Source: a virus. From it: a stretch of 50,222 bases of DNA. Every line of letters starts with the position of its first letter. Positions within the stretch are counted from its first letter, which is position 1. The position numbers and the translations under genes are program-made. The notes beneath the pieces were generated by a model, which saw only the letters and a list, made by a program, of their open reading frames with translations, did not search any database and had not been told where the DNA came from. The DNA lies in IMG/VR virus record IMGVR_UViG_3300017971_000361, positions 1-50,222 of that record; one strand, written 5' to 3'. This document shows positions 1 to 50,222 of this stretch, piece by piece.

Positions 1-166
1 GGGAGCATGTTTTCTGCTTCTTGGGTCCGACGAACGACTCGCCGCACCACTGACAAACCTTCTTGTGTTTCCGGGATGGAAGGGCGCGGGTTTGGCATAG
101 GGTACTGCACGCGCGATGGTTCCAAGTCTTCGGCTGAAATGGTGTTCCGCAAACCTCGCAGTTCAT
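1..166 (-). CDS. Zinc-finger protein, probable free-standing homing endonuclease (partial)
   Basis: This ORF starts at ATG 166 and runs off the left edge after 55 visible residues. It has two short zinc-binding units: Cys3/Cys6 with Cys20/Cys24, then Cys38/Cys41 with Cys54. Tandem CxxC treble-clef modules of this kind are common at the N-terminus of phage homing endonucleases (HNH, GIY-YIG and Vsr-like types), but the nuclease domain itself is outside the window. A strong ribosome site (GAGGGGGG) lies 8 bases before the ATG, and two in-frame TAG codons (182-187) precede it, so it is a separate start. It overlaps the intein reading frame out of phase. GC is about 54% over 1-360, lower than the flanking polymerase. 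The endonuclease role is inferred from the fingers and from its position inside an intein. Confidence 0.6.
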   Translation of the reverse strand, partial: MNCEVCGTPFQPKTWNHRACSTLCQTRALPSRKHKKVCQWCGESFVGPKKQKTCS

Positions 167-1745
167 GAACGTTGCCCCCCTCTACTAATTCGTGCGCCGG
201 CGCCTTGTCGATTTTGTCACCGACATTTTGAATTATAGAATGTTCAGGGGTACATAGCAACGTTCCGCTGGCGCGCCCGAACCCATACTTGATCTCTATC
301 AATCCTTCGTCCGACTCTGTATTCCTCGAATGCGTGGCAACCAGTGGACGTGGACCGCGACTGGTCAACACATAATCACCTGGGGACAGATCCTCAATCG
401 GCACCGGACCGAAAGGGGTGGATACCACAGTCCCGGGCGGCATACAGCGACCCGGGCTCATAAATCTCTCAAACGACAACCTGTGTTCAACCGGGTCCAG
501 GTCGGTGATCTGCAGCAGGTACGACACCAGGCAGCCAGCCGCGCTTCCCCGCCCAGGCCCACACAGGATCCCTTCCCTGCGGGCCCAGTAGCACAAGTCC
601 CACACGGCCACGAAATAACGGGCATAACCCTGCCCGCAGATCGTGCGCAGTTCATGCGACAGGCGGTCCACGTACTGGTCTGGAAGGTCCGCCCCGAACC
701 GGTGGCGGACCCCCTCCCGACACAAGTTGATCAACCAGGTCCGGTACGACTTCACCCCGTCCGGCAGGTCCGGGGCGACCAGGTACGCGCCTGGTGCTGC
801 GTCCCTGACCTGGGCCGTGCATCGTTCGGCGATCGCCATGGTCTGATCCAGGGCGGCGTTGACAACCCGGGTGGACAGCGCAGGCACGTTCCTGCTGAAG
901 GCGTCCAGCATTTCCGCGCGGGTCGTCAGCCAGTACACCGGGTCCATGGTCAGGCGGTCGGGGTCGCGCAGGCGCTTTCTGGTCTGGATACACAGCAGCG
1001 CCTGCTGTGCGTCGGCGTCGGCCTTGTTCGGATAATGGGCGTCGTACGTTGCGACCAGGGGAACTTCCAGGGTTTCGGCGATCCGGGCTAGCTGCTGGTG
1101 CGTGCCTTCCCGGCCTTCAATGTTGTGCGGCATGACTTCGACGACGAAGCGCCCAGGGAAGGCGTCGGCCAGTTCGGCGGCCCGATCGATCCCTGTCTTC
1201 GGGTTTCCGTTCAGTAACGGGGACAGCACGGTCCCGGTCCCGATACAGCCCGACCCGATCAGCAGTCCTTCCCCGTGCTGCACCAGGCGATCAAAGTCGA
1301 TCCGCGGTTTGTAGTAGAACCCGTGGGTCCAGGACCACGAAGCCAGCTTGTACAGGTTGGACAGTCCCCGGTCGTCCAGTGCCCACACGGTGACGTGATC
1401 CCGTTCGCGCAGTTGTCGGTCCAGTGCTTTACGGGCTTCCTTTTGTTCCGCTTTGTCGGGGTACTGTCGCTGCAGTTCCTTCTTCTGTTCATCGGACAAC
1501 CCCTTCCGGGTGGCGTCGTCCACCATATAGAATTCGCACCCCGGGACGAACGTGATCCCCGCTTCCTGTGCCGCTTTGCCGGCGTCGTACACGGCGCGCA
1601 CGGTGCCGTGGTCGGTGATCCCGATCCCAGGTTGTCCCAGTTCGGCGGCCCGCTTCACGAAGTCCGCCGGCGTGCCCAGGCCGTCGAAGGCGGACTGGTC
1701 GCAATGCGTGTGCAGGTGCACATAATCGTCGCGCTGCTTCGTCAT
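1..1745 (-). CDS. dnaE: DNA polymerase III alpha subunit (family C), N-terminal part with N-intein; partial
   Basis: This is the replicative polymerase subunit. Translation from ATG 1745 gives an N-terminal PHP domain (YVHLHTH near residue 8, then ITDHGT) followed by the start of the palm domain, with the family C signature GPGRGSAAG and ITDLDPVEHRLSFERF. At residue 434 the homology breaks after SPGR. The next expected motif, PDxDxDF, which carries two catalytic Asp residues, is replaced by a Cys and an intein N-terminal sequence. The frame stays open to base 3, so the C-terminal half and the catalytic Asp pair lie outside the window. The ATG overlaps the stop of the upstream gene (ATGA). The frame after about base 166 is also covered by another convincing ORF, so the true end of this product is uncertain. 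Confidence 0.88.
   Translation of the reverse strand, partial: MTKQRDDYVHLHTHCDQSAFDGLGTPADFVKRAAELGQPGIGITDHGTVRAVYDAGKAAQEAGITFVPGCEFYMVDDATRKGLSDEQKKELQRQYPDKAEQKEARKALDRQLRERDHVTVWALDDRGLSNLYKLASWSWTHGFYYKPRIDFDRLVQHGEGLLIGSGCIGTGTVLSPLLNGNPKTGIDRAAELADAFPGRFVVEVMPHNIEGREGTHQQLARIAETLEVPLVATYDAHYPNKADADAQQALLCIQTRKRLRDPDRLTMDPVYWLTTRAEMLDAFSRNVPALSTRVVNAALDQTMAIAERCTAQVRDAAPGAYLVAPDLPDGVKSYRTWLINLCREGVRHRFGADLPDQYVDRLSHELRTICGQGYARYFVAVWDLCYWARREGILCGPGRGSAAGCLVSYLLQITDLDPVEHRLSFERFMSPGRCMPPGTVVSTPFGPVPIEDLSPGDYVLTSRGPRPLVATHSRNTESDEGLIEIKYGFGRASGTLLCTPEHSIIQNVGDKIDKAPAHELVEGGNVHELRGLRNTISAEDLEPSRVQYPMPNPRPSIPETQEGLSVVRRVVRRTQEAENML
167..446 (-). other. N-terminal intein (Hint) segment inside the polymerase gene
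   Basis: Immediately after the extein residues SPGR comes Cys1 (codon at 446). Block A reads CMPPGTVVSTPFGPVPIEDL with a following SPGDYVL. Block B is seen at 231-266 as GTLLCTPEHSII, with the conserved Thr-x-x-His. The next stretch, APAHELVEGGNV, fits the usual A-x-x-L-x-x-G-D end of block B. These are hallmarks of the Hint self-splicing fold. No block F/G (C-intein) is in the window. The segment is lower in GC than the polymerase around it, consistent with transfer. It could be the N half of a split intein or the start of a contiguous intein; see the findings. Confidence 0.85.
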
Positions 1746-2524
1746 GCCCACTTACCCCCACAGGTTTTCACCTTCACCCGTCCACGCTTCCGGTCCAGGC
1801 GGACCCCTTCGATCAGCCCGTCTTCCAGCAGCCTGCACAGCAGCCGGCCGCAGTCGTCGATCCGTTCGGTGTACACCTTGACGGCGACCGCACCGATCGG
1901 CCGGAACTCCCGTGTGGATCCGCGCCACCTGTACGCCAGGTGACGGGCATGGGGGTACTGTTCCAGCAGCACCCGCAGGTCCACGGCGAATTCGATCGTG
2001 GGGGTGACCCTGGCCCGAACGCTCGGATGGTACCGGCACAGGGTGGTGTCCCACCTGGCCGTTCCCCCTTCCTGCCGTCGGGCCCGAATGATACGGGCGC
2101 GGTACTGCCCCGGGCTTCGCCCCTTCCACGTGACCACGTACAGTTCCCCGCGGCGTGCCAGTTCGGCCGACGGGTGGACGACCGGCCGCCGCAGTTCCGA
2201 CACGAAGGCGTCGTGGAACCGGTCCCACCCACGCAAGACCCGGGCTTCCGGGATCTTGTATCCGGGGATATGGTTTGCGACCAGGTGCTTGATCATGGGG
2301 CGGATAACGTGGACCGGCATCATTCCCAGTTCCACCACTGGATCAACGCCCCGGTGTTCGCAGAACTCCTGATAGATCCTGCACGTGCCGCGCCACCTGC
2401 AGGGCTTGTCCCCGTCGCAGGCGGGGTCGTGCAGCAGGTGCTGTCCCAGGCATCCGTACGGTTCGCCGTTGTTCAGCGCCCGAAGAAACGGATCAGTCTG
2501 CTTTTTTCGAACTGTTCCCGGCAT
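1742..2524 (-). CDS. Cys-rich protein of unknown function, 260 aa
   Basis: I do not recognise this protein. The N-terminal 60 residues hold five cysteines (25, 36, 42, 48, 55), a spacing that suggests a metal site. The rest is Arg-rich, mixed alpha/beta, and ends in a basic segment (DRKRGRVKVKT). Its stop overlaps the ATG of the polymerase gene (ATGA). Its own start overlaps the last 52 bases of the sigma-factor gene, so translation is probably coupled to both. A ribosome site (AAGGTGG) sits just before ATG 2524. The position between a sigma factor and the replicative polymerase suggests a role in replication or transcription, but no motif supports a specific job. Confidence 0.75.
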   Translation of the reverse strand: MPGTVRKKQTDPFLRALNNGEPYGCLGQHLLHDPACDGDKPCRWRGTCRIYQEFCEHRGVDPVVELGMMPVHVIRPMIKHLVANHIPGYKIPEARVLRGWDRFHDAFVSELRRPVVHPSAELARRGELYVVTWKGRSPGQYRARIIRARRQEGGTARWDTTLCRYHPSVRARVTPTIEFAVDLRVLLEQYPHARHLAYRWRGSTREFRPIGAVAVKVYTERIDDCGRLLCRLLEDGLIEGVRLDRKRGRVKVKTCGGKWA

Positions 2525-3000
2525 CCTTCCACCTTCGCCGCCCGCAGGATCTTAACCTTCGTGCGGGCCGTGTAGCTGTCGAACGTTGATCGCGCCGCGT
2601 TCATGCGCCGGCCGCCCAGTGCTTCCCGGAACCGTTCGCGCTGTCGGTCGGACATGGACCGCCACGCACGGACGAAGACGCGCCGGATCTGATCGGCCGT
2701 TTCCTGGCCGATCAGTTCGTCTTCCGGCGACGGTTCGGGTGGTGGGCGCAGGTGTTCGGGATCGGTTGGCAGTTCGCGCAGGCGGCGTCCGCGGTGGCGC
2801 AGGTAGTCGAGCACCGCGCTTTTCGTCGTCCTGTACCGATACGTCGCCACGCCCCGATTGCTGTCGTCCACCTGGTCGCTGGTCTGCCACACCTTGATCG
2901 CGACCGCCTGGATCACGTCTTCCAGGTCGGCGTCGGACAGGTATGGGCATGCAAGGCGGCGCACTTCGCGGGCGGTTGCCCGGTATTCCTGTGGTTGCAT
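2473..3000 (-). CDS. ECF-like RNA polymerase sigma factor
   Basis: The 175-residue protein has the layout of a small sigma-70 family (ECF type) factor. Region 2 spans about residues 8-75, with the acidic core-binding helix DADLEDVIQAVAIKVW and the -10 recognition/melting helix TYRYRTTKSAVLDYLRHRGRR. Region 4 spans about 100-152 (SMSDRQRERFREALGG, then a second helix before TARTKVKIL). A linker rich in Pro separates them. A good ribosome site (GGAAGGGG) precedes ATG 3000, and a candidate promoter lies at 3028-3056. Phage sigma factors usually redirect host RNA polymerase to middle or late promoters. That role is inference here. A distant HTH regulator is the main alternative. Confidence 0.75.
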   Translation of the reverse strand: MQPQEYRATAREVRRLACPYLSDADLEDVIQAVAIKVWQTSDQVDDSNRGVATYRYRTTKSAVLDYLRHRGRRLRELPTDPEHLRPPPEPSPEDELIGQETADQIRRVFVRAWRSMSDRQRERFREALGGRRMNAARSTFDSYTARTKVKILRAAKVEGCREQFEKSRLIRFFGR

Positions 3001-3027
3001 GTCGTCCCCTTCCAGTACAACCCACTA

Positions 3028-3056
3028 AGTCTAGCAGTAACAGTACCAGGTGTCCA
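3028..3056 (-). promoter_or_regulatory. Candidate sigma-70-type promoter for the sigma-factor gene
   Basis: On the minus strand TGGACA (3056-3051) and TAGACT (3033-3028) are separated by 17 bases, matching TTGACA/TATAAT at 5 of 6 and 4 of 6 positions. It lies in the 60-base gap between the primase stop (3061) and the sigma-factor start (3000), one of few gaps in this block. It is a sequence match only. Confidence 0.4.
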
Positions 3057-3060
3057 CTGT

Positions 3061-4029
3061 TTAGTGACTACCCAGCAAGCGGTCGCGAAGGGTGGGTGGC
3101 GCCGCCCTTCGTACCGCGTCCCGCACAACGTCCGCCGGCGCGCTGTCCGGGTCGTGTTCCCGGGGCAGCTTTGCCAGCAGTGCTTCGATCCCTATCATTC
3201 GCAGGGTCGCCGCCGCACGGGCGCCCCAGGTGATCGCGTCGCCGTCCAGCATGACGATCGCCCGGACGAACCCTGCACGCTTCAACTTCACGGCCTGGCG
3301 CCCCGTCAGTTCCTTGCCCAGCAGTGACACGGCGTGGAACCCGCGCTGCGCCATTGATACGACGTCCAGCGGTCCTTCGACCACCAGGACTTCGGACACA
3401 CCCACGGCTTCGTCCAGGCCGTACAGGGTGCCCGACGCACCGGCGACGGGCGGGGACAGGTACTTCGGTTTGATCGGGGCGGCCATGGCCCGCCCCTGGT
3501 AGAACACCAGATCGCCGAACTGGTGGGCCGGCAGGATCAGTCGGCCACCGTACCGTCCGGCCGTGCAGAACCCCAGACCGTACTGCATGGCGATCAGGGG
3601 TTTGATCCCGCGGCGCTTCAGGTATTTCGGCAGGCGCCAACACCAGGCTTCCCGGTCGAAGATCGGCACGAAGTGGGGCGGCAGTTCCAGAGCGGTCGGT
3701 GGTTCCTGGTCAGGTTCGGGTTTCCACCTGGTGACCGCTTCGGCCGACTGCTTCACCGATCGGCGCAGAGACTTCTTCACAGCGGCGGCAACGAACCTGA
3801 TCGCGTCCCGGTGGGACATGCCTTCAACGACGGCGATCAGGGACGGCAGTGCGCCGCCTTCCCGGCAGCTGTAGCAGATCCACTTCCCGGTTCGCTTGTT
3901 CACCCACAGCTTGCGGGTCCTGCCGCAGTGCGGGCACTCCGTCACAAGTTCGGGGTGTCCGTCTTCCGACTTCGCCGTGTCGGCGATCCCGATCGTGTCG
4001 TCCAGCCAGCCTTCGACGGGGAAGCGCAC
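3061..4029 (-). CDS. DNA primase (CHC2 zinc finger plus Toprim)
   Basis: This is a DnaG-type primase that would make RNA primers for lagging-strand synthesis beside the DnaB-type helicase. An N-terminal zinc ribbon uses Cys32, Cys35, Cys52 and Cys55 (CPHC and CYSC). A Toprim domain follows, with the catalytic Glu219 in VVEGPLD and Asp262/Asp264 in MLDGDA. At 322 residues it is shorter than bacterial DnaG (near 580) and lacks the C-terminal helicase-binding domain. It looks like a compact phage form. I chose GTG 4029 because AAGGGTGGG precedes it at good spacing and the upstream gene stops at 4033. There is no in-frame ATG before the zinc ribbon at a comparable ribosome site. Confidence 0.9.
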   Translation of the reverse strand: MRFPVEGWLDDTIGIADTAKSEDGHPELVTECPHCGRTRKLWVNKRTGKWICYSCREGGALPSLIAVVEGMSHRDAIRFVAAAVKKSLRRSVKQSAEAVTRWKPEPDQEPPTALELPPHFVPIFDREAWCWRLPKYLKRRGIKPLIAMQYGLGFCTAGRYGGRLILPAHQFGDLVFYQGRAMAAPIKPKYLSPPVAGASGTLYGLDEAVGVSEVLVVEGPLDVVSMAQRGFHAVSLLGKELTGRQAVKLKRAGFVRAIVMLDGDAITWGARAAATLRMIGIEALLAKLPREHDPDSAPADVVRDAVRRAAPPTLRDRLLGSH

Positions 4030-4032
4030 CTG

Positions 4033-4326
4033 TTAGTCCCACCCTTCCGCCTTCACCCCGAAGGCTGCCCAGTCCACGTGGTACCTGGTGGGGGTCAGCG
4101 TGATCAGTTTGCCGGACCAGTCGCCCAGGTATGCGGTCCCGCGCAGTTCCAGTTCGTCACCGTCGCGCAGCCTGGCGTGGCAGTCGTCGCACAGGAACAA
4201 GTACACGGCAGGCTTGATCGTCCATGCCGCATTGTGCGCCGGCGCCTTGCAGAAGCTGCACGGCCGCACCTTGCGCAGTCGCCACGGTTCGAACAGGATC
4301 GCTTTGCTATTCGTCTTCACCGTCAC
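4033..4326 (-). CDS. Small zinc-ribbon protein, 97 aa
   Basis: This protein is not recognised by family. It has two CxxC pairs, Cys23/Cys26 (CSFC) and Cys46/Cys49 followed by His50 (CDDCH), a typical four-ligand zinc site seen in HNH-like or nucleic-acid binding fingers. No HNH catalytic core is visible. The C-terminal half is rich in beta-strand residues and aromatic residues. Its start overlaps the last 20 bases of the helicase gene, and it ends 3 bases before the primase start. It is therefore translated as part of the helicase-primase operon and may be an accessory factor of that complex; this is inferred from position only. Confidence 0.75.
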   Translation of the reverse strand: MTVKTNSKAILFEPWRLRKVRPCSFCKAPAHNAAWTIKPAVYLFLCDDCHARLRDGDELELRGTAYLGDWSGKLITLTPTRYHVDWAAFGVKAEGWD

Positions 4327-5659
4327 CTTCCACTTCCAGGGCCGACAGTTCCCGGAACGTGCACGTTCCCATGTTGCCGCCGACGTACACCTTTTTCCCC
4401 TTGACCCGGTGCTGCCTGTTCTTCAGCAGCCACAGCAGCAGGGCGTCGAAGTTTGGATCCAGGTCACCATCGGTGTCGGCCCGGTCGTCCAGGCCGATCA
4501 TGATCTTCGCCACCCGAGACTTGTCCTGCGATTCAGACACGGCCCCCTTGTCCAGTTGCCGGCGGATATACTCGGCCGGTGCCTGCACCGTAGACCACAG
4601 CGCAATCGGCGACAGGATCGGGTCTTTCGCCAGTGCCAGGGCGTACCAGTACAGTTCGGACTGTGACAGCCGGTGCGATTCCTGGCGACCTGGTGGGGCC
4701 AGGTGGTCCAAGCTGTCGGCGACAACCAGGATCGGGGCGTCCGGGAAATTCTCGCGGGCCTGTTCGACGACCACCCGGATCCCTTCGACCGACGACCCGG
4801 GCGCCAGTTCGTGAATGATCAGCCGGTCGCCGATCGCTTCTTCACGCCGGCAGAACACGTCGCGGATATGCTGCTGCTGGTCGGTGGTCAGTTCGCCCGA
4901 CAGCATGGCCGATCGTTCGATCCCGGTGATCCTGGCGTCGTACCGGGCCGCGCATTCTAGTTTCGTTTCTTCGGTCGGGATATGGACGACGACGGCACCG
5001 ATCCGAAACAGGGACGCGTACCCGGTATCAACCGCCAGGGTGGACTTGCCCACGTTCGTCGTCGCAACGATGATACCCACCCCGCCGGCCCACAGCCCAC
5101 CCCCGATCCATTTGTTGATCGTGGCGATCGGGGTGGGGTATGCCAGGCGGTCGGGCGCCCCCATGTACTGTTCCAGCCTGTCTTCGACGGTGGCCGACCA
5201 GGACTCCGGTTCGGTTAGCAGTTCGGCCGCCTTGACGTCGCGGCCGGCGTCGGCGATCGCCTGGGTGGCCAGGCCCAGATCCCCCTTGTCCAGTCCGTCG
5301 ATCATGTCGGACACGGCACGGCGGGTCGCCGCCATGCGAACGAATCGGCGGACTTCTTCCAGGGCAGACCGGGGTGCCTTCGGCTTCAGTCGTCGCAGGC
5401 CCACCAGGACTTCGATCACCTGTTCCTGTTCGTCTTCGTCGCGGAAGTCGCGTTCCAGCCGGACGCTGAAGATCCGGGCGGTTGCTAGTTCCCGGTGCTG
5501 CCCGTAGCAGTCCGCGATCACTCCCCAGATCCAGGCATACACCTTTTCGCTGAAGTCGTGCCGGCGCAGTACAGGCAGCGCCGACTTGACGATCGTGGGG
5601 TCACGAAGACACGCTGCCAGCAGATCACGTTCCAGGTCGATATCGAAGGCGGCGTCCAT
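4307..5659 (-). CDS. Replicative DNA helicase, DnaB type
   Basis: This is the hexameric 5'-3' helicase of the replication fork. The 450-residue product has a DnaB-like helical N-terminal domain (about 8-115) and a RecA-fold motor. Walker A is ATTNVGKS (199-206), and the Walker B strand is ILVVADSLDHL with Asp315. The GGGLWAGGVG lead-in to Walker A is typical of DnaB. The open frame extends upstream to 5764, but I place the start at ATG 5659, where homology to the DnaB N-terminal domain begins (DLERDLLAACL) and just after the stop of the upstream gene (TGA 5663-5661). It overlaps the small zinc protein downstream. No separate helicase loader is evident, though the neighbouring winged-helix protein could serve. 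Confidence 0.9.
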   Translation of the reverse strand: MDAAFDIDLERDLLAACLRDPTIVKSALPVLRRHDFSEKVYAWIWGVIADCYGQHRELATARIFSVRLERDFRDEDEQEQVIEVLVGLRRLKPKAPRSALEEVRRFVRMAATRRAVSDMIDGLDKGDLGLATQAIADAGRDVKAAELLTEPESWSATVEDRLEQYMGAPDRLAYPTPIATINKWIGGGLWAGGVGIIVATTNVGKSTLAVDTGYASLFRIGAVVVHIPTEETKLECAARYDARITGIERSAMLSGELTTDQQQHIRDVFCRREEAIGDRLIIHELAPGSSVEGIRVVVEQARENFPDAPILVVADSLDHLAPPGRQESHRLSQSELYWYALALAKDPILSPIALWSTVQAPAEYIRRQLDKGAVSESQDKSRVAKIMIGLDDRADTDGDLDPNFDALLLWLLKNRQHRVKGKKVYVGGNMGTCTFRELSALEVEGDGEDE

Positions 5660-5660
5660 G

Positions 5661-6596
5661 TCAGGCGTACCCCACTTCGTCGAAGTGGTCCAGCAACCAG
5701 CCCACAGCCTTGTCATACGGTGGCTTGATATCCCGCGGAACCTTGCCGGCCCGCAGTGCGTCAACCAGCATCATGGAAGCTACCCTGGGGTTGATATCGT
5801 TGAACCCTTCCCGGCGTAGCAGTTCGTGGACCCGGGGGGCTGGGATCTTCCTGTTGTCGGGGTTACCCAGGAACCTGTCAACGAAGAACTCGGATTTGAT
5901 CACCGCGGGTGGTGGGATATCGCACTGCCCCTTCGTGACCTTCGGGAAGGCTTCGAAGATCGTATCCAGGTACGCCCCCCACTTCTTCGCCGGGATGCAC
6001 CTTCTTTCCAGTTCCCGGCGGGCTTTCCTGATATGCAACCATGTCTTGCTACTCGGCTTGAAGACCGGGTCCGCGATACGACGCCGGGCTAGGTATTCTC
6101 GCATCAGGTGGTGATCTTGGGCGTCGGGCTTCTTTTTTGTTGGGGTGCTGAAATGATCGGCTGTCTTCTGCAGGCTTTTTAGTTCGGAAGGTTTCACGGA
6201 ATGGTCCTTTTGTTCCCCCGAAGGGGGAACCAATAAGCGGGCGCATCTTAGGTTCGGGAAACGCCTAAGTTTTCCACCACTTGCCCCGGTCATGGTAAGC
6301 AGCGCGATCCAGTCGTGGAGCTTAACATCTTGGGGCAGATCCACACATTGTGTGTGTTCGTCGTGGAAGTGGATCGTGGACCCTGCCCGGGGACGGTACA
6401 CGACCAGACCATTCCCCCGGCCCTTTTTGGCCAGGCCCGCCTTGATCAGTTTGCGTACCTGCTGGCAGATTGCCTGCCTGGTCACCCCAAGTTGTTCGGC
6501 GACCGCGGTCTGCGGACGCATGCGCCGTTCGCGCGGGGTCAACGTCATAAGGATCGCCCACACTTGCAGTGTGCGCGGTGGAAGGTTCAGGTTCAT
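5661..6596 (-). CDS. Winged-helix DNA-binding protein, likely replication initiator or regulator, 311 aa
   Basis: The N-terminal 75 residues form a winged helix-turn-helix (PQTAVAEQLGVTRQAICQQV at 28-47, wing GRGNGLVVYRPR). This part is clearly related to the whole of the next protein upstream (6593-6865). The remaining 235 residues have no match I recognise; they are basic and helical in the middle (SSKTWLHIRKARRELERR). Lying immediately before the helicase gene with a DNA-binding N-terminus fits a phage origin-binding/helicase-loading protein of the lambda O or DnaD type, but this is inference. The frame is open upstream to 6950. ATG 6596 is preferred because its ATGA overlaps the stop of the paralogue and both proteins then start with the same motif (LxPxTLxVWxIL). 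Confidence 0.75.
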   Translation of the reverse strand: MNLNLPPRTLQVWAILMTLTPRERRMRPQTAVAEQLGVTRQAICQQVRKLIKAGLAKKGRGNGLVVYRPRAGSTIHFHDEHTQCVDLPQDVKLHDWIALLTMTGASGGKLRRFPNLRCARLLVPPSGEQKDHSVKPSELKSLQKTADHFSTPTKKKPDAQDHHLMREYLARRRIADPVFKPSSKTWLHIRKARRELERRCIPAKKWGAYLDTIFEAFPKVTKGQCDIPPPAVIKSEFFVDRFLGNPDNRKIPAPRVHELLRREGFNDINPRVASMMLVDALRAGKVPRDIKPPYDKAVGWLLDHFDEVGYA

Positions 6597-6865
6597 GACA
6601 CTATCCCCACTGGTCCGGCGCTGTGCAGGGCGCGGTACAAGCGTGATCCGTGGTTCGGGCGAACCGGGATCAGTCCGTTCCCACGGCCGCGACGCACAGC
6701 GCGTTCTGATATCAGGCGGCCGACGTGGCGGTTGACCGACGACCTGGTGATCCCCAGGCGTTCGGCAACGGCGGTTTGTGGTTGTAATTGAAGATCGCTG
6801 GGTGACAGAGACAGAAGTATTGTCCAGACGCGCAGCGTCTGCGGGGTCAGTTTCGACTGTGGCAT
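6593..6865 (-). CDS. Stand-alone winged-helix protein, paralogue of the adjacent initiator-like gene, 90 aa
   Basis: The product is one winged helix-turn-helix domain, PQTAVAERLGITRSSVNRHV at 29-48, with wing RGRGNGLIPVRP. It aligns end to end with residues 1-75 of the downstream protein (shared LTLxVWxIL start, QTAVAExLG, GRGNGL), so the pair came from a tandem duplication. A ribosome site (GGAAAGGAAG) precedes ATG 6865 by about 12 bases. It follows a 174-base gap with repeats and a hairpin, and may bind there and autoregulate the replication operon; that is inference. MarR/GntR-like bacterial regulators share the fold, so no ligand is implied. Confidence 0.8.
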   Translation of the reverse strand: MPQSKLTPQTLRVWTILLSLSPSDLQLQPQTAVAERLGITRSSVNRHVGRLISERAVRRGRGNGLIPVRPNHGSRLYRALHSAGPVGIVS

Positions 6866-6924
6866 TGTGCGGTCTGACTTCCTTTCCGAGTCTTCCGATC
6901 CTGTTGTTTCCGGGCGCGACGAAG

Positions 6925-6961
6925 AGTCCCAGGGCGTGCCCTGTTCGCACGCCCTGGGACT
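6925..6961. promoter_or_regulatory. 15-bp perfect hairpin in the replication-operon leader
   Basis: The arms 6925-6939 and 6947-6961 are perfect inverted copies of 15 bases, with a 7-base loop. A further inverted pair (6897-6905 with 6962-6970, 9 bases) can extend the structure outside a bulge. No T-run follows on either strand, so a simple intrinsic terminator is unlikely. It may be an operator, an attenuator or part of an origin. Confidence 0.6.
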
Positions 6962-6999
6962 AACAGGATCGCAACCCGGAAAGGCTGCGGGACTAACAG
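6956..6999 (-). repeat. Two direct copies of CTGTTAGTCCC
   Basis: On the minus strand the 11-mer CTGTTAGTCCC occurs at 6999-6989 and 6966-6956, 33 bases apart, about three helical turns. The second copy overlaps the hairpin arm. The spacing on one face of the helix suggests a binding site for a dimeric or cooperative DNA-binding protein; the winged-helix product encoded just downstream is a candidate. Confidence 0.5.
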
Positions 7000-7015
7000 A
7001 AGTCCAGCCACTGAC

Positions 7016-7043
7016 GTTACACGACCCGGGGGCAGGTCGTCAA
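7016..7043 (-). promoter_or_regulatory. Candidate promoter for the winged-helix/replication operon
   Basis: On the minus strand TTGACG (7043-7038) and TGTAAC (7021-7016) are 16 bases apart, matching TTGACA/TATAAT at 5 of 6 and 4 of 6 positions. The -35 box overlaps the stop codon of the upstream gene. It is followed by the direct repeats and hairpin and then by the gene at 6865. It is a sequence match only. Confidence 0.4.
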
Positions 7044-7237
7044 GTCCTTCTTCCTTCCCTCAGATTCAGCACGTCTCGCCGGTCGATCACCCACCGGGCG
7101 GTCTGCCCGCCGTACTCACACCCGATGTTTTTTGCCTTCAGCTTCCCTTCGCGGCACATTCGGGCGACGTTCGCCCGGCTGCACCCCAGGATCGTCGCCG
7201 CCTGCCTGGTGTTGATCAGGTCCTTCCAGTTCAGCAC
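7040..7237 (-). CDS. Excisionase-like helix-turn-helix DNA-binding protein, 65 aa
   Basis: A MerR/excisionase-type HTH (HTH_17-like) fills the protein: LINTRQAATILGCSRANVAR, then a wing with EGKLKAKNIG and a closing strand WVIDRRDVLNL. These small proteins bind DNA as recombination directionality factors or regulators. No integrase is in the window, so a regulatory role is more likely. The frame is open to 7267, but I choose GTG 7237 because AAAGGGGG lies at good spacing before it and the upstream gene stops at 7239. Its stop overlaps the candidate -35 box of the next operon. Confidence 0.8.
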   Translation of the reverse strand: MLNWKDLINTRQAATILGCSRANVARMCREGKLKAKNIGCEYGGQTARWVIDRRDVLNLREGRRT

Positions 7238-7256
7238 GTCAGCCCCCTTTCCCGTC
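7238..7256. repeat. 19-bp junction repeat, copy 1
   Basis: GTCAGCCCCCTTTCCCGTC (plus strand) is identical to 8384-8402. On the minus strand it encodes the C-terminal Gly-Lys-Gly-Gly, the stop, and the ribosome site of the next gene in both places. Confidence 0.7.
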
Positions 7257-7676
7257 GTAATACCCACAGCCCCCGGCCCGTGCTGGGCCTTTCTGGGCGC
7301 CCACCTGGAACATGATTTCGATCCGGGCCCGCGCTTCGGGATCGGCCTTCTTCTGCAGTTCGCACCAGTACCTGCCCCGGTACGCGTCCCAGATCAGCAG
7401 GGGGCAGGCGCGCAGGTCGCTGTCGCTGTACCGTGCCTGCGCTACGGAGCACAACCGGAAGGTGCAGCACTTGCCGCAGCCGGTGCACCTGGGCAGCTTC
7501 GCCAGGTCGTGCCTGACGGACAGCCAGCTGTCCAGGGTGTGTACCACCGACCGGATGCGCGTCCGGTCGAACCCTTCCAGTGACAGGTCGCGGGCCGCCA
7601 CAATGTCGGGCGCTTCGACCTGCTGCGCGAAGTGCACCCCGTCGCCGTCGTACACGAACGCCATGAACTCGGGCAT
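7239..7676 (-). CDS. YkgJ-like Cys-cluster protein, 145 aa
   Basis: A cysteine cluster C64-x2-C67-x2-CC(70,71)-x4-C76 (CTGCGKCC) with further cysteines at 91, 105 and 137 resembles the YkgJ/UPF0153 family, which is thought to bind zinc or an iron-sulfur cluster. The N-terminal 60 residues look like a separate small alpha/beta region that includes VVHTLDSWLSVRHD. The reaction, if any, is unknown. The open frame reaches 7922, but ATG 7676 has GAAAAGGATTG before it and sits at the stop of the upstream gene (7679). The C-terminal codons double as the ribosome site for the HTH gene. Confidence 0.7.
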   Translation of the reverse strand: MPEFMAFVYDGDGVHFAQQVEAPDIVAARDLSLEGFDRTRIRSVVHTLDSWLSVRHDLAKLPRCTGCGKCCTFRLCSVAQARYSDSDLRACPLLIWDAYRGRYWCELQKKADPEARARIEIMFQVGAQKGPARAGGCGYYDGKGG

Positions 7677-7678
7677 TG

Positions 7679-7969
7679 TCAATCCTTTTCCGTCGCAAAA
7701 TCCATCAGTTCCTTGATCGTTTGGCGAAGATCCCACATGGCACCCCGCACCGCTTCTACGGGCGATCGGTTGTGTCTCGTGACGATCCACGACCCGCCAG
7801 CCGTGTAGCCTGCTGACCACGTTTTCCCAGCGTCGGCCGACTTCACGAACAGACCCAGCATTCCGTACTGTGTCTGGTACCGTCGGGCGTTGCTGTGCGG
7901 GAACCCGTGCATAGCCTGCCATTCGTGGCCAGGGGTCAGCCGCGCCAGGTCAACGATCGTGTGGTCCAT
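7679..7969 (-). CDS. Hypothetical protein, 96 aa
   Basis: I do not recognise this protein. It is a small soluble alpha/beta protein with a Gly/Ser/Trp-rich middle (KTWSAGYTAGGSWIVTRH) and a C-terminal helix (VRGAMWDLRQTIKELMDFA). The start at ATG 7969 is set by GGGAAGGCG just upstream and by the preceding gene's stop at 7972. The longer upstream open frame covers the neighbouring gene and reads as Arg/Pro-rich shadow sequence. It is one link in a chain of short genes that each carry the next gene's ribosome site in their last codons. Confidence 0.7.
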   Translation of the reverse strand: MDHTIVDLARLTPGHEWQAMHGFPHSNARRYQTQYGMLGLFVKSADAGKTWSAGYTAGGSWIVTRHNRSPVEAVRGAMWDLRQTIKELMDFATEKD

Positions 7970-7971
7970 GG

Positions 7972-8382
7972 TCACGCCTTCCCTCTCTCCCGCGCCTGGC
8001 GCCACTTCCGCCACGCACGATTTAGCAGTTCGGCGGCAGCGCGGCCGGGCACGTCTTCGGACAGGATCGCCGCCATGACGTGCCCGAACGTCGCCGCCTT
8101 TTCCGGGGGCAGCCGATCGACGTCCCCGATCGACACGGCGCACGACAGCATGTACAGCAGGTGACCGACCGTCCCCCATTCGTTCAGGGCGACGTATGCG
8201 CCCTTCGGCAGTCCGCCGGCGTTCGCGATCACGACTTCGCGCGGGGTTAGCAGATACGGGCCCCGCCCTTCCTTGTCGTAATACGACATGCCCGGCCGCC
8301 ACTTGAACAGGGTGCGGGTCTGGATCGTTTGTGCCAGCAGCACCCAGTCATGGCACTGTGGCTGGTCGGTGAACTGTGGCAT
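7972..8382 (-). CDS. Hypothetical protein, 136 aa
   Basis: This protein is not recognised. The first 70 residues are mixed (DQPQCHDWVLLAQTIQ, LLTPREVVIANAGGLPKGAYV); the rest is helical, ending with a basic helix (LLNRAWRKWRQARERGK). ATG 8382 is preceded by AAAGGGGGC at proper spacing. The same junction sequence occurs before the HTH gene at 7237, so these genes may have been shuffled as cassettes. No catalytic motif is seen. Confidence 0.7.
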   Translation of the reverse strand: MPQFTDQPQCHDWVLLAQTIQTRTLFKWRPGMSYYDKEGRGPYLLTPREVVIANAGGLPKGAYVALNEWGTVGHLLYMLSCAVSIGDVDRLPPEKAATFGHVMAAILSEDVPGRAAAELLNRAWRKWRQARERGKA

Positions 8383-8383
8383 A

Positions 8384-8402
8384 GTCAGCCCCCTTTCCCG
8401 TC
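8384..8402. repeat. 19-bp junction repeat, copy 2
   Basis: This copy is identical to 7238-7256. It lies at the boundary between the coiled-coil gene and the next small gene and includes the ribosome site. Confidence 0.7.
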
Positions 8403-9224
8403 CTTCGGCCAGTCCAGGCGCGGGACCTTGTGCCCGTCCTTGACGAACTTGATCCCGCCTTCCAGGTGGTACATTGCGGATTCGCCGCACAGGTTCTGGT
8501 CCAGGTGTTCCAGTTCGTCCGCCAGGCGCAGCGCCACGGCCCGTGCTTCGTCGCGCTGCAGTTGTGCCCGCAGCATGGCGCCTTCGTGTTCGTGGGCCCA
8601 GGCCCGCCACTTGTCTGCTATTGCCTGAAGTCCGCTGGCTATTCCGTCACAACGCACCATTGCGTCTTTGTGTCGTTTCCGCCACCCGTCTAGTTCAGCC
8701 TGGGCTTCGTCGCGTTCGCGTTGGGCGCGATTGCGTTCGAAAGCACGATCCTTCGCCTTCCGGTTTGCATTGTGTAGAAGATCACGTAGCCGGTCGTTAT
8801 TTTCCTCCCCGACCTTGGCTTGCTGCTGGAACCGATCGACTTTCTGCTGGCCACCGTTGATCACCTGTGCCTGTAGGGTGTCGCGTTCTTCCTGCAGCCG
8901 TTCGACGACCCCGATCAGCTGATCGCCTGACTCGCACAGCGGGGTCACCTGGTCGGCCGCCAGATCGATCAGCCGTTGTTCGTCCGGCTTCCACCGGTCC
9001 CGTTCTTCGATCAGGGCGCGGACTTCGGTCCCGATCGTCAGCAGGGCGTGGAAGTGGTGCTGGTGCCCGGCCGCAGTGATCACGGTTCGCAGTTGTTCCA
9101 TGGCTTCGGCGATCTTGTGCCCGCGTTCGTCCAGGCCGTTACGCAACGGCAGGTCAGGCTGTACCCCACGACTTCGCCGGCCGGGCCTGGTGCCGGTGAT
9201 CAGTCCGGTTCGCTTCGTCGTCAT
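8385..9224 (-). CDS. Coiled-coil protein, 279 aa
   Basis: From about residue 75 to 245 the sequence is almost entirely charged helix with heptad-like spacing (ERLQEERDTLQAQV, ANRKAKDRAFERNRAQRERD, AQLQRDEARAVALRLADELEHL), so it is probably an extended coiled coil. The N-terminus (MTTKRTGLITGTRPGRRSRG) is basic and likely disordered. Function is unknown. It shares the RDEARxxAxxLA motif with several smaller neighbours, so it may be the long member of a phage-specific family. ATG 9224 overlaps the previous stop (ATGA), and CCGAAGGGGGA lies before it. Confidence 0.75.
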   Translation of the reverse strand: MTTKRTGLITGTRPGRRSRGVQPDLPLRNGLDERGHKIAEAMEQLRTVITAAGHQHHFHALLTIGTEVRALIEERDRWKPDEQRLIDLAADQVTPLCESGDQLIGVVERLQEERDTLQAQVINGGQQKVDRFQQQAKVGEENNDRLRDLLHNANRKAKDRAFERNRAQRERDEAQAELDGWRKRHKDAMVRCDGIASGLQAIADKWRAWAHEHEGAMLRAQLQRDEARAVALRLADELEHLDQNLCGESAMYHLEGGIKFVKDGHKVPRLDWPKDGKGG

Positions 9225-9487
9225 GCGTCCCCCTTCGGCCACTTCACGATCGGCACGTCGTCGGTGTCGTCGATCGCAGCCTGGACCAGTCCCTGTGGGG
9301 TGTGTTCGCACCCGGTGGGTGGGCGCCACAAGTCGGACAACGCCAGCCCCAACCATTCCGCCAGGCACGCCGCCACGTCCCGGGCTTCCATGCGTTCCTT
9401 GTGCAGCCTTGCCACGTGCTGCGCGACGTTCGCCATGGGACCGGAACTGAACGCGCGCAGGCACTTCAGAATTTCGTCGGTGGTCAT
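9221..9487 (-). CDS. Hypothetical helical protein, 88 aa
   Basis: A small helical protein with the segment HKERMEARDVAACLAEWLGLAL, related in pattern to neighbours that carry ERDEAR/REEAR helices. The C-terminus, VKWPKGDA, is encoded by the same bases that make the ribosome site of the next gene. It has ATGA overlaps on both sides. No known domain is recognised. Confidence 0.65.
   Translation of the reverse strand: MTTDEILKCLRAFSSGPMANVAQHVARLHKERMEARDVAACLAEWLGLALSDLWRPPTGCEHTPQGLVQAAIDDTDDVPIVKWPKGDA
9226..9241. repeat. 16-bp gene-junction repeat, copy 1
   Basis: CGTCCCCCTTCGGCCA (plus strand) is identical to 9489-9504. On the minus strand it reads as the codons of Trp-Pro-Lys-Gly-Asp plus the ribosome site AAGGGGGA. 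Confidence 0.7.
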
Positions 9488-9834
9488 ACGTCCCCCTTCG
9501 GCCAGTACGGCGCCGACAGGCTTGTGTCGCGTTCGCGGATCTGTCGCACCACGTCGTCCACGATCGTGAACGCTTCGGGTTCCGTGTCGTCCGCTTCCGG
9601 CTTCTTCGATTCTGCCAGGCTGCGGGCTGTAGCGATCGCCGCCGCCAGGGTCAGCGCTGTGATCCGCGCTTCTTCCCGCTGCTGGATCAGGTTGTGCACC
9701 TGGACGCTGATCCGCAGCACGTTGGACATTTCGCCCGTGGACAGGTTGCGATCCTTGAACCGCTGCAGCACGTTCAGGATCTCACGCACGACCGGTTCAC
9801 CGCTGGCGTCGTACGTCTTCGGCTTGTCATTCAT
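9484..9834 (-). CDS. Hypothetical helical protein, 116 aa
   Basis: A mostly helical protein with LIQQREEARITALTLAAAIATARSLAESKK in its middle and an acidic stretch (PEADDTEPEAF) after it. The C-terminal YWPKGDV parallels the WPKGDA end of the next gene. ATG 9834 is chosen over GTG 9843 because GGAAAGGTGGGG is at ideal distance and the ATGA overlap with the upstream stop is preserved. Function is unknown; it probably belongs with the other small helical genes of this cluster. Confidence 0.65.
   Translation of the reverse strand: MNDKPKTYDASGEPVVREILNVLQRFKDRNLSTGEMSNVLRISVQVHNLIQQREEARITALTLAAAIATARSLAESKKPEADDTEPEAFTIVDDVVRQIRERDTSLSAPYWPKGDV
9489..9504. repeat. 16-bp gene-junction repeat, copy 2
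   Basis: This copy is identical to 9226-9241. It covers the end of the 116-residue gene and the ribosome site of the 88-residue gene. Confidence 0.7.
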
Positions 9835-10082
9835 GATCCCCACCTTTCCGGGTTGATCTGGAAGTTGATCTGCACGCGGCCGTCTTGGTCAATTGTCATC
9901 CGTTCCACACCCGCGTCGCCGATCAGTTCCACGCCGTACCTGTCACGAAGAAACACTGCAAGATCGTTCGGGTGCACCTTGTTCGACTTCCACCCCCGAA
10001 ACAGCCCACGACCGAACGCGGTGCACACGTCACGGAAAGCTAGCGCCACCACAACGATCGCCACCCAGTACCAGAAGCCCAT
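9831..10082 (-). CDS. Small membrane-anchored protein, 83 aa
   Basis: The N-terminus is one hydrophobic segment (FWYWVAIVVVALAF, about residues 3-16) followed by positive charges (R17, R25, R29, K32), so the soluble part should face the cytoplasm. The C-terminal 50 residues form a small alpha/beta region (VFLRDRYGVELIGDAGVERMTIDQDGRV). Function is unknown. It lies 4 bases after the helicase gene and overlaps the next gene by ATGA. Confidence 0.65.
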   Translation of the reverse strand: MGFWYWVAIVVVALAFRDVCTAFGRGLFRGWKSNKVHPNDLAVFLRDRYGVELIGDAGVERMTIDQDGRVQINFQINPERWGS

Positions 10083-10086
10083 TCGG

Positions 10087-11508
10087 TTACCTTTCCACGC
10101 GGATCTTGAACGCGGGTTCCCCGCGATAGATCCGCAGTCGTTGCAACGTCCACTTGCGCAACACGGCGTGGTGATCGTCGATCAGTTCGACCACTTCGGC
10201 CCGCTTCTTCCCTTCGTACTTCGTCAGGTTCCGCAGGCGCTGGATCATGGACACGTGTGCTTTACCACCTTCCGCGTTGATCACCGCGTCCAGTGACGGC
10301 ACGTCGATCCCTTCGCCCATGATCGTACCGACGACCACCCGCACTTCACCGGCCGCCAGACGGTGCAGGGCACGCTGTCGCACCTGCCTTTTCGTTTCGC
10401 CCTTCAGCACCACCACCTGGTCGGCGGGCAGCCGCTGCCGGATCAGGTCGGGCAGGATCCGGGTGTGTTCAATCCGGGCGACGTCCACCAGAACGCGGGA
10501 CCCCTTCCGTGCGTATCGGCAGGCTTCCCTGGTGATCACCTTGTTCCGCGGGGCGCAGTCCACGATCCCCAGGTTGTACACGTCGGCGTGCCACTTGCGG
10601 CCGGGGATCTCCGGGGCACCGTGGGCGACGAAGCGGACCAGCAACGGCGCCAGGTAACCTTCGTCGATCATGTTGCTGATCGATCTGTCGATCAAGAACC
10701 GGCCGCACAGCCCGCGCAGCCACACGTCGCCCTGCAGTTTCGCCTTCTTCTTCCTGACCACGGCTGTCCCGGTCAGGCCGTACTTCCGGCGGGCGTCGAT
10801 TCCCAGGGCGATATCGCGCCATGCAGTACCCTTGTCCCCCTGGAAATGATGGATCTCATCCAGTATTGCAGTACCGAATTGCCGACCCCACACAGCGAAC
10901 GCCTTTGACTTCCGGTGCGCGACCAGCGCCTGCACCGTGGTCACGACGATATCACCTTCCCTGTCGTCGCCCATGCGCAGCGGGGTCACCCGAACCCCGC
11001 GCAGGTACTTTCGCATCGCCTTGATCGTCTGGCGTTCCAGCAGTTCGGACGGCACCAGGATCACGGCACGCTGTGCCAGGGCACGAATGATCCCGGCAGC
11101 GATCAGAGTCTTGCCCGACCGCACGGGCAGCTTGACGATCCCGGACCGGACGATCGCTTTTTCCACTGCGCGGGCCTGGTACGGTCGCAGGTCGTGTCCG
11201 ATCCATTCGGGGACCGACGACAGGGGAACGGACCGGCGCCGGTCTTCCAGGTCGTACTTCCAGCCCGCCGCGTCCAGGCGGACCTTCACTTCCTGGAACA
11301 ACCCCGACGGGAAGTACAGCCCGCCGCCGCGTTCCTTCCGTATCAGGTGGGTCCGGCCGTCCCACCGGCGCGCCTTGTACGCCGGGCTGAACCAGTACCC
11401 GTCCACCTTGTACGCGAAGTCGCGATCGATCAGGCGGTACACTTCTTCGCGTTCGCGGCCGTGGACGCCTTCGATCCTACTGTACGTGCCGGTGCGGATC
11501 AGCTGCAT
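10087..11508 (-). CDS. SF2 DNA/RNA helicase, UvsW/type III restriction-like
   Basis: A two-domain superfamily 2 ATPase of 473 residues. A small N-terminal domain (1-100) precedes the core, as in T4 UvsW. Motifs are the Q-like RPYQARAV (108-115), motif I VRSGKT (129-134), motif II DEIH (217-220), motif III TGT (246-248), and motif V GEGIDVPS (398-405). Motif VI is unusual: QRLRNLTKYEGK stands where QxxGRxxR is normal, so the arginine finger pattern is altered. UvsW-type enzymes unwind recombination intermediates and R-loops and switch replication from origin to recombination mode; the role here is inferred. It sits among small genes of unknown function. Confidence 0.88.
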   Translation of the reverse strand: MQLIRTGTYSRIEGVHGREREEVYRLIDRDFAYKVDGYWFSPAYKARRWDGRTHLIRKERGGGLYFPSGLFQEVKVRLDAAGWKYDLEDRRRSVPLSSVPEWIGHDLRPYQARAVEKAIVRSGIVKLPVRSGKTLIAAGIIRALAQRAVILVPSELLERQTIKAMRKYLRGVRVTPLRMGDDREGDIVVTTVQALVAHRKSKAFAVWGRQFGTAILDEIHHFQGDKGTAWRDIALGIDARRKYGLTGTAVVRKKKAKLQGDVWLRGLCGRFLIDRSISNMIDEGYLAPLLVRFVAHGAPEIPGRKWHADVYNLGIVDCAPRNKVITREACRYARKGSRVLVDVARIEHTRILPDLIRQRLPADQVVVLKGETKRQVRQRALHRLAAGEVRVVVGTIMGEGIDVPSLDAVINAEGGKAHVSMIQRLRNLTKYEGKKRAEVVELIDDHHAVLRKWTLQRLRIYRGEPAFKIRVER

Positions 11509-11780
11509 GGTCTATCCCTGTTCTCACCTTCGATTGCCTGCATTGCCTGGCACGACCAACACCATGCATCCGGGTCGCCTGGGTGGACCGCTCGGCAGTC
11601 TCGGTCCATGTAATGACCGCAACCGTCCGCCGCCATGGACTCCAGCGCGGTCTTGTACCTGTCCCGCTCCGCCTCCGCCTCCCGCAGCTTCGCGCGGATT
11701 TTGATCGAACACAATAAGCACAGGCTGCCAATGCCAGCCAGGCCGCCGCAATATCCGCGGTCGCATTTTTTATATGGCAT
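11499..11780 (-). CDS. Cys-rich small protein, 93 aa
   Basis: The N-terminus has Cys6, Cys11, Cys21 and Cys24 (CLLC), the middle is a coiled-coil helix (KLREAEAERDRYKTALESMA), and the C-terminal third has further Cys/His residues (DGCGHYMDRDCRAVH, WCWSC), so one or two metal sites are likely. It overlaps the start of the helicase gene by 10 bases. It belongs to the group of small proteins here that combine a CxxC knuckle with an ERD helix. No family name can be given. Confidence 0.65.
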   Translation of the reverse strand: MPYKKCDRGYCGGLAGIGSLCLLCSIKIRAKLREAEAERDRYKTALESMAADGCGHYMDRDCRAVHPGDPDAWCWSCQAMQAIEGENRDRPCS

Positions 11781-11790
11781 GCTTACCTCT

Positions 11791-12033
11791 TCACCCTGAT
11801 ACGCTGGTCACCTTGCACGTCGCGCTGTTCACGTCGTACAACACGAGACCGAGGTTCCGGGCCTGTCCGTTGCTGATGTCGGTGGCTTGCGAGACACCGT
11901 CACGATCGCACACCATTACTGTATCCGCACACTCCACGACCACCAGTGTCCGTGGCATGCGAGCAAACAGCCGGTTCAGGGCTTGGCACCAGCGTGTCTC
12001 CTTTTCGGTCAACTCTCGGATTGGCTCAGCCAT
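11791..12033 (-). CDS. Hypothetical protein, 80 aa
   Basis: ATG 12033 is chosen because AAGGAG lies 8 bases upstream and just after the previous stop (12038). The open frame to 12066 adds only a Pro/Arg leader without a ribosome site. The helix ELTEKETRWCQALNRLFARMP is followed by a beta-rich half (TLVVVECADTVMVCDRDGV). No known motif is seen. Confidence 0.65.
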   Translation of the reverse strand: MAEPIRELTEKETRWCQALNRLFARMPRTLVVVECADTVMVCDRDGVSQATDISNGQARNLGLVLYDVNSATCKVTSVSG

Positions 12034-12037
12034 GTAG

Positions 12038-12310
12038 TCACTCCTTCTCGGGGGTGGTGGCGTCAAGCCAAGACGCGCCAGCTTTTAACAACCACTGGCG
12101 ACTACTCACACCGCGCATCCGATATGACGCATCAATGGCATCGGCCAGCTCGTGAGCGACGTTGCGTGCTTCGTCTCGCTTCGCCTTCGTCTCCCGCAGC
12201 TTCGCGTGTAGATCGTCCATGTGGCCACGATGCACCGCGACGAACGGGTTGTCAGGATCGTCATCGGCGGACTTTCCGCAGACATAACAAATCATGAGAC
12301 CGTTTTGCAT
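12038..12310 (-). CDS. Small zinc-knuckle/helical protein, 90 aa
   Basis: It begins with a CxxC pair (Cys8, Cys11 in CYVCGKS) followed by a helix with the motif KLRETKAKRDEARNVAHELADAID, the same arrangement as several neighbours. GGAGGG lies before ATG 12310. A second in-frame Met at residue 6 is possible but has no better ribosome site. The role is unknown; the shared helix suggests descent from a common ancestor with the other small genes of this cluster. Confidence 0.65.
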   Translation of the reverse strand: MQNGLMICYVCGKSADDDPDNPFVAVHRGHMDDLHAKLRETKAKRDEARNVAHELADAIDASYRMRGVSSRQWLLKAGASWLDATTPEKE

Positions 12311-12331
12311 TGCTTCCCTCCACAGTGCTGG

Positions 12332-12769
12332 TCAACTGCATTCCCACACCCCCGGTGTGTGCCCTTCCCACGGTGGCGGGTCTGGGATGGGGAAGCCGTC
12401 GGGCAGGTACTCTTCGATCGTCACGGTATCGTCGTTGTATTCGCCGATCGCAAAGTCCCTGATTTCTTCAACCGCATTGTGCAGCGCGTACCACAGTTCG
12501 CGGTTCTGGCTGCGAACGGTTGCCATCTCCAGGCGGATCGGGTGGTCGTGCTGGCCCGACGTGGCAACCCTTGCCCGGTCAAGCCACTCGGCCGCGCTGA
12601 CCCCTGCCCATTCCAGGTTCCGGGCCAGCCAGGTGGCCATCCGTTCCCAGAGCTGTCGCCAGCCCTTTTCCGAACAGGTGGCGCAATCGGGTTGTGAACA
12701 GGCCGGGCATTTCTTGTTTTCGTCGAGTCGGCACCCACACCGAATACAGGACAGTTCAGGTAGATCCAT
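12332..12769 (-). CDS. Cys-rich protein with double zinc motif, 145 aa
   Basis: Seven cysteines in the first 32 residues (8, 11, 13, 21, 24, 29, 32) form a double knuckle (CIRCGC, CPAC, CATC) suited to one or two zinc ions. The middle is helical (NRELWYALHNAVEEI) and the C-terminus is acidic and Pro-rich (EEYLPDGFPIPDPPPWEG). AAGGAAGG precedes ATG 12769, and these bases also lie in the tail of the amber-interrupted ORF upstream. Function is unknown. Confidence 0.7.
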   Translation of the reverse strand: MDLPELSCIRCGCRLDENKKCPACSQPDCATCSEKGWRQLWERMATWLARNLEWAGVSAAEWLDRARVATSGQHDHPIRLEMATVRSQNRELWYALHNAVEEIRDFAIGEYNDDTVTIEEYLPDGFPIPDPPPWEGHTPGVWECS

Positions 12770-12771
12770 GT

Positions 12772-13059
12772 TCAGCCTTCCTTCGTCTTCCCCAGCAGGG
12801 CTTCCACCACGTCGTCCGCTTCGTCGGCCGCTTCGTCCGACACGTACGACAGTTCGCTGAACCCGGACACGCTGTACCCGATCAGCTATGCGAACTGTTC
12901 GTGTTCCTCGTTCGTGATCCCGGGCAGCACTGCGATCTGGTTCAGGTCGAACGGGCCGGCGTCCAGCAGGAACCGTACGATCCCGTTCTGTCTGAACCGT
13001 GCGACCCCGTTCCTTTCGATCACGATCGGCTGCAGCGGATATCGCCTCGAATCGGTCAT
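12772..13059 (-). pseudogene. Small phage protein interrupted by an in-frame amber codon
   Basis: From ATG 13059 (GGAAAGGGGAT upstream) the frame gives 57 residues ending NEEHEQFA, then TAG at 12888-12886. The same frame then continues without a break for 37 codons (LIGYSVSGFSELSYVSDEA and an acidic tail) to TGA 12774-12772. Read with Gln at the amber, the junction becomes EQFAQLIGYSVSGF, which I recall as a recurrent motif of small uncharacterised phage proteins, so the two parts look like one 95-residue protein. TAG arises from CAG by one change. It may be a broken gene, a readthrough product or a sequence error. TAG ends other genes here (baseplate J, sheath, tube), so a genome-wide recoding of TAG is unlikely. 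Confidence 0.65.
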
Positions 13060-13060
13060 A

Positions 13061-13270
13061 TCAGATCCCCTTTCCAACGTTGTACACGACGCATTCTACG
13101 TGCGCTCGTCGTCCATACCCGCCGTCGTGGTACTCTTCACCGTCCACGATCGTATCGCCGCATACACGGCACTCGTGCAGTGTCCGGCACCGGCGAATCT
13201 TGTACTTCTCCCACTCGATCCCGGTGGTGTCGTTCGGGGCGGGCGTCCCTTTTCGCAGTGGTCCAGGCAT
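13061..13270 (-). CDS. Small zinc-binding protein, 69 aa
   Basis: Cysteines 28, 34 and 37 (HECRVCGD) with His57 and Cys60 (RAHVEC) form a likely zinc site. The layout resembles the PARP-type or small phage zinc knuckles that follow the pattern CxVCGxxI...H.EC. No enzyme motif is present. TAAGGGAT lies before ATG 13270. The stop precedes the start of the next gene by a few bases. Confidence 0.7.
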   Translation of the reverse strand: MPGPLRKGTPAPNDTTGIEWEKYKIRRCRTLHECRVCGDTIVDGEEYHDGGYGRRAHVECVVYNVGKGI

Positions 13271-13337
13271 GTCGGATCCCTTACGCCGGCGAAAGTGTGC
13301 CGGTCACACGTTCATACGTCAGGCTGTCGGGGGATCG

Positions 13338-13793
13338 CTACAGTCGATCGTGGATCGCCCAGGCGCCGCCAACGATTGCGCCGCCGACGACGACACCGAC
13401 GACGGCCCACAGGGCGGGATGTTTCCACCAGGGGTTGTCGGGGGCGATCACCTTTTCGGCTGCCGTTTCGCAGCCGTCCAGGGCTTCACGGCACGCGGTC
13501 AGCGTGGTGGTTCGGGCTTGCAGTTCGGCGGTTGCTTCGGCGACACGGCGGGTCAATTCGTTGTTGACCTGGGGCAGATCGACTTGCACGCACTGCAGGG
13601 CGCGCTTCGACCAGGACACCGGCCACAGCATACCGGAACAGGGAACGATCGTGCCGACTGCGACGGGTGCCGCTTCGGTGCACGGGTCGGGCCCGACTTC
13701 CTGGGATCTGACGGGTGTGGGAAGGGTAGCGAAGAAAACGGCAGCCAAGACGGCGCAGGCGCGTGCAGAACGTCCGTAAAGGTTGATCGTCAT
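13338..13793 (-). CDS. Secreted/membrane protein in lysis region, 151 aa
   Basis: The protein has an N-terminal signal-like segment (ACAVLAAVFFATLPTPVRS, about residues 12-30), a periplasmic coiled coil (VNNELTRRVAEATAELQARTT) with Cys residues on either side, and a C-terminal membrane span (WAVVGVVVGGAIVGGAWAI). No lipobox Cys is seen at the expected cleavage point, so it is not a classic outer-membrane spanin. Position after the amidase and the Rz-like gene supports a lysis or envelope role; the exact function is not known. Confidence 0.6.
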   Translation of the reverse strand: MTINLYGRSARACAVLAAVFFATLPTPVRSQEVGPDPCTEAAPVAVGTIVPCSGMLWPVSWSKRALQCVQVDLPQVNNELTRRVAEATAELQARTTTLTACREALDGCETAAEKVIAPDNPWWKHPALWAVVGVVVGGAIVGGAWAIHDRL

Positions 13794-13834
13794 GCGGTGG
13801 TACCCCTTGACCCGAAAAGCCCGTGGCGGGGCTT

Positions 13835-14167
13835 CTACACCCCTTTAAACGCGTTGTTGATCTCGACCGCTAAATTACTAGGCTTGGCGGCTTCGATCTT
13901 CGCCTTCTTCGCTTCTAGTGCGGCCTTGCGGCGTTCATACTCCGCACGTGCCTTCGCCTGGTCGTCCAGTGCTTTCAGCCCGGCCTGGTGTTCCACGGTT
14001 TCCAGTTTGCGCCGGTTGGACGCCAGTTGCACCGCGACCTGCAGGCGCTGTTCCGCGTTCCAGGCCCGGACCAGCAGACGCCACACGACGAACCCGACCA
14101 GCACCAGGCCCAGGACAGCCCACCCCAGGATCGGGATCTTCTTCAGCCAGGCAACGACCTTCGTCAC
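13835..14167 (-). CDS. Inner-membrane spanin-like protein (Rz-like), 110 aa
   Basis: An N-terminal membrane anchor (ILGWAVLGLVLVGFVVWRLLV, about residues 13-33) is followed by a long charged coiled coil (NRRKLETVEHQAGLKALDDQ, ARAEYERRKAALEAKKAKIE). This is the shape of an i-spanin, which joins the inner and outer membranes in the last step of Gram-negative lysis. The start is GTG 14167, overlapping the stop of the preceding gene (GTGA). The partner o-spanin is not obvious; the 151-residue neighbour is a candidate. The call rests on shape and position. Confidence 0.6.
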   Translation of the reverse strand: MTKVVAWLKKIPILGWAVLGLVLVGFVVWRLLVRAWNAEQRLQVAVQLASNRRKLETVEHQAGLKALDDQAKARAEYERRKAALEAKKAKIEAAKPSNLAVEINNAFKGV

Positions 14168-14388
14168 AACAGATCAACCAGTGCGTCGTGGTAGCGATCC
14201 AGTTCTACTGAAGCAGATCGAATATGCTTCTGGATCGAACCGAACCGCACACCAAGCCCAATAGAACCAATCTTCTCAGCTTCTGGTCCGCCGGTCCCGC
14301 GCAGTTCGTCAATTGCACAACATAGCTTGTACAAGGCTTCACGCCCTGGCCCGATCGGCAGATCGTCTACAATATCAAAGATATTCAT
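14164..14388 (-). CDS. Hypothetical protein of lower GC, 74 aa
   Basis: This small soluble protein (LPIGPGREALYKLCCAIDEL; SVELDRYHDALVDLL) has no membrane segment, unlike its neighbours in the lysis region. Its GC is near half, below the surrounding genes, and its codon choice is more mixed, which suggests recent acquisition. It sits between the holin candidate and the spanin-like gene with tight spacing. Function is unknown. Confidence 0.6.
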   Translation of the reverse strand: MNIFDIVDDLPIGPGREALYKLCCAIDELRGTGGPEAEKIGSIGLGVRFGSIQKHIRSASVELDRYHDALVDLL

Positions 14389-14389
14389 A

Positions 14390-14854
14390 TCATGCCTCCG
14401 GCGGCGGGTTTGCCACGTTGCGGATCTGCTTCCGCAGGGTGGCCACGATCACCGACGACAGGGCGCCGCCGGCTGCCCCCGACATGGCACCCCAGGCCAG
14501 GGCGTCGGTCAGAAGCAGCATGCCCGCCCCGGCACCGGCCGCGACCGACAGGATCCGAAGTCCCCACTGCCACCAGAAGGGATCACCGGGGCAATCGGCG
14601 TTCAGCTTCCCCAGGGCTTTCTTGCCCATTTGCGTGACCACCATGGCGATCGGAGCGGCCAGGACGCCCACGATTGCAAGGGTCTTCCAGTCCAGGCCGG
14701 CGGGAATCAGCGGGCTGGTTGCCGCTTCCCCGCCGTCACCGGCAACTGCCCGGCCGGTGCAGTCCACCAGACACAGCAGCATGACGATCAGAAACAGCAG
14801 GTATTCGGTCAAGTTCCCATTGACCACCCGGAAGAAGCGGCGCGCCTGTTCCAT
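14390..14854 (-). CDS. Multi-span membrane protein, holin candidate, 154 aa
   Basis: Three to four hydrophobic stretches are visible: TEYLLFLIVMLLCLV near the N-terminus, TLAIVGVLAAPIAMVV in the middle, and a Gly/Ala-rich region ILSVAAGAGAGMLLL followed by AMSGAAGGALSSVIVATL. The C-terminus is basic (LRKQIRNVANPPP). Size, topology and place beside the amidase fit a holin, which would release the endolysin, but sequence alone cannot prove it. ATG 14854 is preferred to the ATG at 14869 because GAAGGGGGAAC lies directly before it. Confidence 0.6.
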   Translation of the reverse strand: MEQARRFFRVVNGNLTEYLLFLIVMLLCLVDCTGRAVAGDGGEAATSPLIPAGLDWKTLAIVGVLAAPIAMVVTQMGKKALGKLNADCPGDPFWWQWGLRILSVAAGAGAGMLLLTDALAWGAMSGAAGGALSSVIVATLRKQIRNVANPPPEA

Positions 14855-14898
14855 CGGTTCCCCCTTCAAGACTTGCGTTTGCGCGGCGGCATATCAGA

Positions 14899-15279
14899 CT
14901 AGGTGTGTCTTTTGCTGCGTGCCGCCAGTTTCGTAAGCACCTGTGCCACCATATCGGATACGTGCTGCAGGTCGCCTTCCAGGGCGTCGCGAACGCGCGA
15001 CGCGCAATCCTCCCCCGGCGGCCGACCGTAGCACGGAACCTTCCCTAGCAGTTCTTCCTGTTGCTTGCGTGCCGTCGTGATCAGCAGCACCTTCGCCTGT
15101 TCGCGGGTGATCGGGGCTGCTTCTTTCAGGGCTTCGACCACGGCCGCCTTCACCTGGTCGGCGGTCAGGGACGGGGCCTTTTCCTTCCGACCCTTCAGGA
15201 AGTCCAGCAGCCCGCGCAGGAACAGCACCAGCACAGCGATCACGCCCACCAGAATTTTCAGCAGCTCGGACTGTTCCAC
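14899..15279 (-). CDS. Single-span membrane protein, lysis-associated, 126 aa
   Basis: The N-terminal hydrophobic segment (ILVGVIAVLVLFLRGLLDFL, about residues 9-28) is followed by a basic patch (KGRKEK) and a helical, charged domain with two Cys residues. It is coded directly after the amidase. It may be a second holin or antiholin, or a regulator of lysis timing. A phage membrane protein of another kind is equally possible. Confidence 0.6.
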   Translation of the reverse strand: MEQSELLKILVGVIAVLVLFLRGLLDFLKGRKEKAPSLTADQVKAAVVEALKEAAPITREQAKVLLITTARKQQEELLGKVPCYGRPPGEDCASRVRDALEGDLQHVSDMVAQVLTKLAARSKRHT

Positions 15280-15291
15280 GGGTTGCCACCT

Positions 15292-15957
15292 TTACGCCAC
15301 CAGGTCGTCGCCCAACTTCAGCACCCTGCCAGCCCCCGAAGCCAGATCCAACGCTGACACCATAGCGTCGGCGTGTTCCATATCCAAGCTTCGCAGGTAG
15401 CAGTATAGCACGGGGAAGGCGCCGTCCGCGTGGTGGGTGTAGGTATGCGCTTGAATCCCGCCACGTTTCGCGGCGCCTTTGACCCGGGCCATGGCAAAAC
15501 GGTTACCACCCAGCAACCCCACCCAGTCGGGTGCCACGTCGTCCAGCGTGTCCACCAGGTGTTTGATCAGATCCCACAGCGACCGCAGCTGCGCGTCGGG
15601 CGGGACCGTGTACTGCTTTCTGTGGGCCCACCTGGCCGGGATCACTTCGGGCCGATCGATCCACGACTTCGGGATCGCTGTGGGGTAGTAGGGGTTCACG
15701 ACTTCGATCCCGACGGACCGCCGGTTCAGCCGGCCGGCATGGGCGACCACCCGATCCAGGGGCGCCATGTCGTACACCTTCCCGTCGCGGTCCACCAGGA
15801 AGTGCACGCCGCACCCTTTGCGCAGCAGCACCTTGACAGTCCGCTCCTTCGTCGGTGACACGCTTTCGTGCACCACCATGGCGTCGGTCTTCACCTTCGG
15901 CCGGCGTGCGTACGACCTGAACCCGGGCCGGTTTTCAACGATCGTCAGGTTCCCCAT
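15292..15957 (-). CDS. Endolysin: N-acetylmuramoyl-L-alanine amidase (Amidase_2/PGRP type)
   Basis: This enzyme would cut the bond between N-acetylmuramic acid and L-alanine in peptidoglycan at the end of infection. The 221-residue protein is a single zinc amidase domain. His30 (MVVHESV), the strand VHFLVDRDGKVYDMAP, His73 in VAHAG, the SVGIEVVNPYY strand with Glu85, and a late His group in IQAHTYTHHADG (171-176) match the fold and zinc ligands of the family. There is no signal peptide and no separate cell-wall binding domain, so export depends on a holin. It lies between the tail spike and the membrane genes. Confidence 0.85.
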   Translation of the reverse strand: MGNLTIVENRPGFRSYARRPKVKTDAMVVHESVSPTKERTVKVLLRKGCGVHFLVDRDGKVYDMAPLDRVVAHAGRLNRRSVGIEVVNPYYPTAIPKSWIDRPEVIPARWAHRKQYTVPPDAQLRSLWDLIKHLVDTLDDVAPDWVGLLGGNRFAMARVKGAAKRGGIQAHTYTHHADGAFPVLYCYLRSLDMEHADAMVSALDLASGAGRVLKLGDDLVA

Positions 15958-15969
15958 TCTGCCCCCCCC

Positions 15970-18687
15970 TTAGCTGTTCAGCGGATCGCTGTCCGTGGCG
16001 GTCTGGTGGAAGTTGTTCGTGCCCTGGTCACGTACCCCGCCGCCGTTCAGGTCGTTACCCACAACCACGTTGTTGTCCGCGTTGGTTACCAGCCAGACAC
16101 CTTCCGGATTCGTTGCCCCACTGTTCGGTTCCACCACGTTGCCCGTGATCGTGCTACTGTCGGACTCGCACACGACCCCATGGCCATTCGTGGCTTCCCC
16201 GTCGGCAGCGTCAATGATCGTGTTGCCGGTTACCGTGTTACGTGCGGACCCCCCAAGGGACAGGTGGATCCCGTAGGAATCGGGATCGTTGATCGTGTTG
16301 TTGGCCACACGGGATCGGTTGCCATGCAGCACAATCCCGATCCCACCGGCGTCCTGGACGCTGTTATCCACGATCCCGCAGTCCACCGCGTCGTATACCC
16401 TGATCCCGATCCCATCGAACGCTTCAACGGTACACCCGCGCACCGTACAGTGCTTTGACGTCAGATTGTCCCCGGTACCAACCGTGATCCCGTCAATACG
16501 TGTGCTTTGGGTTGTCCCGATCTTGTACACGTGACAGTCGACGACCGACACGTTTTCCGCATCTCGAATCCGGATCCCCCAGTCAGTACAGGAAAACGAC
16601 ACGACGCCTACGATCCTGGCGTGTTCTAGGGTGTCGTCTTCGAAGTTCAGCACTCCGTTGATCTGCCCGCCGGCCGTGCGCAGGTTTTCGATCGTAATGA
16701 ACTCTGCCGTGGTTCCGCCACCGTCGGCGTGCACGATTACGCGATACGGCGCAGACGAAGGCGGGGAAGTTCCTAGACTAGTTCCACAAGCCAAGTTTCT
16801 GATCGTCACGTATTTCGCGCCGGTCAGATCGAATAGAGCGTTATCGTCGTCCCAGTACACACCGAAAGAATCATTGTTGCTCAGTCCCTCGATCGTGCAG
16901 TACGAAGGCACAACGATCGGTGTGCTCTGTTCTTCAGTCAGTCCAGCAACAACAATCCGCCATTCCTTGAAATCCTGCGCCGTTCCGCTGGTCGGGTCGG
17001 TCAGTTCCTTGATTGCCGCGCATGCTTCACCGACCGTTTTGAAATGGGCACCGGGGAGTTTTGCACCGGCCGCCCCCACCTGACCGACCACGATTTCACG
17101 GGCCCGGACGAAGTTGTCCGTGATCATTCGCATATCCACCACGGACACTGGCACCGAAGCGGTGGTGTCCACGTACCCGATCGGTATGTCGTCCGGGTCT
17201 GGTAGCGGCATGGTGGCGCGCTGTGCGAATTCCGGCGGGCTGGTCGTACTGTCCAGGTACACGTATGCGTCGGACGTCACGGTCAGGGTGTCGGCTGCGA
17301 TCACCTGGTACTGTCCATTGACAACGCACTTGCATTCCGACACGTCGATATCGGTTCCGCCGCCCAGGGTGGCTTCACCACCTTCCAAGATCACCGACCC
17401 GTTGTACAGTTCCAGTCCGGTTTCGATCGTGCGCTGGTGGTTGATCGCCCCCAGAATGTTCTGCGGCAGGTCGGCGTCCAGATCGGTATCAGTCGCGCCG
17501 CTGAATAAGACCGACGACGGCGTGTTCACGTCATAGAATTGCAGACCGGACACGGCGTTCAGCTGATCCTGGATCGTCAGGTATCCACTGTCTAGATAGA
17601 TCCCGTCAGCAGTGGGATCGCATATTAGTTCCCACCGGTTCGATCCGCGCTGGATCGTCAGGTTCCGCGCCGCCCGGTGCAGCACCAGATCGGGCTTCGC
17701 GTCACCGGCCGCGTGGTTGTCGTTGCCGATCAGCACGGACCCGTCCTTCTGGATCTGCATGGTCCGGTCGGTACCGCCTTCGGGCACGATGCTGATCTGT
17801 GGGTGGTCGTCCGGTTCCGCCGTGTACGCTTTCACAGCGATCTTGTGGTGGTTGTTGGCGTCCACTTCGACGATATCCCCGAACACCAGCGCGGGGTCGG
17901 TATAGATCACCTGGTCGTCCAGATCCTTCGCGGACGGCGGGTTCCCGCTGCCGCCGCCGGTCACGTTGCCGAGATAGACCACCCCGGATTCCAGGCGCAG
18001 GTCGGTGTCGCGTTCGATTCGCAGTCCTTCCAACACCACCCAATAGTCGGACGCGGTGGTGCTGGGTGTCGTCTGCCCCATGTAATGGGCAACGTCGATC
18101 TTGTTCGATCCGGCGTCGAAGTACACGTTTGCCTGCACGATCGCTTCCGCTTCCACAGTGGTCTGCGGATCGGTCTTCAGGTACACCGACACTACGCGAT
18201 CCGTGTTGTCCCGGCTGGCTTCCAGTACACTGTCCACCACGAAGGTCAGCGACCCCGTGTTGTCCACCACACTGTCGGGTTCCGCCTTGTTCCCCACCCA
18301 GTCTTTCGCGAACCGGTATTCCTTGTCACCGGTCCGCGGGTTTTCCAGGACACCGGAAGCCAGTTCCACGTACTGCAGACCGACGTGATAGATGATCGCG
18401 TTCTCATTTTCGAACGGCACGTCCTGTGTCAGCCCCAGGCCCAGGCCCGACGTGTCCATGGTGTTACCGGCACCATCGTTCGCCTGGAACGACGTGGGGT
18501 CCAGGGTGATCACGTCGTTGCCCGTGATATCCAGATCGACCGCTTCGTACAGCCCTTCGGCGGTGAACAGGTGTTCGATCGCTTCCTGCACCTTTGCGTC
18601 CACGTATTCCAGCAGGCCGTCCCGCAGATCCAGAAGCCCCAGAAGCTTCTTCTGGGTGATCTCTACTTTCGTTCCGCCGGTCACCAT
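15970..18687 (-). CDS. Tail spike/fibre with right-handed beta-helix domain, 905 aa
   Basis: The N-terminal part (1-90) has a helical segment (QKKLLGLLDLRDGLLEYVDA) that may attach to the baseplate. A beta-rich middle follows. From about residue 600 the protein becomes a series of NosD/pectin-lyase type coils (VTIRNLACG, ISVVDCHVYK-like turns, GIRVYDAVDCGIVDNSV, NRSRVANNTINDP, RNTVTGNTI, DSSTITGNVVEP, DNNVVVGNDL), each with Asn/Thr ladders. Such domains bind or degrade host surface sugars. No catalytic residues can be assigned. It is the last structural gene before the endolysin, the usual place for receptor-binding proteins. Confidence 0.8.
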   Translation of the reverse strand: MVTGGTKVEITQKKLLGLLDLRDGLLEYVDAKVQEAIEHLFTAEGLYEAVDLDITGNDVITLDPTSFQANDGAGNTMDTSGLGLGLTQDVPFENENAIIYHVGLQYVELASGVLENPRTGDKEYRFAKDWVGNKAEPDSVVDNTGSLTFVVDSVLEASRDNTDRVVSVYLKTDPQTTVEAEAIVQANVYFDAGSNKIDVAHYMGQTTPSTTASDYWVVLEGLRIERDTDLRLESGVVYLGNVTGGGSGNPPSAKDLDDQVIYTDPALVFGDIVEVDANNHHKIAVKAYTAEPDDHPQISIVPEGGTDRTMQIQKDGSVLIGNDNHAAGDAKPDLVLHRAARNLTIQRGSNRWELICDPTADGIYLDSGYLTIQDQLNAVSGLQFYDVNTPSSVLFSGATDTDLDADLPQNILGAINHQRTIETGLELYNGSVILEGGEATLGGGTDIDVSECKCVVNGQYQVIAADTLTVTSDAYVYLDSTTSPPEFAQRATMPLPDPDDIPIGYVDTTASVPVSVVDMRMITDNFVRAREIVVGQVGAAGAKLPGAHFKTVGEACAAIKELTDPTSGTAQDFKEWRIVVAGLTEEQSTPIVVPSYCTIEGLSNNDSFGVYWDDDNALFDLTGAKYVTIRNLACGTSLGTSPPSSAPYRVIVHADGGGTTAEFITIENLRTAGGQINGVLNFEDDTLEHARIVGVVSFSCTDWGIRIRDAENVSVVDCHVYKIGTTQSTRIDGITVGTGDNLTSKHCTVRGCTVEAFDGIGIRVYDAVDCGIVDNSVQDAGGIGIVLHGNRSRVANNTINDPDSYGIHLSLGGSARNTVTGNTIIDAADGEATNGHGVVCESDSSTITGNVVEPNSGATNPEGVWLVTNADNNVVVGNDLNGGGVRDQGTNNFHQTATDSDPLNS

Positions 18688-18696
18688 GTCTTCCCC

Positions 18697-20106
18697 CTAT
18701 GATGGCACCAGGTCCACAACTAGCAGCGGGCGCTGGTATACTTCCATTGGTCCAATCTGCAGGTTGCCCACGGACGTCGCCGGGCATTGTACCGCAATCG
18801 TCCCCGAATCGTGATCATTGTTTGCCAGATCAAAAAACAGGTTGCCGTCCAAGTACACCTGTATTCGGTTGTCGCCCCCGTCTTCTTCCGCGATATCGAC
18901 CAGGAAGCTGAACCAGGCGCCAACTACAAGCGGCCACGACGCCGTGTCCAGGGTAACATCGCCGCCGGCTGTCGTAACGCTGTGCAGTTCCACGGTTGAT
19001 GGAGGCGCAAGGCGAATATAGTACCCTTCTACGTCGGTCTGATCGTCATACGCATAGAACCACAGGCGCCCTTCGCTATCGGCTGCTGGCAACCGAACCA
19101 GTCCCCGGTATATGTATCCAGACCACCCGGGCGTATTGCGTGGTCCGCGGTCTTCCATCGCGCCCCGCCGGTTCACCAGTTCCTTTGTGTCCGGGGTCAG
19201 CAGGAAGTGGGGGTGGTCGGGTTCGTCGGGCGGGTCGGTTGGTGACCCTTCCACCCAGGTTACGGCGTTCGTGCCCAGGCTTTCCCAGTGCGCTAGACGT
19301 TGATCCAGGAACGTGTCCAGCCAGGTCACGAAGGCGACCTGGTACCGCTCCGACATGGGGCGCGCTAGTTCGATCACGTCCAGCACGAAGTCACTGCTGA
19401 TATCGTCGTCTTCGTCGGGAACGGCCGGGCCGCCGCCGCCATATGCACGGGCCTGATACCCAGCGGGTTCCGACCAGGTGGTTTGATTCGGGGGCAGCGG
19501 CACCCTGATTTCCACCGCGTGTTCGCCGTCGGGTTCGCCGGTGCCGGCGTCGGCCGTCGTGGTGTGGTCGGCCAGCACGTCGGCCGGGCCCCATTCCTGC
19601 CCCACCACCAGTTCGTCGGTCAGATTGCGCACCTGGAACCAGTCGAAGATCAGGGGGCGAACCCCGGTGAACGCGCGCACGAAGTCGGCCAGGGCGCCAC
19701 GTCGGCCGCGCTTTTTCCAGTACGCCACGGCGATCCCGATCATCTTGCGCTTGTTCAGCGCTGACAGCTGCTGTGCGATCGTGTTCGGCAGGCCGGACCC
19801 GCGGCCCCACCCCACGATCGTCAGCAGGTGATCGACCAGGGCAGCCGGCACCCGGTCGTATCGCATCATTTGCGCGATCTTCCACGTCTTCTGTTGCTGT
19901 CGGTCGAACAGTTCCTGCGGGCGCTGTAGATACCGCAGCAGCAGTTCGCGCCCCTGCTGGGCGTCCGCTTCGCGCAGGACCAGGGGAAGGGCCTGGTACA
20001 ACTGCAGGTCCGCGACGTCGGACGCGTCGGGCGTGTTCACGAACGTTTCGGACGGGCTGCCGCTGTCCGGTGGGTTGTCCCGTGTATAGTCGTCCAGTGT
20101 CGCCAT
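18697..20106 (-). CDS. P2 gpI-like tail/baseplate protein with C-terminal LamG-like domain, 469 aa
   Basis: Residues 30-180 resemble the phage tail protein I group (LPLVLREADAQQGRELLLRY; LTIVGWGRG; KRKMIGIAVAYWKKRGRRGA; LADFVRAFTG), which sits at the edge of the baseplate and links it to fibres. The last 130 residues form a concanavalin/LamG-like beta sandwich (SGYIYRGLVRLP; LWFYAYDD; WFSFLVDIAEE; IQVYLDGNLFFDLANND). Gene order J, I, fibre matches P2-like phages. The added LamG domain suggests sugar binding at the baseplate rim; this part is inferred. Confidence 0.75.
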   Translation of the reverse strand: MATLDDYTRDNPPDSGSPSETFVNTPDASDVADLQLYQALPLVLREADAQQGRELLLRYLQRPQELFDRQQQKTWKIAQMMRYDRVPAALVDHLLTIVGWGRGSGLPNTIAQQLSALNKRKMIGIAVAYWKKRGRRGALADFVRAFTGVRPLIFDWFQVRNLTDELVVGQEWGPADVLADHTTTADAGTGEPDGEHAVEIRVPLPPNQTTWSEPAGYQARAYGGGGPAVPDEDDDISSDFVLDVIELARPMSERYQVAFVTWLDTFLDQRLAHWESLGTNAVTWVEGSPTDPPDEPDHPHFLLTPDTKELVNRRGAMEDRGPRNTPGWSGYIYRGLVRLPAADSEGRLWFYAYDDQTDVEGYYIRLAPPSTVELHSVTTAGGDVTLDTASWPLVVGAWFSFLVDIAEEDGGDNRIQVYLDGNLFFDLANNDHDSGTIAVQCPATSVGNLQIGPMEVYQRPLLVVDLVPS

Positions 20107-20115
20107 GCCCGCCCC

Positions 20116-22260
20116 CTAGCTGGGTATGATATCGATCCGCGCCGTGTTCGTCGGCAGTTCGTCCGCGTTCAGGTTCACGTTGGACGCGGGATCGGTCAGG
20201 GTCACGTCTTCCACGTCGTCGTCGCTGTCGAAGATCACGCTGATCAGCTTCGACCGGTACACCGTGCCGCCCACTTCGTGTTCGTAATTCCCGTCGTCGT
20301 CGGTGGCCACCGGTGACAGGTACGCCGCCATTACGGCTTCCATGGTGTCCCTGTCGCCGCCCGTGGTGGTGGCGTCGATCACGATCGGTACCGGCGTGTA
20401 GTTTTCCGCGGTCAGTTCGTGGTTCATGATCAGCACGCCGTCGGTATCGGTCTGCGGGCTGCCGTTGAAGTACAGTTCCAGTTCGTCCAGGGTCGCCTGC
20501 GGCAGCAACCCGCCGCCGGCCCCGACCACGATCAGGCGTACGGTCTTCGGCCCGTAATAGTCCACGAAAGCTTTCGCCCGGACTACCGGGGACGTTCCGT
20601 CGTCGGCCACCCACGCCTGTGCCAGTTCTTCGCAGTCGCCCCCGGTTACCGCTCGGTCACGCGTGCGCAACGACGCCGGGCCGGCAACCTTCACCCGTTC
20701 CAGGTCGGTCTCGTCGTACCCGTCTTTCGCTACCCATCCGGTGCCCGGCCGCGGGTTCGTGACGTTCGCCAGGATCGCTACCCCTGATCGGTTCTCCGTC
20801 ACCGTGTTTGCGCCCACGTTGCCCGACGTTTCGGCGCCCACCCGGTACACGATCACGATGTTATCCACACCCTGCGGCGGGATCTTGCCGGTGTTCCCGT
20901 CGCCGAAGGTGACGGTTGCCCGCCCGTCTTCGTCGAAGTCAACCGTATAGTGCCGGTCAGTGGACGCGCTGGACAGGAAGTTTTCGACTTCCACCCAGTC
21001 CACCGCGCCCGACCCTTCGTCCACGGTTACCGATAGGGTACCCTCGATTACTTCCGTCCGGCTGGTCTGGACTTCCTGGGACGCAAGCCCCGTCGCCGAT
21101 GCTGCCGGATCGTCGGTGACGGTCTGTCCCTGGGTGGCCGTGTGCTTCACGTACTGATCGCCTTCAGTGATCAGGGTGCGCTGGAACACCGTGGGGTTCG
21201 CCTGGTCGTTGATCACGCGCAGTCGGATCCAGTACGCGGTCGTGCCGTCCACCGCGGTCGGTTGCCACTGGCGATCCGTCGTTTCGGGCAGCGTGAACGA
21301 CACCACCCTGTCGGACCCGTCCACGGTTTCCACGACGTCGGCAAGTTCTTTCCAGGCCGCGCCCACCAGGTAGTCGGACGCTTCGGTGGACGGGCTTGCC
21401 TGCAGCAGATACCCAGGATCCACGTGGTTGTTCGACCCGTCCCATTCAGAAGCCACGGTGGCTTCGGCCCCGGTGATCAGGGACTTGACCGTCACCTGTG
21501 CCCCGTGGCGATCGTTCGTCCCCAGCAGGGCGTCCACCACGATTTTCATGACCCCACCACCCAGATCGGCCACGCTGTCCGGCGTCGCGTCTTCCGTGCC
21601 CCCGTCGTAATACTCCCAGGCGTGATCGTCGTCGCTCCAGATATCGCCGGCCGTGGGGACGACCAAGTCCAGCTGGTTCACCAGCACGTCGTCGTGCCCG
21701 ACGTACAGCGCGTCGCCTTCTTCCGGTGTGGCACCCCAGGGGCTGAATGTGGTACCCACGTCACGGGCTGCCGCCGTGTGGTCGGTGAAGCTGCCGCCGT
21801 CGTCCCCGTAGCAGTACCCCACCTGATCCGACTGGGTGATCACGTCGCCGCCGTCCACTTCGAAGAAGATCGCGGGCGTGTCGCCGGCCGCCTTCGTGGT
21901 GAAGTAGAAGTCCGTCGGCAGGGTATAGTCGGACGTCAGGACGGTTGATAGCTTCGTGATCAGTTCGACGACCCCGGGCGTGGGCTGGGACAGGGTGTAG
22001 TCGATCAGGCGCAGGTGCCCCTTCACCGATTCGCGCAGGCGGGCCGTATCGAAGATCGATTCCAGTGCAACATGGTCCAGAAGCACGTTGTTCAGGTGAC
22101 CGATCAGCGCCTGAAGGCGAAGCAGCTGGATCGCCGGTTCGTTCGGGTCTTCGTCGGACAGCTCGGGAACGTTGGCACGCAGCCACAGCAGGGCGTCCTG
22201 TAGGATCTCCGGGTAGTAGAACCCACTGAACCGGAAGTCCGGAATGGTGATCGTGGTCAT
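20116..22260 (-). CDS. Baseplate J-like protein, 714 aa
   Basis: A large baseplate wedge protein of the gpJ/T4 gp6 family. The conserved C-terminal half shows FGDGNTGKIPPQGVDNIVIVYRV near residue 455 and the downstream GNVGANTV; RTRDRAVTGGDCEELA; RAKAFVDYYGPKTVRLIVVG, the standard signature of the family. It is longer than P2 gpJ (near 300 residues), with an inserted beta-rich N-terminal half. It ends in TAG and overlaps the start of nothing downstream. It follows the gp25-like gene by a 4-base overlap (ATGA), as in many contractile tails. Confidence 0.88.
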   Translation of the reverse strand: MTTITIPDFRFSGFYYPEILQDALLWLRANVPELSDEDPNEPAIQLLRLQALIGHLNNVLLDHVALESIFDTARLRESVKGHLRLIDYTLSQPTPGVVELITKLSTVLTSDYTLPTDFYFTTKAAGDTPAIFFEVDGGDVITQSDQVGYCYGDDGGSFTDHTAAARDVGTTFSPWGATPEEGDALYVGHDDVLVNQLDLVVPTAGDIWSDDDHAWEYYDGGTEDATPDSVADLGGGVMKIVVDALLGTNDRHGAQVTVKSLITGAEATVASEWDGSNNHVDPGYLLQASPSTEASDYLVGAAWKELADVVETVDGSDRVVSFTLPETTDRQWQPTAVDGTTAYWIRLRVINDQANPTVFQRTLITEGDQYVKHTATQGQTVTDDPAASATGLASQEVQTSRTEVIEGTLSVTVDEGSGAVDWVEVENFLSSASTDRHYTVDFDEDGRATVTFGDGNTGKIPPQGVDNIVIVYRVGAETSGNVGANTVTENRSGVAILANVTNPRPGTGWVAKDGYDETDLERVKVAGPASLRTRDRAVTGGDCEELAQAWVADDGTSPVVRAKAFVDYYGPKTVRLIVVGAGGGLLPQATLDELELYFNGSPQTDTDGVLIMNHELTAENYTPVPIVIDATTTGGDRDTMEAVMAAYLSPVATDDDGNYEHEVGGTVYRSKLISVIFDSDDDVEDVTLTDPASNVNLNADELPTNTARIDIIPS

Positions 22261-22637
22261 GCTGTCACCCCTTGCTGCCCTGTCTTCACGATCAGCGAAA
22301 CGTCGCGCTGTTCGTCGGTTTCAAGATCCTGGTACAGCACCCGCACAGTTAGTTCGCCTTCGGCCGTTTCTTCGAACTGCAGATCGTTCAGGCGCGCCTT
22401 TAGTTCGCCTTCGAACCGCGCGAAGTGGATTTCAATTTCGCGCCGGACGACGGCCTGGGTTGCAGGGTCTGCCAGGTCGAAGGTGGGATACTGGATCCCC
22501 ACGTCGTTGTTCCACGGGTTCACGTTGTCGCCGTCACCCATTGCTAACAGAATGATCTTGCCCGTCTGGCGTTCGCCAGACTGCAAGACCAGTCGGCCGT
22601 TCAAGCCCCGAACAGGTATCGCGATTCCGGTTGCCAT
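22257..22637 (-). CDS. Baseplate wedge protein, gp25/gpW-like
   Basis: This 126-residue protein matches the GPW_gp25 group in size and place (between spike and gpJ). Visible signs are the strand-helix core FDLADPATQAVVRREIEIHFARFEGEL followed by NDLQFEE and a closing pair of strands (TVRVLYQDLETDEQ, VSLIVKTG). Gp25 staples sheath and baseplate wedge and is essential for contractile tail assembly. Usually it carries a conserved EPR motif; I see a weaker form here, so the call rests on context as well. Confidence 0.7.
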   Translation of the reverse strand: MATGIAIPVRGLNGRLVLQSGERQTGKIILLAMGDGDNVNPWNNDVGIQYPTFDLADPATQAVVRREIEIHFARFEGELKARLNDLQFEETAEGELTVRVLYQDLETDEQRDVSLIVKTGQQGVTA

Positions 22638-22644
22638 GGTTCGG

Positions 22645-23310
22645 TTACTCCGTGGTTACCTTCTGGGACAGGATAGCACTGTCCCCGATGGGTGACGACT
22701 GCAACGCCTGCAGTGCAGCAACGGTCGCCGCGTCCGGTGGGTCCGTCTGCGCCAGCGGCGACGGGCCGGGCAGGTACCCGTGTGTGTGGGTTTCCATGAT
22801 CGATAGGAACTGACTGCAAAACGACAGCATGATATTTCCCAGCACCAGCGGTTCGGCCGCCGTTTCGCTGCCGATCTTGATCTGGCTGGCGACCAGGAAC
22901 AGGGCGGACGCTTCGTCGTCGAAGATCAGCACGGTGCCGCCCGGCGTCTTGATCCCCATGCGCTTCCCATACGTGCCGAACGTGAATTCCGTGGGGACGT
23001 CGGCTGCAGTCCCGTACGTCATGCAGCGCCAGCGGGTTTCCGGGTTAATGATCGTCGCCATGCCGGACGCGTCGTCGTCGGTGTGACCCACGGCCCGCTC
23101 GATTTCCACCGGGTCCCCGACGGCCGGCACGAAGAAGATCCCAGCGGCGCCTTCAACGCCCGCGTACTGGAAGCACGGTTCCACCCATTCGGGCAGGTCG
23201 CGTTCGGTGTCGGTGATCTCCCCACACTTGACCTTGATCCGCCCCCGCTTTTCGGGATCCTGGTTGTCCGACACGATCGCGTCGTACGTTTCGCGCAGCG
23301 TGTGCCCCAT
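22645..23310 (-). CDS. Baseplate spike protein, gpV/gp5 OB-fold
   Basis: The 221-residue product starts with the Phage_base_V OB domain (ETYDAIVSDNQDPEKRGRIK, then PEWVEPCFQYAGVEGAAGIF and VPAVGDPVEIE). A beta-strand stretch with GKRMGIKTPGGTVLIFDDE follows, as in other gpV/VgrG-type spikes. No lysozyme domain is present. It would form the trimeric tip under the hub. The C-terminus (THTHGYLPGPSP) is His/Pro-rich and could hold a metal or bind a PAAR-like tip. ATG 23310 overlaps the stop of the upstream gene (TAATG); the longer frame upstream is not coding. Confidence 0.82.
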   Translation of the reverse strand: MGHTLRETYDAIVSDNQDPEKRGRIKVKCGEITDTERDLPEWVEPCFQYAGVEGAAGIFFVPAVGDPVEIERAVGHTDDDASGMATIINPETRWRCMTYGTAADVPTEFTFGTYGKRMGIKTPGGTVLIFDDEASALFLVASQIKIGSETAAEPLVLGNIMLSFCSQFLSIMETHTHGYLPGPSPLAQTDPPDAATVAALQALQSSPIGDSAILSQKVTTE

Positions 23311-24509
23311 TATTCCAGCACCTTGTTTGCGACCACCTGGACGCTGTACCCACTGTCGGCGTCCCAGTGGTGCTTGACGGTCGAAAAGTAATAGTCCCCG
23401 CTGTACCTGTTGCCCAGCCCGTCGAACGTGTGGGTCTGCCCGGACCGCAAGGACGTGATCCCGGGTACCCGGGCACGGGCGATCACGAAGTGATCCTTGC
23501 GCTGCTGAAACCAGTTCTTCAGGTATTGGGCGGCTGACGCCGCGTCCGGGAACCGGCGGGTCAGGACTTCCACCCCGTGCCCGCCGACACCCAGGCGAAA
23601 GCGTGTCATGGACTCGATTGGTGGCGCGTCGTTGGGGACGCCCGGGACGAAGGTTGCGGGGTTGAACTCTTGCGGCGGGTCTTCTTCCGTCTCTTCTTCG
23701 GTGACCGGTACCCAGTCCTTCGTTGCCCGGTCGAATACGTATACCTGAAGTTCGGACGGGGTTGATGGCATGCCGAAGTCCAGATCGACAGACAGCAAGG
23801 TACTGTTGTCGCCGTCGGCATAGACAAACGTGTACACCTGATCCTGCGCTGCCTTGCCCGGCTTCAGGAAGCGGACCGTCCATTCCCCAGGGAAGAAGGG
23901 GACCCCGCTGGGTTCGTATTCCACCCGGAAGTCCGCACCGTAAATGTTGGCCAGGGCGCGCAGGATCTTGTAATCGCTGGTGCCCCTGGGTTGTTCGAAC
24001 GGGTCGGGTTCGATCGAAGCCAGGTCCGGATCGACGTCCGCGACCATACCGTACTTTTCAGCCAGCAGGCCCACGATAAAGTCGATCGTCCCTTCCCACC
24101 TGGGGTTCCGGTCCTGTCCCGATTTCTTCGGCCGCTTCGCCGCGCCGCCGGTGATCTTCAGTTCCTGTTGCATCATGCGCCAGCTGCGATCGTACGCCTT
24201 GATCTGCAGCTGCGGCGCCCCATCGGCCGGGAAGTTCGGCAGGTGCCGAATGATCTCGCCGCGCCCCACGAAGTTGACTTCTGTTCCGTACCCCAGGTGC
24301 AGTTCAACTTCGTTGCCCGGGGACCACACCACGTTGTCGGTGTACTTGTGATCGTTGTTGTTGATCACAACCGACAGCATAGACGCCATGTTCGCGGAGT
24401 GTTCGAAGGTGCAGCTGATCACGTCGCCCGTGACGTCTTCCCGTAGCTCGTTGCCTTCCACGAAGATCGCGAAGCTGGGGGCCATATAGTCTGGGGCGGA
24501 AAACACCAT
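23310..24509 (-). CDS. Baseplate hub protein, gpD/gp27-like (late control D)
   Basis: This protein of 399 residues carries the pattern of the gpD hub group: an opening barrel (FAIFVEGNELREDVTGDVISC, FEHSANMASMLSVVINN), the second barrel (VELHLGYGTEVNFVGRGEI, LQIKAYDRSWRMMQ), and a later helical stretch (TIDFIVGLLAEKYG, SDYKILRALANIYGADF). An acidic loop (VTEEETEEDPPQEF) lies around residue 270. It forms the trimer-to-hexamer adapter between tail tube and spike. It is followed by gpV and preceded by the LysM tube-like gene, as in T4- and Mu-type baseplates. Confidence 0.82.
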   Translation of the reverse strand: MVFSAPDYMAPSFAIFVEGNELREDVTGDVISCTFEHSANMASMLSVVINNNDHKYTDNVVWSPGNEVELHLGYGTEVNFVGRGEIIRHLPNFPADGAPQLQIKAYDRSWRMMQQELKITGGAAKRPKKSGQDRNPRWEGTIDFIVGLLAEKYGMVADVDPDLASIEPDPFEQPRGTSDYKILRALANIYGADFRVEYEPSGVPFFPGEWTVRFLKPGKAAQDQVYTFVYADGDNSTLLSVDLDFGMPSTPSELQVYVFDRATKDWVPVTEEETEEDPPQEFNPATFVPGVPNDAPPIESMTRFRLGVGGHGVEVLTRRFPDAASAAQYLKNWFQQRKDHFVIARARVPGITSLRSGQTHTFDGLGNRYSGDYYFSTVKHHWDADSGYSVQVVANKVLE

Positions 24510-24511
24510 GA

Positions 24512-25291
24512 TCAGGACACCCGCACGAACGGCACGGTGACCGGTGCCGCGTATTCGTCGAACAGCGCCTGCCGGGCCGCGGTGGCCGGGTCGTCGTTGC
24601 CCAGGGAATACGCCTGCGGCACCCGGGCCCGGCGAATGAAGTTGCGCACCGCTGGCATGGTAACGATATCACCCGGCCCCGGGAAGGCGATCAAGTTGTC
24701 CTGTCGGACGAACACGCCCAGGTTCGGGTTGTCGTATTCACGACGTGCCAGGCTTTCGTATGTGTCGCCGTGCAGGGCGGGCCGGTACCGGGTCGAAGGG
24801 ACCGGCGCCGAAGGGTCGGTGGGGGACAGGGGCAGCGGGTCTTCCAGGCGGCGCAGGGTAATTTCCAGGGTGGCACCCCGCACCCGGCCGTCGGCCCACA
24901 GATCGTTGTACCGGATGCCACCCACGGACAGCACCACGCATGGGAAGGTGATCCCGCCCCACACGAACTGAAACTGCGGCGGCCGGGCCAGGGTGTCGTC
25001 GCGCTTTGTCGCCGCCTTCAGCTTTGATATGTCACTATCAATCGACCGGCCCAGGGTTTCGGCCCACAGGGTCGCCCGGAACGACCCCACTTCCGCTTCG
25101 CCCCGGACCCATTGGATATTCGGTGCCGTGCGCTTCGGGATCGGTATGTCGGCCCAGTTCGTGCTGACTTCTTCGGTGTACTCTTCAGCCTGGAACTGAC
25201 CCTGGATCGTGTCCCCGATCAAAGGCAGATCGGTACGGACCAGCATCCATTTCCACTTCAGCGCATTTTTGACTGACAGCCCAGCGACCAT
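24512..25291 (-). CDS. Tube-like baseplate protein with LysM domain (T4 gp53/CIS tube type), 259 aa
   Basis: The N-terminal 150 residues resemble the contractile injection system tube initiator (FQAEEYTEEVSTNWADIPIP; FVWGGITFPCVVLSVGG; GATLEITLRRLEDP). The C-terminal part (about 175-235) is LysM-like (TYESLARREYDNPNLGVFVR; NLIAFPGPGDIVTMPAV). Proteins with this layout join the hub to the first tube ring and touch the peptidoglycan or the wedge. It lies between tape measure and gpD gene, the normal place. Confidence 0.75.
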   Translation of the reverse strand: MVAGLSVKNALKWKWMLVRTDLPLIGDTIQGQFQAEEYTEEVSTNWADIPIPKRTAPNIQWVRGEAEVGSFRATLWAETLGRSIDSDISKLKAATKRDDTLARPPQFQFVWGGITFPCVVLSVGGIRYNDLWADGRVRGATLEITLRRLEDPLPLSPTDPSAPVPSTRYRPALHGDTYESLARREYDNPNLGVFVRQDNLIAFPGPGDIVTMPAVRNFIRRARVPQAYSLGNDDPATAARQALFDEYAAPVTVPFVRVS

Positions 25292-25294
25292 AGG

Positions 25295-27592
25295 TTACCC
25301 CCTGGTGACCGCAGCCTGGACGGCCCCGCGTTCGACGACCTGCCGACGTTGCCACGGGGTCAGCCCGCCGCCGCCCCGTTCCGTGATTTCCAATTTCGCC
25401 CGGGACTCTGCCACGTTCAGGTCGGACCCGTCCACGTTCAGTTTGTTGTTGACGTTCAGGCATCGCTTCCGCCGGCGTTCTTCTTCCTTCTTCCGTTCTT
25501 CTGATTCCATTTCAGCAAGTTGGGCACTGAACGTTTCGCGCAACTGTGCCTCGCGTTCTGCAGCAGCTACCCGGACTTCGGTTTCCTTGATCGTCTGCGC
25601 AGCAACGCGTGCCCACTTCTTGCGCTGCGCCTTCACTCCAGCTTCTTCCTTCGCGATCGCCTCTTTTGCTTCTGGCGATATCGTACCCACTCCGACCTTC
25701 GGTGCAATCGGTGCACCGGTTTCGATCGCCTTCTGCAGTCGTGCGGCGCGGCGCGCCTTGTCTACGGCCTTGCGGACTTTCTCTGCTGCTTCGGCTGCGA
25801 TCATAGAGATCTTGACCCATCGTTCGGTTTCGCGTCGCATGGCTTCCGCGAAACCCTGGGTGCCCTGAAAAGCCAGGTTCATCTGATTTGCGGATTTGAT
25901 CGTCTGCTTCTCGATCAGCCGCAGTTCTTCAGGGATCGGGCCCATGGCCAGACTGATCCCGACGAAAGCCTGTTCGGTGTTGTCCAGCTCCTTCACGGTT
26001 TCCCGGAAGTTGTCCATTAGACCGGGGTGTTCCATTTTGATCGCGGCCAGCTTCGCAGTCACCGCACCGATCCCAATGGCGGCGGCGGACCCTTTCACCC
26101 CCAGCTTGCTCACGACTTTCGCGATCCCACCGAACGCCTGGATCACCCCGCCGGCGATATTGACGATCCCACCTAGCACCCCAAGGATCGGTTTGATTGC
26201 AATCCAGGCAGCGAACGCCGGGCCGAGGATACCGGCCAACTTCCCGACGAAGAAGCCGATCTTTTCTGCTGTCCCGGCCGCGCTGTCTCCGATCAGTCCG
26301 AAGCGTTCGGCCAATGGGCGCAGTCGTTCCAGTAGGGGCTTCAGGGTTTCCCACGCTGCCCGGAACCCTGCACGCATTCCTTGCACGAAGTCGCGGATCC
26401 ACGCCACGATCTGCGGTAGGTTGTCCCGGATCACGTCGGCCAGACCACCGATCCCGTCGATTCCGAACCCCTGCACGATCGCCTGTCCAGCCTGTTCGGA
26501 AAGCACACCGATTGCACTGGTCAGCCGCTGCCACTGGAAAGTGATCGACTTGGTGCGCGCTTCGAACGCCTTGTCTGTCGCACCGGCCGCCTGCCGCATT
26601 GCAGCAAGGTTGCGGTTGAACGCGCTGGCACCGTCCGCAGACAGGGCGGCAATGGCACCGAAGGCTTCAACACTGTCAAAGACTTCGCCGAAGGCTTCTT
26701 CATTGTCGCCCAGTCTTTGCACCATGTCGGCCAGGACACCACTAAAGCCCTTTGCCTTCAGTGCGGCCGGGCCCAGTTGCAGGTTGTACTTCTCCGCGGC
26801 TTCCTGGGCCTTCTTCGTCGGCTTCGCGATCGTGGCGATCACCTGGCGCAGACTGGTCATGGACGTGGACGTGCGGTTACCTACCGCGGTCAGGGTGGCG
26901 ATCGACGCCCCGACGTCTTCCATGCTGACACCCAGTTTGGCAGCCAGGGGGACGACGAAGCCCAGGGTGCGACCCATCTCGTTCAGGGTCGTCTTGCCCT
27001 TTTCCTGGACCTTCAGCAGCAGGTCGGACGCCTTCTGTGCACGTTGGGTGGTGGTCAGGTTTTCGCCCAGGGCGTCACCGTACGCGTTGACAACCGTTGT
27101 CAGAGCGTCGGTTGCAGTCGTCATATCGGTTAGGCCGGCAACGGCGGTCCGGCCTGTCAGTTCGACGAACTGCGCCATTTCGTCCGCGGGCACCGAAGCG
27201 GATAGTGCCTGATACGAAGCGGCGGCCAGCTCCGGGGTTTTCTTCCCGAATTCGATCGCCAGCTCTTGCAGGGACCCCCGAAGATCCTGCAGCTTTTCTT
27301 CCGACTTCGGCCAGATCGTGCGGACCACTGCCATGCTGTCGTTGAGCTCGGCAAAGCGCTTGATCGCCAGTCCGGCCGTTGCAGTGATCGCGGCGATCGC
27401 CGGAACCGTCACCGACTTGATCGACTGCCCGATCTGACCGAACCCCCTTCTGACTCGACTGGTACCTTTGCCAACGGCCTTGAAGCCTTTCTCAAGTTGA
27501 GCAAGCTTCTTGTGCGCCTTGTCCATGTCGCCGATCGCTTTGCCGACCGCGAATTCTAGGACTGCGCCCAGGCCCATCCGCTCTAGTGCCAT
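25295..27592 (-). CDS. Tail tape measure protein, 765 aa
   Basis: A long helical protein of the TP901-type tape measure group. The N-terminal 350 residues show the conserved core (FAELNDSMAVVRTIWPKSEE; LRGSLQELAIEFGKKTPELA; MTTATDALTTVVNAYG; LAAKLGVSMEDVGASIATLT). A hydrophobic region (FVGKLAGILGPAFAAWIAIK and GILGVLGGIV-like Gly/Ala repeats, about 430-510) may form the membrane pore during DNA delivery. The C-terminus is a Lys/Arg/Glu-rich coiled coil. Its length sets tail length; at about 1.5 angstrom per residue this predicts a tail near 110 nm, shorter than T4-like jumbo forms. It is preceded by the frameshifted chaperone gene, as expected. Confidence 0.9.
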   Translation of the reverse strand: MALERMGLGAVLEFAVGKAIGDMDKAHKKLAQLEKGFKAVGKGTSRVRRGFGQIGQSIKSVTVPAIAAITATAGLAIKRFAELNDSMAVVRTIWPKSEEKLQDLRGSLQELAIEFGKKTPELAAASYQALSASVPADEMAQFVELTGRTAVAGLTDMTTATDALTTVVNAYGDALGENLTTTQRAQKASDLLLKVQEKGKTTLNEMGRTLGFVVPLAAKLGVSMEDVGASIATLTAVGNRTSTSMTSLRQVIATIAKPTKKAQEAAEKYNLQLGPAALKAKGFSGVLADMVQRLGDNEEAFGEVFDSVEAFGAIAALSADGASAFNRNLAAMRQAAGATDKAFEARTKSITFQWQRLTSAIGVLSEQAGQAIVQGFGIDGIGGLADVIRDNLPQIVAWIRDFVQGMRAGFRAAWETLKPLLERLRPLAERFGLIGDSAAGTAEKIGFFVGKLAGILGPAFAAWIAIKPILGVLGGIVNIAGGVIQAFGGIAKVVSKLGVKGSAAAIGIGAVTAKLAAIKMEHPGLMDNFRETVKELDNTEQAFVGISLAMGPIPEELRLIEKQTIKSANQMNLAFQGTQGFAEAMRRETERWVKISMIAAEAAEKVRKAVDKARRAARLQKAIETGAPIAPKVGVGTISPEAKEAIAKEEAGVKAQRKKWARVAAQTIKETEVRVAAAEREAQLRETFSAQLAEMESEERKKEEERRRKRCLNVNNKLNVDGSDLNVAESRAKLEITERGGGGLTPWQRRQVVERGAVQAAVTRG

Positions 27593-27607
27593 GCCGTCAC
27601 CCCACCC

Positions 27608-27790
27608 TTACCACCGGTTCCGCTTCGCTTTGCGCTTTCGTTCTCTGACTGTCAGTTCCAGGAAACGATCGCGTTGTGTCGGACCCATCTTGTCCACATC
27701 GTACACGAAGCCGGGGACGTAGTAACACAGATAGAAGATCTCCTCTTCGATCACGTCCGGACTTCGGAAAGGGAAGAAGCCGTCAGCGAG
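27608..27790 (-). CDS. Frameshift extension of the tail assembly chaperone (gpGT-like), 60 aa
   Basis: This open stretch lies in the -1 frame relative to the chaperone gene and has no good start of its own. It reads LADGFFPFRSPDVIEEEIFY, then LCYYVPGFVYDVDKMGPTQR and a basic end (ERKRKAKRNRW), ending in TAA 27610-27608, 16 bases before the tape measure start at 27592. If ribosomes slip at 27790-27796, the product is a 316-residue fusion. In lambda and many other tailed phages the shifted form joins the chaperone to the tube and tape measure during tail assembly. Confidence 0.75.
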   Translation of the reverse strand, partial: LADGFFPFRSPDVIEEEIFYLCYYVPGFVYDVDKMGPTQRDRFLELTVRERKRKAKRNRW

Positions 27791-28557
27791 AAAAAATGGT
27801 CAAACATCCAGGGGATCGACTGAATGATCCGAAAGTCGCATTTCGGGCAGTTCACTTCGACCGATAGATCGGGACCGGGCTCCCAGTCGTTGATCTTCGC
27901 GGTCAGGGCTTCCAGATCGTACTTCGACAGGTCCAGGACTTCGCCCGGGATCCGGACTTCCCCTTCCACCTTGTCCAGCCCGGCAATCGATCCGGCGATC
28001 ACGTTCGCCTTCAGATCTCCCATGTTGCCGGATCCTGTTTCGTACACCCACCACTGTACAGGCTTCAGGGTCAGGATACGACTATCCTTGCCCTGCCACA
28101 CCAGACCGTCGCGAACCTGGAATGCTTCGGTCAAGGGATCGTCGTCGTCCGGTATCTTCGTGTCGATCGTGCCCAGTGATATTGTGTACGGCACCACGTT
28201 CCGACACCGACCACAGGAAAGTTCCATGTCTAGGTTGTCTTCCATGGCGAACCGCCGCAGGGCAATCCAGGCGTACAGCACGTCGCAGGCGTACGACGTG
28301 GACATGGCAAGGCGCCGCTTGTCGATCGGCACGTCTTCGAACGACTCACCGCACCAACGAGTCAGGAAGTACGATAGCACGTACGCGACGAACTGCCCGT
28401 GCGACGCACTTGGGTTTTCATCCCGCCACTTCCCGATCGCCTTTTCTTCTGTGGTCCGCCACGGTTTGAATGCAAAGTCCCGCAGTCGTTCGCCGCCCGG
28501 CGCTTCCTTGCCAATGGGCAACGACTGTCCCAGTTCTGAAACGGTTGTGTTTCGCAT
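27751..28557 (-). CDS. Tail assembly chaperone (gpG-like), 268 aa
   Basis: It lies between tube and tape measure genes, the standard place for tail chaperones. The product is helical (FVAYVLSYFLTRWCGESFED; ACDVLYAWIALRRFAMEDN) and has two CxxC pairs (CGRC near 130, CPKC near 240) that probably hold zinc. This is similar in outline to T4 gp26-type tail proteins, an alternative name. The frame ends at TGA 27753-27751, only 12 codons after a slippery site. I choose ATG 28557, with AAAGGGAT in front, over the ATG-like codon at 28575. Confidence 0.75.
   Translation of the reverse strand: MRNTTVSELGQSLPIGKEAPGGERLRDFAFKPWRTTEEKAIGKWRDENPSASHGQFVAYVLSYFLTRWCGESFEDVPIDKRRLAMSTSYACDVLYAWIALRRFAMEDNLDMELSCGRCRNVVPYTISLGTIDTKIPDDDDPLTEAFQVRDGLVWQGKDSRILTLKPVQWWVYETGSGNMGDLKANVIAGSIAGLDKVEGEVRIPGEVLDLSKYDLEALTAKINDWEPGPDLSVEVNCPKCDFRIIQSIPWMFDHFFSLTASSLSEVRT
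27790..27796 (-). promoter_or_regulatory. Programmed -1 ribosomal frameshift site (T TTT TTC)
   Basis: In the chaperone frame the codons are CAT TTT TTC (27798-27790), giving the canonical slippery heptamer T_TTT_TTC at 27796-27790. A -1 slip after TTC enters the 60-codon extension. The heptamer is of the X-XXY-YYZ type used in eubacterial and phage frameshifting, and it lies at the right place in a tail chaperone gene. Confidence 0.75.
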
Positions 28558-28578
28558 GGTTGGATCCCTTTCCAAATA

Positions 28579-28593
28579 CCCGGCCGTGCCGGG
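28579..28593 (-). terminator. Hairpin between tube and chaperone genes
   Basis: A perfect 6-bp stem (CCCGGC/GCCGGG) with a 3-base loop is followed on the minus strand by TATTTGG. It sits in the 80-base gap downstream of the tube gene and may be a weak terminator or an mRNA 3' stabiliser that keeps tube mRNA more abundant than downstream genes. Confidence 0.4.
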
Positions 28594-28637
28594 CTTGTGA
28601 AAGTGGAGGTTAGGTGTTGGGTTGCTGGACGGTCACT

Positions 28638-29081
28638 CTACAGCGGGAACATTTCGTCCGCGCTGAAGGTGTATGTGATCGTCGCCAGCTCCCCTTCGTT
28701 TGCCATGTCCAAGTCCGGCGTTGCCCGCTTGCTGATCCACAGCCCGTTCAAGGTGAAGGATCGGAACCCTTCGCCGGACAGGGACTGCATGATCAGCGTC
28801 CCGACCTTTTTGTACGCGGGCGAAACGGGATCGCGGGCTTCCGCCAGCCACAGTTCCAGGGCTGCGGCTTCCACCGCGTCGTGCGCCTGAAACTCCACGT
28901 CGAATTCGATCGGGTTGCTGTTCCCGCCCGACGCGGCCGTGCGGTCCGGCAGTTCGACCCGCTGCACTTCTTCTTCCAGTCCCGACACCGTGATCGGCGC
29001 CAGGGGCGGCATGCCCGCGACCAGCAGCTGAAATTTGTTCAGCGGGATATGGTCGCTCTTGATCGTACCTTTCGTCACCAT
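28638..29081 (-). CDS. Tail tube protein, T4 gp19-like
   Basis: This 147-residue protein has the tail-tube fold pattern: an N-terminal strand pair (KFQLLVAGMPPLAPITVSGL with EEEVQRVELPD), a helix in the middle (AVEAAALELWLAEAR), and C-terminal strands (GFRSFTLNGLWISKRATPD, LATITYTFSADEMF). Hexameric rings of it form the inner tube through which DNA passes. It follows the sheath gene, the usual order. AGGGGG lies before ATG 29081. It stops with TAG. Confidence 0.82.
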   Translation of the reverse strand: MVTKGTIKSDHIPLNKFQLLVAGMPPLAPITVSGLEEEVQRVELPDRTAASGGNSNPIEFDVEFQAHDAVEAAALELWLAEARDPVSPAYKKVGTLIMQSLSGEGFRSFTLNGLWISKRATPDLDMANEGELATITYTFSADEMFPL

Positions 29082-29132
29082 TTCAGACCCCCTATATCTG
29101 GGTCACAGGATGTTTGTTTTTATCACGTAACC

Positions 29133-31877
29133 CTACGTAGTTCCTTCAAAAATACCTTGTTTCCCGATTCGGATCACGAAGCGTTCCACGAAGTTTACCA
29201 GCTTCAGCAGGATTTCCGCGTGAAGGTCGCCGGCCGCCGCCGTGGCGTCGGTGTTGTTTTCGTCGTCGATCTTGATTGACACGGCGTCCGACAGGCTGTC
29301 CCCGACCACGGCGCCCTTCGCGAATTCCGCGGCGAAGAACACCCGGAAGGTGCTGATCAGACCCTGGCGCGTCGCGGCGTTGTTCAACTGGAAGATCACA
29401 TAGTCGAACGACTCCAGGAAGGTGTGTTCGTAGTGACTCAACTGCAGCCGGTGAGTCTTCCACTTGAACGCGCTGGTTTTGCTGATCGTCCGGCCACCCC
29501 ACACAACGAAGTTGCCCTGCTTCTTTTTCACGACGTTCAACCCCTGGGGGTTCAGCAGTTCTTCGTTCAGGATCGTGTCGCCGGTGGGCAGTTCCACGAT
29601 CCGCGGCAGCACGGCGTCGATCCCGGCTGCCGGTCGGTGGTAGCCTTCGAACGACCGCGCGAACTTCGCGTCCAGCCCCAGCACCTGACCGGTGATCGGG
29701 ATCGCCTTCGTCAGTCCGTCGCGGTCCGGGTCGGGAACGTCGGCGTACGTGGGGAAGTAGCACAGCCCGAAGTCCGACCGTCCGATCGTGCCGTTGATAT
29801 AGTCCACGGCGTCCACTTCGTCGGTGGTCGCTTCTGGGATCAGCACGTGATACATATGGTTCTTCGCTTCGGCGTAGCTCAGCCCCTGCTTCTGCACCGT
29901 CGTGCTGGTCACACCGGCGCTGCTGATCTGGATCACGCCCAGGCCCTTGTCCACCAGGCGGTTCAGCGGACTGTCGGTGATCGACAGGGCGTCCAGGTAT
30001 TCCTGATCCGCCGGCACGCCGCCGTCGAACCCGCCACCCAGCAGGGCGCCGAACAGCAGCTGCGCTTCCGTCCCTTCGGTGCCCTGGGTTTCGGCGACGG
30101 TCAGGCCCAGGTCGGTGTAACAGTCGTTCGAAGCGGTAGCGACTTCGACCAGGGACGCGGGCCCGCCGCCTTCGTACCAGCCGGATTCCAGCTTCACGAA
30201 GTTGTCGGTGCCATCGTTGTACACGCTGGCGGGGTTGATCACCCCGGCCCCGAACTGGGTATCGAAAGCGCCGTTGATATCGGCCACGACCTGCGCGGCC
30301 GTCTGGGTAGCACCCGCGGTCAGGGTGTCGGTGACGATCTTTCGACCGTCCACCTTGATACTGAAACCGTCGTTGGTGGCAGCGACGATCGCGTACGGTT
30401 CGGCCACGGTCCCGGTTACGGCCGCCTGCACCGGAGCAGTGCCCACGGTGGTCAGGTCGCCGGAACTGATCGCGACACTATCGGAATCGGCGCTGCTGAC
30501 CAGAAACCGCTTCAGCGGATTCGATCCGGCGTCCGGTGCGATTTCGCCGCCCACGGCCCCGTAATGGTCGATCGGCAGGACGTCGATCACGAACTGGGTA
30601 GCGTCGGCCGGGTCGGCCAGGTGGTCCACCGTAACGTCGGGCCCCAGGCCGGGATGTGACCACGTCTGTTCCAGCTGTTCGCCGGTGGGGATCGCGAAGT
30701 CGTCCAGGTTCGCGATCGCAATGTCCGGCCAGTACAGCAGGGACGCGGCGACCGTATACTTGAAGTTCGCGAGATCATACGTAAAGGTCAACCGGTGGGG
30801 CACCCACACGCTGACCCCGGGGTTCGTGACGTTGACCACCTGCACGTTGCTGTCGTCCACCTGGACGACCTGGCACACGTTGAACGTCGCCGCGGTGGCG
30901 GTCAGCGATCGAAGCTGCCCGTACTGGTTCGCCGGCCGGACGTCGGGGACCACGGCCCCCTGTCCGTCCCACAGGTCGGACGCCACGATCCAGTCGTTTC
31001 CGCTGTCGTCGTTGATCACCTTTTCGACGTAGTATTGACTGGACGTATCCATGGAAAGGGTGGCGTAGTCGCGGACCAGCTGGCCATCCACGAACACTTC
31101 CAGGCCGAAGTTGTCGTCCGGAAGGGTCTGGGCTTCCTTGATCCGCACGGCCATTCCCTTTTCGTCGCCCGACTCCAGGGTGTCGAACGCCAGGGCGACT
31201 TCGTACCCCTTTTCGGACCCGGTCCCCAGATCGGTGTCCATGTCGGCGTCGGATTCGACGGTCAGGATGGTTGCTGTGTTACTCACGACGTCGTACACCT
31301 TGCCCGACACGCCGTCCAGCACCAGCTGTCCGCCGGCCCATTCGTTGACCGTCCACCCGGCGTCCGCGTCCAGAAGCGTGGTCGTGCCGATATCGGCAAC
31401 GTCCGCGACTTCGGCGCGCCTGGTGCGGGCACGGCCTGCCCAGGCGCCCGGATTATCGGCCGTGATTTTCAGCACCCCGACTTTCGTCTGCGTCTGGTTG
31501 TCCTTGTCGGCCTGGTCGGCCGTGAACGCAGTGCCCCAGTGCCGTGAAAACAGCGTGACTTCCGCCGTCTTTTCGGTCCCGTCGGTGACGCGCACGGCGA
31601 TCAACTCGCCGGCCCCGTTCCCGTGATCGAAGAAGTCCTGGCAGACGTCGGGTGCGATCGTTGCGTCCAGGCGGCCACCCATGAGCTTTTCGAATACCGA
31701 CTTTGTGGGACAGCGGTTGTACTGCGGGTCGGTCACGTCGTTGACTTTGCCGCGTTCGAACTGGCCGATCACCGCGCACACGCCCAGCGCGGACGCTTCG
31801 ATCGTTTCCTCTGGCGGCTGTTCGATCACGACCGTTCCGGCGCCCTTTGTCGGGCCGTATCGTCGAATGATCGCCAT
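29133..31877 (-). CDS. Tail sheath protein, extra-long (914 aa)
   Basis: The contractile outer sheath of the tail. The N-terminus (IEASALGVCAVIGQFERGKV and VFEKLMGGRL) and especially the C-terminal domain (GRTISKTSAFKWKTHRLQLS; FLESFDYVIFQLNNAATRQG; FRVFFAAEFAKGAVVGDSLS; HAEILLKLVNFVERFVIRIG) match the sheath family core that handshakes with neighbouring subunits and tube. At 914 residues it is longer than T4 gp18 (659) and P2 FI (396). The excess lies in beta-rich middle segments (about 120-560), likely surface domains. It ends in TAG. Confidence 0.85.
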   Translation of the reverse strand: MAIIRRYGPTKGAGTVVIEQPPEETIEASALGVCAVIGQFERGKVNDVTDPQYNRCPTKSVFEKLMGGRLDATIAPDVCQDFFDHGNGAGELIAVRVTDGTEKTAEVTLFSRHWGTAFTADQADKDNQTQTKVGVLKITADNPGAWAGRARTRRAEVADVADIGTTTLLDADAGWTVNEWAGGQLVLDGVSGKVYDVVSNTATILTVESDADMDTDLGTGSEKGYEVALAFDTLESGDEKGMAVRIKEAQTLPDDNFGLEVFVDGQLVRDYATLSMDTSSQYYVEKVINDDSGNDWIVASDLWDGQGAVVPDVRPANQYGQLRSLTATAATFNVCQVVQVDDSNVQVVNVTNPGVSVWVPHRLTFTYDLANFKYTVAASLLYWPDIAIANLDDFAIPTGEQLEQTWSHPGLGPDVTVDHLADPADATQFVIDVLPIDHYGAVGGEIAPDAGSNPLKRFLVSSADSDSVAISSGDLTTVGTAPVQAAVTGTVAEPYAIVAATNDGFSIKVDGRKIVTDTLTAGATQTAAQVVADINGAFDTQFGAGVINPASVYNDGTDNFVKLESGWYEGGGPASLVEVATASNDCYTDLGLTVAETQGTEGTEAQLLFGALLGGGFDGGVPADQEYLDALSITDSPLNRLVDKGLGVIQISSAGVTSTTVQKQGLSYAEAKNHMYHVLIPEATTDEVDAVDYINGTIGRSDFGLCYFPTYADVPDPDRDGLTKAIPITGQVLGLDAKFARSFEGYHRPAAGIDAVLPRIVELPTGDTILNEELLNPQGLNVVKKKQGNFVVWGGRTISKTSAFKWKTHRLQLSHYEHTFLESFDYVIFQLNNAATRQGLISTFRVFFAAEFAKGAVVGDSLSDAVSIKIDDENNTDATAAAGDLHAEILLKLVNFVERFVIRIGKQGIFEGTT

Positions 31878-31897
31878 GGCTTAAACCTCCGGTTTCG

Positions 31898-33169
31898 TTA
31901 CGGATTCCAAGATAGTACAAGGTTTTGCGCGCTGTACGCGTCGAACGCCGGGAAGATCCATTGTTCGGCGTTCCACAATCGCACAGTCAGGGTCCCTTCG
32001 TGAAGGTGCGCAGCGTCACCCCGCGGGGTGCTGCTGAACGGTTCCTGAATGGTGACCGAAACACGGCCGCCCGTCGCGCTAGACAATAGCACAGGGTTGT
32101 TACGTATCCAAGTCTGGACCGCTTCCGTTACCCGTACCAGGTCCAGCCCCCGTGGTACCACCACGGTCAGTTCCAAGTCAAAATCCACCTGCCGCGGTGA
32201 CTGCACTGCGCGGGCGTTCGCGTCCCCGACATTGGGCGCAGCGATCGTCCTGGGGTCTTCGCGCACCAGGGTTTCGTCGATCGTCGTGATCGTCACGGCC
32301 GGGACCCCTGCCACTTCGTCGAAGTCGGGGTGGGTCAGGATCGCGACGACCGGCTGGTACACAACCAGCAACAGGACGTCGTTGTCCGCGTCCACGGACT
32401 GCGAAAGGGTTACCAGACCGGAACCCGTGTTGTACGACTGCAGCAGATCAGTTTCGCGGTCGGGATCGTTGTTCAGATCGTACGCCGCCACAATGTCCAG
32501 GGTCGCTTCGCCAAGGGGTTCTTCCTGGGCGTCGTGGTCCCAGGTGTACGTCGTGCCACCTGGCCACCTGACAGCGACGTCCGCGATCGGCTGCGCGCCG
32601 GCGGACAGCTGGCGAAGGAACGTGCGATAAAGCCACTCTTCGTTGAACGACGTGATCGCCGCAGTGAACAAGACCACCGCGCCGGTGACCCTGGGGGTTG
32701 CAGTCGCGTCGTCGGTGTGCAGGTTGAACACCAGGCGCAGCCCCCGCACAGCCGCGTCCAGGCTGCCCAGGTTCGTCTGCACTTCCTGCAGGGTGTTCCA
32801 GTCCCCAGCGCCGGCCGCGGACCAGGCGCCCCCGTCCCAGTACAGATCCTGTGCACCGGTAACGTCGTACAGGCGGAACTGCACCAGGGTGTCGTCGGGT
32901 TCGTCGGTGGCCACGAACAGCGCCACCCAGTCGCGCAGGGCGCCGGGTTCGATTGCCGGGCCCCGCACGTACAGGTCGTCGTCGGTGGGGTACAGGGGGC
33001 CGAACGGTTCCAGGGTGGGCTGCAGCTTCAGGCGGACGTCGGGGATCCCGTACCCCGACCCGTCGCGGTACAGGTGGATCTTGTCGCTGTCGCTGAATTC
33101 CAGCAGCCCGCGATCTTCCCACGGGAAGTTCGTGGTGTGGGCGATCGTCCTGATATGGGGCTGTGTCAT
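31898..33169 (-). CDS. Structural protein of the neck/tail region, 423 aa
   Basis: I do not recognise a named family. The sequence is beta-rich and acidic (SDSDKIHLYRDGSGYGIPDV; DDLYVRGPAIEPGALRDWVA; VDFDLELTVVVPRGLDLVRV), with no membrane segment. It lies between the gpS-like gene and the sheath gene, where tail terminators and collar proteins are often encoded. The size is large for a terminator (usually 130-280 residues), so it may be a collar or a decorated terminator. The C-terminus ends with AQNLVLSWNP. Confidence 0.7.
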   Translation of the reverse strand: MTQPHIRTIAHTTNFPWEDRGLLEFSDSDKIHLYRDGSGYGIPDVRLKLQPTLEPFGPLYPTDDDLYVRGPAIEPGALRDWVALFVATDEPDDTLVQFRLYDVTGAQDLYWDGGAWSAAGAGDWNTLQEVQTNLGSLDAAVRGLRLVFNLHTDDATATPRVTGAVVLFTAAITSFNEEWLYRTFLRQLSAGAQPIADVAVRWPGGTTYTWDHDAQEEPLGEATLDIVAAYDLNNDPDRETDLLQSYNTGSGLVTLSQSVDADNDVLLLVVYQPVVAILTHPDFDEVAGVPAVTITTIDETLVREDPRTIAAPNVGDANARAVQSPRQVDFDLELTVVVPRGLDLVRVTEAVQTWIRNNPVLLSSATGGRVSVTIQEPFSSTPRGDAAHLHEGTLTVRLWNAEQWIFPAFDAYSAQNLVLSWNP

Positions 33170-33178
33170 GCCTTCGGC

Positions 33179-33817
33179 CTATCCTGTACGGAATGCACGA
33201 TCCACGGCGTCGTTCCAGTTATTTTCTGCCTGTACGCGCAGCCCGCGGTCGCGCAGTGCGATCTTGACGAACGGTCGACCAGCGATCCGGATCATTCTGG
33301 TGGACGGCGACAACCTGCGCCACTCGAAACCCGGGGCAGCGCGCCACAGTTCCCGGGCACGCCTGGACTTCAGGATCGACGGATCCCCCTTCATACGCGC
33401 CCAGAACAATGCAGCGAACAGGCCACGCATACGATCGGTGACCTTGATTGACGCCCCTTCGTGCAGGGTCAGCGCGATATTGTACAACGGATCCCCGCGC
33501 TCGTTTTTGCCACGTCGCAGCACCCCGGCAAAGGCGCGATTCCAGGACAGACGAAGGTAGGTCACCGATCGCCACAAGGCAGCGGTCCGGCCCACCAGAG
33601 ACTTCGATCCACCGCGTGCAAGCGCTTTCGACAGTGCGACTTTCCGGGGTGCGATATTCGATCTGATCGCTTCACGGATTGCGCGGCGCAACAGCAGGAC
33701 GTTTTTCGTGGTCGCCTTTCCCACTTCCCTTTCCAGTCGCCGGCGGAACTTGCCAGGGTTCAGAAGGGCGCGCAGCCGTCGCCACTCGCCGGTCAGCCTG
33801 ATCCCTGGCTTTGCCAT
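33179..33817 (-). CDS. Tail completion/neck protein, gpS or HK97 gp10-like, 212 aa
   Basis: This basic helical protein has a long N-terminal helix (FRRRLEREVGKATTKNVLLL), a central segment GRTAALWRSVTYLRLSWNRA that fits the L-x-x-S motif of virion morphogenesis (gpS/Mu gpG) and HK97 gp10 proteins, and a C-terminal strand pair (RMIRIAGRPFVKIALRDR). Gene position downstream of the connector genes fits a neck protein at the head-tail join. The family assignment is tentative. Confidence 0.55.
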   Translation of the reverse strand: MAKPGIRLTGEWRRLRALLNPGKFRRRLEREVGKATTKNVLLLRRAIREAIRSNIAPRKVALSKALARGGSKSLVGRTAALWRSVTYLRLSWNRAFAGVLRRGKNERGDPLYNIALTLHEGASIKVTDRMRGLFAALFWARMKGDPSILKSRRARELWRAAPGFEWRRLSPSTRMIRIAGRPFVKIALRDRGLRVQAENNWNDAVDRAFRTG

Positions 33818-33825
33818 ATATCCCC

Positions 33826-34233
33826 CTAGCTGGACGGTTGCTGTGTCGTCGGACGTCGGTCACCCCAGAACCATCGGATCAGTGAAGCCCCGTTCTGGTC
33901 TGGATAGTGGCCGGCGTCAGCCGACTGCAACAGAAACAGCTTCGTTGCCCTGTGCCCCAACTGCGTGATCATGTCACCCCTGGCCGGAGTGTACCCCTTC
34001 GCGTCCAGATCGGTGAACCGAAACAGCAGGTATCCCCGCGCGTCTTCAGTCAGACCGTACCCTTCGAACCTGGGATCGGCGACCTGGCGGTACACGATCT
34101 GCGCCTGGATCAGCACTTCTTCGCGGTGCACGCTGCGCAGGGGTTCCCGGGCGTCGGGGTCGTACACGGTGGCCGACTTGTCGGCCCGCTGGATTGTAAT
34201 CCAGATCGGGTGGATCAGATTCGGCAGCACCAT
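33826..34233 (-). CDS. Probable head-tail connector/head-closure protein, 135 aa
   Basis: The small beta-rich protein (IWITIQRADKSATVYDPDAR; EEVLIQAQIVYRQV; DARGYLLFRFTDLDAKGYTP; GDMITQLG) has the strand pattern of head-closure proteins such as SPP1 gp16. It lies between the larger connector-like gene and the gpS-like gene. No sequence signature is decisive. Confidence 0.5.
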   Translation of the reverse strand: MVLPNLIHPIWITIQRADKSATVYDPDAREPLRSVHREEVLIQAQIVYRQVADPRFEGYGLTEDARGYLLFRFTDLDAKGYTPARGDMITQLGHRATKLFLLQSADAGHYPDQNGASLIRWFWGDRRPTTQQPSS

Positions 34234-34234
34234 A

Positions 34235-35278
34235 TCACACCCACTTCGTCCGCGGCGCCCCGATTGCGATCGGCGCCTTGTACAGCAGCAGCGTATCCCG
34301 GGTCGCCTGATCCATAAGCGACAGCCCGCCAGGGCGCACCGTGGACGCCTGGACGGCGTATTCTATCTCGTGTCCGTCTGTCTTCTCCCGTTTGACGGCA
34401 CCGGCCGCCGAACCGCCACCGGTGGACGGCGTGACACCGAAGACGGACGCCCCTTCGTTGATCAACGCCTGGCGCACCAGTTCCGGCATGTCGAAGGTGT
34501 CCGGGTCGAAGAACCCCCACACCCCCACGACATAGATCATTAGCCGGGCGTCGAACGTCCGGCGCCAGCCGGGGGCCGTATAGATCGACGATCCCGGATC
34601 CGTCAGGGCGACTTCCAGGCGCGGGTTCCGGCGTTCCTCCCCTTCGTACCCCCACACGATCAGGTGATCCAGGTCCAGCACCCGATCGTGTTCGGTTACC
34701 GACTGGGCACCCACCAGGGGTTCGGGAAGGGGCAGCGTCCGGTTGTCGTATCCGTGGAATCGCATGGTCCCGAAGTACGGCCGCAGGTGCTGCCGGCAGA
34801 AGCGTTCGGCCAATTGCAGCAGTCGAACCGACTGCAGGTACACGGCGACGTCGGACGCGATCGTCAGGGTCACCCCAACGTCCCGCAGATCTTGGATCAG
34901 GAACGCCACGGCTTCGCCGGCGTCGCTGCCCGTCGTCGCTGCAAGCAACACCTGGAACGACCGGCGGACGTACGTCCAGTCGTCGGTCGCCGCCAGCTTG
35001 TGCCTCCAGTTCACCCGACCACGTGCCACGGCTGCATTGTGCTTCCATGGTGCGCTGCCGTCGATCACGTCGTAAACACCGGTGGACCGCTTGCCCACGG
35101 TCAGCATGTCTTCCCACCCGCCGGCGGCGGGGAACAGTTCGGTACCCGGTTCGCCGCCGTCCAGGTCCATTACCTGGACTTCGACGGCCACCGGGTCCAC
35201 CATCTGTCCCCCCGACGTGACGTACAGCGCCAGCAGATCGGGCAGGTGTTCGACGTCAACGGTTAGCGTTGCGGCCAT
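34235..35278 (-). CDS. Head-tail region structural protein, 347 aa
   Basis: This is not a family I can name. The N-terminal 120 residues are beta-rich and repeat-like (VEHLPDLLALYVTSGGQMVD), and the centre holds a helical stretch (YLQSVRLLQLAERFCRQHLR). The C-terminal half contains LMIYVVGVWGFFDPDTFDMP and a Gly-rich loop (TPSTGGGSAAGAVKREKT). It lies where adaptor proteins are usually coded but is larger than known adaptors (100-170 residues). ATG 35278 overlaps the previous gene by 16 bases; the longer frame upstream is shadow. Confidence 0.65.
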   Translation of the reverse strand: MAATLTVDVEHLPDLLALYVTSGGQMVDPVAVEVQVMDLDGGEPGTELFPAAGGWEDMLTVGKRSTGVYDVIDGSAPWKHNAAVARGRVNWRHKLAATDDWTYVRRSFQVLLAATTGSDAGEAVAFLIQDLRDVGVTLTIASDVAVYLQSVRLLQLAERFCRQHLRPYFGTMRFHGYDNRTLPLPEPLVGAQSVTEHDRVLDLDHLIVWGYEGEERRNPRLEVALTDPGSSIYTAPGWRRTFDARLMIYVVGVWGFFDPDTFDMPELVRQALINEGASVFGVTPSTGGGSAAGAVKREKTDGHEIEYAVQASTVRPGGLSLMDQATRDTLLLYKAPIAIGAPRTKWV

Positions 35279-35673
35279 GGTGCGGCTTCCCCCGGCCCCA
35301 CGCGAACTTCGATCGCGTCCGGGCTTCCGGTGATCGCGCTGATCAGGATAAAGATCCGGTTCCGGTGTGCCGTGCACCGCACGGTTTCCAGGTCCACGAC
35401 GCCGGTGTGCTCATCGATCACCGTGAACCCGTACCCGGCGCCGGCCGTGTCCCGGTCTTCGTCGTACGCCAGGACGTCCAGATCCGCGGTCGGGTTCGTC
35501 CCGCCGGTGAACCGTACGGTGGCGTTGATCGTCGTGTACCCGTCGCAGCCGATCAGGCCGCGACGGTTCGGGAAGGTGCCACTGATCGAACCGTCGGCCG
35601 CCGCTGGCGATCCTTCCTTCAGCCGGTGTTGCGACCACTTGGCCGGGATCAACGCATTATGTTGCTCTGTCAT
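35263..35673 (-). CDS. Small beta-rich structural protein, 136 aa
   Basis: The sequence suggests a beta sandwich (GYTTINATVRFTGGTNPTAD; LDVLAYDEDRDTAGAGYGFT; NRIFILISAITGSPDAIEVR). It may be a head decoration or neck protein. It overlaps the next gene by 16 bases and follows the previous one by ATGA-type overlap (stop 35670 region). Function is not known. Confidence 0.6.
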   Translation of the reverse strand: MTEQHNALIPAKWSQHRLKEGSPAAADGSISGTFPNRRGLIGCDGYTTINATVRFTGGTNPTADLDVLAYDEDRDTAGAGYGFTVIDEHTGVVDLETVRCTAHRNRIFILISAITGSPDAIEVRVGPGEAAPWPQR

Positions 35674-36035
35674 GGGGTCCCCCTGGGTTTGTCGAACTGG
35701 GACAGGTGTCTGGGGTGGCCGGTCTTCACCAGGTCCACCCGCGCCATTCCTGACCGGTAGACTAGCACAGTCAACCGTACGTCGTCAGCCTGGACGATCA
35801 ACCGTTCGCCGTTGCACCCCTGCCCGTTCTGTAGGGGTTCGGCCTGGTAGGATACCGATCGGAAACGTCGGGGGGTGGGGACGGATACCTGGGCGGTACC
35901 GGTACCGCCCAGGATCACCCCTGTGATTTTGTCCTGCGCGTGCCGGTCGTGTTCGACTTCGCCCCAGGTGTCCAGTTCCTTCGGATCGCCCAGGTCGAAG
36001 CACGTTGTGATCCCACGCCGGTCGTTGACGCGCAC
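35670..36035 (-). CDS. Small structural protein, 121 aa
   Basis: Read from GTG 36035, which has GAAGGA about 11 bases upstream, the protein begins VRVNDRRGITTCFDLGDPKE and continues as a beta-rich domain (ITGVILGGTGTAQVSVPTPR; RLIVQADDVRLTVLVYRSG). The frame stays open upstream to 36227 but reads as an Arg/Pro-rich shadow of the Lys-rich gene, so I reject that part. Family is unknown; context suggests a capsid or neck component. Confidence 0.55.
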   Translation of the reverse strand: MRVNDRRGITTCFDLGDPKELDTWGEVEHDRHAQDKITGVILGGTGTAQVSVPTPRRFRSVSYQAEPLQNGQGCNGERLIVQADDVRLTVLVYRSGMARVDLVKTGHPRHLSQFDKPRGTP

Positions 36036-36042
36036 AACGGGG

Positions 36043-36333
36043 TCAGTCCTTCGGGGCCGTCGGCTTCGCGCCCGACTTCTTCCCCTTGCCTTTCTTCGCC
36101 TTTTTCGCCTTCTTCGCGGCGGGCTTCGGCGGTTCGGGCCGTGGGGGTGGGTCGGGCGTGACGGCGACCGGGGCCCCGATCGCTTCCAGGTGCGCGGCTT
36201 CGTCAGCAGTGACGTGCGCCGGGACACCTGGTGCTAGGCGCAGGGCGCCTTTGACGGAACGGGTCGCACCTTCCGGGAAGCCTTCGACGTCCAGGGGTGC
36301 GCCCCGCTTTCGCTTCAGTCGCACGGTCGGCAT
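36043..36333 (-). CDS. Lys-rich small protein next to the capsid gene, 96 aa
   Basis: The first 60 residues form a compact domain (VRLKRKRGAPLDVEGFPEGA; VPAHVTADEAAHLEAIGAPV) and the last 30 a Pro then Lys/Ala-rich tail (KPAAKKAKKAKKGKGKKSGA) like histone H1 tails. The tail is probably disordered and could bind DNA or the acidic scaffold. It is next to another gene with the same tail style, both just downstream of the capsid gene. Confidence 0.65.
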   Translation of the reverse strand: MPTVRLKRKRGAPLDVEGFPEGATRSVKGALRLAPGVPAHVTADEAAHLEAIGAPVAVTPDPPPRPEPPKPAAKKAKKAKKGKGKKSGAKPTAPKD

Positions 36334-36334
36334 G

Positions 36335-36691
36335 TCACTTCTTCCTTGTGCGCTTCTTCGTCGTGCGCTTCTTCGTCTTCTTCTTCGCCGGCTTCTTCTT
36401 CGGTTCCGGTTCGGGATCCGGATCCGGTTCGTCGGCCGGTTTGGCGACGAACGTCTTCAGGTCGGCCGACGTGATCGGGCCGCCCCTTTTCGGCGCAGAC
36501 TTTTTCGGCGCGGGTTCGGGCTTGTCGTCTTCTTCACCTTCGATCGACAGGAACGTGAATTCCGGCCGACTCTTCAGAAAGGCGACCATGCCCGGTTTCG
36601 TGGTGGTGTAGATCCGATCTGCTTCGTACCGGATCCCACGGACGGTCAGCGAACGCGGACCGCCCGTGCGTAGCTTGAAACGTGCTTGCAT
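36335..36691 (-). CDS. Lys-rich small protein, second of a pair, 118 aa
   Basis: The N-terminal 50 residues are a small alpha/beta domain (RSLTVRGIRYEADRIYTTTK; PGMVAFLKSRPEFTFLSIEG). Then come an acidic/Pro segment and a strongly basic C-terminus (EPKKKPAKKKTKKRTTKKRT). The first domain recalls the small 'GxxY...xxxT...L...pxFk' proteins found near phage capsid genes. The basic tail suggests contact with packaged DNA. Function is unproved. Confidence 0.65.
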   Translation of the reverse strand: MQARFKLRTGGPRSLTVRGIRYEADRIYTTTKPGMVAFLKSRPEFTFLSIEGEEDDKPEPAPKKSAPKRGGPITSADLKTFVAKPADEPDPDPEPEPKKKPAKKKTKKRTTKKRTRKK

Positions 36692-36723
36692 GTTCTCCCC
36701 CTTCGGCGCGGGTTAGGGGTTAT

Positions 36724-36750
36724 CCGGGGCGGGGATCAACCCCGCCCCGG
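36724..36750 (-). terminator. 11-bp GC hairpin downstream of the capsid gene
   Basis: The arms 36724-36734 and 36740-36750 are perfect 11-base inverted copies (CCGGGGCGGGG with its complement) around a 5-base loop, in the 82-base gap after the capsid stop. On the minus strand it is followed by ATAACCCCTAACC without a T-run, so it is either a weak terminator or an mRNA-stabilising hairpin for the highly expressed capsid message. Confidence 0.5.
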
Positions 36751-36773
36751 TATCGTGCAGGCCAGGTTCCCGA

Positions 36774-37976
36774 TCAGATACCCAGGCCCAGGTTCTTCAG
36801 CTTCGACACGGCGTCCGTTTCTTCGAACTGGCACGCGACCTTCAAGTGGATCGCATACTGGTTGACCTGCCGATAGATCGACCGGTCCTTTTCGATGGAA
36901 ATGTCCATGCCAATCCCGATAATGAAGTTCTGCCAATGGCTGAGCATCATTTGGGGTCGGGCCGTATACGTCACCTTGACCGTGTCACCGGCGCCGATCG
37001 ATCCGGTGGCTTCACGCTGGATCGTACCGTTGGCGTAGTCCATATGGTAGTCCGTACCCTCGACATACGGCGTGGTCGGGGTGTCCGCCAGGGTGGAATC
37101 GAAGACCGTTTCCGACCCGGACAGAAGCGGAGCGTACCGCAGGCTGATCAGGTCGGTCCCGGTCAGCGCCACGTGTTCGACCACGACCGGTTCGTACGCC
37201 ATGAGCGGGACTTCTACCAGCGGGATACCGAACGGTGACACCATGTCCGCGGAACCCAGGGCGACGTCGCCGGCCTGGGTGGCGCGGGTCGAAACCTTTT
37301 CACGCCACAGCTGCGCCAGGTCGGGGGACGCGAAGAACCGCAGTTCGCGACGGTTCCGGCGGAACTTCGTGGGAAGCGCGCGGATCAGCTGACCGAACTG
37401 GGTTGCGCCGATGTTGTTTCCTTCGGCGTCCACCACGTGCCCGCTGTCGGCCAGGCGCAGCCAGCCGTTGAACTCGGCCAGCATCGGATCCTTGATATAC
37501 TGGGTGGTGCTTCCGCCCCACGGCAGCACGTCGTTTTCGATCCCCGCTTCGCCCAGCGCGTCACCGTGGATCTGCAGTTCTTCCACGTTGTTAGCGGTCT
37601 GGCGGGCCATCATTCTGATTATATGATCCTCTACGTCATCACCTTCGATATTGTACTGCACATAGTCGTCGGTGATTTCGAAGGGGACCACGTTTTTCAC
37701 GGGGGACAGGCTGACCTTGCTGTGGGACACGCCCGTCCGCCCGGCCGGTTCGATTCCCTCGGAAGCCGGGTACATGACCCGCTGCCCGACACCGATCTTG
37801 TCAATGTCGAGCGTTTCCGGTCGGAACTTGACCGTTCGCGCGTTGCCCTTGAAGACGGTTTCCTCGAAGACATAGTCAATGAATTTCGAGGCTTGCACCG
37901 GATTGAGTTTCCCGGCGCTGGCAATCGCATCGGTTGCGATCACCGCTTTTTCCATGAGTTCTTCGTTGCTCGGCAT
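36774..37976 (-). CDS. Major capsid protein, HK97 fold, 400 aa
   Basis: This is the main shell protein. Features include the N-terminal helix (ASKFIDYVFEETVFKGNART), the spine region (DHIIRMMARQTANNVEELQI), and the A-domain and C-terminal strands (RFFASPDLAQLWREKVSTRA; DMVSPFGIPLVEVPLMAYEP; SIYRQVNQYAIHLKVACQFE). A beta-rich insert (TPTTPYVEGTDYHMDYANGT) lies in the later half. There is no long N-terminal delta domain, so a separate scaffold is needed; the acidic gene upstream fits. AAAGGGGTG precedes ATG 37976. Confidence 0.85.
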   Translation of the reverse strand: MPSNEELMEKAVIATDAIASAGKLNPVQASKFIDYVFEETVFKGNARTVKFRPETLDIDKIGVGQRVMYPASEGIEPAGRTGVSHSKVSLSPVKNVVPFEITDDYVQYNIEGDDVEDHIIRMMARQTANNVEELQIHGDALGEAGIENDVLPWGGSTTQYIKDPMLAEFNGWLRLADSGHVVDAEGNNIGATQFGQLIRALPTKFRRNRRELRFFASPDLAQLWREKVSTRATQAGDVALGSADMVSPFGIPLVEVPLMAYEPVVVEHVALTGTDLISLRYAPLLSGSETVFDSTLADTPTTPYVEGTDYHMDYANGTIQREATGSIGAGDTVKVTYTARPQMMLSHWQNFIIGIGMDISIEKDRSIYRQVNQYAIHLKVACQFEETDAVSKLKNLGLGI

Positions 37977-38014
37977 GGTGTCACCCCTTTGCCTTTTGCG
38001 TTACTGTCAGGTCA

Positions 38015-38030
38015 CCGGGCGGAAACCCGG
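38015..38030 (-). promoter_or_regulatory. Short hairpin in the capsid leader
   Basis: A 5-bp stem (CCGGG with CCCGG) and 6-base loop lie in the 62-base gap between scaffold and capsid genes. It could protect capsid mRNA or be processed. It is a weak structural call. Confidence 0.3.
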
Positions 38031-38038
38031 CGAACGGG

Positions 38039-39073
38039 TTACTTCGCGTTCAACTGCAGGCACCCACCCCACACGCTATCGGACTTCTTCGTGTCGGTGT
38101 CGCCGGGCTGGCTTCCATCGTCGGGAAGCGAAGTCGGGACGCCGGCGTTTTCCAGCGCGTCCAGTCGCTTCCCAAGTTCCGCGATCGTCGCGTCGCGTTC
38201 TTCCAGCGACTTCTGCAGGTCGGCCACCTGGTCGGCCTGGTCGTCGGCCGGCGGGTCTTCCGACTTGTCCACCTGGGCGTCGGCGTCGGTGTCGGCCTTG
38301 TCCACTTCGGCGCGATCCACGGCCGCTTCCAGGTCGTCCAGTCCCTTCTTCATGTCGGGGGGCGGCATGATCCCGATCGCCGACATGACGTCCACCAGGG
38401 TTTTCAGGGCGGCCTTTACCGCCTTCTTCTTCGCCGGCGTGAAGCGGCCCGCCATGAACGGGGGCTTCTTGTCGTCTTCCTGCTTCTTCGCCTTGTCCAC
38501 CTGGGCGTCGGCGTCGTCGGCCGGCTGATCTTCGTCCGACTTCTTCGTGTCGGCGTCGGCCTGGTCGTCGTCTTCCTTCTTCGCCTTCGCTTCGTCTTCT
38601 TCGTCGTCCGGCTTTTCGCCCGGTTCCTGCTTCTTCGACTTGTCCACCTGGTCGGCGTCGGTGTCGCCTTCGTCGGACTTCGTGGTGGACTTCGGGTACT
38701 TCTGCGCCAACGACTGAAGCACGCTGACGACCGATCCCAGTTCCTTCGTCATGGCCGGGGTTACGTCGCCTTCTTTCGCCTGGTTCGCCAGGCTGATCAG
38801 CTTTTCGGCTGACGTCCTGGCGTCCGCCGCGAAACGGCCCTTTGCCTTTTCGGTGTCCTGGTCGTCGTCCTTGATCGTCAAGGTCCCGTCGTCCTTTTCG
38901 ATGATCTCCATTGGATCCCCCTGGTGGCGCTTCACGACTGTGAAGGGTTCCTGGTTCGCTGGTCTATCGACGATCGAAACCTCACGCGGCCGAATATTCG
39001 ACAGGCGGAAAAGCTCCGCCTGTTCTTCCGGGGTGGGTTCCCGATCGGTGTCCTTCGTGGTGTGATCTGTCAC
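38039..39073 (-). CDS. Acidic scaffold-like protein with XkdF tail motif, 344 aa
   Basis: From GTG 39073 (GTGA overlap with the protease gene) the first 50 residues contain RLSNIRPREVSIVDRPANQE, which is the final strand motif of XkdF-type proteases (E-x-S-L/I-V-D-x-P-A-N). Then follows a low-complexity, Asp/Lys-rich region (VDKSKKQEPGEKPDDEEDEA; DDDQADADTKKSDEDQPADD) with two helical parts (KKKAVKAALKTLVDVMSAIG; DLQKSLEERDATIAELGKRL). Acidic, helical proteins just before the capsid gene are typical scaffolds. It may also be made as a -1 fusion with the protease, though no slippery heptamer is visible. Confidence 0.75.
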   Translation of the reverse strand: MTDHTTKDTDREPTPEEQAELFRLSNIRPREVSIVDRPANQEPFTVVKRHQGDPMEIIEKDDGTLTIKDDDQDTEKAKGRFAADARTSAEKLISLANQAKEGDVTPAMTKELGSVVSVLQSLAQKYPKSTTKSDEGDTDADQVDKSKKQEPGEKPDDEEDEAKAKKEDDDQADADTKKSDEDQPADDADAQVDKAKKQEDDKKPPFMAGRFTPAKKKAVKAALKTLVDVMSAIGIMPPPDMKKGLDDLEAAVDRAEVDKADTDADAQVDKSEDPPADDQADQVADLQKSLEERDATIAELGKRLDALENAGVPTSLPDDGSQPGDTDTKKSDSVWGGCLQLNAK

Positions 39074-42000
39074 TGCACTGGTTCCCTGTTCGCCAGTCCG
39101 CCGACAGAAAAGCCGGTCCGTCGTCCAGACCGTACAGCCTGCCACAAGTCCGTGTCAAGTATGCGAAGCGCCAGGATCCACGTGCCCGGCCTGACAGAAC
39201 GGTTACCGATCGTATACCCAGTGGGTGCGCAGTAGCATTGCAACACCTTCACCTTGTCCGAAATGTCCTTGCCATGCTGGTCGTGGATCCGCATGCCGTG
39301 TTCGGCCCAGAACACCATGGCGTTGTATACGTCGTCGTCGCTGTACACGTCGTTCTGTGCATCGGGCTTCATACCACCGGCTGCGGCTTCGTCGGTGGGT
39401 TCCAGCACGATCCCTTCCACGTACCGTTCGCCTTCGTCGGACTTCAGAACTTCGAAGCCACCCAGGCCGGACGCGGTGCGCTTTTCCACTTCGTGCTTTC
39501 GGATCGTCGCTTCCGCCTGGTCGGCCGACATGGGTTGCCGATCGGTCACCCCGATCACCGTCGGTTCGGACCAGGTGATCGATCGCTTGTCGTCCGACTT
39601 GCCCACCACCAGATCGCCCACTTCGACTTCCAGCACGTCGCCGACGTTCGCGAACACTGGGGCCGGGACCGTGCACCCGATATCGGCGTACGTGTCGCCC
39701 CGGACGTTCTTGATCCCCTTCCAGGTGTCGCGGTCTTCCTTCACGATCGGTCCGATCGCACAGTGGAACGCGCCGGCGTCGGGGTCGTCGGGTGGGGTCG
39801 TCTTCTTCCAGACGATCGCCCGGACCTTCCAGGACGGATCGAAGTCGCACGCCTGGGCCGGGGTGTCGTGGTCGGGTTCGGCCTTTTCGGTCGGGACGCG
39901 GCCGGGTGCAGCGTCCGGTGTCATGGTCCACACGTCGGACCCTTCTTCTTCGGCGACCAGGGTGTGCGTTCCCTTCAGCACGTCGCCGGCGAAGCGGATC
40001 CGGACGACCGACTGGGTGCGCTTCAGCAGGGTTGCCTTCCCGCGGTCCACGACACAGATCCCCGACGTCGTGTGCTTCGTGGTGTTCAGCACGTCGTCGC
40101 CGACCTGGGCGCCGGGTTCCACGGCACCTTCGAAAGTCAGAAGGGCTTTGCTGGTACGGTGCACCTGCTTCGCTGTGATCTGCGGCGGACGGGTGGCAGG
40201 GTCGGCCTGCAGCACCCAGGTTCGCAGCCCGTCGCCGTCGTCAAGGGACAGGTGCCATTCGGACCGCAACGCGTCCTTGCTGGTGCGGAAGTCCTGCCGC
40301 GACAGGGCGAAGTCCACGACCGGCGGCGCCTGGTCCAGCCGGTCGCCCTGGTCCACGTACAACTTCCGGACCGTCCGCCGGAACTGGCCGTCCACCACCT
40401 TCACGTTGTCGTCGGTAAAGTGGCGGGACTGCACCAGGGCGTCGCGGATTTCGCGCGCTTCGCGCGGGTTGCTCGCCTTCCAGTACCGGAACTGTTCCGG
40501 GGTCACGGCTTCCAGCGTCTTCGGAATCGCGCTGTACCCCTTCGGCGGCATGGACTGGGTAGCGACCGCCCTGGGCTTCAGCACCCCGGGCAGCGCCGAT
40601 TCGGTGATCGTCGCGGTCCACAGCGGGCCATCGGTGGAACCGATCTTCCGCATGAACAGGATCCCGCGAACGTCGGCCCCCTTCCCCGTCAGGAAGTATT
40701 CGTGGGCGTCCGGTTTCTGCAGGCCCAGTTCCACAGTCGGCCGGTCGGCCGTGACGAAGACGCCGGCTTCCAGGCGGGTCGCCCCGACTTCGCCCGGTTC
40801 GACCACCTGATCCTTCAGGTTCAGCCAGGCGACGGGCTGACGGGTTTTGCCCTGGACGCGAAGCTGGGACGGGGCCGCGAACGGTTTGGTGTACCGCCCA
40901 CCGGCCACGCTGAACCTGTCCGCGATCCGTCGGGCCTGTTCCACCGTGTCCACGGCGGGCACGGCCCCCGCCTTCTGGTTGTTCAGGGTCCAGCCCACCA
41001 GGTGATCGTTGACCTTGATCCGGAAGTCCAGGTGCAGACTGGACCCCCGGAAGTGATACTGGAACACGGCCGGGCGCTGGGTGGCGTCCTTCGGCGGCAT
41101 ATCCAGGAACGGGTCCGCCTGCTTCACCAGGTCGGCCGCCATGCGGATCACGTGCAGATCGTTGCGTCGTCGCAGCACCAGGTCGTACATGGGCACGTTG
41201 TCCGTGAACGGGCCGCCCTGGTCGTCGTGCACGAACTGGACCCGGCGGGACAGCTCGGGCGGGAACATGCGTCCCAGACGGAACCGGATCGCGTGCCGCG
41301 TCGCTTCGTCGAACGGACCGCGGATCAGCAGGTCAATATCGCCCTTCGACTTCCCGTGAACGGCCACCCCACCGACCAAGTACACGGCCGGTTCCCGCAG
41401 CACGATATCGCGGACGTGCCGCAGCACTTCCGGCAGCACGACCTGTGATCCAAAGTCCTGTTCACCCCCGGGATAGATCGCCGCCGTCTGGCGTTCGAAC
41501 GGAGCAAGCCACTTCTGCAGGTCACCTTCCGGTATCCCTTCGTATGCCGTCGGGTCAAGCCCCCGGGTTTCGGCGTCCAGTTCGTCGGGACCGCCGGGGT
41601 GCTTCAGATTGCGGCGCGCCATTTCGCGCAGCAGGTGCAGGTGGGCGTTGATCACGTCTTCGCGGGACTCGGCGCCCGTCGTCGTCCGGTCGGTGTACGC
41701 GAACAGTTCGGCGTGGAAGGCATGCAGGGACAGGTCCGCTTCGCGCACCTGGTCGTCGGTCCACCTGGCGATCGTCACCGGGTCGATCGACCTGGTGGAC
41801 ACCAGACCGATCCCGGGGACCAGCACTTTTTCCAGTTCGTCGGGCAGGTCGTCCAGGTCCAGGTCACCGTCCGCCTTCGACAGATCGTCCAGCATGTCGG
41901 GCAGGGCTTCCAGGTACGCGATCGCTTCGTTGACCGCCTTTCGTGCGTCGGCCGCTTCCACGGGGATCGACGATACCAGGGGAAGCAGGACGTGCAGCAA

Positions 42001-42996
42001 CTGTTCGGCCGCCGCGGGGAACGCTGACGGAACTTCGCTTGCTTCGTGCCCACCAGTCACCTTGATCGCTTCCAGGTGGGACAGCAGATCAGACAGGACC
42101 GGGCCGAAGTTCCGCAGGACACCGATCCGCTTCGGGTCGTTCGTCAGCCTGGCGGCCCGGTCCACGAACCCGGGTACCTTGTGCGCCAGGCTGTGCGCCA
42201 GGTGCCGGGCCTGCGCCACCAGTTCGCCGGGCTTCGGGGGATCGGGTTCCGGCTGCTTCGCGGCTTCGGTCGGGGCCGGTTCTGGTTCTGCCTTCTTCGA
42301 TCGGTGGGGGTCCATGCACCGCATGATCAGGAACCCATCGGCAGCGTGCAACAGGTTGACCTTGCCGAACGCGCGCCGCAGTTCGGCCGCCAGTTGTTCC
42401 GGCGTGAAGCCCCGCTGGAACGACCCCGACCTGGTGCGGATCCCGTCGTGTTCGGGGGTCCCCTTCGTGCCTTCCAGGTCGGCGGGGGTCCAGACGACGA
42501 CCAGGGCGCGGCCGTCGGGCTTCGTGGCGCCAGCGATATCGGCGATCGCCGCGCGTCTGGCTTCCGGTGGCAGCACGTTCAGCACGTACGACGACAGCAC
42601 CGTGTCGTACTTGCGGCCCAGTTTGTCGCGGCCCGGGGCGAAGTTCGGATCGTATTCGGTAACGTTGTCCACACCCCGGGTTTCCCGCATGCGGGTTGTG
42701 TCGTGGTGCGCCTTGCCCGACCCGTGGTGCAGCACGTCCCCCTTGATCCATTCCCAGGCACACGCCATGCGGACCGGGGCCGACGTCCCTTCCCGTTGCC
42801 GGGCGGTCCGGGCGGACGCCAGGACGTCGGCAGCGGACTTCGCGGACAGGTGCAGCACTTCGGGGTGCGCGGTCAGGATCTGCCCGATTTCAAAGTCCGT
42901 GGGCGGGTCGTGGCGGACTTCACCCTGGGCCGGGTACATGGCACCGCCGTCGTCCAGGGCAGGGGTCGCGATCGTCTGCTTCTGTGTGTCGGTCAT
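39070..42996 (-). CDS. Multidomain protein: methyltransferase-like, nucleotidyltransferase, tandem LigD-PE-like, XkdF-like prohead protease (1308 aa)
   Basis: Domains in order: residues 70-228, a class I SAM-dependent methyltransferase-like fold (motif I region VLHHGSGKAHHD, then TEYDPNFAP and YDTVLSSYVLNVLPP), close to the type linked with phosphorothioation loci but with altered motif I. 240-500, linker and helices. 538-610, a minimal nucleotidyltransferase (GGVAVHGKSKGDIDLLI, Asp553/Asp555, third acid in MYDLVLRR). 640-797, a LigD 3'-phosphoesterase-like domain (YHFRGSSLHLDFRIKVNDHL, GWTLN). 894-1030, a second copy (FEGAVEPGAQVG, CVVDRGKATL, FAGDVLKGTHTLV). 1180-1308, an XkdF-like maturation protease (RYVEGIVLEP, WAEHGMRIHDQHG, GTWILALRILDTDLW, TGFSVGG). 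The protease job at capsid maturation is well placed between MuF and scaffold. The other domains may act on DNA after injection or in the capsid; that is inference. Confidence 0.82.
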   Translation of the reverse strand: MTDTQKQTIATPALDDGGAMYPAQGEVRHDPPTDFEIGQILTAHPEVLHLSAKSAADVLASARTARQREGTSAPVRMACAWEWIKGDVLHHGSGKAHHDTTRMRETRGVDNVTEYDPNFAPGRDKLGRKYDTVLSSYVLNVLPPEARRAAIADIAGATKPDGRALVVVWTPADLEGTKGTPEHDGIRTRSGSFQRGFTPEQLAAELRRAFGKVNLLHAADGFLIMRCMDPHRSKKAEPEPAPTEAAKQPEPDPPKPGELVAQARHLAHSLAHKVPGFVDRAARLTNDPKRIGVLRNFGPVLSDLLSHLEAIKVTGGHEASEVPSAFPAAAEQLLHVLLPLVSSIPVEAADARKAVNEAIAYLEALPDMLDDLSKADGDLDLDDLPDELEKVLVPGIGLVSTRSIDPVTIARWTDDQVREADLSLHAFHAELFAYTDRTTTGAESREDVINAHLHLLREMARRNLKHPGGPDELDAETRGLDPTAYEGIPEGDLQKWLAPFERQTAAIYPGGEQDFGSQVVLPEVLRHVRDIVLREPAVYLVGGVAVHGKSKGDIDLLIRGPFDEATRHAIRFRLGRMFPPELSRRVQFVHDDQGGPFTDNVPMYDLVLRRRNDLHVIRMAADLVKQADPFLDMPPKDATQRPAVFQYHFRGSSLHLDFRIKVNDHLVGWTLNNQKAGAVPAVDTVEQARRIADRFSVAGGRYTKPFAAPSQLRVQGKTRQPVAWLNLKDQVVEPGEVGATRLEAGVFVTADRPTVELGLQKPDAHEYFLTGKGADVRGILFMRKIGSTDGPLWTATITESALPGVLKPRAVATQSMPPKGYSAIPKTLEAVTPEQFRYWKASNPREAREIRDALVQSRHFTDDNVKVVDGQFRRTVRKLYVDQGDRLDQAPPVVDFALSRQDFRTSKDALRSEWHLSLDDGDGLRTWVLQADPATRPPQITAKQVHRTSKALLTFEGAVEPGAQVGDDVLNTTKHTTSGICVVDRGKATLLKRTQSVVRIRFAGDVLKGTHTLVAEEEGSDVWTMTPDAAPGRVPTEKAEPDHDTPAQACDFDPSWKVRAIVWKKTTPPDDPDAGAFHCAIGPIVKEDRDTWKGIKNVRGDTYADIGCTVPAPVFANVGDVLEVEVGDLVVGKSDDKRSITWSEPTVIGVTDRQPMSADQAEATIRKHEVEKRTASGLGGFEVLKSDEGERYVEGIVLEPTDEAAAGGMKPDAQNDVYSDDDVYNAMVFWAEHGMRIHDQHGKDISDKVKVLQCYCAPTGYTIGNRSVRPGTWILALRILDTDLWQAVRSGRRTGFSVGGLANREPVQ

Positions 42997-43005
42997 GGGT
43001 CACCT

Positions 43006-44190
43006 TCAGGTACTGGTCCGGGGCACCGTCGCAGGGACCGGTGCGTTCCGGCGCTTGGGTATCTTGGGGCGCGGTGCAGGCCGCGTCCTAACCTTCGGCT
43101 GGTCCGGGTTCACCACCGGACCGGGCACAATTTCCGCCACGCAACGGCAGTGGAAATGATACGGCGGCAGTATCATATTGTTTTCGGTCAGGGTCCGGGT
43201 GCCGCGGGTACCGGCCCCACGGGGTATCCCCAGTCCCTTGAACTGTGACACCTTCAGCCAGGGCTGCGCCGACCGCACCCCGCCTGGTGTCGTCGCCCCC
43301 AGGATCGCGTCCATCTGGCCAGACGCTACACGTAGCGGAAACCGCTTTCTATTCATGGTGTTACAACGATCACAGGTGCGTTCGTCACTGGGGTTCAAGA
43401 TCTCGATTTGCCGGACCCCCACCCGACGGAAGGCGTCGATCGATCCGGCGGTCCGGGCCGTCGTCGCAGCGTTCGTCGCCAAACCGTCGTGGTACGTCGC
43501 AGCCGTACCCTGCCACCCGGGCGGGACTGGACCAGCGGCGTCGGGCCGTACGTAGTCGGCCGGCACCACGTCCAGTTCCCGTTCTAGGGCTTCGCCCAGT
43601 TCCTTCGCCGCGTCTTCTCCGGTCAGCCCCTGGCGCACGATCACATCGCGGGCCGTCCAGGCGATTCGGCGCGACAGGTTCTTGTCGTAATGATCGCCAA
43701 CCCAGAAGACCTGGTGCCGGTTCAGGCGGTTGATCGCGTTGACGTCTTGCAGGTCGAACGTGGGCGCGATTTCCAGGGGGGTCGCCGCCTTTTCCACTCC
43801 GGGCAGTTCCGCCGGCGGAAGTGGCGGATCGATTTGTAGGGGCACCTTCGACGCGCCCAGGGCACGGCGCCAGGCGGCCCGCTTCCCCAGGGCGTAGAAG
43901 TGGGACACCTGGGACGTGATCGCCTTGATCGCCGCGTCGTCAAAGGCGTCCTTGTACGCCTTCCTGACAGCAGCCAGGATCGATCGAAGGGGTCTGCCTG
44001 CCCTGGCTGCGGACTGGGCCGCCCTGATCGCTTTGCGGGACGCCTTGATATGGAACTCGCCCAGGGCGCGGCGCAGTTCCGCTTCGCGGATCAGGATCTC
44101 TTTGAACTCGGGCGGGCCCGCAGCCTTCAGCACGGCCAGGCGCGACAACGCGAAGTCGGCCGCGTGCTTTTCCAGGTCGTGGTCCGCCAT
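43006..44190 (-). CDS. Minor head protein, Mu gpF/SPP1 gp7-like, 394 aa
   Basis: Head morphogenesis protein that binds the portal and may be injected with DNA. The C-terminal domain has the signature ILNPSDERTCDRCNTMNRKR, a Trp/Gly-rich middle and the closing YHFHCRCVAEIVP, the paired CxxC/HxxCRC pattern of the family, which may bind zinc. The N-terminal 200 residues are helical. A C-terminal basic Pro-rich tail (RPAPRPKIPKRRNAPVPATV) is added. ATG 44190 is chosen over GTG 44196. Gene order portal, MuF, protease is the norm. Confidence 0.85.
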   Translation of the reverse strand: MADHDLEKHAADFALSRLAVLKAAGPPEFKEILIREAELRRALGEFHIKASRKAIRAAQSAARAGRPLRSILAAVRKAYKDAFDDAAIKAITSQVSHFYALGKRAAWRRALGASKVPLQIDPPLPPAELPGVEKAATPLEIAPTFDLQDVNAINRLNRHQVFWVGDHYDKNLSRRIAWTARDVIVRQGLTGEDAAKELGEALERELDVVPADYVRPDAAGPVPPGWQGTAATYHDGLATNAATTARTAGSIDAFRRVGVRQIEILNPSDERTCDRCNTMNRKRFPLRVASGQMDAILGATTPGGVRSAQPWLKVSQFKGLGIPRGAGTRGTRTLTENNMILPPYHFHCRCVAEIVPGPVVNPDQPKVRTRPAPRPKIPKRRNAPVPATVPRTST

Positions 44191-44197
44191 GCACACG

Positions 44198-46009
44198 TCA
44201 GTCGCCCTGTTCCGCCCAGTGGACGGCGCGCTGGATTTCGGCCTGGGCGGCGTTGCCGATCCCCACCAGATCCATGATCGTCGCCTGCCGCCATGCCTTC
44301 GCCACTTCGTCTTGCGCCGACGGCTGGACCGGCGCGACAGTCTGCCCGATTTCCGTGGGGCCCGCGGTCCCGCCGGTGTTCTTCACCCGGTCGGCCATGG
44401 TCAGGCTAAACGGCTGGTCCGGATCGAACTTCGACGGGTCCAGATCGGGGATATCCGCTGCATTCTTGAACACGTCTTCGATCACCAGGCGGGCGAGGCG
44501 CGGTGTGACACCACCGGTGCGTTCGCCCTGCGCCAGCATTTGGATCAGCTCTTTGTTGTCGGTGACGTTCGGGGTCCGGGATTCGAAACGCCAGTACCTG
44601 ATCCCCAGGTCGGTTAGGATCAGGTGGTTGATCGTCCAGTCCACTTCTGTCCGTTCCGGCCCGAACACTTGCTCGTCGGCCAGTTTGCGACCGGCTTCTG
44701 TGTTCGCCTTCGTCACTTCGGCTTCGGCCCCGACGAAGATCCGGGGGATCCGGAACGACCGCCGGATCGCGTCGCGACAGTTCCCGACGTACCCCTGGAA
44801 CAGCGCGTCCCGCAGCTGGACGTCGGTCATGGGCTTGATATCGATCCGCACCTGCCCGCTGTCTTCCCCTTCCACGTCGCCTTCGGCTTCGACGACCAGG
44901 AACCGGGACATATTGTCGTCGGACTGTAGGATCTCCGCGTACGTTTCGATCCGCTTGATCGTGGCTTCGGTCAGCATGCCATTCGACACGGCGAACACGG
45001 CCGACGGAACGTTGTTGTTGCTGATCGTGGTCAGGTTGATTTCGCCGGCCTTGCGTTCACCCAGGATCGACAGCAGTTCCCCAATGTACCGGGGGATACC
45101 GTACGGTGACCGGGGCGAGTAGATCCGGAAGTGGATCACTTCGTTCGCCCGGCGCCCTTCGGGCATGGGCTTGTTCGTGCCCTTCCAGTTGTCCACTTCT
45201 TCGGGTGGCACGTAGTCCCCGGTTTCGTTGTCCATGACCCGCGGATCCCCGAAGGACTTGAACCAGCGGATCTTGCCGATCCGCCGGCTGACCATTTCCC
45301 GAAGTTCGCCCTGACGTTCGCGAAGCAGCAGGGTCTGTCCCTGGGCGAACGCTCGGAACCGCTTGTACGTCGGGACCTGTTCGATCTGGAAGTCGTTGTC
45401 CACGATCTGGATCACCGGGACGTTCACCTGGGTGAATTCCTTGTCTTGGATCCCCAGACGTATCTGATACGACGGCAGCTGCTTCAGTCGCATGATCCGC
45501 TTGCCCTTGCGGGTCCGGATCACTTCCCAGTACGCGTTCCCTGTCGCTTCCAGGTCGGTCCGCGTGTTGCGTCGGTGGGCCGTGAACGACACGTCTAGGG
45601 CGATCGATTCGAACAAGTTTTCCAGCAACACCTTTTCGAACTTGGCCCGCTTCTTCACGGCGTCCGGAACCTTCGTGTCTTCGATCCCCGTAAACCGACT
45701 GACCAGGCGGTGCCCGAAGCCTTCGATATTGACTTCCATGGCTTCAATCGCCCGGGACAGCTCACCCGACAGTTCCGGGAACCGGGACAGGGTGGTCAGG
45801 TTGTACGGGGGCGGGACAAGGCGGTCAGCCCATTCGGTCCAGACTTCGGATTCCGCCAGGGTGCGCGATGCTTCGGCCGGAGTGTCCTTGTCGGGTTCGA
45901 CGCCCACCTGCTTCTTCGTCTTCGTCGGATGCCCGATGATCGTTGCCTTCACCATGCGCTGCGCGCGGCCGACGGCCTGCCCCGCTTCCTGATCGACGTT
46001 CGTTGCCAT
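44198..46009 (-). CDS. Portal protein (PBSX/XkdE-like), 603 aa
   Basis: The dodecameric ring at the packaging vertex. The 603-residue protein has the PBSX-type portal pattern: an N-terminal clip/wing region (IEAMEVNIEGFGHRLVSRFT), then GNAYWEVIRTRKGKRIMRLK, the central HFRIYSPRSPYGIPRYIGEL, the stem helices (GERKAGEINLTTISNNNVPS) and the C-terminal PMTDVQLRDALFQGYVGNCR with VGAEAEVTKANTEAGRKLAD. It lies between terminase and MuF genes. The N-terminal 50 residues look disordered. Confidence 0.88.
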   Translation of the reverse strand: MATNVDQEAGQAVGRAQRMVKATIIGHPTKTKKQVGVEPDKDTPAEASRTLAESEVWTEWADRLVPPPYNLTTLSRFPELSGELSRAIEAMEVNIEGFGHRLVSRFTGIEDTKVPDAVKKRAKFEKVLLENLFESIALDVSFTAHRRNTRTDLEATGNAYWEVIRTRKGKRIMRLKQLPSYQIRLGIQDKEFTQVNVPVIQIVDNDFQIEQVPTYKRFRAFAQGQTLLLRERQGELREMVSRRIGKIRWFKSFGDPRVMDNETGDYVPPEEVDNWKGTNKPMPEGRRANEVIHFRIYSPRSPYGIPRYIGELLSILGERKAGEINLTTISNNNVPSAVFAVSNGMLTEATIKRIETYAEILQSDDNMSRFLVVEAEGDVEGEDSGQVRIDIKPMTDVQLRDALFQGYVGNCRDAIRRSFRIPRIFVGAEAEVTKANTEAGRKLADEQVFGPERTEVDWTINHLILTDLGIRYWRFESRTPNVTDNKELIQMLAQGERTGGVTPRLARLVIEDVFKNAADIPDLDPSKFDPDQPFSLTMADRVKNTGGTAGPTEIGQTVAPVQPSAQDEVAKAWRQATIMDLVGIGNAAQAEIQRAVHWAEQGD

Positions 46010-46021
46010 GTCGTCCCCCTG

Positions 46022-47449
46022 CTAGATCACACCGGGTTCGCGTTCCCGACGTTTCCGCCTTTTGTATCGCACAGCGCGCACTGCCAAGTCCAGCGCGTCG
46101 AAGGCGTGATCGTGGTCACCGTCCGGAAACCCCACCAGTTCTTCGATCAGCTGGTCCAGTCCCTGGGTAAAGATCACCTTGCCCGCTTCGAACTTCGCTG
46201 CCAGGTGGGCGGCGCGCTGGTCCTTCGACCTTTTCTGAAAGGCTTTGAAGATCGGAAGCCCCTTGCGCTTGCGCTTCACTTCGTCAACCAGCACGGCCTG
46301 GTACTGCTGGGCTTCGATCAGGAACTTCGCCACGTCGTGCCGTTCGGCCAGTTCGATCACCCGGGTCCGCTGCTGCACGAATTTCAGCCGGCCCGCCACG
46401 TGGTCGATCACGTAGTATCGATCGGTCACCTTGTCATACCGGATCACGACCAGTTCGAACAGGTCCGCTGTTTTCTTCAGGCTAGTTGCCAGGTCGCCGC
46501 CGCCGTACGCCGGCAGGCCGTCGGGCACCTGGTCATGCGGGATCACCCGGATATCGTCCCACTGGAACACGCCGCCGCCCACCATCTTTTTCGCGTCGCA
46601 CAGATACTGCGTGGCGAAAATGATCGATCCCATTTTCGTCCGCAACGCCAGCAGGAAGGACACCGGGAACTTGTCCGGCCATTCGGCCACCCACCCGTCG
46701 GTGTTGTTGCCCCGCATGGCGGGGATCACCAGGGTCCGGGGGCCGTCCATGTCGGACTTGCGCAGGTGGCCGTACAGGTCGGCGGGGTGGTGTGGGACCC
46801 CACGGACCGCCAGGGCGCCGCCGGGTTCCAGGGTCGGCAGTAGCGTCTTGTAGAAGAACGTGTGCACCTTGCGCCGCATATGGGCGGTCCGGGATTCCGA
46901 TTCGGACACCAGGTCGTCACAGATCAACACGTCATAGTGTCGGGACTCCACAGCGCTGTCCAGCCCGACCGTGGTGATCGTCGGTTCCTTCGGCTGCTTC
47001 GTGCGACCGGCCACCTTGATTTCGTCTTCGTCCCACTTCGCCCCGACCTGCGGCCCGAAGATCGCCTGCACCTTGTCGGATTCCAGGTGCCCCTTGATCT
47101 CTGACAGGAACGCCTTTGCGTTCGTGTGCGACTTCGACGCGATCAGGATCCGGACGTCGGGATCCTTCAGGACGCGCCAGACGGAATATGCCACCGTGAC
47201 GATCGTGGACTTGCCGCTGCCGCGCCACCCCAGGACCAGGTTACCGTCCGGGAACCGCAGGGTGTGCTTCAGCATGCGAAGGTGGTGGGGCGCGACTTCG
47301 TATCCCAGGACTTCCGTACACAGCAGATCGATCCGGTCGTATTCCAGGATCTGGCGTCGCAACAGGTCGCGTTCTGCCCGTTCCAGTTCTTCGGCGGTTT
47401 CGACCAGTTCCCGGCGGGTGTTCCGGTCGTGCGCGGTCGCCGTTGTCAC
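46022..47449 (-). CDS. Terminase large subunit, 475 aa
   Basis: The DNA-packaging motor. ATPase domain: Walker A GWRGSGKS (74-81), motor motif ILIASKSHTNAKAF, Walker B VLICDD (174-179). Nuclease domain (RNase H fold): first acid Asp319 in YGGGDLATSLKKTAD, second acid in FLIEAQQYQ, last acids in GDHDHAFDALDLAVR (445-455). Start is GTG 47449 with GGGGGTAACC directly upstream, 3 bases after the small subunit stop. The headful or cos mode cannot be judged from this. Confidence 0.9.
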   Translation of the reverse strand: MTTATAHDRNTRRELVETAEELERAERDLLRRQILEYDRIDLLCTEVLGYEVAPHHLRMLKHTLRFPDGNLVLGWRGSGKSTIVTVAYSVWRVLKDPDVRILIASKSHTNAKAFLSEIKGHLESDKVQAIFGPQVGAKWDEDEIKVAGRTKQPKEPTITTVGLDSAVESRHYDVLICDDLVSESESRTAHMRRKVHTFFYKTLLPTLEPGGALAVRGVPHHPADLYGHLRKSDMDGPRTLVIPAMRGNNTDGWVAEWPDKFPVSFLLALRTKMGSIIFATQYLCDAKKMVGGGVFQWDDIRVIPHDQVPDGLPAYGGGDLATSLKKTADLFELVVIRYDKVTDRYYVIDHVAGRLKFVQQRTRVIELAERHDVAKFLIEAQQYQAVLVDEVKRKRKGLPIFKAFQKRSKDQRAAHLAAKFEAGKVIFTQGLDQLIEELVGFPDGDHDHAFDALDLAVRAVRYKRRKRREREPGVI

Positions 47450-47452
47450 TGG

Positions 47453-48064
47453 TTACCCCCTTCGAAGTCGTCGGCGCAATGCCTTGATCCCCTTGACCGC
47501 GGCCGACGTCTTCGACTTTTTCGGCGACGGTGGCGCCGGCGCGGCCGGTATTTCGATCACCCGCGCTTCACCGTCTTCGCTGTCGTCAGGCAGGTCCAGC
47601 AGGTGGGTATCGTTGCCACGGGTCGCCAGTTCACGGATCCGGCGAATCCTCTGGTTGATATACGTCCGCAGTTCGGGGTCGGACATGGACCCGACCAGGT
47701 GCACCGACTTCTTCGGTTCACGCTTGATCAGCCCCAGGGTCTGCCCCAGCTTGATCGTCCGGTCCCACAGGTCTTGTTTCGCCTTGATCGCGCCCACCAG
47801 GGCGGATCCTTGCTTGCTGTCGTGGAACTGCTCGATCAGGTCGTCCAGGGCTGCCACATTGTCTTCGGTCCGCAGGCAGTATTCAACGAAGACGTCTTCT
47901 GACCGGCGGCCGACGCGGGCCCGTTCTTCTTCGGCGAACAGCTCGGCCTGCAGACCGGACAGATAGCCGGTGGTCCACCCGGTCGCTTCCAGGATCCGAT
48001 CAACGGTCGTGCCCTGCGCGATGAACACGCGCAAGGCCGCGACGTCGTGGCGCCGACTGGACAT
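47453..48064 (-). CDS. Terminase small subunit-like protein, 203 aa
   Basis: The N-terminal 50 residues form a helix-turn-helix suited to DNA recognition (AALRVFIAQGTTVDRILEAT, GWTTGYLSGL). A helical oligomerisation region follows (DNVAALDDLIEQFHDSKQGS; DLWDRTIKLGQTLGLIKREP), then a Pro/Lys-rich basic C-terminal tail (KKSKTSAAVKGIKALRRRLR). Position just before the large subunit supports the call. The protein would bind the packaging site and load the motor. Sequence signature alone is modest. Confidence 0.7.
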   Translation of the reverse strand: MSSRRHDVAALRVFIAQGTTVDRILEATGWTTGYLSGLQAELFAEEERARVGRRSEDVFVEYCLRTEDNVAALDDLIEQFHDSKQGSALVGAIKAKQDLWDRTIKLGQTLGLIKREPKKSVHLVGSMSDPELRTYINQRIRRIRELATRGNDTHLLDLPDDSEDGEARVIEIPAAPAPPSPKKSKTSAAVKGIKALRRRLRRG

Positions 48065-48076
48065 GCTGCCCCCTTT

Positions 48077-48484
48077 CTAGTCGAACGCGATCGCCATGCT
48101 GAACAAACGATCCACCCACTGTCCGACTTTGATCGTCCCGGTCTGGGGGACGTTTTCGGCGTCGGTCCCGGGCGACTGGTCCACGACGGCTTCGTACGTG
48201 TCGTCGTCGGCGGGACTGACGATCGTGGACGTGTCGAAGTCGTGGTGGTAGTTTCCGGGCGCGTTCGTGGCGTCGGTTTCCGTCATTTGCTGCTGTCTGG
48301 TGGTCCAGCCGGCCGCCTTGAACGTGTTGTCCGCGAAGTCGAACCACTGCCCGTCGCTGTCGCGCCGGATTGACAGCAGTATGTCGGTCTTTCCGGTCAG
48401 GGGGACGTACGTCCCGGCCGATACGCCCATGATCTGGGCGTTGATCCGTTCCGTGTCCCCAGTCTGCACGCGTACGCTGGTCAT
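48077..48484 (-). CDS. Hypothetical beta-rich protein, 135 aa
   Basis: An acidic protein with an Ig-like or BppU-like strand pattern (YVPLTGKTDILLSIRRDSDG; WFDFADNTFKAAGWTTRQQQ; APGNYHHDFDTSTIVSPADD). Proteins of this type are structural or adhesin parts in other phages. Here it lies just upstream of the terminase genes, so the role is uncertain. ATGA overlap with the preceding gene. Confidence 0.6.
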   Translation of the reverse strand: MTSVRVQTGDTERINAQIMGVSAGTYVPLTGKTDILLSIRRDSDGQWFDFADNTFKAAGWTTRQQQMTETDATNAPGNYHHDFDTSTIVSPADDDTYEAVVDQSPGTDAENVPQTGTIKVGQWVDRLFSMAIAFD

Positions 48485-48978
48485 GACTGCACCTTTTCCC
48501 CGTTCAGCAGGATCAGTTCGTCGCCCAGGTCGGCCCCGAAGGGGTCGGGCACGGCTTCGGCCGACAGGAACTTGTATAGCACCGACAGATCCCCGTCTTT
48601 CATGCCCAGGCCCGGTTCAGGGGACATGGCGGAAAGCCTGGACCAGCCGTCGTACGGCTGCACCGTACCATCGCAGTCGTCGCCCAGACACGCCGAACCG
48701 AAGAAGCGGTGCCAGTTTCCGCACGTGTCGCACCTGCCCAGCGCCTGGTCGTTCGCCAGGGGGTGCTTTCCGTCTTCGATCTTCAGTTCCAGGGCTGCGG
48801 CCCCGGTCACGGGGTGGACGACCTGGTGGGGTTCACCGCCCCCGGGGCAGTACCCCCACACCACCCACACTTCCGTCCAGTGGGTCCCCAGGCAATAGTT
48901 GTCTTCGGTCTTCCAGGCCGCGATCTTCGCCAGGTCGATCGTGGTCGTTTCGAACGGCTGTGCCAGTCGTACAGGCAT
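48481..48978 (-). CDS. Hypothetical zinc-binding protein, 165 aa
   Basis: Four cysteines in LGRCDTCGNWHRFFGSACLG and CDG form a likely zinc ribbon in the middle of the protein, flanked by aromatic beta strands (THWTEVWVVWGYCPGGGEPH). AAGGGGGAA before ATG 48978 is a strong ribosome site. The gene overlaps the last 146 bases of the glycosyltransferase frame in another phase. Function is unknown. Confidence 0.65.
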   Translation of the reverse strand: MPVRLAQPFETTTIDLAKIAAWKTEDNYCLGTHWTEVWVVWGYCPGGGEPHQVVHPVTGAAALELKIEDGKHPLANDQALGRCDTCGNWHRFFGSACLGDDCDGTVQPYDGWSRLSAMSPEPGLGMKDGDLSVLYKFLSAEAVPDPFGADLGDELILLNGEKVQS

Positions 48979-50215
48979 GGTTTCCCCCTTGCAGGGCGCG
49001 TTCGTACACGCCCACAGTCTGCTTCGCTACTTCGTTCCAGTCAAACGCGCGGGCCCGCTTCAGACCCAGATCGCGCAATTCGTTTCGGATCCGTGCTTCT
49101 TCGCACATTGACAGCGCGGCCTGGATATCGGCCGCGCTGTCGGGCCGAATGATCAGGGCGTATTCATTGCCCTGGGCGTCGTTGACGATTTCCCCCAGGC
49201 CGTCCACTTCAGTCGCGATCAGCGGGGCGCCGCTGGCCATGGCTTCCAGCGCCACGATCCCGAAGGGTTCGTGCACCGACGGCATGATCACGACGTCGGC
49301 CGCCGCGTACAGGTCGAACAGCGCCTGGCCGGTCTGGAACCCGACCCACCGCAGCCGGTCGGGGTGGCGTTCGGTCAGTTCGCGGATCCGCTTCGTGACG
49401 TCCCAGGCGTCCACCTGGGCCTTCGTGTTCGCGTTGACTTCACCGCACAGGACCACCTGCCACCCGCCGGTGCCCCCGTATTCCACGGCGTCCAGCAACG
49501 GCCTGATCCCCTTCATGTCAGCGATCCGGCCGACGTACAGACAGACCGGGCGGCCGGTGGTCAGGTTGTGGTCGGTCTGCGCCCGGTACTTGTCGCCGGC
49601 GTCGGGGTTCCAGGTGTCCAGATCGATCCCGTTCGGGATCATGGTGATCGGCCGTTGGGTCATGAACGTACGGCGCACCAGGTCAACGTACGCGTTGGAG
49701 CACAGGATCAGTTCGTTCGGGTCGCAGATCAGGTTCCCTTCCTGCTGCCACAGGTACAGGGTGGGTTCGTTGGGCGTATCCACCTGGTCTGTTGGGCAGG
49801 TGCCAATGGTGGACAGGTGCGATATGCACAGGTGCATCGTTGACACCTGGGGCACCTGCAGCGCATGGCGGGCCAGCCGGGACACCTGGACGGATCCCCA
49901 TTCGTGGTTGTGGACGACGTCCCACCGGCGACCTTGCGCGATCAGGCGGGTCAGGGTCTTGACCATTTGCAGATCGTCGATCAGATACGACGACATGCCG
50001 GGCGACGGCGGCTTGAAGCACACGTGTTTGTTGCTCGGGTGCTTCGTGTACCCGTCGCAGTCGATCGTCCCTTCGCCGGGACCGGACGTCAGCAGATCGA
50101 CTTCCACGCCGTCCAGGGCGCCCATATGGCGGTACAGCTCGCCGACGTGGCGGCCCATGCCGCCCAGGATCCAGTTCGGGTCTTCCTTGCAGATCGCCAG
50201 CACGCGAAGTGTCAT
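48833..50215 (-). CDS. GT4-family glycosyltransferase, 460 aa
   Basis: A GT-B fold sugar transferase. The N-terminal Rossmann domain shows GGMGRHVGELYRHMGAL and VVHNHEWGSVQVSRLARHAL. The C-terminal donor domain shows CLYVGRIADMKGIRPLLDAV and the E-x7-E motif HEPFGIVALEAMASGAPLIA with DGLGEIV. These use NDP-sugars and are close to bacterial glycogen/sucrose-type synthases. In a phage the product could be a sugar on DNA, on the virion or on host surface glycans; it cannot be told from sequence. The last 48 residues after ALQGGNHA lie in a frame overlapped by the next gene and look like non-family sequence. GGTGGG before ATG 50215 is at the window edge. Confidence 0.82.
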   Translation of the reverse strand: MTLRVLAICKEDPNWILGGMGRHVGELYRHMGALDGVEVDLLTSGPGEGTIDCDGYTKHPSNKHVCFKPPSPGMSSYLIDDLQMVKTLTRLIAQGRRWDVVHNHEWGSVQVSRLARHALQVPQVSTMHLCISHLSTIGTCPTDQVDTPNEPTLYLWQQEGNLICDPNELILCSNAYVDLVRRTFMTQRPITMIPNGIDLDTWNPDAGDKYRAQTDHNLTTGRPVCLYVGRIADMKGIRPLLDAVEYGGTGGWQVVLCGEVNANTKAQVDAWDVTKRIRELTERHPDRLRWVGFQTGQALFDLYAAADVVIMPSVHEPFGIVALEAMASGAPLIATEVDGLGEIVNDAQGNEYALIIRPDSAADIQAALSMCEEARIRNELRDLGLKRARAFDWNEVAKQTVGVYERALQGGNHACTTGTAVRNDHDRPGEDRGLEDRRQLLPGDPLDGSVGGVGVLPRGR

Positions 50216-50222
50216 CCCACCA

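What the first reader, a model, noticed from the sequence alone, without database searches (positions are those of the whole stretch)
39070..42996. Prohead protease fused to methyltransferase, nucleotidyltransferase and DNA-end phosphoesterase-like domains
The XkdF-like maturation protease normally stands alone at near 300 residues or less. Here it is the C-terminus of a 1308-residue protein with a SAM methyltransferase-like fold, a minimal nucleotidyltransferase (GG-x9-DxD) and LigD 3'-phosphoesterase-like modules. All added domains act on nucleic acids in known families. This recalls the 'polyvalent protein' theme, in which phages pack multi-domain effectors into the virion and cleave them with a built-in protease. 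Fusion to the capsid protease would tie packaging, cleavage and injection together: a possible anti-defence or DNA-end protection system delivered with the genome.
Basis: partly seen in the sequence, partly recalled or inferred. Interest (0 to 1): 0.9.

Follow-up and report, generated by a model that had tools for sequence, protein, structure and literature searches.

The report
Capsid protease fused to DNA-repair enzymes
A tailed virus makes one giant protein that joins its capsid-maturation protease to enzyme domains that act on DNA ends, and at least 88 other sequences from viruses and genomes of bacteria and archaea carry the same kit, usually with a DNA ligase, which suggests that these viruses pack a DNA-repair toolkit into the particle and inject it with the genome.

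Summary
Window 39070-42996 (-) is one intact 1308-codon ORF between MuF-like and scaffold/capsid genes. Its C-terminus is an XkdF (Peptidase_S78_2) prohead protease. Upstream lie a TIGR04096-like methyltransferase domain, a minimal Pol-beta-type nucleotidyltransferase (NTase) and two LigD-type 3'-phosphoesterase (PE) domains. The predicted NTase-PE-PE structure matches solved LigD PEs (top seven PDB hits).

The larger finding is a family. Profile-guided scans gave 89 distinct members (viral contigs, ANMV-1 virus, bacterial and archaeal MAGs). Most carry, in the same gene or the next, an ATP-dependent DNA ligase and the NTase. Many add Dam-type adenine methyltransferases. In 33 members the protease is fused, always C-terminal. 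Neighbours are portal and major capsid genes. The window member belongs to a subset that lost the ligase adenylation domain but kept its OB fold.

Best reading: a polyvalent-type protein packaged in the prohead, self-cleaved and delivered with the DNA to heal, and in most relatives seal, DNA ends or nicks. C-terminal capsid proteases of polyvalent proteins are published (Iyer 2017); I found no description of the ligase/PE/NTase kit, though the literature search was limited. Packaging, cleavage and activity are inferred.

The parts
39070..42996 (-). whole gene: 1308-residue polyprotein-like head protein (P0001)
   Evidence: single open frame; identical copies in other contigs
42316..42816 (-). 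residues 61-227: class I methyltransferase-like domain, TIGR04096-like
   Evidence: TIGR04096 E 4.9e-8, below cut-off; 38% identity to Vibrio plasmid ORFs; not found fused in other members of the family
41602..41790 (-). residues 403-465: small conserved helical segment preceding the NTase in many members
   Evidence: BLAST to many members
41143..41415 (-). residues 528-618: minimal Pol-beta-type nucleotidyltransferase; G542, D553, D555, D605
   Evidence: weak PF01909 match in relative L016
40597..41079 (-). residues 640-800: PE1, LigD-type 3'-phosphoesterase; Q646, H648, H655, D657, R659 at the positions of Gln40, His42, His48, Asp50, Arg52; own motif H765-E766-Y767-F768
   Evidence: structure match; profile match to 3p4h/3p43; conservation; residue roles from PMC8656161
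39907..40335 (-). residues 888-1030: PE2, second LigD-PE-like domain lacking the His/Asp metal ligands
   Evidence: LigD_N E 0.001-0.01; conserved columns lack the catalytic residues
39493..39831 (-). residues 1056-1168: OB fold of the ligase type; the adenylation domain that precedes it in relatives is absent
39073..39474 (-). residues 1175-1308: XkdF-type prohead maturation protease; H1241 and S1297 invariant in 33 members
   Evidence: PF14550 E 1.9e-13
38039..39073 (-). next gene: scaffold-like protein with 'LSNIRPREVSIVDRPAN' near its start, the usual continuation of XkdF; GTG start overlaps the TGA of the polyprotein
   Evidence: phrog_13975 weak
36774..37976 (-). major virion structural (capsid) protein
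   Evidence: phrog_1623 E 6e-71
43006..44196 (-). MuF-like minor head protein
   Evidence: PF04233 and head-morphogenesis PHROGs, weak
44198..46009 (-). portal protein
   Evidence: PF04860 E 1.5e-10; phrog_12 E 1e-26
46022..47449 (-). terminase large subunit
   Evidence: phrog_38 E 3e-68

Best explanation
The protein is a polyvalent-type virion protein of a tailed virus. It enters the prohead through its C-terminal prohead protease. During maturation the protease probably cuts itself and the chain, leaving the upstream enzymes inside the head with the DNA, and they enter the cell with the genome. There the PE domain heals 3' ends (removes 3'-phosphate or ribonucleotide) and the NTase transfers a nucleotide to an end or a protein. 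In most relatives an attached ATP-dependent ligase seals the break, while methyltransferases mark the incoming DNA. The window member has lost the ligase adenylation domain but kept its OB fold, so it would heal ends and leave sealing to a host ligase. Shown here: domain content, homology, conservation of most catalytic residues, position in the head module, and repeated splitting and fusion with the protease. Inferred: packaging, cleavage, injection, enzymatic activity, and whether the substrate is genome ends or nicks.
For: Among 89 distinct members, the NTase is present in the same ORF (52) or another ORF of the locus (24), the ligase in 55 + 19, PE2 in 75, and the protease in 33 + 13; the protease is C-terminal in 33 of 33. 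Where the PE gene lacks a ligase, an NTase-ligase-OB gene usually lies just upstream. Upstream neighbours are portal and head-morphogenesis proteins, downstream ones are major capsid proteins and maturation proteases. PF01068 finds a ligase in 41 of 50 records, and the matched ORFs are family ORFs, not stand-alone ligases. Ligase motif residues are conserved (KxDG/KxNG in 54 of 70). PE identity. Metal-binding positions His42, His48 and Asp50 (PMC8656161) are occupied by H648, H655 and D657, 80-91% conserved. The tree requires at least 7 changes of protease fusion state, so protease and enzymes stay together although the gene boundary moves. Polyvalent proteins with C-terminal assemblin-like peptidases are published (PMC5512222).
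Against: No virion proteomics or assay is known to me for any member. In PE1 the phosphate-binding His84/Tyr88 pair appears replaced by Gln/Trp, so activity could be altered. PE2 looks inactive. The window member has no ligase adenylation domain, and no PF01068 or PF01653 match elsewhere in its 50 kb. No Ku in 50 relatives' records, so classical NHEJ is unlikely. The NTase gave no PDB profile match.
Confidence: 0.6

Rival explanations
1. Intracellular polyprotein: the chain is cut in the infected cell and supplies the virus's replication or repair ligase, PE and methyltransferase; delivery in the virion plays no part.
For: In the records tested the family ligase is the only ATP-dependent ligase found, and 18 records also lack the NAD+ type, so it may serve replication.
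Against: Genes lie in the late head module between portal/MuF and scaffold/capsid and are repeatedly fused to a capsid-maturation protease, which normally acts inside the prohead (established knowledge). Several members have no ligase at all.
Confidence: 0.2
2. Injected anti-defence effector: the enzymes counter host nucleases or restriction (methylation of incoming DNA, resealing of cuts) or modify host proteins by nucleotidylation.
For: Polyvalent proteins carry adenine methyltransferases and Pol-beta NTases and are seen as conflict effectors (PMC5512222). D12 methyltransferases occur in 20 members, plus 6 in neighbouring ORFs. The window's methyltransferase is related to ORFs on Vibrio plasmids.
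Against: The most constant parts (NTase, PE, ligase) form an end-repair set rather than a known anti-defence set; no defence target identified. This rival overlaps with the best explanation (both need injection), so the confidences do not sum to one.
Confidence: 0.3
3. RNA-repair kit (like the phage T4 tRNA repair enzymes) rather than DNA repair.
For: LigD-type PE acts on 3' ribonucleotides (PMC8656161), and RNA-ligase structures appear among weak matches of the OB region.
Against: The ligase belongs to PF01068, the ATP-dependent DNA ligase family, in 40 of 50 records above cut-off; the most probable fold matches of the OB region are DNA ligases (T4, human III and IV). No 5' kinase was looked for or seen.
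Confidence: 0.07
4. Ordinary capsid or scaffold protein with spurious similarity, or an artefact that joins separate genes.
For: Sequence scores of PE and NTase in the window alone are weak.
Against: Identical ORF in other contigs; 33 members with the same kind of protease fusion; LigD PE structures are the top seven matches of the model.
Confidence: 0.01

Closest known systems
Polyvalent proteins of phages and conjugative elements (Iyer et al. 2017, PMC5512222)
   Same: Large multidomain phage proteins combining enzymes, including adenine methyltransferases and Pol-beta NTases; capsid-type peptidase at the C-terminus; thought to be delivered with DNA.
   Different: DNA ligase and LigD phosphoesterase were not found in the text of that paper with the search terms used, and the methyltransferases there are mainly of the EcoKI/TaqI-like type fused to helicases. 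Zincin, ArdC and helicase hallmark domains were not found here.
Bacterial DNA ligase D (POL-PE-LIG; review PMC8656161)
   Same: Combines a nucleotidyl-transferring domain, a 3'-phosphoesterase and an ATP-dependent ligase in one chain or neighbouring genes.
   Different: NTase is of the minimal Pol-beta type, not archaeo-eukaryotic primase; PE is doubled with one degenerate copy; no Ku; located in the viral head module, often fused to a prohead protease; window member lacks the ligase adenylation domain.
ANMV-1 virus 'ATP-dependent DNA ligase' (AJP62006, KP703175)
   Same: NTase, PE1 and PE2 homologous to the window (about 28-37% identity), with OB fold; gene follows the portal gene.
   Different: Has an intact ligase adenylation domain between NTase and PE1; not fused to a protease; no methyltransferase.
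XkdF-type prohead proteases (PF14550)
   Same: Same domain, same genomic place before scaffold and capsid genes, conserved Ser and His.
   Different: Usually a small protein (for example 151 aa in phage phiPsa374); here preceded by about 1170 residues of enzyme domains.
African swine fever virus repair enzymes (Pol X, AP endonuclease, ligase; PMC6344480, PMC5330486, PMC7076025)
   Same: A viral set of a minimal Pol-beta-type enzyme, end-processing enzyme and ligase used to repair viral DNA.
   Different: Unrelated virus, separate genes, different end-processing enzyme; analogy only, no homology tested.

Membership tests
Polyvalent proteins (Iyer 2017) | several enzymatic domains in one phage-encoded chain | tested here: met
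Polyvalent proteins (Iyer 2017) | capsid (assemblin-like) peptidase, when present, at the C-terminus | tested here: met
   33 of 33 fused members; the XkdF family was taken as assemblin-like by role, relationship not tested
Polyvalent proteins (Iyer 2017) | hallmark associated domains (zincin peptidase, ArdC, DarB-like helicase) | tested here: not met
   none in the Pfam scans of the window protein or four relatives; not required of every polyvalent protein, but the reason I say 'polyvalent-type' rather than member
Polyvalent proteins (Iyer 2017) | delivered into the host with the DNA | not testable with these tools
   needs virion proteomics
LigD | 3'-phosphoesterase domain with His42, His48, Asp50, Arg52, His84, Tyr88 | tested here: inconclusive
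   fold met; first four positions occupied, last two apparently Gln/Trp
LigD | ATP-dependent ligase domain | tested here: not met
   window has only the OB fold; no PF01068 match; met in 41 of 50 relatives' records
LigD | archaeo-eukaryotic primase-type POL domain | tested here: not met
   no match in Pfam/NCBIfam scans; a Pol-beta-type NTase instead
LigD | Ku partner | tested here: not met
   PF02735 in 0 of 50 relatives' records; the window record was not in that search
XkdF-type prohead protease (PF14550) | Pfam score above cut-off, conserved Ser and His, position before scaffold and capsid genes | tested here: met
TIGR04096 DNA phosphorothioation-associated methyltransferase | score above curated cut-off over the 478-residue model | tested here: not met
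   32 of 150 bits, N-terminal 140 positions only
Minimal Pol-beta NTase | G[GS] motif, DxD and third Asp | tested here: met
   Pfam PF01909 only weakly in a relative

The most novel reading that the evidence does not exclude
Tailed viruses of bacteria and archaea carry inside the particle a LigD-like end-joining machine (NTase, 3'-phosphoesterase, ATP ligase, adenine methyltransferase) processed by its own capsid protease. After injection it circularises or repairs the genome without Ku or any host or newly made enzyme. This would be a previously unrecognised way to start infection.
Probability: 0.25. Interest if true: 0.92.

Novelty: new variant of a known kind. Interest (0 to 1): 0.77.

Why it matters
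It is, as far as I could find, an undescribed and widespread family linking capsid maturation to DNA-end repair. It suggests that tailed viruses bring their own repair or sealing enzymes, so that infection need not wait for gene expression or depend on host ligases. It also gives new LigD-type phosphoesterases and ligases to study, and a direct test: look for the cleaved domains in virions. In the 50,697 phage records searched with four family queries, only ANMV-1 was seen to carry the NTase-PE part, which may be why it has gone unnoticed.

Tried and rejected
Single-protein scan of viral contigs found only copies of the same virus; ANMV-1's protein alone found none; the two-sequence alignment found none in genome contigs. 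Only the multi-sequence alignments opened the family. Sequencing error or gene join rejected (identical ORFs). Programmed frameshift between protease and scaffold considered: the junction is a GTG/TGA overlap, and the same two-gene split occurs in phage phiPsa374, so ordinary translational coupling. Classical Ku-LigD NHEJ rejected as the literal mechanism. NTase profile against PDB gave nothing. Fold search of the OB-protease model had no E below 0.001; DNA ligases were among the most probable matches, so it supports but does not prove the OB assignment. Search of predicted viral structures gave one unnamed match. Methyltransferase domain found in no other virus species of IMG/VR by pattern scan. 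Alignment A10 contains a meaningless placeholder row and was not used. No structure was predicted for residues 1-500.

Full report
WHAT WAS CHECKED. The finding describes a 1308-residue protein on the minus strand at 39070-42996. The frame is open from ATG to TGA, has a Shine-Dalgarno-like sequence (AAGGTGA) before the ATG, and ends in a TGA that overlaps the GTG of the next gene at 39073. Other IMG/VR contigs hold the identical ORF, so it is not a sequencing artefact. The window is the whole record of a virus of 50,222 bases. It is a contractile-tailed virus: tail sheath, tape measure and baseplate proteins are present. The local gene order is terminase, portal, MuF-like, this protein, scaffold-like protein, capsid protein.

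DOMAINS. The C-terminus is an XkdF-type prohead protease (PF14550, E 1.9e-13, 50.9 bits, cut-off 24). Its His1241 and Ser1297 are invariant among 33 relatives. Residues 61-227 resemble the N-terminal part of TIGR04096, a methyltransferase associated with DNA phosphorothioation (E 4.9e-8, far below the curated cut-off), and stand-alone ORFs on Vibrio plasmids (38% identity). Residues 528-618 carry a minimal Pol-beta-type nucleotidyltransferase with GG-x9-DID and a third Asp. Residues 640-800 and 888-1030 are two LigD-type phosphoesterase domains. In the window alone the sequence scores are weak, so I predicted the structure of residues 500-1040 with 23 relatives (mean pLDDT 81.8). The top seven matches in the PDB are all LigD 3'-phosphoesterases, archaeal and bacterial, probability 1.00, best E 7.4e-7, TM-score up to 0.81 on the target; the output does not say which of the two copies aligned. 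The profile of PE1 alone also ranks the two archaeal enzymes first (3p4h E 0.076, 3p43). In PE1 the metal ligands His42, His48 and Asp50 and also Arg52 of Pseudomonas LigD (residue roles: PMC8656161) are present as H648, H655, D657 and R659. His84 and Tyr88 appear replaced by Gln and Trp (alignment and inspection), and a new motif HEYF (765-768) is 98% conserved. PE2 lacks the catalytic residues.

The phage-database search found one relative, the 866-residue 'ATP-dependent DNA ligase' of ANMV-1, a virus of methane-oxidising archaea, encoded right after its portal gene. It shares NTase, PE1 and PE2 with the window and has a true ligase adenylation domain (PF01068 E 5.9e-17) and OB fold between NTase and PE1. 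The window's residues 1095-1166 align with that OB fold, and more clearly with the OB folds of later-found relatives. A model of residues 1030-1308 gave DNA ligases (T4, human III, human IV) as the most probable matches, though at poor E-values. In ligase-bearing relatives the OB fold is preceded by the last ligase motif (WAKVK); the window lacks it. So the window protein has lost the ligase adenylation domain and kept the OB fold.

THE FAMILY. An alignment of window and ANMV-1 PE domains, then of seven sequences, was used to scan IMG/VR and GTDB genomes. It found over 100 viral stretches and loci in a Myxococcales genome and in Methanosarcinales, Thermoprotei, Archaeoglobales and other archaeal genomes. 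After removal of identical sequences, 89 members remain. I built domain models and scored every ORF of all loci. The NTase is in the same ORF in 52 and in another ORF of the locus in 24; the ligase in 55 and 19; PE2 in 75; D12/Dam-type methyltransferase in 20 and 6; the protease in 33 and 13. Some loci are cut by contig ends, so these are lower bounds. The protease is always at the extreme C-terminus. Where the PE gene lacks a ligase, an NTase-ligase-OB gene usually stands directly upstream. The neighbours of these genes are portal and head-morphogenesis proteins upstream and major capsid proteins or maturation proteases downstream.

INDEPENDENT TEST OF THE LIGASE. Pfam PF01068 finds a ligase in 41 of 50 records, 40 above cut-off. 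The matched ORFs have the lengths of family ORFs; no second, stand-alone ligase appears, even in records above 100 kb. The NAD+ type (PF01653) is absent from 18 records including the window. Ku (PF02735) is absent from 50 relatives' records. Many records are fragments, so absences are weak. Ligase-less members (window, L030-32, L041, L124-126, L128 and some others) have no ligase elsewhere in their contigs.

HISTORY. In a tree of PE1 the window groups with L013 (which has the ligase) and L030 (which has not), support 98/89. This suggests that ligase loss happened more than once. The fused protease needs at least 7 changes on strongly supported branches; some of these may reflect truncated contigs that end before the protease. 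Genes move in and out of one reading frame but stay together: this is the main argument that protease and enzymes work in one place, the prohead.

HOW IT MOST LIKELY WORKS. Shown: domain content, homology, conservation, position. Inferred from known biology: XkdF-type proteases act inside the prohead and are activated by assembly, so a chain fused to one is expected to enter the prohead and be cut there. Iyer et al. (PMC5512222) drew the same inference for polyvalent proteins with a C-terminal assemblin-like peptidase. The freed enzymes would share the head with the DNA and enter the host with it. LigD PE turns 3'-phosphate and 3'-ribonucleotide ends into ligatable 3'-OH ends (PMC8656161), and the ligase seals. 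The set NTase-PE-ligase parallels POL-PE-LIG of LigD, with a Pol-beta-type NTase in place of the primase-type polymerase. Whether the target is the genome ends (circularisation) or nicks collected during the extracellular life is open. The NTase may instead modify a protein. The methyltransferases could protect the entering DNA or act in the repair setting. In the window member, sealing would fall to a host ligase.

KNOWN OR NEW. The general kind (polyvalent protein with C-terminal capsid protease) is published. In the papers found, DNA ligase or LigD phosphoesterase in such proteins is not described: Iyer 2017, the jumbo phage survey PMC7824862 and the ANMV-1 paper PMC4372165. The literature search was limited to open papers and ten queries. 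I therefore call it a new variant of a known kind, with a family-level result that is stronger than the single-gene observation.

Noticed in passing
L047, L049, L061, L062, L065: In this clade the ligase adenylation domain is split over two ORFs, between '...LMEK' or '...LMGK' and 'LLEYKKLSEGVMIKR' (before motif IV); five contigs share the split, so a two-part ligase or recoding is possible.
   Followed up: partly
window 38039-39073 and phage phiPsa374 (L009): The usual C-terminal continuation of XkdF ('EVSIVDRPAN') is the start of a separate scaffold-like gene overlapping the protease stop; phiPsa374 shows the same two-gene layout.
   Followed up: yes
Lactococcus phage 28201/98201 and PAK_P1-like Pseudomonas phages; PHROG 1530: XkdF-type protease genes are often annotated 'DNA methyltransferase' although the part matching here is the protease domain (in phiPsa374 nearly the whole 151-aa protein); possibly propagated misannotation.
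   Followed up: partly
window 48833-50215 (-): A GT4 family glycosyltransferase (matches PF20706 'GT4-conflict', E 4e-16) lies upstream of the terminase; glycosyltransferase-like ORFs also appear near head genes in L016 and L017.
   Followed up: no
L027, L028, L029, L033, L034, L043 and others: Some members carry repeated His-rich HxH...HxH segments between domains, possibly metal-binding spacers.
   Followed up: no
L055:7842-10106, L060:7884-9725; HFTV1 gp17 (L143): Two PE proteins contain a motif 'NFADCVRKNQDK.NP.AYC'; the L055 segment also matches the start of the scaffold/protease protein of Haloferax tailed virus 1 and a mycobacteriophage protein; possibly a shared head-targeting module.
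   Followed up: partly
JACPVI010000063.1 (L132, L133): One Myxococcales MAG contig holds two diverged copies of the giant polyprotein gene, each with three D12 methyltransferase domains.
   Followed up: no
Roseobacter phage CRP-3 gp36 (L008:3657-7535): A 1292-aa protein between portal and coat genes has the same type of methyltransferase, with a cell-wall hydrolase domain: a likely unannotated polyvalent protein.
   Followed up: partly
L082:4416-10256: One ORF with two ligase adenylation domains (both PF01068 above cut-off).
   Followed up: no
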